Source: Candidatus Moraniibacteriota bacterium (GTDB lineage: Bacteria > Patescibacteriota > Minisyncoccia > Moranbacterales > UBA11712). Taken from it: a stretch of 43,703 bases of DNA. The stretch lies in NCBI GenBank assembly GCA_026396255.1, contig JAPLXD010000013.1:1-43703 (forward strand). The letters run 5' to 3'. Position numbers and translations under genes: made by a program. Shown here in pieces: positions 1-43,703 of the stretch. The notes under the pieces were generated by a model. That model was not told where the DNA came from. It worked only from the letters and a program-made list of their open reading frames with translations, and did not search any database. The first letter of the stretch is position 1. Every line of letters begins with the position of its first letter.

Positions 1-1
1 A

Positions 2-91
2 GCATATAAGATGATCGGAGAAGGAAAAATAACAGATGGACAAACATTAGCATCGCTTGCAATAGCAAGAAAGTATTTATTGAAAACTTGA
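2..91 (+). CDS. C-terminal fragment of a protein truncated by the window edge, possibly a Nudix hydrolase
   Basis: Open frame AYKMIGEGKITDGQTLASLAIARKYLLKT* from the window start; the 'MI.eGkItD..Tlasl..A..yL' pattern resembles C-termini of Nudix/ADP-ribose pyrophosphatase proteins. Confidence 0.4.
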   Translation, partial: AYKMIGEGKITDGQTLASLAIARKYLLKT

Positions 92-227
92 TTAGGTTAT
101 GCGACACACGTAGTATGTCTTATAACCTACATTGTGCGACGCTGTATATCAACCCAGACTCCGCTTCCCTCCCAAAAATATTGGGAAAATAGAATATAAT
201 AAAAAGTACTTTTTTCCAAATCAAAGA

Positions 228-260
228 CCCCCGCTCTATCTTGGCGGGGGCTTGTTTGTT
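228..260 (+). terminator. Candidate intrinsic terminator
   Basis: CCCCCGC / GCGGGGG stem followed by CTTGTTTGTTTG. Confidence 0.55.
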
Positions 261-286
261 TGTCTAGGTACGTATATATAGAAAAA

Positions 287-727
287 TTATTTTTTCTTTT
301 TTGTCTTTTTTGCCGCTTTTGCGGCCAACTCCCGCGCCTTGGTCTTCGATCCAGCTTTTGACCTATAATCCTCAATGGCTCGCTTCAAGGCGCCTTCGGC
401 GAGGTTTGAGCAATGCATCTTGGCGGGTGGAAGTCCTTCAAGCTCGTCAGCCACGTTCTGGCGCGAAATTTTGAAAGCGTCGTCCAAACTTTTTCCTTTG
501 GCCATTTCGGTGACCATGGACGATGTCGCGATCGCGGCGGCGCAACCCAAGGTTTCAAATTTGATGTCGGAAATAATTTCCTTGTTCTTGTTTTTTTTGA
601 CTTTGATATAGACCGTCATGATGTCGCCGCATTTGGGATTGCCGACCGTGCCGAAACCATCCGGATTTTTCATCGATCCCTGATTCTTCGGCTTCATGAA
701 GTATTGCATGACTTTTTTGGAATACAT
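287..727 (-). CDS. NifU/IscU-like Fe-S cluster scaffold protein
   Basis: MYSKKVMQYFMKPKNQGSMKNPDGFGTVGNPKCGDIMTVYIKV...FETLGCAAAIATSSMVTEMAKGKSLDDA...MHCSNLAEGALKRAI. Three conserved Cys contexts. The 16-aa upstream ORF extension is encoded by repeat DNA, so the start is probably internal. Confidence 0.9.
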   Translation of the reverse strand: MYSKKVMQYFMKPKNQGSMKNPDGFGTVGNPKCGDIMTVYIKVKKNKNKEIISDIKFETLGCAAAIATSSMVTEMAKGKSLDDAFKISRQNVADELEGLPPAKMHCSNLAEGALKRAIEDYRSKAGSKTKARELAAKAAKKTKKKK

Positions 728-740
728 ATTTTGGTATATA

Positions 741-814
741 GTATTTAGTATCTGGTATTTAGTATATCGTCTCAAAAAAATAAAATACTAAATACAAAAT
801 ACAAGATACTAAAT
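741..814. repeat. AT-rich direct/inverted repeat in the nifS-nifU intergenic region
   Basis: gtatttagtatctggtatttagtat followed by the near-inverted atactaaatacaaaatacaagatactaaat. Confidence 0.75.
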
Positions 815-2011
815 TTATTTCCCTGCAATCTTGCGGAGTCTGTCGATTACTTTTTTCAGCGTATCGACAAAAAAATCAATTTCTTGTTTGGTCGTGTATT
901 TTCCCAATGTCACGCGAAGACTGCCGTGACTTTCTTCTTCTGAAATTCCAATGGCGGTCAAAACGTGGGATGGACGAAGGTCTCCGGATGAGCAGGCGCT
1001 GCCGGTCGAGACGGCGATCCCTTCCATATCCAGTCCCAGAAGCATCCCCTCGCCTTCCACGTCACGGAAAATAAAATTGGCGTTGTTGGGAATTCTTTTT
1101 ATCTTTGATCCGTTGATCTTCGCGCCCTTGATTTCTTTTGTCACGCGGACAAATATATGGTCGCGCAATTTTTCCACAATCTTATAATTCCGGGCTCTTT
1201 CCTGCTGGGCGATTTCAAGCGCGGCTCCGAAACCGACGATGCCCGGAACATTGAGTGTCCCGGCGCGCATGCCAGATTCGTGCCCTCCACCGTCCTGGAT
1301 TCTTTTGAGAGGCGTGCCTTTTCGGACAAAGAGAATCCCGACGCCTTTCGGTCCGTATATTTTGTGCGCCGAAGCAGTGAGAAGGTCGACTCCGAGGCTC
1401 TCGACTTTGCAGTCGATATAATTCACAGCCTGCACGGCGTCGGTGTGGAAAATAATTTTTGCTTCGCGGCCGATATTTTCTTTCGCAATCAATTTCCCGA
1501 TTTCTTTAATGGGTTGAATAGTGCCGATCTCGTTGTTGGCGTACATGATGGAAATCAAGGCTGTGTTTGGCTTGATATTCTTTTTGACTTCGTTCACGCT
1601 TACGAGCCCGTCTTTTCCGATCGAAATAAAAGTCACCTCGGCCATCCCCTGCTCTTCCAATTTTTTGCAGGAATTCAAAACGCAGGAATGTTCGAATTGC
1701 GTGGTGATGATGTGTGGCTTGATTTTCCTCTGGCTGAAATGTGAGACAATGGCTATCATCTCTCCCTTGGTCGCAAAATTATTGCTCTCCGTCGCGCCGG
1801 AAGTGAAAACAATCTCTCCGGCTTCGCAGCCGAAAAAATCCGCGGCCTGAACGCGCGCTTTTTCCACGGCTTCGCTCGCCTCTCTTCCGAAGGAATGCAT
1901 GGACGACGGATTGCCGAATTTTCCGGAAAAATAGGGTTTCATCACCTCAAAAACCCGCGGGTCGACGGGGGTGGTGGATGCATAATCAAGATATATTTTT
2001 CGTTTTGCCAT
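815..2011 (-). CDS. Cysteine desulfurase (NifS/IscS family)
   Basis: YLDYASTTPVDPRV, ATESNNFA, HTDAVQAV, SAHKIYGPKGVGILFVRKG, STGSACSSG motifs. Confidence 0.95.
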   Translation of the reverse strand: MAKRKIYLDYASTTPVDPRVFEVMKPYFSGKFGNPSSMHSFGREASEAVEKARVQAADFFGCEAGEIVFTSGATESNNFATKGEMIAIVSHFSQRKIKPHIITTQFEHSCVLNSCKKLEEQGMAEVTFISIGKDGLVSVNEVKKNIKPNTALISIMYANNEIGTIQPIKEIGKLIAKENIGREAKIIFHTDAVQAVNYIDCKVESLGVDLLTASAHKIYGPKGVGILFVRKGTPLKRIQDGGGHESGMRAGTLNVPGIVGFGAALEIAQQERARNYKIVEKLRDHIFVRVTKEIKGAKINGSKIKRIPNNANFIFRDVEGEGMLLGLDMEGIAVSTGSACSSGDLRPSHVLTAIGISEEESHGSLRVTLGKYTTKQEIDFFVDTLKKVIDRLRKIAGK

Positions 2012-2037
2012 ATGATATTATACTATCGCGATGAGGA

Positions 2038-2053
2038 GTTTCTTGCAAGAAAC
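2038..2053. promoter_or_regulatory. Perfect 16-bp palindrome upstream of nifS (candidate operator)
   Basis: GTTTCTTGCAAGAAAC, next to a TATAAT (minus strand, 2022-2017) that lies 5 nt before the ATG. Confidence 0.45.
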
Positions 2054-2062
2054 ACATATTGA

Positions 2063-2758
2063 TCAAAATGGAACTTCGGCATCGCATCCGTCGTCGCAGT
2101 CGCAGCAGTCGTCGCCATCTTCACGAAATTTATCACCGAAATTGAAATCGAAATGTTCCAGATAGCGGGCGGGCATATTTTTGTATCTGGGAATCGTGAT
2201 CATTTTTTTGGCCTCTGTCGCCCATGCTTCTTTATAATCCATCTCATCTTTGATTTTTTGCAATTCATCCTTTTCCGCAAAATAAAAATCTTCCATCCAA
2301 TTGTGTTTCCATTCTTCTTGTTTGTTTTTGTGCGTGGCTAAAACCTTTTCGTGCACTTTTCCTTCCAGCGCGGATTTCTCCAAGTCTAACTTGATTTCCT
2401 CGACTTTCATCAACAGATCTTCAATGCGCCTTTCCCGCTCTCTGATCAGCTCACACAGCAGGAACTCTTGCTCTTCTTTTTCATTAGTCGGCTGATAATA
2501 GAACATCTCGCATTCTTCGAGTGCCATTTCGGCATAGGCATTTTTCTCGGGATCTTTTACAGTCTTGATGAATTTTTCGATCTTACCTATCGCCTCTTTT
2601 GTGCCGGCATGCGCCAGTTTTTGCAGTTCGGCGGGCGCAAATTCCGCCACCGACACTGCGCTTGTGTTTGATTTTTTTGACATAGTTTTGAGTTTATTGA
2701 TTATTCCTTTAATGATACTTTTTTCAACCCCAAAAACATCCAAATTTGTCTTTTTCAA
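2063..2758 (-). CDS. Hypothetical protein with Cys/Asp-rich C-terminus
   Basis: 231-aa ORF; C-terminus DGDDCCDCDDGCDAEVPF. Confidence 0.65.
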   Translation of the reverse strand: MKKTNLDVFGVEKSIIKGIINKLKTMSKKSNTSAVSVAEFAPAELQKLAHAGTKEAIGKIEKFIKTVKDPEKNAYAEMALEECEMFYYQPTNEKEEQEFLLCELIRERERRIEDLLMKVEEIKLDLEKSALEGKVHEKVLATHKNKQEEWKHNWMEDFYFAEKDELQKIKDEMDYKEAWATEAKKMITIPRYKNMPARYLEHFDFNFGDKFREDGDDCCDCDDGCDAEVPF

Positions 2759-3038
2759 TCATATTCAGTACATTTTTGAAAGATTTATATCCCCCGTAAA
2801 ATTCCCATTTCCCGGAAGCTCGCATCCAAAAGAGTTTCCACCTGCCGGAAATTTTAACAAAAGTCATTTTTGCTACCGAAAGTTTTGTCCACGGCTTCGC
2901 ACTGCCGTCCCAAGTCGGTCGGGTTTCGTACAAAATATAGCTATTCCCCGATTTTTCCGCGACATTTTGAATCTTGTCTGCCACGTGTTCCGGAACTTTG
3001 AATTTTTCTTCGATTTTTTGGATAGTAGGGTCGGTCAT
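2724..3038 (-). CDS. Hypothetical protein
   Basis: 104-aa ORF overlapping the following gene by 35 nt; no recognised family. Confidence 0.55.
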   Translation of the reverse strand: MTDPTIQKIEEKFKVPEHVADKIQNVAEKSGNSYILYETRPTWDGSAKPWTKLSVAKMTFVKISGRWKLFWMRASGKWEFYGGYKSFKNVLNMIEKDKFGCFWG

Positions 3039-3097
3039 ATTAGTTTATCAAAATTATTTTTCAACTTTATTTCCCAACACCCGATATTGAGAGGCGA

Positions 3098-4348
3098 TTA
3101 TTTGCTGGAAGCCCTTTTCGCGATGCCTGTCCATTCCGCGGACGGTGCTTGATAAAGAAAAGCCACTATCGCATCCCGTTTGTAGCCCCTTTTCTCCATA
3201 TCGTCGATTCCTTTAATCCATTTTTTTATGTCTTTTTTGAATCCATCATCCAAAGCATATTCAACTACTTGATTAATTTGTTCCGGATTATAACGCAGCG
3301 GATAATTGACAGACCATTTGTAGTTTTCTTTTATCGCTTTTTCAATTTGGCCAGCGAAGAGCGGAATATTCTTTTCAATATATTTTCTGAAATGAGGCAT
3401 ATAAAAACCTGACAACACTTTATAGAGTGATGCCGTAGAACAGCCTCCTTTATATTGAGCTATTGTTTCATCTCTCATCAACTTGTCTAATCCAAAATAT
3501 TCACGCGAGGCCTTTGCAGTAATTTTCATAAATTCAGTCAAATATTCTTTTGTATCCGGAGTTAACTTAGGTAAAAGTCTCAGACTATCAGAATATAGTC
3601 GAGTGGGTATAAAAAGTTTATTGAGCTGATGTTGTTCTTCATGGATCATTGTGCTCGTGTCATCTTCTTTGGAGCCAGTAAATTTTCCAATAGTGACCAA
3701 CTCATTCAACTCTGTATTTTTCATATTCGAAAAAGCCAACCCTTGGGTATTGCTATTTCCGGTTATGGTTGCTAAATCATCTTCTGTCAACATTTGAAAT
3801 CTGGAAATTGTTTGATGATGAAAAGCGCGTTCATAGTCAATTGGGTTGCAATAAAAATGCAGGGAGATGGGAGTTCGTAATACCTTAACTAATCCCTTGG
3901 GATTGAGCCCGAATACGACATGGAATAATTCTGCGTCATCGGGATATCTTAACCGATAGCTCTCAACTATTTTATGTCTTCTTTCATATTCGTTTGCAGC
4001 ATGTTCGAAATTTTCCAGTTGGTTTTCAGTGAGCCTGAAGCGCGGTGCCCCTTTCTGTACTAATGCGAAAAGATCTTTTCCCTGAATGTCGGGATTTTTG
4101 TGAATGGCATCGTTCATATCGATAATTGTCTTTGCAGTGCCCGCCTCTTGGTGAGTCAATTCCAGTTTGAATTCTTCCAACCATGTTTTTTTGAGTTCAA
4201 GCCTTTCATTCAGCGGCATGTCTTTTCGCTCTTTCAACGTCTCCTGAATTTTATGAAGCTCTTCCTTTGGATCAAAAGGAATGTAATCTTTCGCAGCATA
4301 TTCTTCTGACTCTGGCATTGCTATGGGTTCTTGCTCAAGTTTTTTCAT
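3098..4348 (-). CDS. Uncharacterised protein with HExxH metalloprotease-like motif
   Basis: 416-aa ORF containing STMIHEEQHQLNKLF (HEEQH) and a downstream acidic motif RDETIAQYKGG. Confidence 0.7.
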   Translation of the reverse strand: MKKLEQEPIAMPESEEYAAKDYIPFDPKEELHKIQETLKERKDMPLNERLELKKTWLEEFKLELTHQEAGTAKTIIDMNDAIHKNPDIQGKDLFALVQKGAPRFRLTENQLENFEHAANEYERRHKIVESYRLRYPDDAELFHVVFGLNPKGLVKVLRTPISLHFYCNPIDYERAFHHQTISRFQMLTEDDLATITGNSNTQGLAFSNMKNTELNELVTIGKFTGSKEDDTSTMIHEEQHQLNKLFIPTRLYSDSLRLLPKLTPDTKEYLTEFMKITAKASREYFGLDKLMRDETIAQYKGGCSTASLYKVLSGFYMPHFRKYIEKNIPLFAGQIEKAIKENYKWSVNYPLRYNPEQINQVVEYALDDGFKKDIKKWIKGIDDMEKRGYKRDAIVAFLYQAPSAEWTGIAKRASSK

Positions 4349-4410
4349 TGTATTTATAAATAGTCAGAATATATTAAAAAGAATCTTTATACAAGCCATA
4401 TTTGCAAAAG

Positions 4411-4419
4411 TTATCCACA
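4411..4419 (+). promoter_or_regulatory. Consensus DnaA-box-like sequence TTATCCACA
   Basis: Exact TTATCCACA in an AT-rich intergenic region; single copy. Confidence 0.3.
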
Positions 4420-4509
4420 GTGTCGGTATATAATGCAATATTTCGCCATTATTTGCGTAATATTTGTTAGCCTATTGACAAAACCTGATTTTGGGAGTAG
4501 TCTGTAGGT

Positions 4510-4566
4510 GTAAGCTCTGGGCTTGCCCGATTTTGATCGATAACCGCCGCAAGGCGGTTTTCTGAT
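4510..4566 (+). ncRNA. Putative short orphan transcript (promoter plus terminator, no ORF)
   Basis: TTGACA (4475-4480), 17-nt spacer, TAGTCT (4498-4503); hairpin AACCGCC-gcaa-GGCGGTT followed by TTCTGATTTT. Confidence 0.3.
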
Positions 4567-4568
4567 TT

Positions 4569-5186
4569 TCAATGTCTGAAACCGTCGAATCTATCCATGC
4601 TTATTCTATATTCGAAATCTTCAGCAAACAAGATATCCCTTACAGCACCATCATTTTTGGCATCAAAAACTTCCCTCCCTATATGATTCCTTGCTCCAAA
4701 AACATAGCATTCTTTTCTGTATTCTTCGTACAAATATTTCATTGCGTACATCAAGTCGCCGTCCCCGGAGAACAAAATTATCGTGTCATAGTTGTCCCGT
4801 TCTTTAACCAGATCAATTGCCATCTCCACGTCCAGATCGCACTTTTTTTCAAATCCGTATTTATTATCCGCGCTGTGGATGTATTTTACCCTCTTGCTTA
4901 TCACTTCAAATCCGCCCATCTCCGCTTTTTCCAAAATCAAGCGCGACCATTCAATCAGGTGATTTGATTTTTCATTTTTTCCATAATCAGATCCATAATA
5001 AAATCTTCTTAAAAATCTTCTTCCTGTCGAAAAATTTTTGCAAAGCTTTGCGAGCTCTTTAATTCCAACTCTCCAATCAAGGCTATATTTCCACTTTTCG
5101 ACATTGCCATAGTCGACAATGATTATAACCCGATCCTGTTTTCCGGAAAATGATTCGATAAATAATTTTATTTCCTCCTTTGTCAT
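4569..5186 (-). CDS. NYN domain protein (LabA/DUF88-like putative nuclease)
   Basis: VIIIVDYGNVEKW...RFYYGSDYG...KKCDLDVEMAIDLV...TIILFSGDGDLMYAMKYL; PIN/NYN-like acidic residues. Confidence 0.8.
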   Translation of the reverse strand: MTKEEIKLFIESFSGKQDRVIIIVDYGNVEKWKYSLDWRVGIKELAKLCKNFSTGRRFLRRFYYGSDYGKNEKSNHLIEWSRLILEKAEMGGFEVISKRVKYIHSADNKYGFEKKCDLDVEMAIDLVKERDNYDTIILFSGDGDLMYAMKYLYEEYRKECYVFGARNHIGREVFDAKNDGAVRDILFAEDFEYRISMDRFDGFRH

Positions 5187-5314
5187 TTATTCCGCTTATT
5201 AGTTCTTTCTACTATTATCCTATCAAAAATACCCTTATTTTTCAAGTAAATAACCTCTCTTGCGAAATGTGCCGAAGAAAAGTAAGATTAAATAACCGGC
5301 GTAATAAAAATCTT

Positions 5315-6436
5315 ATGAACACTTCCTATTCAGCCCTGGACGAGTTTCGGACTTGTCCGCTGAAGTACAAATATTCCCAAATCGACCGGATCAGAACTCC
5401 CAAGTCCAAGGAGCAGTTTTTTGGGACGCTGGTCCACAACACTTTGAAACTGGTACATACACCGGGCATCCTTTCCCCTACTCCCGAACAGGCGCTGGAT
5501 TTTTTTTCCAAAAATTGGAACGCGGAAGTTTTCGCGGATGAATTCGAAGAGCGGGCGGCTTTTGCGCAGGGCGTCGGAATGATCCAGGACTATTATAAAA
5601 AAAATGATCCGGCGAAAATAAACATCGTCGATCTGGAATCGCGTTTTCAAATCGAAGTGGGAGCGGAGGACGACAAACATATCGTTTCAGGGATCATCGA
5701 CCGAATTGACAAAATTGAGGACGGGTACGAGATCATCGACTACAAAACCACCCGCAAATTGCCGTCGCAGGAAAAAGTGGACAATGATCTCCAGCTCTCA
5801 ATCTATCTGGCGGCCTTCTTGAAGCGCTATCCGAAAGAAATTGAAAATCTTGGGAAGCTAAAGGTTTCCCTTTATTATCTCAAGCATGGCGTAAAATTGA
5901 GTTCCCAGAGGACGCTGGAACAGGTCAAACAGAGCGAAGAGTTGATGATCGACCTGATCAAGCAAATCCAGGGGTCGAAATTTGAGCCGACGCTTTCCGG
6001 CCTTTGCGACTGGTGCGGCTATCAAAATATCTGTCCGATGTGGAAGCATAAATTCAAAAAGGAGGAGCAGGAAGATATCGATAGCGCCAAAATAATCGAA
6101 GAATATATCGCGCTCAAAGACGAGATCAAATCGAAATCCGACCGCATCGGCGAACTTCAGGAAAAGCTCGGCGAGTATATGGACAGAGAAAAAGTCGACC
6201 AGGTTTTTTCGGATCTGGGGCGCGTTTTGCGGACAATCAGAAAAACCTATAAATATGACAAAGATCAGCTTCGTTTGATTCTTGAGCCGCTCGACAAATG
6301 GGAAGCGGTTTTGAAGGTAGATGGGATCGCGCTCAAAAATATTCTCGGCGTCCTGCCTGCCGGTGCACGAAGAGAAGCTGAGAAAGCCAAAGTTGTCGAC
6401 AAAGAATCGAAAAGTTTCGTTGTCAAAAAGGGATGA
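5315..6436 (+). CDS. PD-(D/E)XK nuclease superfamily protein (RecB-like, putative Fe-S cluster)
   Basis: MNTSYSALDEFRTCPLKYKY, GTLVHNTLKLVH, GIIDRID...YEIIDYKTTR, CDWCGYQNICPMW; start at internal ATG. Confidence 0.88.
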   Translation: MNTSYSALDEFRTCPLKYKYSQIDRIRTPKSKEQFFGTLVHNTLKLVHTPGILSPTPEQALDFFSKNWNAEVFADEFEERAAFAQGVGMIQDYYKKNDPAKINIVDLESRFQIEVGAEDDKHIVSGIIDRIDKIEDGYEIIDYKTTRKLPSQEKVDNDLQLSIYLAAFLKRYPKEIENLGKLKVSLYYLKHGVKLSSQRTLEQVKQSEELMIDLIKQIQGSKFEPTLSGLCDWCGYQNICPMWKHKFKKEEQEDIDSAKIIEEYIALKDEIKSKSDRIGELQEKLGEYMDREKVDQVFSDLGRVLRTIRKTYKYDKDQLRLILEPLDKWEAVLKVDGIALKNILGVLPAGARREAEKAKVVDKESKSFVVKKG

Positions 6437-6921
6437 GAAAGCGAATCAGAGATTATATAAAACAATTTTTTCTGATTGACGATACGCCCCACAAAGTCGC
6501 CGGCGGAGCGGCTCTGGGGGCTTTTCTGGGCATCACGCCCGGAGAAGGCGTGCTGTCAACACTTTTTTTGGCGTATATCTTCCGGCTGAATCGTCTCGCG
6601 GCGCTGGCCGGAGTGCTGGCGTTCAATATGTGGACAACGGTTTTGGCATTGCCTGTCGCGGCGGCTATCGGCGGATTGATCTTCCGGATCAACCCGCAAA
6701 GGCTTTCGAACGATTTCCATGAATCATTGAGTCTCGGAATCCAGTATTTGTTCAGCTGGAATGTTCTCCGCGAGACCGCTATTCCCCTTTTGGCAGGATT
6801 TATTGTCCTGGCCGGATCTATCGCAGCAGTTATTTATTTCGGACTTCTCTATCTCCTGATAAAAAGAAAAAAGCTCAAAGAAAAAGAGCATTTGTTGTCG
6901 AAAGACGGGATGAGATTGTAG
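6433..6921 (+). CDS. DUF2062-like membrane protein
   Basis: DTPHKVAGGAALGAFLGITPGEGVLSTLFLAYIFRLNRLAALAGVLAFNMWT; 4-nt ATGA overlap with the upstream gene. Confidence 0.8.
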   Translation: MRKRIRDYIKQFFLIDDTPHKVAGGAALGAFLGITPGEGVLSTLFLAYIFRLNRLAALAGVLAFNMWTTVLALPVAAAIGGLIFRINPQRLSNDFHESLSLGIQYLFSWNVLRETAIPLLAGFIVLAGSIAAVIYFGLLYLLIKRKKLKEKEHLLSKDGMRL

Positions 6922-7371
6922 CTATTTGATGCAACACTTCGCGCCTTGGTATCCCCTCTGGATTGCCTCATCGGCTGATGCGAAGCAAATTTTGTTTTCC
7001 GGTTTTATTTTTTGGGCGAATTGGCAGGTCGGAAGATGATATTTGTTCGAGCTTTTACTCGCGACGAAGGCACATTTCTGGTTGTCGACCGTTGCAATAT
7101 TTTCAATCGAGGTCGGCTTGCTGTTGGCGGAAGAGTTGTTTAGGTTGTTTGTTTGAGCTTGAGTTGGGCAAGAGCTTGCGCTCGCAGCTTCGGTCGTTGC
7201 GGCTTTGTTCACGACCACTGGCTCTTGCTTGTTATTTTGTCCATGCAAATAACCGGCTTCGAAGGAAATGGCGGCAACAAGGACTATGCCGACTGCCAAA
7301 ATGATTTTTTGCTCATACTTAAGCCAAAATTTACCAGTTAGAGACTCTTTGAAACGGGATAAGATTGACAT
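6922..7371 (-). CDS. Membrane-anchored protein with C-terminal Ada-like Cys-rich metal-binding motif
   Basis: N-terminal TM segment, Ser/Thr/Asn-rich linker, then CAFVASKSSNKYHLPTCQFAQKI...ICFASADEAIQRGYQGAKCC. Confidence 0.75.
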   Translation of the reverse strand: MSILSRFKESLTGKFWLKYEQKIILAVGIVLVAAISFEAGYLHGQNNKQEPVVVNKAATTEAASASSCPTQAQTNNLNNSSANSKPTSIENIATVDNQKCAFVASKSSNKYHLPTCQFAQKIKPENKICFASADEAIQRGYQGAKCCIK

Positions 7372-7436
7372 TTTATAGCAAATAATCTATTATTCTATAG
7401 TAAATTAGTAAATTCTGAAACTTTTAAGTTAATTTT

Positions 7437-7709
7437 ATGGCACACAGAAAAGCAGGTGGCTCCACACAACTTGGCCGAGATTCCCAATCCAAACGCCTCG
7501 GTGTCAAAAAATACGGCGGCGAAAAAGTACAGGCCGGAAATATCATTGTTCGACAGCGCGGGACGAAATTCCGTCCGGGTGAGAACGTGAAGCGCGGCGG
7601 CGATGACACTCTTTTTGCGATGAAATCTGGAGCGGTCAAATTCGCTTCCAAAAAAATTGTTAAGTTTACCGGAAAATTGCAACGCGCGAAATTTGTAAGC
7701 GTGGAGTAA
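7437..7709 (+). CDS. rpmA: 50S ribosomal protein L27
   Basis: [61 protein letters not shown]. Confidence 0.98.
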
Positions 7710-7758
7710 AATATTAACAGTTTCTTAATATAATAATTCCGAGTAAGGAGGTAGATTC

Positions 7759-8106
7759 ATGGAGCCCGGGTTGTATGATATCAACGGTAAGTTGGCTAAT
7801 AACCACCATGACAGACTTGACTTATTAAATGCGGTTATTCATGGCTCTCTCATGAAATTTTCCGTGTCCTATCCCTATAAAAAGGGCGATCTCGGGAGGG
7901 ACCAGGGAGAGTTTGCGTTGCATCTTCACACGCTCTCCAAGAGAAATCCGGGGAATCTTAAACCCGATGGAGGGCGTTGCGTATACTGTCTGTTCTTTGA
8001 GGGCCATTTGGTCAAAGTAAAAGGGACGCTACTTCTGGGAGGGAAGCGGGAAATCACGATGTGTTTTTGTCACAGCACCCACGACGGGAAAATCCTGGTG
8101 AAGTAA
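7759..8106 (+). CDS. Hypothetical protein
   Basis: 115-aa ORF with strong Shine-Dalgarno (aaggagg) 5' of ATG and a terminator hairpin 3'. Confidence 0.65.
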   Translation: MEPGLYDINGKLANNHHDRLDLLNAVIHGSLMKFSVSYPYKKGDLGRDQGEFALHLHTLSKRNPGNLKPDGGRCVYCLFFEGHLVKVKGTLLLGGKREITMCFCHSTHDGKILVK

Positions 8107-8153
8107 AGAATTTAAACATCATCATCCTCAAATCTATTGGTTAAGAGGATACT

Positions 8154-8186
8154 AAACCCTGGTGGTTTCCACCAGGGTTTTATTTT
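8154..8186 (+). terminator. Intrinsic terminator between convergent genes
   Basis: Perfect 12-bp stem AAACCCTGGTGG-ttt-CCACCAGGGTTT followed by TATTTTATT; overlaps the pyrG stop codon. Confidence 0.85.
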
Positions 8187-9805
8187 ATTGCACTCTTAAT
8201 AAACTCTTTGAAAAGTGGATGCGGATGAAGGGGTGAGGATTTGAATTCGGGGTGGAATTGGGTGCCGAGATGGAAGGGATGGGATTTTTTCGGCAGTTCG
8301 GCGATTTCCATCAGGCGGCCGTCGGGTGAGGTGCCGGAAAAAACGAGTCCCGCTTTTTCGAGCCGCGCGATATATTCCGGATTCACTTCCCAGCGATGGC
8401 GATGGCGTTCGGAGATGGACGGGGTTTTGTACGCGCCGAATGCGATAGTATTTTTCTTGAGTTTGGCGGGATAGGCTCCGAGCCGCATCGTCGCGCCATA
8501 GTTCTTGTCGGCGAGATTTTTTTTCTGCTCAGGCATAATGTCGATCACGGGATACTTGTTGTTGCGGTTTATCTCCGTGGTGTTCGCACCTTTCAATTTC
8601 AAAACATTCCGAGCATATTCAATGACGAGAAGCTGCATGCCGTAGCACAATCCGAAATACGGAATCTTGTTTTTGCGGCAAAACTCAATGGCTTTGAGCT
8701 TTCCTTCCACTCCCCGTTCTCCAAATCCGCCCGGCACAAGAATCCCCGCGTATTTTTTGAGCTCCCGGACTTTGGCCGGATTTTTTTCATATTCCTCGGC
8801 GTTCAGCCAGTCAATCTGGGGCTTTCGCTTGAAGGAATAGCAGGCGTGCTTCACGGCTTCGATGACGGAAATGTAGGCGTCAGACAAGACGAAATCACCC
8901 GTTCCGAAATATTTTCCCACAATGCCAATTTTGAGCGGTTTTTGGGAGTTTTTTATATTCTTCACCATGGCTTTCCATTTTATCAGATCCTTTTTTCTCG
9001 GCTTGAGTCCCAATTTTTCCATCAAGATTCCGCTCATATTGTCTTTTTCGAAGTTGACTGGCACTTCATAGACGGACTCGATATCCGGCGCGCTGATGAC
9101 GTCAATTTCGCGAAGATTGCAGTGGTCAGCCAACTTTTCTTTTCTTTTTTTGTCGAGAGCAATGGCGCTGCGGGCAATGATGATGTCCGGCTGGATCCCG
9201 GCGGCATTCAGAGACCGAACCGCATATTGGGTCGGCTTGGTTTTCATTTCTCCGACGGTCGAAGGGACGGGCAGAAAACTCACAAGGACGAAAAGAACAT
9301 CACCCTTGTTTTCAAGGCGCATCATCCGGCCGGCTTCCAAAAACAAGAGCCCTTGGTATTCGCCAAGCGTTCCGCCGATCTCCACAAGCATGATTTCGGC
9401 TTTCGCGCGTTTCTGGGCTTTTTTTATCCTCCGGATGATTTCCTTTGGGACATCCGGAACGACATCCACGCAGCGGCCGCCGTATCCCATGGCCCGTTCC
9501 CGGTCGATGATCGTCTTGTATACCATTCCGTTTGTCATATAGTTTTCCGCCGGCAAAGAAAAATTCATAAACCGTTCATAATTTCCCATATCCTGGTCCG
9601 TTTCCATCCCGCTATCCAAAACGAAAACCTCCCCGTGCTCGGTCGGATTCATTGTTCCCGCGTCAACGTTGAGATAGGGGTCGATTTTCATCGCCGAAAC
9701 GCGAAAACCCTTTGATTGGAGGATATTTCCAATCGAAGATGTGGCGATCCCTTTTCCGACGCCGCTCATCACTCCTCCTACGACGAAAATGTATTTTGGT
9801 TTCAT
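8180..9805 (-). CDS. pyrG: CTP synthase
   Basis: KYIFVVGGVMSGVGKGIATSSIGNIL, DPYLNVDAGTMNPTEHGEVFVL, GGTLGEYQ, glutaminase YFGLCYGMQLLVIEYARNV. Confidence 0.97.
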   Translation of the reverse strand: MKPKYIFVVGGVMSGVGKGIATSSIGNILQSKGFRVSAMKIDPYLNVDAGTMNPTEHGEVFVLDSGMETDQDMGNYERFMNFSLPAENYMTNGMVYKTIIDRERAMGYGGRCVDVVPDVPKEIIRRIKKAQKRAKAEIMLVEIGGTLGEYQGLLFLEAGRMMRLENKGDVLFVLVSFLPVPSTVGEMKTKPTQYAVRSLNAAGIQPDIIIARSAIALDKKRKEKLADHCNLREIDVISAPDIESVYEVPVNFEKDNMSGILMEKLGLKPRKKDLIKWKAMVKNIKNSQKPLKIGIVGKYFGTGDFVLSDAYISVIEAVKHACYSFKRKPQIDWLNAEEYEKNPAKVRELKKYAGILVPGGFGERGVEGKLKAIEFCRKNKIPYFGLCYGMQLLVIEYARNVLKLKGANTTEINRNNKYPVIDIMPEQKKNLADKNYGATMRLGAYPAKLKKNTIAFGAYKTPSISERHRHRWEVNPEYIARLEKAGLVFSGTSPDGRLMEIAELPKKSHPFHLGTQFHPEFKSSPLHPHPLFKEFIKSAIK

Positions 9806-9813
9806 GGATGCAG

Positions 9814-9889
9814 ACACGAATTCAACGAACGCGAGACGAATACAACTAAAATTTAGTTGTATTCGTGTTTATATTCGTTGTATTTGTGT
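9814..9889. repeat. Long imperfect inverted repeat in the pyrG leader
   Basis: Perfect core cgaatacaactaaa-a-tttagttgtattcg (9837-9865), extended by acacgaattcaacgaa / ttcgttgtatttgtgt arms. Confidence 0.85.
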
Positions 9890-9954
9890 TTTTTAAAGAA
9901 AATAGAGGTGAAAAGATATCACCCCTATCCTTGAATTATTAAAAATCTGATACA

Positions 9955-10401
9955 CTAGACTTCTTCCGGTACCAGGATCACTTTGATATTGGCTTCCAGT
10001 CCGTGATCAAGCTCCAGTTTCACGTCATAGTCGCCGACCTCTTTGATCGGTTCTTCCAGTTTCACGTTTTTCGGATCAATTTTCAAACCTTCGTCCGCAA
10101 AAGTTTTGGCAATTGTTTTTTCATTGACTGATCCGAAAAGCGTCCCGTCTTTTTCCTTGACCTTGATAAATAGTTCTCTTCCGTCAAGCTGCTCGGCAAT
10201 TTTTTGGACCTCTGCCAGCTCAATCTGGTCTGACTTTGTCTTCTTTTCTTTTTTCAATTCGACTTCCTGAACGGCTTGTTCCGTCGCCGGTTTGACAAAA
10301 TTTTGCGGAATCAGAAAATTCCGGGCATAGCCTTCGGCTACCTCTTTGATTTCTCCCTCCCTGCCGAGTTTTTCGACATCCTTGAGCAAGACTACTTTCA
10401 T
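9955..10401 (-). CDS. rplI: 50S ribosomal protein L9
   Basis: [40 protein letters not shown]. Confidence 0.97.
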
Positions 10402-10440
10402 ATCCTAATTATAATTTAATATTATTTTTGTGTCTATCCC

Positions 10441-11718
10441 CTACTTTATTTCTCCCCGGACGACCTCAAGCGCCTTGTCCATTTGCGGGTCGCGGTTGTT
10501 GTTGTAATCAGCGTCAGTGAGGTCGACATCAATGGTGGGATCGATGCCTTTTTCCATTATATAATCGCCGTTTGGAGTGAGCCAGCGGGCAATGGTGACG
10601 CGCAAATTCGATCCCCCGGAAAGCTTTTCAAGTTCCTGGACTGATCCCTTTCCGAATGTTTTTTTGCCGATTAGGGAAGTCCCCAGATCATCCCGCAATG
10701 CGCCGCCGGTGATTTCCGAGGCACTGGCGCTCCCGCTGTTCACGAGAACGGTCACGGGTATGCCGTTCAAAATATCGCCTCCGCGGGCATCGTATTCCTT
10801 TTTGCCTCCTCCGCGTTCCTCTTCGGAAACAACCACTTTTCCGGCCGGAATGAATTTTGAGGACACTTCAACCGCTGCCTCCAAATATCCCCCGGGATTG
10901 TTGCGCAGATCAAGGATGATGCCCTTGGCTTTTTGCGATACGACTTGGCTGGCAATTTGGTTCATTCCTGAAATAGTATCATCTCCAAATTCCGAAATCT
11001 TGATAACAGCGATGTTGTTGTCCTTCCATTCCAAGGTGACGCTTTTCACATTGATCTGATCGCGGGTGATTTTTACTTCGACCGGATTATTGCTTTTGTC
11101 GTGCAGAATCGTGAGAGAAATGTCCGTTCCTTTCGGTCCGCGAATTGTGCTTACGGCTTCGTCGATGGTCATATCGGTCGTGAGCTTGTCGCCGACTTTC
11201 AATATTTTGTCGCCCGCTTTGAGTCCGGCTTTTTCGGCGGGTGAACCAGCGAGCGGGGAAATAACGGTCAGAATATCGTTTTTCATCCCGATTTCCACGC
11301 CGATTCCCTCGAATGTTCCTCCAAGCTGTTGAGAAAATTGCTGGCTTTCCGCGGGATCCATGAAACTCGAAAATGGGTCGCCGATTGATTTCACCATCCC
11401 GGAAATTGCGCCATAGATCATTTTTTGATGGTCAATCTTTGTCGTGTCGACATACTTGTCATTGAGCAGGTTCCAGGCTTCCCAGAAAAGGCTGAAATCG
11501 ACGTTTTGAGGCTGATCTTTGCCGCTTCCTTTCGCCAGCAGGCTTTCAATGGTGTTTGAGCTGGCAGATTTTGAAGATAAATGCTTGTCATAAAAAGTGC
11601 CCGCGAAGAAACTGACACACACAAGTATGACAATAGCAAACGTTTTGAAATAACTTCGGATTTTTTTTGGCTTTTGGCTGCTGGTCTCTGGTTCCATATT
11701 GATAGGCTTTAAGTTCAA
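10441..11718 (-). CDS. ctp: C-terminal processing peptidase (S41 family) with PDZ domain
   Basis: GTFEGIGVEIGMKNDILTVISPLAGSPAEKAGLKAGDKIL; catalytic regions VNSGSASASEITGGALRD and GKKTFGKGSVQ. Confidence 0.95.
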   Translation of the reverse strand: MNLKPINMEPETSSQKPKKIRSYFKTFAIVILVCVSFFAGTFYDKHLSSKSASSNTIESLLAKGSGKDQPQNVDFSLFWEAWNLLNDKYVDTTKIDHQKMIYGAISGMVKSIGDPFSSFMDPAESQQFSQQLGGTFEGIGVEIGMKNDILTVISPLAGSPAEKAGLKAGDKILKVGDKLTTDMTIDEAVSTIRGPKGTDISLTILHDKSNNPVEVKITRDQINVKSVTLEWKDNNIAVIKISEFGDDTISGMNQIASQVVSQKAKGIILDLRNNPGGYLEAAVEVSSKFIPAGKVVVSEEERGGGKKEYDARGGDILNGIPVTVLVNSGSASASEITGGALRDDLGTSLIGKKTFGKGSVQELEKLSGGSNLRVTIARWLTPNGDYIMEKGIDPTIDVDLTDADYNNNRDPQMDKALEVVRGEIK

Positions 11719-11720
11719 AA

Positions 11721-12548
11721 TTAATTATTTTCGACATGCGGGTTTGGCTTTCCTCTATATTTCCAAAAATATTTCATTACACTCTGGATATGGTTTCTCG
11801 TTAGTCTATTGAATGCGGCTTTCAGGAGGCCTTGGCTGGCGGATCCCTTTCGATGATAGTGAAACATTTGCGCAAAAGGATAATACATAACCTTATACTT
11901 ATTTTCCCAAAACCGCCTGCACCAATCAACATCTTCAAAATACATAAAGAAAGTTCTGTCCATCAACCCAACTTTTCCAACAGCTTTTCTCGAAGTCATC
12001 ATTGCGGATCCCATAACCCAGTCCACGTCCATCGGCTTATCGTGATCTCTGCCTTTATACAAAAAATAATTTATTCTTTTTTGAGCAAATTTTAGTTTCC
12101 CTAAAAATGTTCTTCGATACAAAATTATCAACGGAGTATAAAATCTGAAGCAGGAAAATTGGAATTTGCCGTCAAAATTCAACAGCTTCGGACCAATGAT
12201 TCCAACCGTTGGGTTGTTTTTCAAATATTCAAGCAAAATATCCGCGGATTTGTTCTTTATTACGATATCATCGTTCAGAATAAGATAATAGCTCCCTTTT
12301 GCATGCTCAATTCCTTCGTTTACCAATCCCAAAAAACCGAGATTGTCCTTATGGGGAAAAAATCTAATCTCCGAAAAATCTTCGCGCATCATCATTTCCA
12401 AATCTTCCTCCGTGGAGCTGTCGAGGACTAAAATTTCATAATTGTCGCAAAGAACGTTTTTTTTGAGCGATTCGAGGCAAAGCCGCAGTACAGCCGGATT
12501 TTTGTAGCTGGTTATTATTATGGATAACTCCGGATTTCGGCTGTTCAT
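11721..12548 (-). CDS. Glycosyltransferase family 2 (rhamnosyltransferase-like)
   Basis: LSIIITSYKNPAVLRLCLESL, NDDIVI, MFYFEDVDWCRRFWENKYKVMYYP-type motifs. Confidence 0.92.
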   Translation of the reverse strand: MNSRNPELSIIITSYKNPAVLRLCLESLKKNVLCDNYEILVLDSSTEEDLEMMMREDFSEIRFFPHKDNLGFLGLVNEGIEHAKGSYYLILNDDIVIKNKSADILLEYLKNNPTVGIIGPKLLNFDGKFQFSCFRFYTPLIILYRRTFLGKLKFAQKRINYFLYKGRDHDKPMDVDWVMGSAMMTSRKAVGKVGLMDRTFFMYFEDVDWCRRFWENKYKVMYYPFAQMFHYHRKGSASQGLLKAAFNRLTRNHIQSVMKYFWKYRGKPNPHVENN

Positions 12549-12550
12549 TA

Positions 12551-13621
12551 TTATTGAAAAATATTTCGACAGGCTTCGCGGATCTTGTCATAGTTTCCGC
12601 CGGCGGGCAGCAATATATATGTTTTTCCGTCCGGCGTATCGGCTTTTGAGGCGTTAAGCAAACCTTCAGAAGACGTATCGAAAACTTTCTGTTTTATCTG
12701 GGGATCATGCAGATTGTTGGCCAAATCAAAAAACTTTTTCATTTCGGATGCGTCCATATCCGCCCGGACGTCATCTCCCAAGATATTCAAAATATTGTTC
12801 ACTTTTCCAAAGTCGGAAAGCGTTCCAATGCTCAGCATTTTGTCCTTGAGGGCGATCAAAACCTGTTGCTGGCGCTTAGCTCTTTCAAAATCGGACGAAG
12901 CGTAGCGTGCCCGGGTGAAGAAAAGCGCTTTTGATCCGTCAAGATGATTTTTTCCGGCCGGAAGGGAAAAATTGGCCGCTTCCTCGCCTTCAAACTGCTT
13001 CGGTTCGGAAAAAGGCTGGTCGAGATACACGTCTACGCCTCCCAGTTTGTCTATAAGCTCCGTAAAGCCCTTAAAATCAATTCTCACGACGTAGTGCATT
13101 TGAAGACCCGTCACATCGCTCACAACCTGCTTCATCATTTCCATACCTTTTCCGTCATCTTTTCCTTCGTATAGTGCATTGATGGCGTTTATTTTGCTTT
13201 GGCTGGAAGATCCCGGATCCTGGACATAGAGATCCCGAGGAACCGAAATGAGAGCCACCTTGTTTTCCTGCGGCCGGATAGCTGCCACCATGATCGAGTC
13301 AGCCAAAAGTCCTCCGCCCGGCATATTACTTCCGCGCATACCGAGGAGAAGGACGTTTATCTGTCCCTGGTTTTGTCCCTGCAGCTGGCCTGATGGGACG
13401 CCGGGGATGCTTTTCCAAAGGCTTGAAAAAAATCCATCTTTCGTTGAAATTTTGCTCAAAGTTGTTCCGGTCTTATACATTGCCCACCCGCCGGTTGCCG
13501 CTCCAAGAATCAAAATAACAAGCAAAACCTTAATCCAAATTTTCTGGTAGAATCTTTTTTTGCGGTTTGAACCGCTCGCTGATTTTGATCTTGAAAAAAT
13601 CCCCATAAATATTGAATACAA
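12551..13621 (-). CDS. LytR-CpsA-Psr (LCP) family protein
   Basis: INVLLLGMRGSNMPGGGLLADSIMVAAIRPQENKVALISVPRDLYV, LGGVDVYLD, KALFFTRARYASSDFERAKRQQQVL. Confidence 0.95.
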   Translation of the reverse strand: MYSIFMGIFSRSKSASGSNRKKRFYQKIWIKVLLVILILGAATGGWAMYKTGTTLSKISTKDGFFSSLWKSIPGVPSGQLQGQNQGQINVLLLGMRGSNMPGGGLLADSIMVAAIRPQENKVALISVPRDLYVQDPGSSSQSKINAINALYEGKDDGKGMEMMKQVVSDVTGLQMHYVVRIDFKGFTELIDKLGGVDVYLDQPFSEPKQFEGEEAANFSLPAGKNHLDGSKALFFTRARYASSDFERAKRQQQVLIALKDKMLSIGTLSDFGKVNNILNILGDDVRADMDASEMKKFFDLANNLHDPQIKQKVFDTSSEGLLNASKADTPDGKTYILLPAGGNYDKIREACRNIFQ

Positions 13622-13691
13622 ACAAAAAGAGGCGGATTGAAATCCTCAATGAGTATAGTATACCATTTTCCGATTGGCAATACAAAAAAAT

Positions 13692-14855
13692 TCAGCTCGC
13701 AAGACTGGAGTAAATCTTCAATATTTTTTCCGCGTTTTTTTGCCAGGTGTAAGTTTTGGCGACTTCAGTCCCCTTTTTGATCAAATTCTTTCGCAGATTT
13801 TCGTCTGACAAAATTTCTTGGATTTTTCGGGCGAATTCTTCGGATTTTTTCGGATCGCAAAATAGCGCTGCGTCCTTGCCGATCTCGCGAAGAACCGGAA
13901 TGTCAGAGCAGACAACCGGCGTCTCGGCGGCCATGGCTTCGATGATTGGAATTCCAAAGCCTTCGTATAGTGATGGAAAAACAAAGCAGCTTGCCAGTTT
14001 GAACAAAGCCGGCTTGTCTTCCTCGTCGATCCAGCCGGGGAAAATAATTTTGTCTTCGAGATGAAATTTTTCAATTGCCTCGTCGATTTTCGGATCAAAA
14101 TTACGCGCCTTGCGGTTTCCGGCGAGAATAAGAGGAGTATCCAAATCTCTCATTGCCTCAATCAAAACAGGAATATTTTTTCTCGGCTGAAGCGTGCCTA
14201 TATATAGTATGTATTTTGTATCTGGTATTTTGTATCTGGTATTGATTTTTTTGATTTCATCAGTAGAATATTTTTTGTTAAATCGGCTAAAGTCTACTCC
14301 ATTGTACGCGCAAGCAACTTTTTCCGGAGGAATTTTGTAAAATTCAACGATATTTTTTTTCTCACTTTCTGAGACAGCGATAATCTTGTTTGCCCTGCGA
14401 ATACTTCTCGGAATCAAATTTCTCAAAAAAAACAAATCGGATTTCCGGATATATTCAGGAAAATAATTGAAAGAAATATCGTGGATGGTCAAAACCAGTT
14501 TGATTTCCGCCTCTCCGGCGGATCGCCGATGAGGCGATTTCGGCAGCCAAAACGGCGCGATGTATTGCGTATGAAAAACATCAACGGTATTTTTTTTGAG
14601 ATAATGCGGGAGTGCCCACAAATTCCACCAAAAACGGTTGGGGCAGTTGATAAAAATAACTTTGAAATTGTCGGCTAGTTTCAATTTATCAATTTCGGTT
14701 TTTAGCTCTTGATTCTTTTGGGGGTCTCGGTCGGTGAAGAGAAAATATTCATTTTTGCTATCCATTTCCGCCAAGTTTTTCACCAAATTGAAAAACACCG
14801 CTTCATCGCCGGTTCTTTTTTTGCCGATCATTCGGATATCAATGCCGATTTTCAT
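13692..14855 (-). CDS. Glycosyltransferase family 4 (GT-B), with repeat-derived segments
   Basis: MKIGIDIRMIGKKRTGDEAVFFNLVKNL; YILYIGTLQPRKNIPVLIEAM; FPSLYEGFGIPIIEAMAAETPVVCSDIPVLREIGKDAALF. The upstream ORF extension is spurious. Confidence 0.93.
   Translation of the reverse strand: MKIGIDIRMIGKKRTGDEAVFFNLVKNLAEMDSKNEYFLFTDRDPQKNQELKTEIDKLKLADNFKVIFINCPNRFWWNLWALPHYLKKNTVDVFHTQYIAPFWLPKSPHRRSAGEAEIKLVLTIHDISFNYFPEYIRKSDLFFLRNLIPRSIRRANKIIAVSESEKKNIVEFYKIPPEKVACAYNGVDFSRFNKKYSTDEIKKINTRYKIPDTKYILYIGTLQPRKNIPVLIEAMRDLDTPLILAGNRKARNFDPKIDEAIEKFHLEDKIIFPGWIDEEDKPALFKLASCFVFPSLYEGFGIPIIEAMAAETPVVCSDIPVLREIGKDAALFCDPKKSEEFARKIQEILSDENLRKNLIKKGTEVAKTYTWQKNAEKILKIYSSLAS
14211..14238. repeat. 14-bp tandem direct repeat inside the GT4 gene, same family as 741-814
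   Basis: gtattttgtatctg x2; matches intergenic gtatttagtatctggtatttagtat with two A/T changes. Confidence 0.8.
14507..14537. repeat. Tandem-hairpin palindromic element inside the GT4 gene
   Basis: CCGCC-tctc-CGGCGG-A-TCGCCG-atg-AGGCGA; same architecture as 36606-36636. Confidence 0.85.
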
Positions 14856-14875
14856 AGTTTTTTCGCTCGCTTTCT

Positions 14876-16507
14876 TTATTGCTTTATATAAATAAAACTT
14901 ACAAGTATTCCTATTCCCAGCCAAAGCAGTCCCATCAGGAGTCCGGCGTTGAACAAATTTGGAATTATCAGCGCGAATATTCCAAGTGTCAGAAATATGT
15001 TGAGCGATTTTTCGAGATCGTCTCCCGCGACCGGGCAGCCGAAAAATTTGTTCAGTGGGCAGATCGGAGAAATTCTTCGGAAAGCATAAACAAATAAATA
15101 ACCGAAAATAACCACAAACGCAATCAATCCCAAAATCCCGCAACTCGCCCAGATTTGGAGAAAGATATTGCTTTCATTGAGTCCCGCTCCTCGCTCATCG
15201 GAGCCGAGCGACTGGGTGATTGTTCCAAATCCCACGCCGAGAAGCGGATGTTCGCGAATGATCTCAAAACTTTTTTTGTAGATTTGGCTGCGAGTCATCA
15301 CATTCGGATCTTTGCGGAAAATTTCAGTGACAACTTTTCCTTGCGATTTATACAACTCAATTTCTTCGAGGTTGATGAACTTGCAACTGTAGCTTGCCAA
15401 TTCGTCGGTGCTGGCGATTGTTGGCGGAATGTTCGAACTGCTGTCGCAGGCAACGGTGATCTTTTGCTCGTTGGTTGCGGCGGATCGAGCGCGGTCAAAT
15501 ATGTCGAATTTGGAAAGTTTTCCAAAATGAATCGCGGCGAGAGAGATCAAGGAAAGTAAAATAATTATCGTCAAATTATAGGCAAATTTTCGGAGCGTAA
15601 AGCTTGTTCTGATTTCGCTTTTTCTGTACAAACTGAAAACGAGCCAGAAGAAAATGACTGCGGCGGCGCCAATCCAGGCGGAACGGGAAAGCGTGAGGGT
15701 TAGCAAGGTTAAATTGAGAAATATCATTATATATAAGGCATATTTGGCTATTGTGGTCTTCGCTTTGGATAATGTCATCAAAAAGAGAATAGCCAGCGCG
15801 AAACACAAAAAAATTCCCAGCCAATCGGCTTCGGTGAAAGTGGAATTGGGACGGCCGAACATCACTTCAAGTGAACGCGCGCCGAATTTGTCGGCGAAGA
15901 CCTGCCAAAATCCATAGAATATCACGACCAAATTTGAGCCAATGAAAAAATACGCGGCCTCAATGAAATCTTTTCTATCACGCAAAAAATTGCGAGCGAT
16001 ATAATAAAGGACAGCAAAAGAAAATAAAATTAAATCAATTTTCAGGCTGATATTTTTATTTGGGGAATTTACGAGAGACAAAAAACTCAACGGCACGAGT
16101 AAAAAAATGAGCCAATCAAGCCAAGTTGGTTTCAGAAACTGGAAATTCAATCTTTTGACAAACCAAAGGATGATAACGGCGATGGCGAGAATCGCACCCG
16201 CAAACTGATACGGCCGCAATTGGATCGGCAAAAATCCCGAAGCGAAAATCACATTCTCGAGCGGCACGAGCGAAACGAAAAGCAAAAATATCCATCGCGG
16301 GCGGTACAACGCGACCAGAAGTGTGAGAATTGAAATGAAAACAAAATCCCCTGTTCCGAGAGGCAGCTTGCTCTTGTTTTGCAAAACAATCAGCGCCAAT
16401 CCCAGCAGCACGCTGAAAATCCAGAGGATGGAAACCTCCTTCTTGAGGATATTTTTTATATTTTCGAAAAAGTTTTCAAAACTATCCATGGTTTCTGAAA
16501 ATTTCAA
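14876..16507 (-). CDS. O-antigen ligase/polymerase-like membrane protein (Wzy/WaaL family)
   Basis: Multi-TM ORF with RSQIYKKSFEIIREHPLLGVGFGTITQSLG and SRSAWIGA motifs. Confidence 0.88.
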   Translation of the reverse strand: MKFSETMDSFENFFENIKNILKKEVSILWIFSVLLGLALIVLQNKSKLPLGTGDFVFISILTLLVALYRPRWIFLLFVSLVPLENVIFASGFLPIQLRPYQFAGAILAIAVIILWFVKRLNFQFLKPTWLDWLIFLLVPLSFLSLVNSPNKNISLKIDLILFSFAVLYYIARNFLRDRKDFIEAAYFFIGSNLVVIFYGFWQVFADKFGARSLEVMFGRPNSTFTEADWLGIFLCFALAILFLMTLSKAKTTIAKYALYIMIFLNLTLLTLTLSRSAWIGAAAVIFFWLVFSLYRKSEIRTSFTLRKFAYNLTIIILLSLISLAAIHFGKLSKFDIFDRARSAATNEQKITVACDSSSNIPPTIASTDELASYSCKFINLEEIELYKSQGKVVTEIFRKDPNVMTRSQIYKKSFEIIREHPLLGVGFGTITQSLGSDERGAGLNESNIFLQIWASCGILGLIAFVVIFGYLFVYAFRRISPICPLNKFFGCPVAGDDLEKSLNIFLTLGIFALIIPNLFNAGLLMGLLWLGIGILVSFIYIKQ

Positions 16508-17000
16508 TTGTCCTTTTTATTTCCTCATCAATGCCTTTTATGCAGTTATAATTTGCAAGCTCTTTCTCATTCACCCAGGCGAAATCTGAGAAATCATGAG
16601 GATTGGGCGTGACATCTCCGCTTTTGTACTTCGCCGCGAATTTGACGAGGATTACCGGGATTCCGTCGGGGCGGACGAAAGCGACGCTGTTGATATAGCA
16701 TAACTTATTTTCAATCTCGATTCCCGCTTCCTCCCGGGTTTCCCTCGCCACCAAATCTTCGACGGCGTTTTCAAAATCGATCACGTCGCCGTTCATCCGG
16801 GTCGGATGCGCGAGATCCATATCCTTCCATTCCAATTTCCCGCCGGGCATGGCGTATTTCCCTGGGTGGACTTTTTCCCGTTCGCTGCGCTTCAAGATCA
16901 AACATCTTCCGTCAGATTCGCGATAGACAACCACATTGGCAACAAAATAAAATAGTTTGTCTTTTTTCGCGTTGTCGATTGAAATTTCAGGCGCCGGCAT
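16482..17000 (-). CDS. Nudix hydrolase
   Basis: CLILKRSEREKVHPGKYAMPGGKLEW...VEDLVARETREEAGIEI Nudix helix; start chosen just after the upstream GT stop. Confidence 0.88.
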   Translation of the reverse strand: MPAPEISIDNAKKDKLFYFVANVVVYRESDGRCLILKRSEREKVHPGKYAMPGGKLEWKDMDLAHPTRMNGDVIDFENAVEDLVARETREEAGIEIENKLCYINSVAFVRPDGIPVILVKFAAKYKSGDVTPNPHDFSDFAWVNEKELANYNCIKGIDEEIKRTIEIFRNHG

Positions 17001-17001
17001 A

Positions 17002-18129
17002 TTATTTTTCAAAAAATTTTTCCACAAAACTTTTCCAACTGAATTTTTTGGCGCGTCCAACTCCCTTTTCGGCGAGTCGCAGACGCAATTTGTTGTTTCG
17101 CAAAACTTTTCCCATCACTCGGGCCATTTCGTCTGTGTCGTGCGGATTGAAATACAAGACCGCGTCGCCGCCGACCTCAGGCAGTGAGGAATTCTTGGAG
17201 ATGGCGGTTGGCGCGCCGCTGGCCATGGCTTCGAGTGGCATCAGGCCGAATCCTTCATATAGTGACGGCAAGACAAATAGTTCGCAATTTCGATACAGAG
17301 CCGGCAAATCTTTTTGCTTCACAAATCCGATCAGGCTCACTTTGTCAGCTATCCCCAATTTTTCTGCTTCTTTCTTTGCATCTGTGAACAATTTGCTGAA
17401 TTGAGATTTGGCTTCTCCTCCAAGCACCAACTTGATGTCGGAAACTTCATAGTTTTCCAAAAGCCTTGCAAATGCTTCCAAAAGTCCTGGAACATTTTTT
17501 CGAAAATCAAATCCGCCTATATAGAAAACATAGCGGCCGAAAATGCCATATTTTTCAATAATCTGGTTGTCTTTTTCGCTGGATGATTTTTCAAAAAATT
17601 CTTCCCCAATGCTTGGATAAGCCGTTTTTATTTTGCCGAGCGGGATATCCAGGAACTTGTGGATATCTTTTTTTGACCACTCGGAAACAGTGATGATTTC
17701 ATCCGCGTGTTGGATGGCTTTTTGCGTCAGGAAAAAATAGAATTTTTTTCGTGAATTGTCGAGATAGTCCGGGAATATTTTCGGAATCAGGTCATGGACA
17801 AGCATCTTATGCCGGATATTTTTCGGCAAGAAGGTCGGACATTGGTAGAGAGAAATGAGCATATCGCACTGATCCCGTTTGACATATTTGGGCAAAAGGA
17901 ATTTTTCCCACCAGATTTTTCTGATCAGGTCATCGCGTTTCCAGACTGGCAGAAATATCCGCTTGTGGAAATTTTTTGGCAGTTTGAAATCAATAGCATC
18001 CTCCAAATAAAAAAAGTATTCATTTTGGTCAGAATGATTTTTGACTATTTCAGAGATGAATCCCCTTGTCACTTGGCCGATCCCGGTGTCAGGTTTTCGC
18101 AAAAAAGAAGCATTTATCCCAATTCGCAT
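17002..18129 (-). CDS. Glycosyltransferase family 4
   Basis: MRIGINASFLRKPDTGIGQVTRGFI; YVFYIGGFDFRKNVPGLLEAF; FVLPSLYEGFGLMPLEAMASGAPTAISKNSSLPEVGGDAVLYFNP. Confidence 0.93.
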   Translation of the reverse strand: MRIGINASFLRKPDTGIGQVTRGFISEIVKNHSDQNEYFFYLEDAIDFKLPKNFHKRIFLPVWKRDDLIRKIWWEKFLLPKYVKRDQCDMLISLYQCPTFLPKNIRHKMLVHDLIPKIFPDYLDNSRKKFYFFLTQKAIQHADEIITVSEWSKKDIHKFLDIPLGKIKTAYPSIGEEFFEKSSSEKDNQIIEKYGIFGRYVFYIGGFDFRKNVPGLLEAFARLLENYEVSDIKLVLGGEAKSQFSKLFTDAKKEAEKLGIADKVSLIGFVKQKDLPALYRNCELFVLPSLYEGFGLMPLEAMASGAPTAISKNSSLPEVGGDAVLYFNPHDTDEMARVMGKVLRNNKLRLRLAEKGVGRAKKFSWKSFVEKFFEK

Positions 18130-18218
18130 ATTTGAATTCTACAACAAATGTTTGATTAAAACAAATTATTTTGCTAGTATATATCCAGTGTTTAAGCCTA
18201 AATAATATAGCCAATTTT

Positions 18219-19172
18219 ATGCGTCTAATCGTCAATATTCCAGCCTGGAACGAAGAAAAAACAATTGCCGGAGTGATCCACAAAATCCCCCGCCAAATTC
18301 ATGGAATCGATGAAGTGAAGATCCAGGTCATTGATGATGGCTCGTCCGACAAGACGGTCGAAGTCGCCAAAGCGGCCGGGGCGGATTTCGTCTTGAGTCA
18401 TCCGCGCAATATGGGTATCGGAGCGGCTTTCAAAACGGCCGTTGAATCGGCTCTTGAAAATGGGGCGGATATCATGGTGAATATTGATGCCGATGGCCAA
18501 TTTCCGCCAAGCGATATTCCCAAATTCACGGAACTAATAGTTAATCACAAGGCGGATATGGTGGTAGCCTCTCGCTTTGGGATCAAATCGGCCAAGAATA
18601 TGCCCTGGATAAAAAGTTTTCTCAATCGCTTCGCAGCCAATATTATTGGAAAATTTTTGCGCTATCCGATTGATGACCTCACTTGCGGCTTTCGGGCGCT
18701 TTCCCGCGAAACGATGCTGAGGCTCAATATGGCTTATCGCTTCACCTATACGCAGGAAACTATCATTGATGCTATTTCAAAAAACCTGGTTGTGAAATGG
18801 ATTCCGGTGGAGGTCCATTATTTTGACGGTCGCGAATCAAAAGTGGTGAAAAGCGTCGGAAAATTTGTCTATCAATCGTTTTTGATCATCATTCGCACTG
18901 TCCGCGACGCGCGCCCGATGGTGTTTTTCGGGATTCCGGGGGTCACACTCATCACGACGGCGGCAGCGATCGGAATCGCGTTTCTGGGATACTACTTTTC
19001 CCATTTCAAAGTTACTCCTTTCCGAACTTGGCTTTCACTGGCCGGAATCCTGTTTCTTGTTGGTCTCCAACTTCTCGTGTTCGCGCTCATCGCCGATATG
19101 ATCCGCAACAATCGGAAACTCACCGAGGAGCAGATGTATTTTTTGAAAAAGGAGAAATACAATAAAAAATGA
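18219..19172 (+). CDS. Glycosyltransferase family 2 with C-terminal TM segments
   Basis: MRLIVNIPAWNEEKTIAGVIHKIP, VIDDGSSDKTVEVA, NIDADGQFPPSDIPK, DLTCGFRALSRE. Confidence 0.93.
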   Translation: MRLIVNIPAWNEEKTIAGVIHKIPRQIHGIDEVKIQVIDDGSSDKTVEVAKAAGADFVLSHPRNMGIGAAFKTAVESALENGADIMVNIDADGQFPPSDIPKFTELIVNHKADMVVASRFGIKSAKNMPWIKSFLNRFAANIIGKFLRYPIDDLTCGFRALSRETMLRLNMAYRFTYTQETIIDAISKNLVVKWIPVEVHYFDGRESKVVKSVGKFVYQSFLIIIRTVRDARPMVFFGIPGVTLITTAAAIGIAFLGYYFSHFKVTPFRTWLSLAGILFLVGLQLLVFALIADMIRNNRKLTEEQMYFLKKEKYNKK

Positions 19173-20284
19173 AAATTCTTTTTATTTCCCGTGCATACCC
19201 ACCTATTTTTGGCGGGATCGAAAATCAGAATTATGGGATTGGCCAATCTTTGTCGGAAATTACGTCTATAAGAATTATTGCCAATGAATCAGGTAAAAAA
19301 AATCTGCCATTTTTTTTGCCTTGGGTGACGCTGAAATCTCTTTTTATTGTTCCGAGATACGATACAATTCTTCTCGGTGATGGAGTTCTTGCTCCACTCG
19401 GCGCATTTTGGAAAATATTTTATCCGAAAAAGAAATATATTTCTATTGTACATGGACTCGATATCACATTTGCACATAAAAAATCAATTTTGGGGAAAAT
19501 TTACAGAGCAGTCAATATTCCAGCGTTGAAGAAAATGGATAAATTGATAATGGTCGGAAACGAAACAATTACTGAAGCAGAAAAGATTGGGATTTTGAAA
19601 GAAAAGTGTGTTTTTATTCCGAATGGATATTATCCAGATGAGATATGCAAAAAATGCACCAGAAGCGATGCAGAAAAATTACTGGAAATGGACTTGGGCG
19701 GCAAGAAATTTATTTTCCGAGGAGGAAGATTTACAAAACACAAGGGTGTGGAGTGGTTCATCCGTAATGTGATGCTAAATTTGCCGGAAAATTATATTTT
19801 TGTTGCCGCTGGAGGAGGTATTGCGAGCAAAACTGCGGGTGATGAGAATTATTATCCAAAATGTAAGCAAGCGGTTGAGGATTTGAAAATGGAAAATAGG
19901 GTGAAACTATTGCTCAATCTCAAGAGATCAGACATAAAAACTCTTTTTAATGTTTGCGACCTGTATATTTCACCGAACATAAAAGTTCCCCGATCAATGG
20001 AAGGTTTTGGTATTACAGCAATTGAGGCCGCTGCTTGTTCAAGGGTTGTTCTAGTGTCAGATATTGAAGGTCTTAAGGACGCAATCAAGGACGGCGATAA
20101 TGGCTTTTTGGTCGAGAGCGGAGATGTGGAGGCGTGGACGAAAAAGATCAACGAACTGTTGGCTGACGACGAATTCCGAAAAAAATTTGGAGAAAAAGCA
20201 AGAGAGTACACAATTGAAAATTATAGTTGGGAGAAAATTGCCAAGAGATATCTGGAGGAAATGGAGAAAGTTGCGAAAAAATAG
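19169..20284 (+). CDS. Glycosyltransferase family 4
   Basis: MKILFISRAYPPIFGGIENQNYGIG; SPNIKVPRSMEGFGITAIEAAACSRVVLVSDIEGLKDAI; ATGA overlap. Confidence 0.92.
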   Translation: MKILFISRAYPPIFGGIENQNYGIGQSLSEITSIRIIANESGKKNLPFFLPWVTLKSLFIVPRYDTILLGDGVLAPLGAFWKIFYPKKKYISIVHGLDITFAHKKSILGKIYRAVNIPALKKMDKLIMVGNETITEAEKIGILKEKCVFIPNGYYPDEICKKCTRSDAEKLLEMDLGGKKFIFRGGRFTKHKGVEWFIRNVMLNLPENYIFVAAGGGIASKTAGDENYYPKCKQAVEDLKMENRVKLLLNLKRSDIKTLFNVCDLYISPNIKVPRSMEGFGITAIEAAACSRVVLVSDIEGLKDAIKDGDNGFLVESGDVEAWTKKINELLADDEFRKKFGEKAREYTIENYSWEKIAKRYLEEMEKVAKK

Positions 20285-20292
20285 AAATTTAT

Positions 20293-22164
20293 ATGGTTAT
20301 TGGTCTTCTAAAACTCATCCTCACCATCCCCTTTGTCCTCATCTTGCCGGGCGTGCTTTTTCAGTGGGCGATTTTCGGTTGGAAATCCGCCTTTGGCGGA
20401 AGAAAAATATCTTTTTTCGAAAAAGCGGTTTTGGCTGTGCCTTTCAGCTTGATCATAGTCGACCTGATTGTGCTGCTTCTCAACAAATTGAATATTCTCC
20501 TCAAAGGGCCGGTGCTGGTCGGAGCGATTCTGATATTTTGTCTCGTATGTTTTGCCGCATATCAGCTCAGATTTGGGAAGAAAAAAAGCAAAAAAGAAGA
20601 GGAGAGCGAACCTGACAAAACATTTGATTTTTCCACCTGGCAGGCAGTTTTTATCCTGCTGGCGCTTGTCCTCGCGATTTTCATCCGGACGGCCTATCTC
20701 TCTGACACGATCATCCCTTCAGCAACCGATTTGGGCCACCATATGTATTGGGTCCAAACGATCATCAACACGGGGCATCTCCCCAACTACGGTATGCCGG
20801 ATTTCATCATCGGAGAGCATATGGTTTTTGCCGCGGTAAATTTGATCAGCGGGATTGGAGTGATGACTGCCATGCCCGTTCTTCTCCTGCTTTTTTTCAA
20901 CATCGTCGGTATTTTCACAATCGCGATCCTGCTTGGTCGGGTCTTTGAGAGCAAAAAAATTGTGGCTATCTCATTTTTCGTGGCCGGGTCTTTGTATGCA
21001 ATCAATCCTCCGCAAGGCCGGTATGTGAGCGGCGGGGTGGTGGGAAATGTGATGGGAGACATGCTTATTCCGGTTGCAATGTATTTTTTCTATCGCGCCC
21101 TCAAGGAAAAGGATCAGATCTTTGTCGGATTGTTCATTTTTTCTTTCGCTGGTCTCTTGTATACGCATCATTTGAGCGCGTTCGTCCTGATTTTCTCAAT
21201 TGCGGCGGTTGTGATTTTGTATTTGATCCTGAATTTCAAAAACATTTTCAAAATCATCGGCGAGTGGCTAAGATTATTCTTAAAACCCTTTCCCCTTGCG
21301 CTTATATTTATTTTTGCACTGTATTTTCTGGTAATCTTCACTCCTTCGTACTTCAATCCTGCCGCTGTCGGTCAAGCAACGGGCGAGCCAACCAAGAACA
21401 CGCGGATCGGATTCAGTATCGTCCAAATTGATTCAGGCGTTGGCAGCGCGTTGCTCGTTCTGGGAGCTGCAGGGTTTCTTCTGTCACTGTTTGCTCTCAA
21501 GCGAAAAGAACTGAAGTATGCGTTCGCGTTCGGTTGGTTTTTGGTTTTATTCGTGATGACTTGGAAGCCGGGATTGCTCTATGTCAATATTCCGAGCGAC
21601 CGGGTGAGCAATTATTTGTTCCTGCCTTTGGTGCTCCTCTCCTCTTATGCACTCGTCCGGTATTTTGAGGTTTTCACCTCGGACACTTCCCGTTTTTTTT
21701 CGACTGTTTTTCTGTTCACGCTTCTGTTTTTCGTCATTACGAATGGTCTTTCGGACAGTGCGGATGTTTTCAAAGCCAAAAATCAATTCCAGGGGATTAT
21801 GGAGACTTTTCACTCGGCCGCCTATTTGGCCGCAACCGTGGATACAAACAAGGATATTATTTTGAAAGATCACGTGAACATATATGGCGATTCCTGGTAC
21901 AAATTGTTTTTTATGAAAGACTACAAGTATCCCCTCTCCCGCGGGGTGCTCATGCGCTACGCGGATCCGACAAAACCGCGCGAAACCTGCACGCGGGATA
22001 TGATCTCGAACGCGGAAAGCGATGCGGGAAAAGCTTGTTTTGCCGACACGGGGGTCAACTATGTCGCCGTGAACGCCCAAATCGAAGGCAATAGTTTTGA
22101 GAAATATCCGGACTTTTCAAAAGTTTATGGCTCGGATGGAATTTCGATTTTTAGAAAAGACTAA
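20293..22164 (+). CDS. Large polytopic membrane protein in the polysaccharide cluster (GT-C-like topology)
   Basis: About a dozen hydrophobic segments; TDLGHHMYWVQTII loop; soluble C-terminal region. Confidence 0.75.
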   Translation: MVIGLLKLILTIPFVLILPGVLFQWAIFGWKSAFGGRKISFFEKAVLAVPFSLIIVDLIVLLLNKLNILLKGPVLVGAILIFCLVCFAAYQLRFGKKKSKKEEESEPDKTFDFSTWQAVFILLALVLAIFIRTAYLSDTIIPSATDLGHHMYWVQTIINTGHLPNYGMPDFIIGEHMVFAAVNLISGIGVMTAMPVLLLLFFNIVGIFTIAILLGRVFESKKIVAISFFVAGSLYAINPPQGRYVSGGVVGNVMGDMLIPVAMYFFYRALKEKDQIFVGLFIFSFAGLLYTHHLSAFVLIFSIAAVVILYLILNFKNIFKIIGEWLRLFLKPFPLALIFIFALYFLVIFTPSYFNPAAVGQATGEPTKNTRIGFSIVQIDSGVGSALLVLGAAGFLLSLFALKRKELKYAFAFGWFLVLFVMTWKPGLLYVNIPSDRVSNYLFLPLVLLSSYALVRYFEVFTSDTSRFFSTVFLFTLLFFVITNGLSDSADVFKAKNQFQGIMETFHSAAYLAATVDTNKDIILKDHVNIYGDSWYKLFFMKDYKYPLSRGVLMRYADPTKPRETCTRDMISNAESDAGKACFADTGVNYVAVNAQIEGNSFEKYPDFSKVYGSDGISIFRKD

Positions 22165-22167
22165 ACT

Positions 22168-22533
22168 ATGTCATCCAAAATAATCATCATCGCCGTCGCC
22201 ATTCTTCTCATCATCAGCTTCTCGGTGCTTTTTGTGATTGAAACCAAAAATCACAACTATGATTACAACAAAACCTGGAGCGTGGCGTATTTTGAAAATC
22301 CGCGGGACAACTCACTCGATTTCGCAATCGAAAATCACGAGGGTGTGGCGGCGGAATATGGCTACAAGATTTTTGTGGGCGACGACAAAGTGATTGATGA
22401 GAAAGTTGAAATCAATGCCGGCGCCAAACAACAAATCTCGCCGGTGATCCCGAGCGAGCGCTTGAGCGGCAACAAAGTTTTGATCGAAGTAAACTATAAA
22501 AGTAAGGATTATAAGATATATAAGAGTTTATAA
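22168..22533 (+). CDS. Small membrane-anchored protein of unknown function
   Basis: Single N-terminal TM plus a beta-rich domain; sits between the membrane protein and a GT4 with 0-3 nt spacing. Confidence 0.7.
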   Translation: MSSKIIIIAVAILLIISFSVLFVIETKNHNYDYNKTWSVAYFENPRDNSLDFAIENHEGVAAEYGYKIFVGDDKVIDEKVEINAGAKQQISPVIPSERLSGNKVLIEVNYKSKDYKIYKSL

Positions 22534-23784
22534 ATGAAACGCATTTTATTGCTTACCCGGCCGATTTGCCCGCCATGGGATGAGGGGTCGAAAAATTTCG
22601 CTTACACCCTCGCCAAATACGCGGGTGATGTTGAGGTCCATCTTTTGACATATCCGGGGTGTGGAGCCTCAGATACTGCCTGGATTTTCAATCTTCAAAA
22701 TGTCGTCTGCCACGACATTTATACCTCATCAAAATGGGATTGGTCGCAAAAGATCCGGGCCTATATTTTTTTGGCCAAAGAATTTTTTTTGAAAGGCGGA
22801 AGGAAATACGACATTTTGCATTCTTTTTTCACTCCGACAAGGCTGAACTCTTTCGCGCTGAAGCTGTGTTTGAGAAACACAAAAACAAAAACCATCCAAA
22901 CACTGGCGACATTGCGGGATGATTTGTACGGCGCGGAAAGATTGAAAAAAATCATTCACGCGGATTTCGTCATCACCTATTCTGACTATGCGAAGGAAAA
23001 ACTGGAGAAAATTGGATTTCGGAAGATAAAAAGAATTTATCCGGGAATCGATATAAAAAAATACTCTCCTACTCCGAAAGACAGGGCATACTTGAAAAGA
23101 TATGAAACGGGCGAAGATGATTTTGTGATCAATTATACCGGTGAATATGTGCGGCTTGGAGACATGGATGATATCGTCAATGCATTTATAGATTTAACTC
23201 GTTTTGCCATCCCGGGCTTGATCCGGGATCCAGAAAATAAATTTGGCGCAGAGAAACTGGATTCCCGCTGGAGTTTATCCCGCACCGGGATGCGGGGCGG
23301 GAATGACAAGAACAGGAAATTTAAATTACATTTAGCGGTGCGGGTGAAAAATGAAAAAGATGCGCAAAAAAAGCGAGAAATTATTGCGAAACTGAAAAAA
23401 GAAGGCGTTTTAGACAGAGTAGCCTTTATTGACGATTGCAGTTATGTGATGGAAGACGTATTCAATCTTTGCGATATCTCCATTTTTCCGGCGCGGACGA
23501 TGGCCGGGAAGTTTGATATTCCTCTGGCCGTCATTGAAGCGATGGCTTGCGGCAAGCCCGTGATCGCGTCCAATCTCGAAAGGCTCAAATATTTCCTAAA
23601 CAACGAAAACAGCATCTTGGTTCCGCCCGGAAACCGCGAAGCCCTCAAAGAAAATATTTTGTATTTGTATAATAATCCCGAGAAAAGAAACGATCTGGCG
23701 CGGCGTGGCATTGATTTTGTCCGCGCGAATTTCGATATAGCGAAAATAGTGAAAGAGTATGAAGAGGTGTATGCAAAATTATGA
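22534..23784 (+). CDS. Glycosyltransferase family 4 with repeat-encoded insertion
   Basis: MKRILLLTRPICPPWDEGSKNFAYTLAKYAG; IFPARTMAGKFDIPLAVIEAMACGKPVIASNLERLK. Confidence 0.92.
   Translation: MKRILLLTRPICPPWDEGSKNFAYTLAKYAGDVEVHLLTYPGCGASDTAWIFNLQNVVCHDIYTSSKWDWSQKIRAYIFLAKEFFLKGGRKYDILHSFFTPTRLNSFALKLCLRNTKTKTIQTLATLRDDLYGAERLKKIIHADFVITYSDYAKEKLEKIGFRKIKRIYPGIDIKKYSPTPKDRAYLKRYETGEDDFVINYTGEYVRLGDMDDIVNAFIDLTRFAIPGLIRDPENKFGAEKLDSRWSLSRTGMRGGNDKNRKFKLHLAVRVKNEKDAQKKREIIAKLKKEGVLDRVAFIDDCSYVMEDVFNLCDISIFPARTMAGKFDIPLAVIEAMACGKPVIASNLERLKYFLNNENSILVPPGNREALKENILYLYNNPEKRNDLARRGIDFVRANFDIAKIVKEYEEVYAKL
23205..23308. repeat. REP-like palindromic element inserted in frame in the GT4 gene
   Basis: tgccatcccgggcttgatccgggatccag...ctggattcccgctgg...cgggatgcggggcgggaatgaca; terminal inverted ends tgccatcccg/cgggaatgaca. 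Confidence 0.9.
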
Positions 23785-25274
23785 ACATTGAATCCCTATC
23801 CGCCCACAAAAAGAAATTCCAGACGGACAAAATGAAAGTTCCGGCGATTTTTTTCATGAGCGAAGAATTGCTTCCGCAGGATGAAACATATAGAAAATTG
23901 GAAGACGTGGCGTCCAATCCGGACATTCTTTTTCACAATTTGGCGGCTATGCCCGACGTCTGCTCAAAACCCGGCCGGAAAAACGCGTCCGGAACGGTGG
24001 TTGCTTCCGAGGGTTTTATTCTTCCCCAGGTCAACGATTCCGACCCCAACTGCGGTATGCGCCTTTTGAAGACGAATCTCACAGAAGAGAATTTTTCGCT
24101 TGTTGAAATTGATAAACTTTTTCAAAAATTGGTGCAAACGGTTCCCACCAAAAAATTTGTCGGTACAAAGGTTCCTTTCAACGTCGTCGTCGACATATGC
24201 CGGAAAGGAACACGAGCCATTGTTGATCATCTGGGGATCAAAACCAAAAACGAATTGGAAAATACCCAAAACGGCGGAAATTTTTTTGAGCATGAAGTGA
24301 CGCGGCAGGATATTTTCGATGTTGTTCCAAAGTTTTATCTGTTTTTTGCCAAATACCGTCTGGGCATCATTGGCGCGGCCGGAAACCATTTTCTGGATCT
24401 AATGAAAGTGACTGATCTTGTCGACCCCCAAGTGGCTGAAATTTTCGGATTGAAGAAAGGACAATATCTCTTTATGATCCATACCGGCTCTGGTATCTTG
24501 GGACAATACACGATGTACACCCACACCGCCAAAAAACGGGAGCATTTGTCCCAATCGCTAATGGTGAGTTTGGGAAAATTGACATTTGGCTCAAGAAAAA
24601 AAGATGTTTATCGGGAAATGCAAAAGAAAATAAGAAACCATATGCAGGGCGACGAGTCCCTTCTCAAATATGATGCCAATGGTCCGGACGGCGAAATGTA
24701 TATGAATGCCCGGGCTGCCGCTTCCAATTTTGGAACCGCCAATAGGGCGGTGATCACTCACAATATTTCCGAGACGATCAAAAAGTTGTTTGACCGTGAT
24801 CCGGAGATGGATTTGATTTATGATATGCCCCATATTTCCATATCCAAAGAAAATCATTTTGGGCGCGATGTTTTTGTCCATCGCAGCAATGCTTCGCGCG
24901 CCTTTGGACCGGCAAAAATGACTGATCATCCGGTTTACAAAAAAACCGGAGAACCGGTATTTATCCCCTCTTCCATGTCGACGGATGCGTATATTGGCGT
25001 GGGAACGGACAAAAATGAGGACAGTTTCTTTTCCGCTCCGCACGGCACCGGAAAGGGCAAGAACGAAAAAGAAAAATCCATCACCAGCAAAAATGAATTA
25101 TTCGCCAAGATGGAAAATAAGGGCGTGCGGCTTTATAACGCCAAGTCATCGATAGTTGTCAACCAAGATTCTGCCCGCTACAAGGACATTGACAAGGTCA
25201 TGGCTGGTGTCGAAACCAACGGCATCGCCCATGTGGTGGCCAAAATGAAACCAGTGGCGGTTTTAATGTACTAG
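23781..25274 (+). CDS. RtcB-family protein (divergent RNA ligase homologue)
   Basis: SDPNCGMRLL, AAGNHFLDL, MIHTGSGILGQY, DMPHISISKENHFG, VHRSNASRAFGPAKM, IPSSMSTDAYIGVG, APHGTGKGK, YKDIDKVMAGVE align with RtcB motifs. Confidence 0.88.
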   Translation: MNIESLSAHKKKFQTDKMKVPAIFFMSEELLPQDETYRKLEDVASNPDILFHNLAAMPDVCSKPGRKNASGTVVASEGFILPQVNDSDPNCGMRLLKTNLTEENFSLVEIDKLFQKLVQTVPTKKFVGTKVPFNVVVDICRKGTRAIVDHLGIKTKNELENTQNGGNFFEHEVTRQDIFDVVPKFYLFFAKYRLGIIGAAGNHFLDLMKVTDLVDPQVAEIFGLKKGQYLFMIHTGSGILGQYTMYTHTAKKREHLSQSLMVSLGKLTFGSRKKDVYREMQKKIRNHMQGDESLLKYDANGPDGEMYMNARAAASNFGTANRAVITHNISETIKKLFDRDPEMDLIYDMPHISISKENHFGRDVFVHRSNASRAFGPAKMTDHPVYKKTGEPVFIPSSMSTDAYIGVGTDKNEDSFFSAPHGTGKGKNEKEKSITSKNELFAKMENKGVRLYNAKSSIVVNQDSARYKDIDKVMAGVETNGIAHVVAKMKPVAVLMY

Positions 25275-25283
25275 TTTTGTAAA

Positions 25284-25880
25284 GTGAAACTAATCACCCT
25301 CTCCGGACTCGACGGTTCGGGAAAATCGACACAAATTGAACTTCTAAAGAATTATCTCAAGTCTCGAGATAAGACTTTTTTCTATTTCCACGCGGTGGAT
25401 TTTTCCATTGGAAATAAGATATTAACGCGAGGAAAAAATCCCCCTCAATCCCCCTTTTTTAAAGGGGGAGGTTTCAGTGGCGTCATAAAAGCCAGCTGGT
25501 TTCAGATTCAATTGCGGAAAATTGCCTTAGGCATTGATATCTGTAGATTTGGAAAATTACTTAAGAAAACAAAAGTCGACTATATAATTTCTGATAGATA
25601 TTTTTATGATAGTGTAGTGAATATAGATTTTCTGTTGGGAAACAATACCAAATTATTTTTTGAAAAATATATTCCCAAACCGGACTTTGCTTTCTATATC
25701 AATGTAAATCCGGAAATAATCATGAGGCGTGAGCGTAAACCGGATCAGGGAATGGAATACTTGGTGGCAAAAGAAAGGATATTTAAAGAAAAAATAAAAG
25801 ATTGGAATATGATTGTGCTTGATGGCGAAAAAAATAAAGACGAGATATTCAATGAACTAAAATCAAAAATCAATGTCTAA
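25284..25880 (+). CDS. Thymidylate kinase-like P-loop kinase (GTG start) with repeat insertion
   Basis: LITLSGLDGSGKSTQIELLKNYL; DYIISDRYFYDSVVN; RRERKPDQGMEYL. Confidence 0.88.
   Translation: MKLITLSGLDGSGKSTQIELLKNYLKSRDKTFFYFHAVDFSIGNKILTRGKNPPQSPFFKGGGFSGVIKASWFQIQLRKIALGIDICRFGKLLKKTKVDYIISDRYFYDSVVNIDFLLGNNTKLFFEKYIPKPDFAFYINVNPEIIMRRERKPDQGMEYLVAKERIFKEKIKDWNMIVLDGEKNKDEIFNELKSKINV
25437..25474. repeat. NPPQSPFFKGG-type palindromic repeat in frame in the kinase
   Basis: aatccccctcaatcccccttttttaaagggggaggttt encoding KNPPQSPFFKGGGF. Confidence 0.9.
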
Positions 25881-27369
25881 ATTTCTTGTAAAATCATTTT
25901 TCTGGGTCACTCTTTCGGAGGTGATTTATAATCTCTCGGCTTATGTCATTCATTCCGGCATGGGTCGGATTTTGGGACCGGCGGAATACGGACGCTACGG
26001 TATTGTTGTCACGCTCACAACGATGATCGTGGTTTTGATTGGCCAAGGCGTGCCGACAGCAATGGCGAAATATCTCGGAGAAATATATGACACGAAACCG
26101 GGACTGGTTCCGATCATCAAAAAGCAAACCGTGAAAATTCAGTTTGTTTTGATCGGTGCCGTGACAGTCATTTTCTTCTTCCTCGCTCCGGTGATTTCTC
26201 TCATCCTCCACGACAAGACGCTCACTCCTCTTTTCCAGATTTCAACGCTCGTGATCCCGGCCTTTGCTCTCGCTTCTTTCTATTTCTACTATTACACCGG
26301 TCTTCACGAATTCAAAACCCAGGCTTGGCTCAAAACTTCGCGGGCTTTTTTCCGGATACTTTTCATCCTGGGGCTGGCTTTGCTCTTGAGATCATATGGT
26401 TACGCGCTTCAGGGCGCGCTGGTTGGGTATATCTTGGCTCCCCTCTCCATTTTCTTCGAAGCCAATCTGCTGGACAAATTCAAAAAAGTGAAAGCCGAAG
26501 GGTTTTTCGACTGGCGAAAACTTTTGCACTATGCCTGGCCGATGACGCTTTTTCTCATCGCCTATGAATTTTTGATCACGATCGATCTCTATCTCGTGAA
26601 AGGAATTTTGAGGGACGACACTCTGACGGGGCTATACAACGGCGCCATCACTGTCGGTCGCATCCCGTATTTTTTGTTCTATGCTCTAACTATCATCATC
26701 CTCCCCGCCGTTTCAAAATCAACCTCAAGCAACAACCATGCTGAGACCAAGAAATTGATTGGGCAATCTTTGCGGCTGATGGTGATGTTTCTTCTGCCGA
26801 TTGCAATTTTGATGGCTGTCTATTCCCAGCCGATTTTGCAAATATTCTATGGCAAGAAATTCCTGGGTGCGGCCGGCCCGATGTCAATTTTGATGAGCGG
26901 GGTGACATTTCTCACGATCTTCTATGTCATGGCCTTTGCCTTGAACGGCGCGGGGAAAGTGAAAGCTCCGATGTATATTTCATTCGCTGGACTCGCAACA
27001 AACATCGTCTTGAGTTATTTTTTCATTCACCAATACGGCCTTTCCGGCGCAGCCGTGGCTACTTCAATCACTTCTTTTGTCGCGATGGTGCTGGTTCTTG
27101 CCTATTCTTATAATTTCTTCGGCTATTTGTTTAAGCTTTCCAGTTTTTTGAAGATCATTATTGCTTCGGCCATCATGTATTTTTCTTCGACATTTTTTCC
27201 CGGCGGGCATTATGCTTTCATCTTCTGGTCAGCGATATTATTCGCGATCTATATTGCGATCCTTTTCGCTTTCCGCGAATTCGGTTCGTCTGACCTTGAA
27301 CTCGTGAAACAGCTATTGCAAAAGAAAAAAATAAAAACCGCCGCCGACGTGGAAGAAGAGGCTTTATAG
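25873..27369 (+). CDS. Polysaccharide flippase (Wzx/MVF superfamily)
   Basis: Polytopic ORF; SFFWVTLSEVIYNLSAYVIHSGMGRILGPAEYGRYGIVVTL...AMAKYLGE. Confidence 0.92.
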   Translation: MSKFLVKSFFWVTLSEVIYNLSAYVIHSGMGRILGPAEYGRYGIVVTLTTMIVVLIGQGVPTAMAKYLGEIYDTKPGLVPIIKKQTVKIQFVLIGAVTVIFFFLAPVISLILHDKTLTPLFQISTLVIPAFALASFYFYYYTGLHEFKTQAWLKTSRAFFRILFILGLALLLRSYGYALQGALVGYILAPLSIFFEANLLDKFKKVKAEGFFDWRKLLHYAWPMTLFLIAYEFLITIDLYLVKGILRDDTLTGLYNGAITVGRIPYFLFYALTIIILPAVSKSTSSNNHAETKKLIGQSLRLMVMFLLPIAILMAVYSQPILQIFYGKKFLGAAGPMSILMSGVTFLTIFYVMAFALNGAGKVKAPMYISFAGLATNIVLSYFFIHQYGLSGAAVATSITSFVAMVLVLAYSYNFFGYLFKLSSFLKIIIASAIMYFSSTFFPGGHYAFIFWSAILFAIYIAILFAFREFGSSDLELVKQLLQKKKIKTAADVEEEAL

Positions 27370-27401
27370 AAATAAAAAGCTCCCCCAAGGAGGAGCTGTG
27401 T

Positions 27402-27479
27402 GCAGGAGCAGGGTTGTACCCTGGTCCTTTTTTTCATTTTCTCGCCAACATGCGGAGCAAGGTACAACCTTGCTCCTGC
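27402..27479. repeat. REPIN-like double-hairpin repeat, copy A
   Basis: gcaggagcagggttgtaccctggtcc-(14 nt)-tcgccaacatgcggagcaaggtacaaccttgctcctgc; inverted copy at 35463-35541. Confidence 0.92.
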
Positions 27480-27504
27480 TGGAGTCTAGATTAAACATCG
27501 CGCT

Positions 27505-27960
27505 TTATTTCTGCCAAGCTCGTTTATTAAAGTTCGATGGAAAGTTCCAATAGGGACTGAGATACATTCGATCTTTATCGAATGCAGCGATCGATATTCT
27601 TGCGACGAAGGCGACAAGTAGAGATAAGAAGATTAGTTTAAACGCTTCGTCAGTATCGCCGATTCTAAATCGGTAGGCCGTTAGAAATTCAATCCAGGGT
27701 GCAACAAGAAATGAGATTAGAGTTAAATAATAAGCGGTTCCCGTGCAATGGTCATATGTAATGCCTATTGCAAATATGGCCATTATGTAGCCCAATAGCA
27801 GGATCCACCCACCCATCCCTTTCCATCCAGGATGTGCAATTGCATACAAAGCTGCTTCTTCCGAAAGTATCCATGGTAAATAGATTAAAGCAGCGCCGAT
27901 CGAGAGATAGATCAAAACTTCCATTGCTATCCAGGAAATTCGTTTAAATTTTTCCATCAC
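27505..27960 (-). CDS. Hypothetical multi-TM membrane protein
   Basis: 151-aa ORF with several hydrophobic segments. Confidence 0.65.
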   Translation of the reverse strand: MMEKFKRISWIAMEVLIYLSIGAALIYLPWILSEEAALYAIAHPGWKGMGGWILLLGYIMAIFAIGITYDHCTGTAYYLTLISFLVAPWIEFLTAYRFRIGDTDEAFKLIFLSLLVAFVARISIAAFDKDRMYLSPYWNFPSNFNKRAWQK

Positions 27961-28052
27961 TTTGCCTCCCTTTAGATGGCAGCTTTTTTAGCTGAAAAGT
28001 GCTATTTCTTTTAGTTGTTATATAGCATTCTTATAACAAAGCGTCAATCTAT

Positions 28053-28889
28053 TTATTTCTCTGCTAGTTTCACCGTGTTCCAAAGCAGCATCGCAATTGT
28101 CATCGGTCCCACTCCTCCGGGAACGGGGGTGATGAAAGAAGCCTTTTTCGAAACTGATTTGAAATCTACATCGCCGAAAACCTTTTTGTTTTCGCCGCGG
28201 TTCACGCCCACGTCAATGACGACCACCCCCTTTTGCACCATATCCGCTGTGATCAGATTCATTTTTCCCGCTGCCACGACGAGAATATCCGCTTTTTGAG
28301 TATAGCTTTTCAGATTTTTGGTATGCCGGTGGCAAATCGTGACGGTTGCGTTGCGGTTCAAAAGCATTTGCGCTATCGGTTTTCCGACGATATTCGAACG
28401 GCCGATAATCACGGCATTTTTGCCTTCGATCTTCACTTTATATTCTTCAAGCAATCTGATGATCCCGAGCGGAGTGGCCGGCGCGACGACGGAATATTTT
28501 TCCCCTTCCTGCGTGAATCTTCCGAAATTCAGCGGATGGAGGCAATCGGCATCTTTTCGCGGGTCGATCGCTTCGATGACCTTGTCCTTGTCAATATGCT
28601 TTGGGAGCGGCAGCTGGACCATGATCGCGGAAATATTCCGGCTCTTATTGAGACTGCCGATGAGGTCGAGGATCTTTTTCTCGGAAGTTTTTTCGGGAAA
28701 AGTGAATATTTGCGAACCGATCCCCGCTTTTTCGCAGAGAATTTTTTTCCGGCCGACATAGATTTTTGACGCCGGGTTATTCCCGACCAAAACCATTGCC
28801 AAAACAGGTCTCTTTTTCATAGTAGCCACTTGTCTACTCAAGATGCGGATGTACTTATCTGCCAATTTCTTGCCGTTGAGTATTTTCAT
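28053..28889 (-). CDS. folD: Bifunctional methylenetetrahydrofolate dehydrogenase/cyclohydrolase
   Basis: VGNNPASKIYVGRKKILCEKAGI, VQLPLPKHIDKDKVIEAIDPRKDADCLHPLNFG, IGRSNIVGKPIAQMLLNRNATVTICH, PVPGGVGPMTIAMLL. Confidence 0.97.
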   Translation of the reverse strand: MKILNGKKLADKYIRILSRQVATMKKRPVLAMVLVGNNPASKIYVGRKKILCEKAGIGSQIFTFPEKTSEKKILDLIGSLNKSRNISAIMVQLPLPKHIDKDKVIEAIDPRKDADCLHPLNFGRFTQEGEKYSVVAPATPLGIIRLLEEYKVKIEGKNAVIIGRSNIVGKPIAQMLLNRNATVTICHRHTKNLKSYTQKADILVVAAGKMNLITADMVQKGVVVIDVGVNRGENKKVFGDVDFKSVSKKASFITPVPGGVGPMTIAMLLWNTVKLAEK

Positions 28890-30217
28890 TATTTCATATC
28901 CTTATACAATGGAAATTTCGCGCAGAGTTTTTTCACTTCGCTTTTTATTTTTTTCAATTCATTGTTGCCAGCGACAAACTTTCGAAATTTGATAAACGTC
29001 GGCTTGATTTTGGATTTGTCAGACGGAAATTGAAAATCCTTGATCTCTTCCATCACTTGCGCGATCCAATCGGCCAATTTATCCATTTCTTTTTCCTTCA
29101 TTCCGCGGACAGTGATGAAAGGTGTTCCCAGGCGCACTCCGCTGGGATAGAAGGGCGAAGACGGATCTTTTGGAATCGTATTTTTGTTGAGGGTGATTCC
29201 GGCGGCGTCAAGCGCGTCCTGCAAAAAAACTCCCCGGCCTTTGCCGCACTTAATGAGGATCATATGGTTGTCCGTGCCATCGGTCACGATTTTCACTCCG
29301 CGGACCATCAGGGATTTGGCAAGGGCTTTCGCGTTTTTCACGACCTGGCGGCCATATGTTTTGAAAGACGGTTTCATCGCTTCGCCGAGAGCGACGGCAA
29401 TCGCCGCCGTTTGATGGTCGTGCGGTCCGCCTTGGAGGCGCGGGAAGATCGCTTGGTCGATCTTTTTGGCCAACTCCGGATCTTTTTTCAGTCCTTTATA
29501 CGTCACCATGATTATTCCTCCCCGCGGTCCGCGCAATGTTTTGTGGGTCGTCGTCGTAATAATATGCGCGAACTTCGCCGGGCTTTTGTGCGCGCCGGAG
29601 ATAACCAATCCCGCGATGTGGGCGATGTCGGCCGCAAGATAGGCTCCAACTTTGTCCGCGATCTTGGCCATTTTCTCAAAAGGAAATTCGCGGACATAGG
29701 CGGTGGCTCCGACCCAAATCAATTTCGGCTTGTGCTTTTTTGCCAGCCGTTCAATTTCTTCAAGATCGAGATAGCCGTCTTCCTTCACGTGATAGCCGAT
29801 AGTTTTGTAGAATATGCTTGTCGCACTGGCTTTCCAACCGTGGGTCAAATGTCCCCCATCCGGCAGGTTTTGTCCCAGCACAACGTCGCCAGGAGCGCAT
29901 ACGGCCACATAGACGGCCAGATTGGCCGGACTGCCTGAATATGGCTGAACATTGGCATGAGGCACCCCAAAGAGCTTTTTGGCCCGCTCCTGGGCGATTT
30001 CCTCAATAGTATCGATGTTTTCCTGCCCGCCGTAGTATCTTTTCCCAGGATAACCCTCGCTATATTTGTTGGTCAAAACCGATCCCAAAGCCTCTATCAC
30101 GGCTGCCGATGCCGCTATTTCCGAGGGGATCAATTCCAAGCCCTCTTCCTGCCTTTTTGTTTCGGCCAAAATGGCTTTGTAGATTGCCGGGTCTTGTTTT
30201 TTCAGATGTTCGTACAT
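28889..30217 (-). CDS. glyA: Serine hydroxymethyltransferase
   Basis: NKYSEGYPGKRYYGGQENID, LPDGGHLTHGWK, ADIAHIAGLVISG, TTTTHKTLRGPRGGIIM, FPRLQGGPHDHQTAAIAVAL. Confidence 0.98.
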   Translation of the reverse strand: MYEHLKKQDPAIYKAILAETKRQEEGLELIPSEIAASAAVIEALGSVLTNKYSEGYPGKRYYGGQENIDTIEEIAQERAKKLFGVPHANVQPYSGSPANLAVYVAVCAPGDVVLGQNLPDGGHLTHGWKASATSIFYKTIGYHVKEDGYLDLEEIERLAKKHKPKLIWVGATAYVREFPFEKMAKIADKVGAYLAADIAHIAGLVISGAHKSPAKFAHIITTTTHKTLRGPRGGIIMVTYKGLKKDPELAKKIDQAIFPRLQGGPHDHQTAAIAVALGEAMKPSFKTYGRQVVKNAKALAKSLMVRGVKIVTDGTDNHMILIKCGKGRGVFLQDALDAAGITLNKNTIPKDPSSPFYPSGVRLGTPFITVRGMKEKEMDKLADWIAQVMEEIKDFQFPSDKSKIKPTFIKFRKFVAGNNELKKIKSEVKKLCAKFPLYKDMK

Positions 30218-30346
30218 AACTGTATTTTCTTTATATTTAACATTTTTTATGTTAAAATCTTATCAGAAAATATTGATGCGTGCAACATTATCTAATCGTA
30301 ATTGATTCGTAATTTTTACCCGCCTAGGGCGGGCGTAGAGATTTTC

Positions 30347-31144
30347 ATGATTCGTTTCTCTGCTATTACTCCCCATCCAACTGTAATTATCCCATCCATC
30401 GGGAAAAGCAATTTAAACTTGGTGCGCAAAACCGCCAACGCGATGAAACAGATCGGGGAAAAATTTCGGGCGGTGAAAGCGGATACGATCGTTCTGATTT
30501 CTCCGCACGGGCCGGTGCAGTATGACAAATTCATGATCAACTATTCCCCGACCCCTCGGGGAGACCTGGGTTCGTTTGGGGATCAACGAAGGTTTGTTTT
30601 TGAAAACAACCGGGAACTGGTCGACGAGATTATGAAACTTGCCCGGGAGTCGCGCTTGCCGGTCGGCCTGGTGCGAGAACTTGAACTTGACCGGGGAGCG
30701 CTGGTGCCGCTTCACTATCTTGTGAGTGAAAAGGACACGGCCTACAATCCAAAATTGGTCCATATGTCTTTTTCTATGCTGCCGCTTGAATACCATTTTA
30801 ATTTCGGCCGGGTGTTGGGAAAAGTTTTGCAAGAATCGCCGAAAGTGATTTCGCTCATCGCGAGCAGCGATTTGTCTCATCGTGTGTCTCCCGGATCACC
30901 AGCCGGCTACTCTCCGCAAGGGAGGATTTTTGACAAAAAATTGGTTGATTTTTTGAAACGGAAAAATATCAAGGGAATTTTGGAAATCGAACCGGAATTG
31001 ATTGAAGAAGCCGGCGAATGCGGCTTGCGGTCGATTGTGATGATGCTCGGCGCGATTTCCAATCTGCGTTGGGATATCCGGGCGATGAGCTATGAAGCGC
31101 CGCTCGGAGTGGGATATCTCGCAGCGAATATCAATATCAAATGA
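30347..31144 (+). CDS. Memo/LigB-like class III extradiol dioxygenase superfamily protein
   Basis: FSAITPHPTVIIPSIG, IVLISPHGPV, ELELDRGALVPLHYL, VISLIASSDLSHRVSP. Confidence 0.85.
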   Translation: MIRFSAITPHPTVIIPSIGKSNLNLVRKTANAMKQIGEKFRAVKADTIVLISPHGPVQYDKFMINYSPTPRGDLGSFGDQRRFVFENNRELVDEIMKLARESRLPVGLVRELELDRGALVPLHYLVSEKDTAYNPKLVHMSFSMLPLEYHFNFGRVLGKVLQESPKVISLIASSDLSHRVSPGSPAGYSPQGRIFDKKLVDFLKRKNIKGILEIEPELIEEAGECGLRSIVMMLGAISNLRWDIRAMSYEAPLGVGYLAANINIK

Positions 31145-33096
31145 AAAAATATATCATCCAAGTGGCTCCTCTCGTTCCCCTTCCGGTTCTGCGCACGCAG
31201 GCTTTTTCATATTGGCACGGTGAACCCTTGCCGGTCGGAACATTGGTTTCGATCCCTTTTTACTTCCGGGAGATTGAAGGGATCGTGGTTAAAGTCCGAG
31301 AGGATATTTCATCGAAGAGTTCTTTTAAGTTGAAAAATATCAGAGTCGTCAGAGAGAAAAAATTTTTGAGTGAAAACCAGGTTGAGCTGGCGCGAAGAAT
31401 CGCCGAATACTATTTTTCTCCGCTTGGGTCAGTTCTCAAGCTGATGGTTCCGAAAATTGTAAAAAAACAAGCGAAAGACAAAAAAGTAGCAAAAAAAGCG
31501 ATAAAAACGGGAAAAATAGGCGAGATTGCCTTGAAAATGCTGAAAAGCGACAAGGCAAAATTTTTCCTGGCCGGAAACGCCAAGCAAAGGGAAAAAACAA
31601 ACATCGATTTGATCCGGTCTTATCTCAAGAAAAACAAGCAGTGCCTTGTTCTCGCGCCGGAGATATTTTTTTCGCAAAGCATCTTTGACAAATTGAGCGC
31701 AGAATTTTCCGAAGAAATCGCGCTCGTTCATAGCAAGATAACAAAAGGGCAATACTGCGAATTTTGGAAAAAAATCAAAGGCGGCCAAATCAAAATAGTG
31801 ATCGCCTCAAAAATGGGAATATTTTTGCCGTTTGCGGATCTGGGTCTGGTCATTGTTCAGGAAGGCCAGGATCCGTCTTTCAAGCAGTGGAAAGCGATGC
31901 CCCGCTACAACGGCGCGCGCGGAGCGGAATTTTTGGCGCAAATTTCAGGCGCAAAATTGGTTTTGGAAAGTTTTGCGCCGTCGGTGGAAAACTTGTATCA
32001 ATCGAAAAGAGGTGATTTAGATATTATTGAGACGAAATGGAGATCGGATCTCCATGATGGAGATCCGATCTCCAGGCTTCCAAAATTGGAAGTTGTTGCG
32101 CTGGAAGGAGAAAAGAAAAACGCTGATTTCCCTATCTCCAAAGAACTGTACAGTCGGTTGGCTGAAATCGTGAACAGCAAAAAACAGGCCGTTGTCTTCA
32201 TGAACCGGCGCGGATTTTCCACTCGCACGATTTGCGAGAATTGCAAGAAACCGCTGAAGTGTCCGAAATGCGATTTGGCGCTTGTGTTTTCCGATGAACA
32301 CAGCGAGTATCATTGTTTGCACTGCACCTTCAAGATGGATCTTTTGAGCTCCTGTCCGACGTGCGGCGGATTTCAATTCACGCATCGCGGAATCGGGACG
32401 CAGACGGTCGAGAAAAAAATCAAAAGGCTTTTTCCGTCGGCGCGAGTCGTCCGGCTGGATGCAGATGTGATGAAAAGCCAGGCGAAATACAAAACTATTC
32501 TGAAAGATTTTTTGGCGGGTGGAATCGATATTCTTGTCGGGACGCAGTCGGCGATCAAAGGAATATATTCGGAGAACATCAAACTGGCCGCTTCGATCTC
32601 CGGAAAAGACTTCGCGGACGAGATAAATTTCAATTCAAGGGCTCTCGCGCTTTCCCGGGTTTTCAATATGGCGAATTTGATCAACGAGGACGGAGTTCTG
32701 CTGGTCCAATCTTTCTTCGGCGGCAGTTCCCTTTTCGATTTTTTGGAGAAGAAGGAATTGAAAAAATATTTCGCGCAAGAGCTCGCGATGCGGAAAAGAT
32801 TGGGCTATCCCCCGTTTCGAAAACTTGTAAAACTTTCTTTTCGCGACAAATCTGAAAAAAAGGCCGCAAGCGAAACAAGAAAAGCATTTGACTTGCTGCG
32901 TACGACAGGCAATAATATGGTTGAAATCATCGGGCCTTACATTTCGTTTTCTGGACAAAAAAAAGGCATATACACGCGAAATATTCTCATAAAGTGCGAT
33001 CCGGAAAAAAATATCAGTGACCTGCCGATCCGTGCCGTCATCGGAGGGCTCAGCAAGGGTTGGAGCGTGGATGTGGATCCGATTTCAATAATGTAA
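31141..33096 (+). CDS. priA: PriA-like primosomal protein with degenerate helicase motifs
   Basis: PriA 3' BD and Zn-binding region (CENCKKPLKCPKC...HCLHC...CPTCGG), CLVLAPEIFFSQ and GTQSAIKG retained; Walker A and DEEH positions altered. Confidence 0.88.
   Translation: MKKYIIQVAPLVPLPVLRTQAFSYWHGEPLPVGTLVSIPFYFREIEGIVVKVREDISSKSSFKLKNIRVVREKKFLSENQVELARRIAEYYFSPLGSVLKLMVPKIVKKQAKDKKVAKKAIKTGKIGEIALKMLKSDKAKFFLAGNAKQREKTNIDLIRSYLKKNKQCLVLAPEIFFSQSIFDKLSAEFSEEIALVHSKITKGQYCEFWKKIKGGQIKIVIASKMGIFLPFADLGLVIVQEGQDPSFKQWKAMPRYNGARGAEFLAQISGAKLVLESFAPSVENLYQSKRGDLDIIETKWRSDLHDGDPISRLPKLEVVALEGEKKNADFPISKELYSRLAEIVNSKKQAVVFMNRRGFSTRTICENCKKPLKCPKCDLALVFSDEHSEYHCLHCTFKMDLLSSCPTCGGFQFTHRGIGTQTVEKKIKRLFPSARVVRLDADVMKSQAKYKTILKDFLAGGIDILVGTQSAIKGIYSENIKLAASISGKDFADEINFNSRALALSRVFNMANLINEDGVLLVQSFFGGSSLFDFLEKKELKKYFAQELAMRKRLGYPPFRKLVKLSFRDKSEKKAASETRKAFDLLRTTGNNMVEIIGPYISFSGQKKGIYTRNILIKCDPEKNISDLPIRAVIGGLSKGWSVDVDPISIM
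32038..32074. repeat. Perfect 17-bp inverted repeat inside priA
   Basis: tggagatcggatctcca-tga-tggagatccgatctcca. Confidence 0.95.
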
Positions 33097-33103
33097 AAGT
33101 ATG

Positions 33104-33135
33104 CTTAAAATAATCAAATCTTAAAATAATCAAAT
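33104..33135. repeat. Perfect 16-bp tandem duplication at the def 5' end
   Basis: cttaaaataatcaaat x2 (33104-33119, 33120-33135). Confidence 0.97.
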
Positions 33136-33149
33136 ATCCAAACGATTTC

Positions 33150-33575
33150 TTGCGAAAAAAAACGCGGGAAGTCAAAGTTGAAGAATTGAAAGGTCCGAAA
33201 ATCCAGCGGCTTATTTTGGATATGGCCAAAACGATGGAAGTCGAGAAGGGAGTTGGCCTGGCCGCGCCGCAAGTCGGATCGGATCTTCGCATTTGTACTA
33301 TTGCGGCCGACGATGAAGTGTATGTTTTAATCAATCCGAAAATAAAATCATCTTCGCGAAAAAAAGATATTTTCGAGGAAGGCTGCTTGAGTTTTCCGGG
33401 AAAATTTTTTCCGGTCGAGCGTCCGATTAATGTGAAAGTCCAAGCGCGGGACAGAGGGGGGAAAAAAGTGAAGATCAAAGCGGACGGTCTCTTCGCGCGG
33501 GTGCTTCAGCACGAAATCGACCATCTGGATGGGATACTAGTGATCGACCGGGCGGTGAAAGGGAAATTAGGATAA
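33150..33575 (+). CDS. def: Peptide deformylase (5' end disrupted by tandem duplication; ancestral ATG probably 33101)
   Basis: GVGLAAPQVGSD, EEGCLSFPG, LQHEIDHLDGILVID motifs. Upstream codons KYPNDFLRKKTREV continue the PDF N-terminus. Confidence 0.92.
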   Translation: MRKKTREVKVEELKGPKIQRLILDMAKTMEVEKGVGLAAPQVGSDLRICTIAADDEVYVLINPKIKSSSRKKDIFEEGCLSFPGKFFPVERPINVKVQARDRGGKKVKIKADGLFARVLQHEIDHLDGILVIDRAVKGKLG

Positions 33576-33576
33576 T

Positions 33577-34542
33577 TTGGCGAATATGGGAAATCAGGGA
33601 ACAAAAATTATTTTTTTTGGCACGCCGGAGTTTGCGGCGGTTATTTTGAGGTCGCTTATTGATCACGAATACAATATCGCGGCGGTTTTTACTCAGCCGG
33701 ACAAAAAAGTCGGCCGAAAACAAGAAGTTTTTTTCTCGCCAGTTAAAGAGTTGGCGGCTGAAAATAAAATAAAAATATTCCAGCCACAAGACTTGCGTGA
33801 AAACGGATTAAGCGAAGCGATAAAAGGAATAAAGCCGGATCTTTTTGCTGTCGCGGCATACGGGAAAATTTTGCCGAAAGATATCTTGGAAATTCCGAAA
33901 TACGGGGCGGTGAATATCCATGCCTCTCTTCTCCCGAAATATCGGGGCGCGTCGCCTGTTCAATGTGCAATCCTCGCGGGAGAAAAAGAAACGGGCATCA
34001 CGTTGATGAAAATGAACGAAAAAATGGACGAGGGCGATATTCTGCTCCAGGAAAAAATAAAAATAGACGGAAAAGATACGACAGATGTATTGATGAAAAA
34101 ATTGGCCGAGCTGGGGGCAAAAATGACTGCGGACTTCATTCCGGACTGGGTCAACGAGAAAATTGATTCGTTCCCGCAAGATCATAGCAAAGCCACATAT
34201 TGCAAGCCGGTGAAAAAAGAAGACGGAAAAATCGATTGGAATGAAACGGCCGATGATATTTTCCGCCAGTGGCGGGCATACCAGCCTTGGCCGGGAATAT
34301 TTTCAGATTTGAAGATAAAGAACCGATCAAAAAGATTAAAGCTGCTCGGGATTGGGATCGTTGCCGACATGGAGGCTGGCGAAAAACCCGGAAAAATCGT
34401 AAAATACAACCGGGGAATTGCCGTCCAAGCAAAAAAGGGGTTGATAGCTTTGAAAAAAATACAGCTTGAAGGAAAGAAAGAAATGGATGTTAATGATTTT
34501 GTGAGGGGCAATGAAGAATTTATTGGGAGTATATTAGAATAA
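33577..34542 (+). CDS. fmt: Methionyl-tRNA formyltransferase (start may be ATG 33586)
   Basis: IIFFGTPEFAAVILRSLI, VFTQPDKKVGR, NIHASLLPKYRGASPVQCAILAGEKETGITLMKM, RAYQPWPGIF. Confidence 0.97.
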   Translation: MANMGNQGTKIIFFGTPEFAAVILRSLIDHEYNIAAVFTQPDKKVGRKQEVFFSPVKELAAENKIKIFQPQDLRENGLSEAIKGIKPDLFAVAAYGKILPKDILEIPKYGAVNIHASLLPKYRGASPVQCAILAGEKETGITLMKMNEKMDEGDILLQEKIKIDGKDTTDVLMKKLAELGAKMTADFIPDWVNEKIDSFPQDHSKATYCKPVKKEDGKIDWNETADDIFRQWRAYQPWPGIFSDLKIKNRSKRLKLLGIGIVADMEAGEKPGKIVKYNRGIAVQAKKGLIALKKIQLEGKKEMDVNDFVRGNEEFIGSILE

Positions 34543-34546
34543 GCCT

Positions 34547-34612
34547 TGTCATTGCAAGCGCAGCGAAGTAATCTCGGGATTGCCGCAGTCGCTACGCTCC
34601 TTCGCAATGACA
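34547..34612. repeat. TGTCATTGC...GCAATGACA palindromic repeat between fmt and the rhodanese-like gene
   Basis: tgtcattgcaagcgcagcgaagtaatctcgggattgccgcagtcgctacgctccttcgcaatgaca; terminal inverted 9-mers. Confidence 0.9.
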
Positions 34613-35452
34613 GCAAGAAAAATGCAAAACGAAAAAAATCAACACAAAGTATTTGTTTTCGGTTTTTTGCTGATCGCGCTGGTGGTTCTTGGTTTTCTCT
34701 TGAAACCGGTGGTGATGAACTGGAAAAACGGACAAAAAAATCAAGACGAGCAGAAGGCCAACGCCGAGATTTTGAAAGCGCCGTCGGTAATGCCGGACGA
34801 TCTTTTTCAATTAATCCAGAACAAATCAAAAATTTTTCTGGTGGACATCAGCGCGCCGGATGACTTCAGGAAGGGACATATTGCGCTGGCGGTGAACGCG
34901 CCGGTGGAAAAACTGGACAATAATTTTCTGGCGAGCCTCGGTGCGGAAAAGACCGCCAGTATTTTCATCATGAACCAAGGAAGCGATCTGGCGGGATTGG
35001 CAACCGTTGTCAATAAAATTGTCGCCGATGGCTTTGTCAACACCAAATATTTGCGGGGAGGAATTTCCGGCTGGATTGAAAAGGGATTGCCGCTGGTTTC
35101 TTTGGGGGGATCCGAAGAAGACAACGCCAAAGTGAAAAAAATCACGATCGACGAGATCAAAAATGACGCCGGGAGCAATCCCGACCTTCTCCAATTCCTG
35201 GATGTGCGCGGCAAAGATGATTTTGCGAAAGAGCATATTGTCGGCGCGATAAATATTCCCCTGACTGAGCTTGAGACCGGAAAGACCGAAATTCCGGCCG
35301 TGAAGAAAACAATTGTCTATGGCGCAAGCGAGAGCGAAAGCTTTCAGGCAGCCGTGGCTTTATTTGATCTGAATTTCTTCAATGTCTGGCAGATGGACGG
35401 CGGAATCAACGAATGGAAAGCGGCGGGAGGAAACGTGAAAAGCGGAAATTAA
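34607..35452 (+). CDS. Membrane-anchored tandem rhodanese-like protein
   Basis: N-terminal TM then two rhodanese folds: IFLVDISAPDDFRKGHIALAVNAP...YLRGGISGWIEKGLPL and LLQFLDVRGKDDFAKEHIVGAINIPL...MDGGINEWKAAGG. Confidence 0.85.
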   Translation: MTARKMQNEKNQHKVFVFGFLLIALVVLGFLLKPVVMNWKNGQKNQDEQKANAEILKAPSVMPDDLFQLIQNKSKIFLVDISAPDDFRKGHIALAVNAPVEKLDNNFLASLGAEKTASIFIMNQGSDLAGLATVVNKIVADGFVNTKYLRGGISGWIEKGLPLVSLGGSEEDNAKVKKITIDEIKNDAGSNPDLLQFLDVRGKDDFAKEHIVGAINIPLTELETGKTEIPAVKKTIVYGASESESFQAAVALFDLNFFNVWQMDGGINEWKAAGGNVKSGN

Positions 35453-35462
35453 GTTTGAAGCG

Positions 35463-35541
35463 GCAGGAGCAAGGTTGCACCTTGCTCCAAATGTTGGCGA
35501 ATTTCAAAAATAAAAGGAGCAGGGTTCAACCCTGCTCCTGC
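35463..35541. repeat. REPIN-like double-hairpin repeat, copy B (inverted relative to copy A)
   Basis: Reverse complement gcaggagcagggttgaaccctgctcc-(15 nt)-tcgccaacatttggagcaaggtgcaaccttgctcctgc; followed by TTTTT. Confidence 0.92.
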
Positions 35542-35557
35542 TTTTTAGACGACAAAT

Positions 35558-35830
35558 TTATTTCACAATTGCCAGAATATCCTCATTCTTCACCAGTAAA
35601 TATTCTTTTTCTCCGACCTTGATTTCATTTCCCGAATATTTGGAATAGATCACTTTTTGTCCAGCCTTGACTTTGATTTTTTTGTCCCCGCCGATTGCGA
35701 TGACCAGCCCTTCTTGCGGTTTTTCTCCATTTGAATCAGGGAGAACGATGCCGGAAGCGGTTTTTGTGTCGGATTTAGCCGGTTCGATGAGGACGTTTTC
35801 GCCGAGAGGCTGGATGTTTATTTTGGACAT
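35558..35830 (-). CDS. groES: Co-chaperonin GroES
   Basis: INIQPLGENVLIEPAKSDTKTASGIVLPDSNGEKPQEGLVIAIGGDKKIKVKAGQKVIYSKYSGNEIKV. Confidence 0.95.
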   Translation of the reverse strand: MSKINIQPLGENVLIEPAKSDTKTASGIVLPDSNGEKPQEGLVIAIGGDKKIKVKAGQKVIYSKYSGNEIKVGEKEYLLVKNEDILAIVK

Positions 35831-35879
35831 ATGCGTTTTTTGGTTTAGTGATTATTGATCTTGCTCTCAGATATATATC

Positions 35880-36248
35880 CTAGCCTTTTGAAGTCTCTTC
35901 GTCAAGATCGGATTTTTCTTCTTCTTTTCTCTCTTTCTCTTCTTTCGCTTCTGTTTTTTCCTCTGCTTTTTCTTCCCCTTTTATATCCAAAACTATTTTT
36001 TCCGGTTCTGGTATCTCCTGTTCTTCAATTGGTTGCGGCGCTTCTTCCTCTTCTGTTTTTTTGGAAAAGGCAAAAATATAAATTATCTCAAGAATCCCAA
36101 GTGTATTGACGATGAGCAAAACAACAAACCAGGCGACGCTCCGGTTCCTGGCCGCGCGCCAAAGCGCCACGCCTTTCCAAGGAATGGTCCAAATGGCGGC
36201 GAGGATAAGAATCCAGGTGTGAGTTGCGAGAAATTGTGCGAAATTCAT
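35880..36248 (-). CDS. Small two-TM protein with Glu-rich C-terminus (DUF5652-like)
   Basis: MNFAQFLATHTWILILAAIWTIPWKGVALWRAARNRSVAWFVVLLIVNTLGILEIIYIFAF; longer ORF extension overlaps the tRNA and is rejected. Confidence 0.8.
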   Translation of the reverse strand: MNFAQFLATHTWILILAAIWTIPWKGVALWRAARNRSVAWFVVLLIVNTLGILEIIYIFAFSKKTEEEEAPQPIEEQEIPEPEKIVLDIKGEEKAEEKTEAKEEKERKEEEKSDLDEETSKG

Positions 36249-36268
36249 AGGTTTTTTTGAAAAATTAG

Positions 36269-36339
36269 CTGGGGTGCTAGGATTCGAACCTAGGGTCATG
36301 GGACCAGAACCCATTGCCTTACCACTTGGCTACACCCCA
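36269..36339 (-). tRNA. tRNA-Gln (CTG)
   Basis: TGGGGTG...CACCCCA acceptor; ATGGG-TTCTGGT-CCCAT anticodon arm; GGTTCGAATCC T-arm. Confidence 0.93.
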
Positions 36340-36594
36340 ATATTAAAATAATTTCTCAGTTTTCCGCGCAATATTTCTCTTCCATATCCGGTTTTATAGA
36401 ATATTTCTTGTTCGGCGGCATCTTTTTTGGTCGAGTATGCTTCATAATATATCAAATCAAACGGCGCATTTTTGCCTGTATAGTGGCTGCCCTTCTTTTC
36501 GTTGTGCTCTTTAAATCGTCGACGCAGGTCATTTGTTGAGCCGGTATATAATCTTTTGTTTTTTTTGACTCTTTAGAATATAAACGTAGAACAT
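36330..36594 (-). pseudogene. GIY-YIG domain protein, frameshifted at an A8 tract
   Basis: MFYVYILKSQ then (frame +1) NKRLYTGSTNDLRRRFKEHNEKKGSHYTGKNAPFDLIYYEAYSTKKDAAEQEIFYKTGYGREILRGKLRNYF; stop TAG lies inside the tRNA-Gln gene. Confidence 0.88.
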
Positions 36595-36605
36595 TGTATA
36601 TTGCC

Positions 36606-36636
36606 CCGCCTTTTCGGCGGGTCGCCGTAAAGGCGA
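36606..36636. repeat. Tandem-hairpin palindromic element
   Basis: CCGCC-tttt-CGGCGG-G-TCGCCG-taa-AGGCGA; matches 14507-14537. Confidence 0.85.
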
Positions 36637-36637
36637 C

Positions 36638-36661
36638 TTACCACTTGGCTACACCCCAATT
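36638..36661 (-). pseudogene. Partial tRNA-Gln (5' part only)
   Basis: Minus strand ATTGGGGTGTAGCCAAGTGGTAAG is identical to the 5' end of the complete tRNA-Gln, then diverges into the palindromic element. Confidence 0.85.
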
Positions 36662-36744
36662 TTAGTATATTTTTGTCTTCGTGCGACCAAGGACGACACC
36701 CCAATAACACCCTCGATTCTATAATATTTTACGAAAAATATCAA

Positions 36745-36768
36745 GTAAAAAAGCCTTGAAGTCGGCTT
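36745..36768 (-). terminator. Intrinsic terminator downstream of ftsX
   Basis: Minus strand AAGCC-gacttcaa-GGCTTTTTT. Confidence 0.6.
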
Positions 36769-36774
36769 GCTATG

Positions 36775-36806
36775 AAATCCCCCTTCAGAAAAGGGGGAGT
36801 TTTTTA
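36775..36806. repeat. CCCCCTT...AAGGGGG hairpin related to the repeat in the kinase gene
   Basis: aatcccccttcagaaaagggggagtttttta. Confidence 0.7.
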
Positions 36807-37715
36807 TACTTTCAAGTATCTTCGGATGGCGATGAGGCTGCTGATGGTTCCAAGGGCGACACCGGTGAAGAGTTGGATGAGAAAAATCAGCCAAAGGTTA
36901 TGCATGAAATTGGCTTGCACCTCTTGCACGGAAACGGCGCCGGAAAGATAGGGCGCGACGAATTTGATAAGCGGAAAAAGGAAAAGCATAACAACGACGG
37001 CCGAGATTGTGCCATAGATGATGCCCTCGAAGATGAAAGGCATCCGGATATAGGGATTTGAGGCGCCGACCAGGCGCATAATTTCAATTTCCTGCCGATG
37101 GGCGTATATCGTGATGCGGATGGCATTGAAAGTGATGAGTACGGCGATGAGGGAGAAAAGGGTGGCGAGCATTGCGCCGACATTCCGGGTGGTTGAGAGG
37201 ACGTTATTGAGCCGTTCGATCACAATCTTGTTTTTGGCGTAGTTGATCCGGTTTATATAATCTTTGTAGGCGGAATTTTGGACTGCGGTCGCAATGGTGT
37301 CATATTGGTCCGGGGTGACAGCTTTGATGTTGACCGAAGCGTTCAAGGGATTGTCGCCGATGGCGTCGATCGACTGCATGATGGTCGGGTTGTCCGCATT
37401 TTTGGCTTTGAATTCGTCAAGTGCCCTGTTTTTCGAGACATAGTCGGCTGATTTCACTTCTTTATACTGCAAAACAGTTGACCGGAACTCCATAATTTTC
37501 GATTCTTCCGTGTCGCTTTTGAAATAGACGCTGATATCCACTTTGTCCTGGACGGATCGGATGACAAGATTCGCCGCGATCGAGAGGACGATCAACGTGC
37601 TGATAATGAGAAGCGTGAGGGAAATGATGCTGATCACGGCAAAACTGAGCCAGCCGTTGCGGCGGAAATGCTGGAATCCTGACTTGAATGTTCGCGATAA
37701 TGTGAGTAGCAACAT
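36804..37715 (-). CDS. ftsX: Cell division ABC transporter permease FtsX
   Basis: GWLSFAVISIISLTLLIISTLIVLS; VDISVYFKSDTEES; EIMRLVGASNPYIRMPFIFEGIIYG. Confidence 0.95.
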   Translation of the reverse strand: MLLLTLSRTFKSGFQHFRRNGWLSFAVISIISLTLLIISTLIVLSIAANLVIRSVQDKVDISVYFKSDTEESKIMEFRSTVLQYKEVKSADYVSKNRALDEFKAKNADNPTIMQSIDAIGDNPLNASVNIKAVTPDQYDTIATAVQNSAYKDYINRINYAKNKIVIERLNNVLSTTRNVGAMLATLFSLIAVLITFNAIRITIYAHRQEIEIMRLVGASNPYIRMPFIFEGIIYGTISAVVVMLFLFPLIKFVAPYLSGAVSVQEVQANFMHNLWLIFLIQLFTGVALGTISSLIAIRRYLKV

Positions 37716-37733
37716 TGTTTTGCGTTTGCGAAA

Positions 37734-38420
37734 TTAGATCGCGTAGCGGCCCTTGCTGTGGTCGCGGATTATTTTTCCCTGGTCGAGCGTGATGACCCTC
37801 TTTTTGACACGGTTGACGATATCCTTGTTGTGAGTGGCCAGAAGAATAGTTGTTCCCAATTTGTTGATCTTGAGAAGCAATTGGATGATTCCCCAGCTGC
37901 TGATCGGGTCGAGATTTCCCGTCGGTTCGTCGGCGATGATGAGCGGCGGCCGGTGTACCAGGGCTCTCGCGATGGCGACTCTTTGTTGCTCTCCTCCGGA
38001 TATTTCGCGGGGATAACTGTCTAATTTGTGGGCGAGGCCGACAATTTCCAGAATCTGCGGAACCAGTTCATTGATTTCTTTGTCGCTATGGTCGGAAACT
38101 TCCAAGGCGAAGGCCACGTTTTCAAAAAGGGTTTTTCGGGGAAGCAATTTGAAATCCTGAAAAACCGTTCCGATCCGGCGGCGATAAAAGGGCAGCTGCT
38201 TGGGAGTGAGATTGGAGATATCTTCTCCGTTGAAAAAAATTTCTCCCGAGGTCGGTTTTTCTTCGGCATAAAGAAGCTTGAGAAGGGTCGATTTTCCCGC
38301 TCCGCTGTGACCGACAAGGGAAACAAACTCTTCTTTTTCAATGACAAAACTGATCTCATCGAGAGCGATGGTGTTGATCCCTCCGGTATATATTTTTTTG
38401 ACGTTGCGGAATTCAATCAT
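37734..38420 (-). CDS. ftsE: Cell division ATP-binding protein FtsE
   Basis: [83 protein letters not shown]. Confidence 0.97.
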
Positions 38421-38421
38421 T

Positions 38422-39505
38422 TTATTTTGATTTGAGATATGTTTCGATAAACTCTTCCAAATTTCCATCCAGCACTTCTTCGGGGTTTTTGGATTCAAAT
38501 TTTGTCCGGTGGTCTTTGACGAGCTTGTAGGGATGCAGGACATACGACCGGATCTGACTTCCCCACTGCACTTCGGTGTGCCCTCCTTTGATTTTCTTCT
38601 TTTCTTTTTCCTTGTTTTCGAGATAACGTTGATGAAGTTTGGCTTTCAGGATTTTCATCGACTGCTCCTTGTTTTGGAGCTGGCTGCGTTCGTTTTGGGA
38701 GCTGGCGACGATTCCCGTCGGAATATGCGTGATGCGAACGGCACTGTCGGTTTTGTTCACGGACTGGCCGCCGGCACCGCCTGATCGAAACGTATCAATC
38801 CTCAAATCGCCCGGGTCAATCTCAACTTCTTTTATTCTATCAATTTCCGGCAAAACTTCAACCAGGGAAAAAGATGTTTGCCTCAGATTTTTGGCATTGA
38901 AGGGAGAAAGGCGCACCAAGCGATGCACGCCCGCTTCCGCCCGCAGGTATCCGTAGGCCAGCTTCCCAATCACCTCAATCGTCGCGCTTTTGATCCCGGC
39001 TTCTTGTCCGCGCGATTCGGAAATTATTTTTGCTTTCCAGTTTTTTCTTTCGGCAAAGCGGAGATACATTTTGAGCAGCATTTCGGCCCAATCTTGCGCG
39101 TCGGTGCCTCCGGTTCCGCTGTGGATCGACAAAATGGCATTGCTTTGGTCATATTCGCCCCGGAAAAGGGTTTCAAATTCGATATCTTCGATATTCTTCT
39201 CGATCTTTTCGGCTTGTTTTTCAATTTCTTTCTTCATTCCCTCATCCTCCGCTGCCAAATCAGCCATTTCATTCAAATTGTCGATTTCCGTTTCAGACTC
39301 GCTCAATTTTTTGATCTCATCTCGCAAGATTTCAAGTTCTTGCATCGTTTTTTGCGCCAATTCCTGGTTTTGCCAAAAATCTTCACTGCTTGATATCTTT
39401 TCCAGTTCGTCAATTCTCTTTTTCTTTGAAGGAAAGTCAAAGACAGTCGCTTACGGAAGCGATTCTTTGGCGGAGATCTTCAATTTTCGCGATGATTTTC
39501 TGCAT
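38422..39505 (-). CDS. prfB: Peptide chain release factor 2 with +1 programmed frameshift
   Basis: Short ORF MQKIIAKIEDLRQRIASVSDCL-TGA; CTT TGA C slip site at 39442-39436, then +1 frame DFPSKKKRIDELEKISSSEDFWQNQELAQKTM...; GGAGGQSVNKTDSAVRITHIPTG. Confidence 0.95.
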
Positions 39506-39576
39506 TGATGAAATTATACCACAACAAACCAAACATTGCCATAATTTGAAAAGTTGCTTATAATTCCTTTGTATTT

Positions 39577-39647
39577 GCGGGTGTAGTATAGTGGTAATAC
39601 GCGACCTTCCCAAGGTTGAGTCGGGAGTTCGATTCTCCTCGCCCGCT
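39577..39647 (+). tRNA. tRNA-Gly (CCC)
   Basis: GCGGGTG/CGCCCGC acceptor; CGACC-TTCCCAA-GGTTG; AGTTCGATTCT T-arm. Confidence 0.92.
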
Positions 39648-39658
39648 ATGAATTGAAT

Positions 39659-39701
39659 GCCGATGTAGCTTCCGCCATAGGCGGACAGGCAGTTGGCAAA
39701 G
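39659..39701 (+). pseudogene. tRNA-like 5' relic interrupted by a small palindrome
   Basis: GCCGATGTAGCT-[TCCGCCATAGGCGGACAGG]-CAGTTGGCAAAG resembles a tRNA acceptor/D-arm with an insertion. Confidence 0.45.
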
Positions 39702-39714
39702 TGATAAATAAAAT

Positions 39715-39790
39715 GCCATCTTAGCTCAGCTGGTAGAGCAATGCTTTCGTAAAGCAGAGGTCCCGAGTTCGAATCTCGGAGATGGCTCCA
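39715..39790 (+). tRNA. tRNA-Thr (CGT), CCA encoded
   Basis: GCCATCT/AGATGGC acceptor; loop TTCGTAA; CCGAGTTCGAATCTCGG T-arm; TCCA 3' end. Confidence 0.92.
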
Positions 39791-39873
39791 AAAATTTTAG
39801 GTTTTGAGTCCGCGGTTTTTACCCGCCCGAAGCGTAAGCGGAGGAGGGCGATCCCGCGCATCGGCTCCAAAAT

Positions 39874-39897
39874 AAAAACCCCAATTGCGGGGTTTTT
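39874..39897. terminator. Bidirectional intrinsic terminator
   Basis: AAAAACCCC-aattgc-GGGGTTTTT between tRNA-Thr (+) and the convergent PPIase gene (-). Confidence 0.8.
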
Positions 39898-39919
39898 ATG
39901 ATATTTAAAATAAAGTTTT

Positions 39920-40966
39920 TTAGAAAACTGACGGGTCCCCTTCCGAATTGGCGGGAAGGCTTTGCTCGAAAGTTTTCATGGCGGAATCGCGGAATTCCAC
40001 TTGGCCGGTGCTTGGATTCCATTGATAGTCCTTGAGAAAAACCGTCACAGAATAATTTTTCATTTGGCTGGAGAGCCAGTCGGAATAGGTCGGAATTTTG
40101 ACAAAAATCTGAGCCAGATGCACCATATCCTCACTGTTTTCGGTTTTTTTCTCGAGAAGCTTCAAAACATGAAAACCAAGCGGACTTTGGACGGGTTCGC
40201 TGATATCCCCAACTTTCATTGAAAAGGCCTTGTCCGCCACTTGTTGGATCAACTGGTCTTTTGTCGACCAACCGAGGTCTCCGCCGTTTGCGGCGCTTTG
40301 TCCATCCGAATTTTCTTTTGCAACTTTCGCAAAATCCTCTTTTTTGCTTGTCACGCGGTCGTATAATGATTTGATTTTTGTTTGCTCGGTGCTTGTGTCC
40401 AAGCTGCTTGTGTATATTTCAGCCAGCTTTGTGGAATATATTTCCGGCTTCACCACTTTTTGCTCAAAATCATTAAGCGTCCAGCCATAGAGGCGCGCCA
40501 AATCACTCATCAAATTGTCTTTGTTTCCAAATTGCTGGATATTGCTTTCCAGTTCCGAGGCAACGGCACTGTCTGCCAAATTGATTCCCCGCGCCTTAGC
40601 CAGACTTTCGATCACTTTGTTTTCGATCAGCTTGTTGATGATTCCTTTTTCTTTCACTTGCAGTCTCTTTTTGCCCTGGTCGGTGGAAAAATCAACCCGC
40701 ATGCCGATTTTTTCAAAATCCTGCGATTCATAGAATTTTCGGATAGCGGCGTCATCGGCCTTTATCTCGTTCACGGGAATGGTCCCGGCTCCGCGGACAT
40801 AGACGGCCGGAAAGGGAATGGCTTTCGTTGCGGCAACAAAAAATCGGTTGCTCCAATTGAATTTGTATATTCCGAGAACCAAAACCAGTAAAAAGAGAAA
40901 GATCACCGCGGTGCAGGCTCCAACAATCAACCAAATTTTGTGTTTTTTCAATTTTTCTTTTGACAT
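39920..40966 (-). CDS. Membrane-anchored parvulin-type peptidylprolyl isomerase (PrsA/SurA-like)
   Basis: N-terminal TM; DFAKVAKENSDGQSAANGGDLGWSTKDQLIQQVADKAFSMKVGDISEPVQSPLGFHVLKLLEKK. Confidence 0.92.
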   Translation of the reverse strand: MSKEKLKKHKIWLIVGACTAVIFLFLLVLVLGIYKFNWSNRFFVAATKAIPFPAVYVRGAGTIPVNEIKADDAAIRKFYESQDFEKIGMRVDFSTDQGKKRLQVKEKGIINKLIENKVIESLAKARGINLADSAVASELESNIQQFGNKDNLMSDLARLYGWTLNDFEQKVVKPEIYSTKLAEIYTSSLDTSTEQTKIKSLYDRVTSKKEDFAKVAKENSDGQSAANGGDLGWSTKDQLIQQVADKAFSMKVGDISEPVQSPLGFHVLKLLEKKTENSEDMVHLAQIFVKIPTYSDWLSSQMKNYSVTVFLKDYQWNPSTGQVEFRDSAMKTFEQSLPANSEGDPSVF

Positions 40967-40972
40967 GATATT

Positions 40973-41079
40973 TTGGACATCCGATGTCCAAGCATTTAGG
41001 ACTTTGTGGACAGTCGGTTATTTATTGATAAATTATCTTCGAGAAAAAATTTTATAAATCAAGGACATCGGATGTCCTT
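40973..41079. repeat. Pair of palindromes in inverted orientation flanking the PPIase-divIC intergenic region
   Basis: ttGGACATCCGATGTCCaa (40973-40991) and aaGGACATCGGATGTCCtt (41061-41079). Confidence 0.88.
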
Positions 41080-41494
41080 ATGTTGCGAAAAAATATTTCC
41101 ACCATTTTTGCCAGTTCGGAGAGTTGTCTTCGGGCGGAGCTTGAGGATTGGCAGCGACATTTTGCGGTTGACTGCTCGGCTCGACAACGTCTTTTCGCAG
41201 AACAATCATTTTTTCATCGCTTTTTTGGAGATTGAGTTTTTCGCGGGCTTGCTTTTCCTGAAAATCAGTTGAGGCAAGATAGCTGATCAAATTTTGCATA
41301 TCCCCATTTTGCTGCCCCATCTGACTGATCTGCGATTGAAGCCCTTCGATTTCTTTTTGGATTTGCCGCTTGCGATAGACTTCTTTTCCGAGGGATATTC
41401 CAATCAGAACCAAGACGGCCAAACCGGCGAGAAAAAACATTCCCGAAAAAATCTTGGCAGAGGTGTTTGTTTTTTCGCGATTTTTTCTTTTCAT
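41078..41494 (-). CDS. Septum formation initiator family protein (FtsB/DivIC-like)
   Basis: Short N-terminal TM, coiled coil IQKEIEGLQSQISQMGQQNGDMQNLISYLASTDFQEKQAREKLNLQKSDEKMIVL. Confidence 0.9.
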   Translation of the reverse strand: MKRKNREKTNTSAKIFSGMFFLAGLAVLVLIGISLGKEVYRKRQIQKEIEGLQSQISQMGQQNGDMQNLISYLASTDFQEKQAREKLNLQKSDEKMIVLRKDVVEPSSQPQNVAANPQAPPEDNSPNWQKWWKYFFAT

Positions 41495-41577
41495 CCCTCA
41501 CCAATTCTACGACGCATTATTTAATAAGTTATATTTAATTTTGATATTGTTTAATCTGGGAATTGGTGAGGGATGAA
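41490..41577. repeat. Perfect 18-bp inverted repeat with 52-nt spacer in the divIC leader
   Basis: ttcatccctcaccaattc (41490-41507) / gaattggtgagggatgaa (41560-41577). Confidence 0.95.
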
Positions 41578-41579
41578 CT

Positions 41580-41687
41580 CTAGAATCTCATTAGCGGAGC
41601 AATTGTAAAGGCCACCATCGAAAGAACAGCCAGAATGGTGATGATAAGCCAAACTATTCTGATTTTTTTCTTGTGTCGGGATTTCAT
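41580..41687 (-). CDS. Very small (35 aa) single-TM protein
   Basis: MKSRHKKKIRIVWLIITILAVLSMVAFTIAPLMRF*; below the ORF-track length cutoff. Confidence 0.6.
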   Translation of the reverse strand: MKSRHKKKIRIVWLIITILAVLSMVAFTIAPLMRF

Positions 41688-41705
41688 AGTGTCTATATTA
41701 TACCA

Positions 41706-43559
41706 CTATTTCCGCAAAACCGCCAAAAAAGCCGAACTGGGGATTTCGACCCGCCCGATATTGGTCATTTTTTTCTTTCCTTTTTTCTGTTTTTCAAGCA
41801 GTTTTCGCTTGCGGGTGATATCTCCGCCATAGAGTTTCGCCGTCACATCTTTTCGGAAGGCTTTGACACTTTCGCGGGCCAGAATCTTCGCTCCGACGGC
41901 CGCTTGCAGAGCAATCACAAAGTTTTGCCGAGGGATGACGTCCTTCAATTTTTCAACCGTCGCTTTGCCCTCGGAAAAGGCTTTTTCTTCGGGGACTATT
42001 CTCGAAAAGGCGTCGATCTTGTCTCCGGCGACCAAAATATCCAGCTTCACGAGCTTGTTCGGCCGGTTGCCGATGATTTCGTAGTTCATCGAGGCGTAGC
42101 CGCTCGAAGCGCTTTTCAATTTGTCATGGAGATCGATGATGACATCCGTGAGGGGCGCTTCAAAGGTCAGGATCAGTCTTTCGGCGTCGATATATTCGGT
42201 ATTCTTGTATTCTGCGCGGGTGCTCCGCATGAGATCCATGATTGAGCCGAGATATTTCGAGGGGGAAATCAAATCCAGCTTCACATAGGGCTCCTCAATT
42301 GATTCAATGACAGACAGATCAGGCATTTCGAGAGGTGAATATATTTTGGTTTTTTCTTTTTTGCCTTTCGTACTCACTTGGTAGACGACACTTGGAGTTG
42401 TGATCACGGGATCAATTTCAAATTCCCGCTTGAGTCTTTCCTGGATGATTTCCATATGCAAAAGCCCCAAGAAGCCGCAGCGGAATCCCCGTCCCAACGC
42501 CAGATTGGCTTCCGGCTCAAAAGAGAAAGCGGCATCATTGAGTTTTAATTTCCCCAACGCGTCGCGCATGAAGTTGTAATCATCCCCTTCTTTCGGATAG
42601 AGACTAGCATAGACAACCGGCATAATTTCTTTGTATCCGGGGAGCGCTTGAATTTTTTCCTTGTTTTTTTCCAAGACGATTGTATCGCCGACGCGACAGT
42701 CTTCGACGGTTTTGAATCCGGTCGCGATATATCCGATATCTCCTGCGGACAATCCCGGCGTTTTTTCCAAGTTTGGCTTTAAATGACCAACTTCTATGAC
42801 AATACTTCCTTGCTTGGTGGCCATGGTCAATATTTTTTCTTCCGCTTTCACTGCCCCATCGACGATTCTGACATAGGCCAAAACGCCTTTATATGTATCG
42901 TATTTTGAATCAAAAATAAGCGCGCGCAGCGATTTTTCTTGTTCGCCTCTTGGGTGCGGAATTTTTTCAACGATCTTTTGAAGAATATTTTCAACTCCCT
43001 CACCCGTTTTTCCACTGGCTTCCAAAATATCCTCTTCATGACAGCCAAGGAGATGGACGATTTCTTTTTTTGATTTTTCCACTTCGGCGTTCGGCAAATC
43101 AATCTTATTCACCACGGGAATGATTTCCAGTCCTTGTTCAACGGCATGATAGAGATTGGCAACGGTCTGTGCTTGCACACCCTTTGATGCGTCCACGAGC
43201 AAAACCGCCCCTTCCACTGCGGCGAGAGACCGCGAAACTTCATACTGAAAGTCAACGTGACCGGGCGTGTCGATCAGATTCAGTATAAAAGCTTGGCTTT
43301 GAGGAATTCCGAGAGCTCTGCTCGAGGAAGGGAAAAGCCGAGCTTTGGCGATGTCAGGAAGCTTATACAACATCCTGACAGGTTGTAATTTTATGGTAAT
43401 GCCCCTTTCTCGTTCGAGGTCCATCGTGTCCAGCAGCTGTTCTTTCATTTTTCTGTCCTCGACCGTATGCGTGATTTCAAGCATCCGATCGGCTAAGGTC
43501 GATTTTCCATGATCTATATGGGCTATAATTACAAAATTTCTAACGTTTTCTTTATTCAT
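41706..43559 (-). CDS. lepA: Elongation factor 4 with repeat-encoded insertion
   Basis: MNKENVRNFVIIAHIDHGKSTLADRMLEIT; DTPGHVDFQYEVSRSLAAVEGAVLLVDASKGVQAQT; NKIDLP; LGRGFRCGFLGLLHMEIIQERL. Confidence 0.97.
   Translation of the reverse strand: MNKENVRNFVIIAHIDHGKSTLADRMLEITHTVEDRKMKEQLLDTMDLERERGITIKLQPVRMLYKLPDIAKARLFPSSSRALGIPQSQAFILNLIDTPGHVDFQYEVSRSLAAVEGAVLLVDASKGVQAQTVANLYHAVEQGLEIIPVVNKIDLPNAEVEKSKKEIVHLLGCHEEDILEASGKTGEGVENILQKIVEKIPHPRGEQEKSLRALIFDSKYDTYKGVLAYVRIVDGAVKAEEKILTMATKQGSIVIEVGHLKPNLEKTPGLSAGDIGYIATGFKTVEDCRVGDTIVLEKNKEKIQALPGYKEIMPVVYASLYPKEGDDYNFMRDALGKLKLNDAAFSFEPEANLALGRGFRCGFLGLLHMEIIQERLKREFEIDPVITTPSVVYQVSTKGKKEKTKIYSPLEMPDLSVIESIEEPYVKLDLISPSKYLGSIMDLMRSTRAEYKNTEYIDAERLILTFEAPLTDVIIDLHDKLKSASSGYASMNYEIIGNRPNKLVKLDILVAGDKIDAFSRIVPEEKAFSEGKATVEKLKDVIPRQNFVIALQAAVGAKILARESVKAFRKDVTAKLYGGDITRKRKLLEKQKKGKKKMTNIGRVEIPSSAFLAVLRK
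43288..43346. repeat. Imperfect palindrome inside lepA
   Basis: AAAGCTTGGCTTT...AAAGCCGAGCTTT arms (12/13 complementary) around GAGGAATTCCGAGAGCTCTGCTCGAGGAAGGGA. Confidence 0.85.
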
Positions 43560-43703
43560 ACTCTTTAACCGCGCTCTAAATCCCCGAGCGTAAGCTCGTG
43601 GGATGGATGCGCTCCCCAAATCCTTTTCGTCGTGCTAACCTTGGGGTATGAATAAATATTTGCACGATTCCCATTGCGTATACTGTTGCGATTATCATAT
43701 AGT

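Follow-up and report, generated by a model that had tools for sequence, protein, structure and literature searches.

Chen et al. 2020 (PMC7111523) described local errors in metagenome assemblies, reporting a Candidate Phyla Radiation genome with 13 such errors in 1.13 Mb. According to this study Ns are put in despite overlapping flanks, so that duplicate sequence is left behind, and wrong repeat numbers are another common error of metagenome assembly. Short tandem duplications are also known from a biological context, as phase variation of the pneumococcal capsule genes by this route was described by Waite et al. 2001 and 2003, cited in an excerpt of PMC4022640. The peptide deformylase gene def is essential when fmt is present, as stated in an excerpt of PMC12690207 and in agreement with established knowledge.

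The window analysed here, a stretch of 43,703 nucleotides, represents contig C15 of a metagenome-assembled bacterial draft genome of 925,653 bp in 61 contigs. It contains def in the gene order priA-def-fmt, with the following features:

31141 to 33096, plus strand: priA, the upstream neighbour, whose stop lies 4 nt before ATG 33101
33101 to 33124, plus strand: frame of seven codons (MLKIIKS*) opened by the expected def start codon; the position of the ATG is the same in the relatives L003, L006, L007 and L008
33104 to 33119, plus strand: first copy of CTTAAAATAATCAAAT (sequence, TRF, genome search)
33120 to 33135, plus strand: second, perfect copy of CTTAAAATAATCAAAT, which shifts the frame (sequence, TRF, genome search)
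33114 to 33575, plus strand: open frame of peptide deformylase (def) without a standard start near the N-terminus (ORF, profile and structure-alignment evidence)
33577 to 34542, plus strand: fmt (methionyl-tRNA formyltransferase), the intact downstream neighbour (ORF and profile match)

Judged by its sequence, the assignment of the def frame to the peptide deformylases is certain. In profile searches it matches the full domain of Pep_deformylase PF01327 (E 1.8e-48) and scores above the cut-off of NF001159. The catalytic motifs GVGLAAPQ, EGCLS and QHEIDH are all present in this single frame, confirming an earlier sequence-only reading that considered them intact. The frame is preceded by a TAA at 33111, is open from 33114 and ends with its own stop at 33573-33575. 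Its first ATG, GTG or TTG is the TTG at 33150, the sole standard start in the N-terminal part, and initiation would indeed be limited to this codon or to a non-standard one, as that reading had proposed. A start at TTG 33150 would remove the residues LKIIKYPNDF, whose counterpart in alignments with solved deformylases is the first strand. A standard start before the first conserved strand is missing from the gene as assembled. Another def copy was rejected, since a search of the genome revealed def in single copy.

The missing start goes back to the tandem repeat of CTTAAAATAATCAAAT, which was detected with 2.00 copies, a match of 100% and a TRF score of 64, just as the sequence-only reading had seen it. 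The identity of the 16-bp copies ends exactly at both edges, on either side. Translation from ATG 33101 yields MLKIIKS and then meets the stop TAA at 33122-33124, so that the predicted ending of this frame after seven codons was likewise found. The unit is unique to the def start in the whole 925,653-bp genome when up to two mismatches are allowed, which ruled out a dispersed element. A comparable perfect duplication (period 9-60 with 14 or more matching bases) occurred by chance in 1 of 60 simulated windows, a figure that leaves out the position directly 3' of an essential gene's start codon; an origin by chance is therefore unlikely. The GC content of the unit is 12.5%, and local GC dips to 0.20 compared to 0.44 for the window.

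A comparison with sister genomes, which had been suggested as a check, was performed with seven genomes of the same family. In four of them (L003, L006, L007 and L008) def begins with ATG-Leu-Lys-X-X-Lys-Tyr-Pro at the same position, matching the expectation that one copy gives a normal N-terminus, and in the remaining three the N-terminus is slightly longer. Neither a duplication nor a repeat array was present at the def start in any of the seven. Ahead of the conserved N-terminal strand, each of the 109 homologous loci carries a standard start, namely ATG in 95, GTG in 12 and TTG in 2 cases. These alignments support the single-copy arrangement as the normal state of the def start. Given the standard starts of the relatives, the assembled def is abnormal and could only work with an unusual start. 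For the same locus in another species or strain, a GTDB scan returned more distant relatives only, and viral contigs gave no match. The relatives compared included no further species of the same genus.

To judge the assembly itself, about 401 kb (43%) of the same genome, including the window, was sampled together with 311 kb from the seven same-family genomes. The polA gene turned out to be broken by an exact tandem duplication of 49 bp in 2.00 copies (C14:3946-4043; L161:3946-4043, G000:C14). Its first ~762 residues and its last ~147 residues lie in different frames, whereas the last part is found within one frame of 889-908 aa in six of the seven relatives and within a frame of 470 aa in the remaining one (G004). 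A single N on C21 (L166:3954, G000:C21) has the 12 nt TTTGGACAATGA on both flanks, and another single N inside dnaE (C8:1623; L138:1567-1679, G000:C8) lies between two 56-nt repeats, which are 84% alike and of which the first contains a run of A. Judged by their flanks, these two sites appear to be scaffold joins whose overlaps were left unmerged, and the polA duplication is probably an assembly error. In the 311 kb of the seven same-family genomes neither an N nor a gene-splitting perfect tandem duplication was detected.

Based on these findings we consider the second 16-bp copy to be a local assembly error, not biology, with a probability of roughly 0.84. This reading is favoured because essential genes elsewhere in the assembly contain further exact duplications and joins with unmerged overlaps. 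At def, an exact duplicate of the flank is present at one point in a gene that is intact in relatives, and the same kind of error occurs elsewhere in this assembly and is absent from the related ones. Furthermore, def is a single-copy gene beside an intact fmt and is undamaged apart from its start. That exact two-copy duplications should recently have disrupted polA as well as def in a viable cell, while the other sampled genes stayed intact, is difficult to accept.

An overlap of 16 bases between two assembled ends may have been left unmerged when these were joined end to end; alternatively, a gap between two assembled ends may have been wrongly closed. The site of the join would be AT-rich and probably poorly covered, as the low GC content makes a coverage dip plausible. 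The duplications in def and polA would reflect the same unmerged-overlap error without an N, or wrongly closed gaps. We infer that the second copy lacks read support; the repeat is probably present in the sequence file and absent from the organism, which would possess an ordinary def starting at ATG 33101.

Two observations argue against an assembly error. No N marks the join at def or at polA, so that it is inferred rather than seen. In addition, the overall quality of the consensus is good, since a search of 288 proteins of relatives against the first 252 kb of the genome revealed no split genes. On the same grounds, frameshifts as a general problem of this assembly were rejected. Two apparent splits at 36.8-38.4 kb were not counted, as the neighbouring frames were matched by one ORF of a relative and its antisense.

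Real tandem duplications of about 16 bp also arise by mutation. A real and recent change at the def start is nevertheless unlikely. It would imply that deformylase is made at a low level from a non-standard start or that the lineage is declining. Translation would begin at ATA 33126 or ATC 33129, yielding a protein that is a few residues short, or at TTG 33150; reinitiation after the seven-codon frame, which ends at 33124, is a possible variant. Such a change is consistent with the def frame being open from 33114, with ATA 33126 and ATC 33129 in frame directly behind the short frame's stop, and a very young change would leave the remainder of def undamaged, as observed. ATA and ATC are weak start codons. 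A start at TTG 33150, on the other hand, loses the LKIIKYPNDF segment, which all 109 homologues keep behind a standard start. The idea that a Shine-Dalgarno motif backs an alternative start was rejected: among sampled genes of at least 200 aa no enrichment upstream of the first ATG was observed (13/175 genes compared to 16/175 controls), and the identity of the start codon probably matters more in this genome. The mutation and its rescue by ATA 33126, ATC 33129 or TTG 33150 would be two rare things needed together, and other duplication errors are found in essential genes of the same assembly.

We regard it as very unlikely that a two-copy allele is really present in the population and that a small Moranbacteria-like cell tolerates or regulates a deformylase with a broken start via non-standard initiation or a reversible duplication. 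Also very unlikely is a reversible on/off switch in which the level of deformylase depends on one-copy and two-copy alleles that slippage converts into each other. Switches of this type concern dispensable surface genes, as exemplified by the pneumococcal capsule genes with their short spontaneous tandem duplications (excerpt of PMC4022640). At the def start there are just two copies, and no repeat array is kept at this site in the seven same-family genomes. Moreover, def is essential with fmt present, so that cells in the off state would die or barely survive. The least probable explanation is a +1 shift at TCT-TAA (33119-33124) by which the ribosome bypasses the stop and fuses the short frame to deformylase: it would land in the def frame, but re-pairing of the serine tRNA is presumably poor, no stimulatory element was noticed without a systematic search, and none of the seven relatives has a counterpart. 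Of the three explanations offered by the sequence-only reading, the artefact thus gains support from the sister errors in the assembly, a recent mutation is less favoured than the artefact, and nothing found supports the reversible switch.

Other repeats were noticed alongside. A palindrome of about 37 bp with the arms GGAGATNCGATCTCC is located inside priA (window 32038-32074) and at about 15 other places of the genome, e.g. C2:31904-31938, C23:44806-44840 and C28:18248-18282. Its exact hits in the genome number 15 forward and 15 reverse, against 0 in the reversed control, and it is nearly absent from the other genomes of the family, where two of the seven account for all 3 hits. The priA copy is in frame and adds about 9-12 residues compared to the relatives. 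It is reminiscent of the palindromic elements that occur inside Rickettsia genes. A related-looking palindrome, CCTAAGATCCGATCTTAGGAGCGTCCTAAGATCGGATCTTAGG, which has the core GATCCGATC/GATCGGATC in common, lies beside def in L008 (G002:C52), and this likeness suggests that genomes of the family carry differing versions. The dispersed palindrome family with its priA copy may be more interesting than the def duplication. Short tandem repeats of period 7 or 14 also recur in the genome and in relatives, some of them inside long open frames:

Window 730-814 and 14211-14243; L125:5774, L128:6869, L143:1361, L152:16015, L154:867, L168:5272 and 5364: tandem repeats of period 7/14

Taken at face value, the sequence would suggest the loss or re-wiring of an essential enzyme in this genome and, by the same error, of DNA polymerase I. 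Unmerged overlaps in draft genomes produce such apparent gene breaks, for which a look at other parts of the assembly for sister errors offers a rapid check. Should the duplication be genuine, it would test to what extent an essential gene can rely on non-standard initiation.

The pneumococcal capsule genes are dispensable and their switching was observed, as far as the excerpt of PMC4022640 describes them, whereas def is essential and one allele is known. The def site differs from the N-marked joins of PMC7111523 in having no N. Nevertheless, the sites in this assembly resemble the errors described there in that a duplicate of the flank is present at a join and often breaks a gene, with a single N on C8 and C21 and without one in polA on C14.
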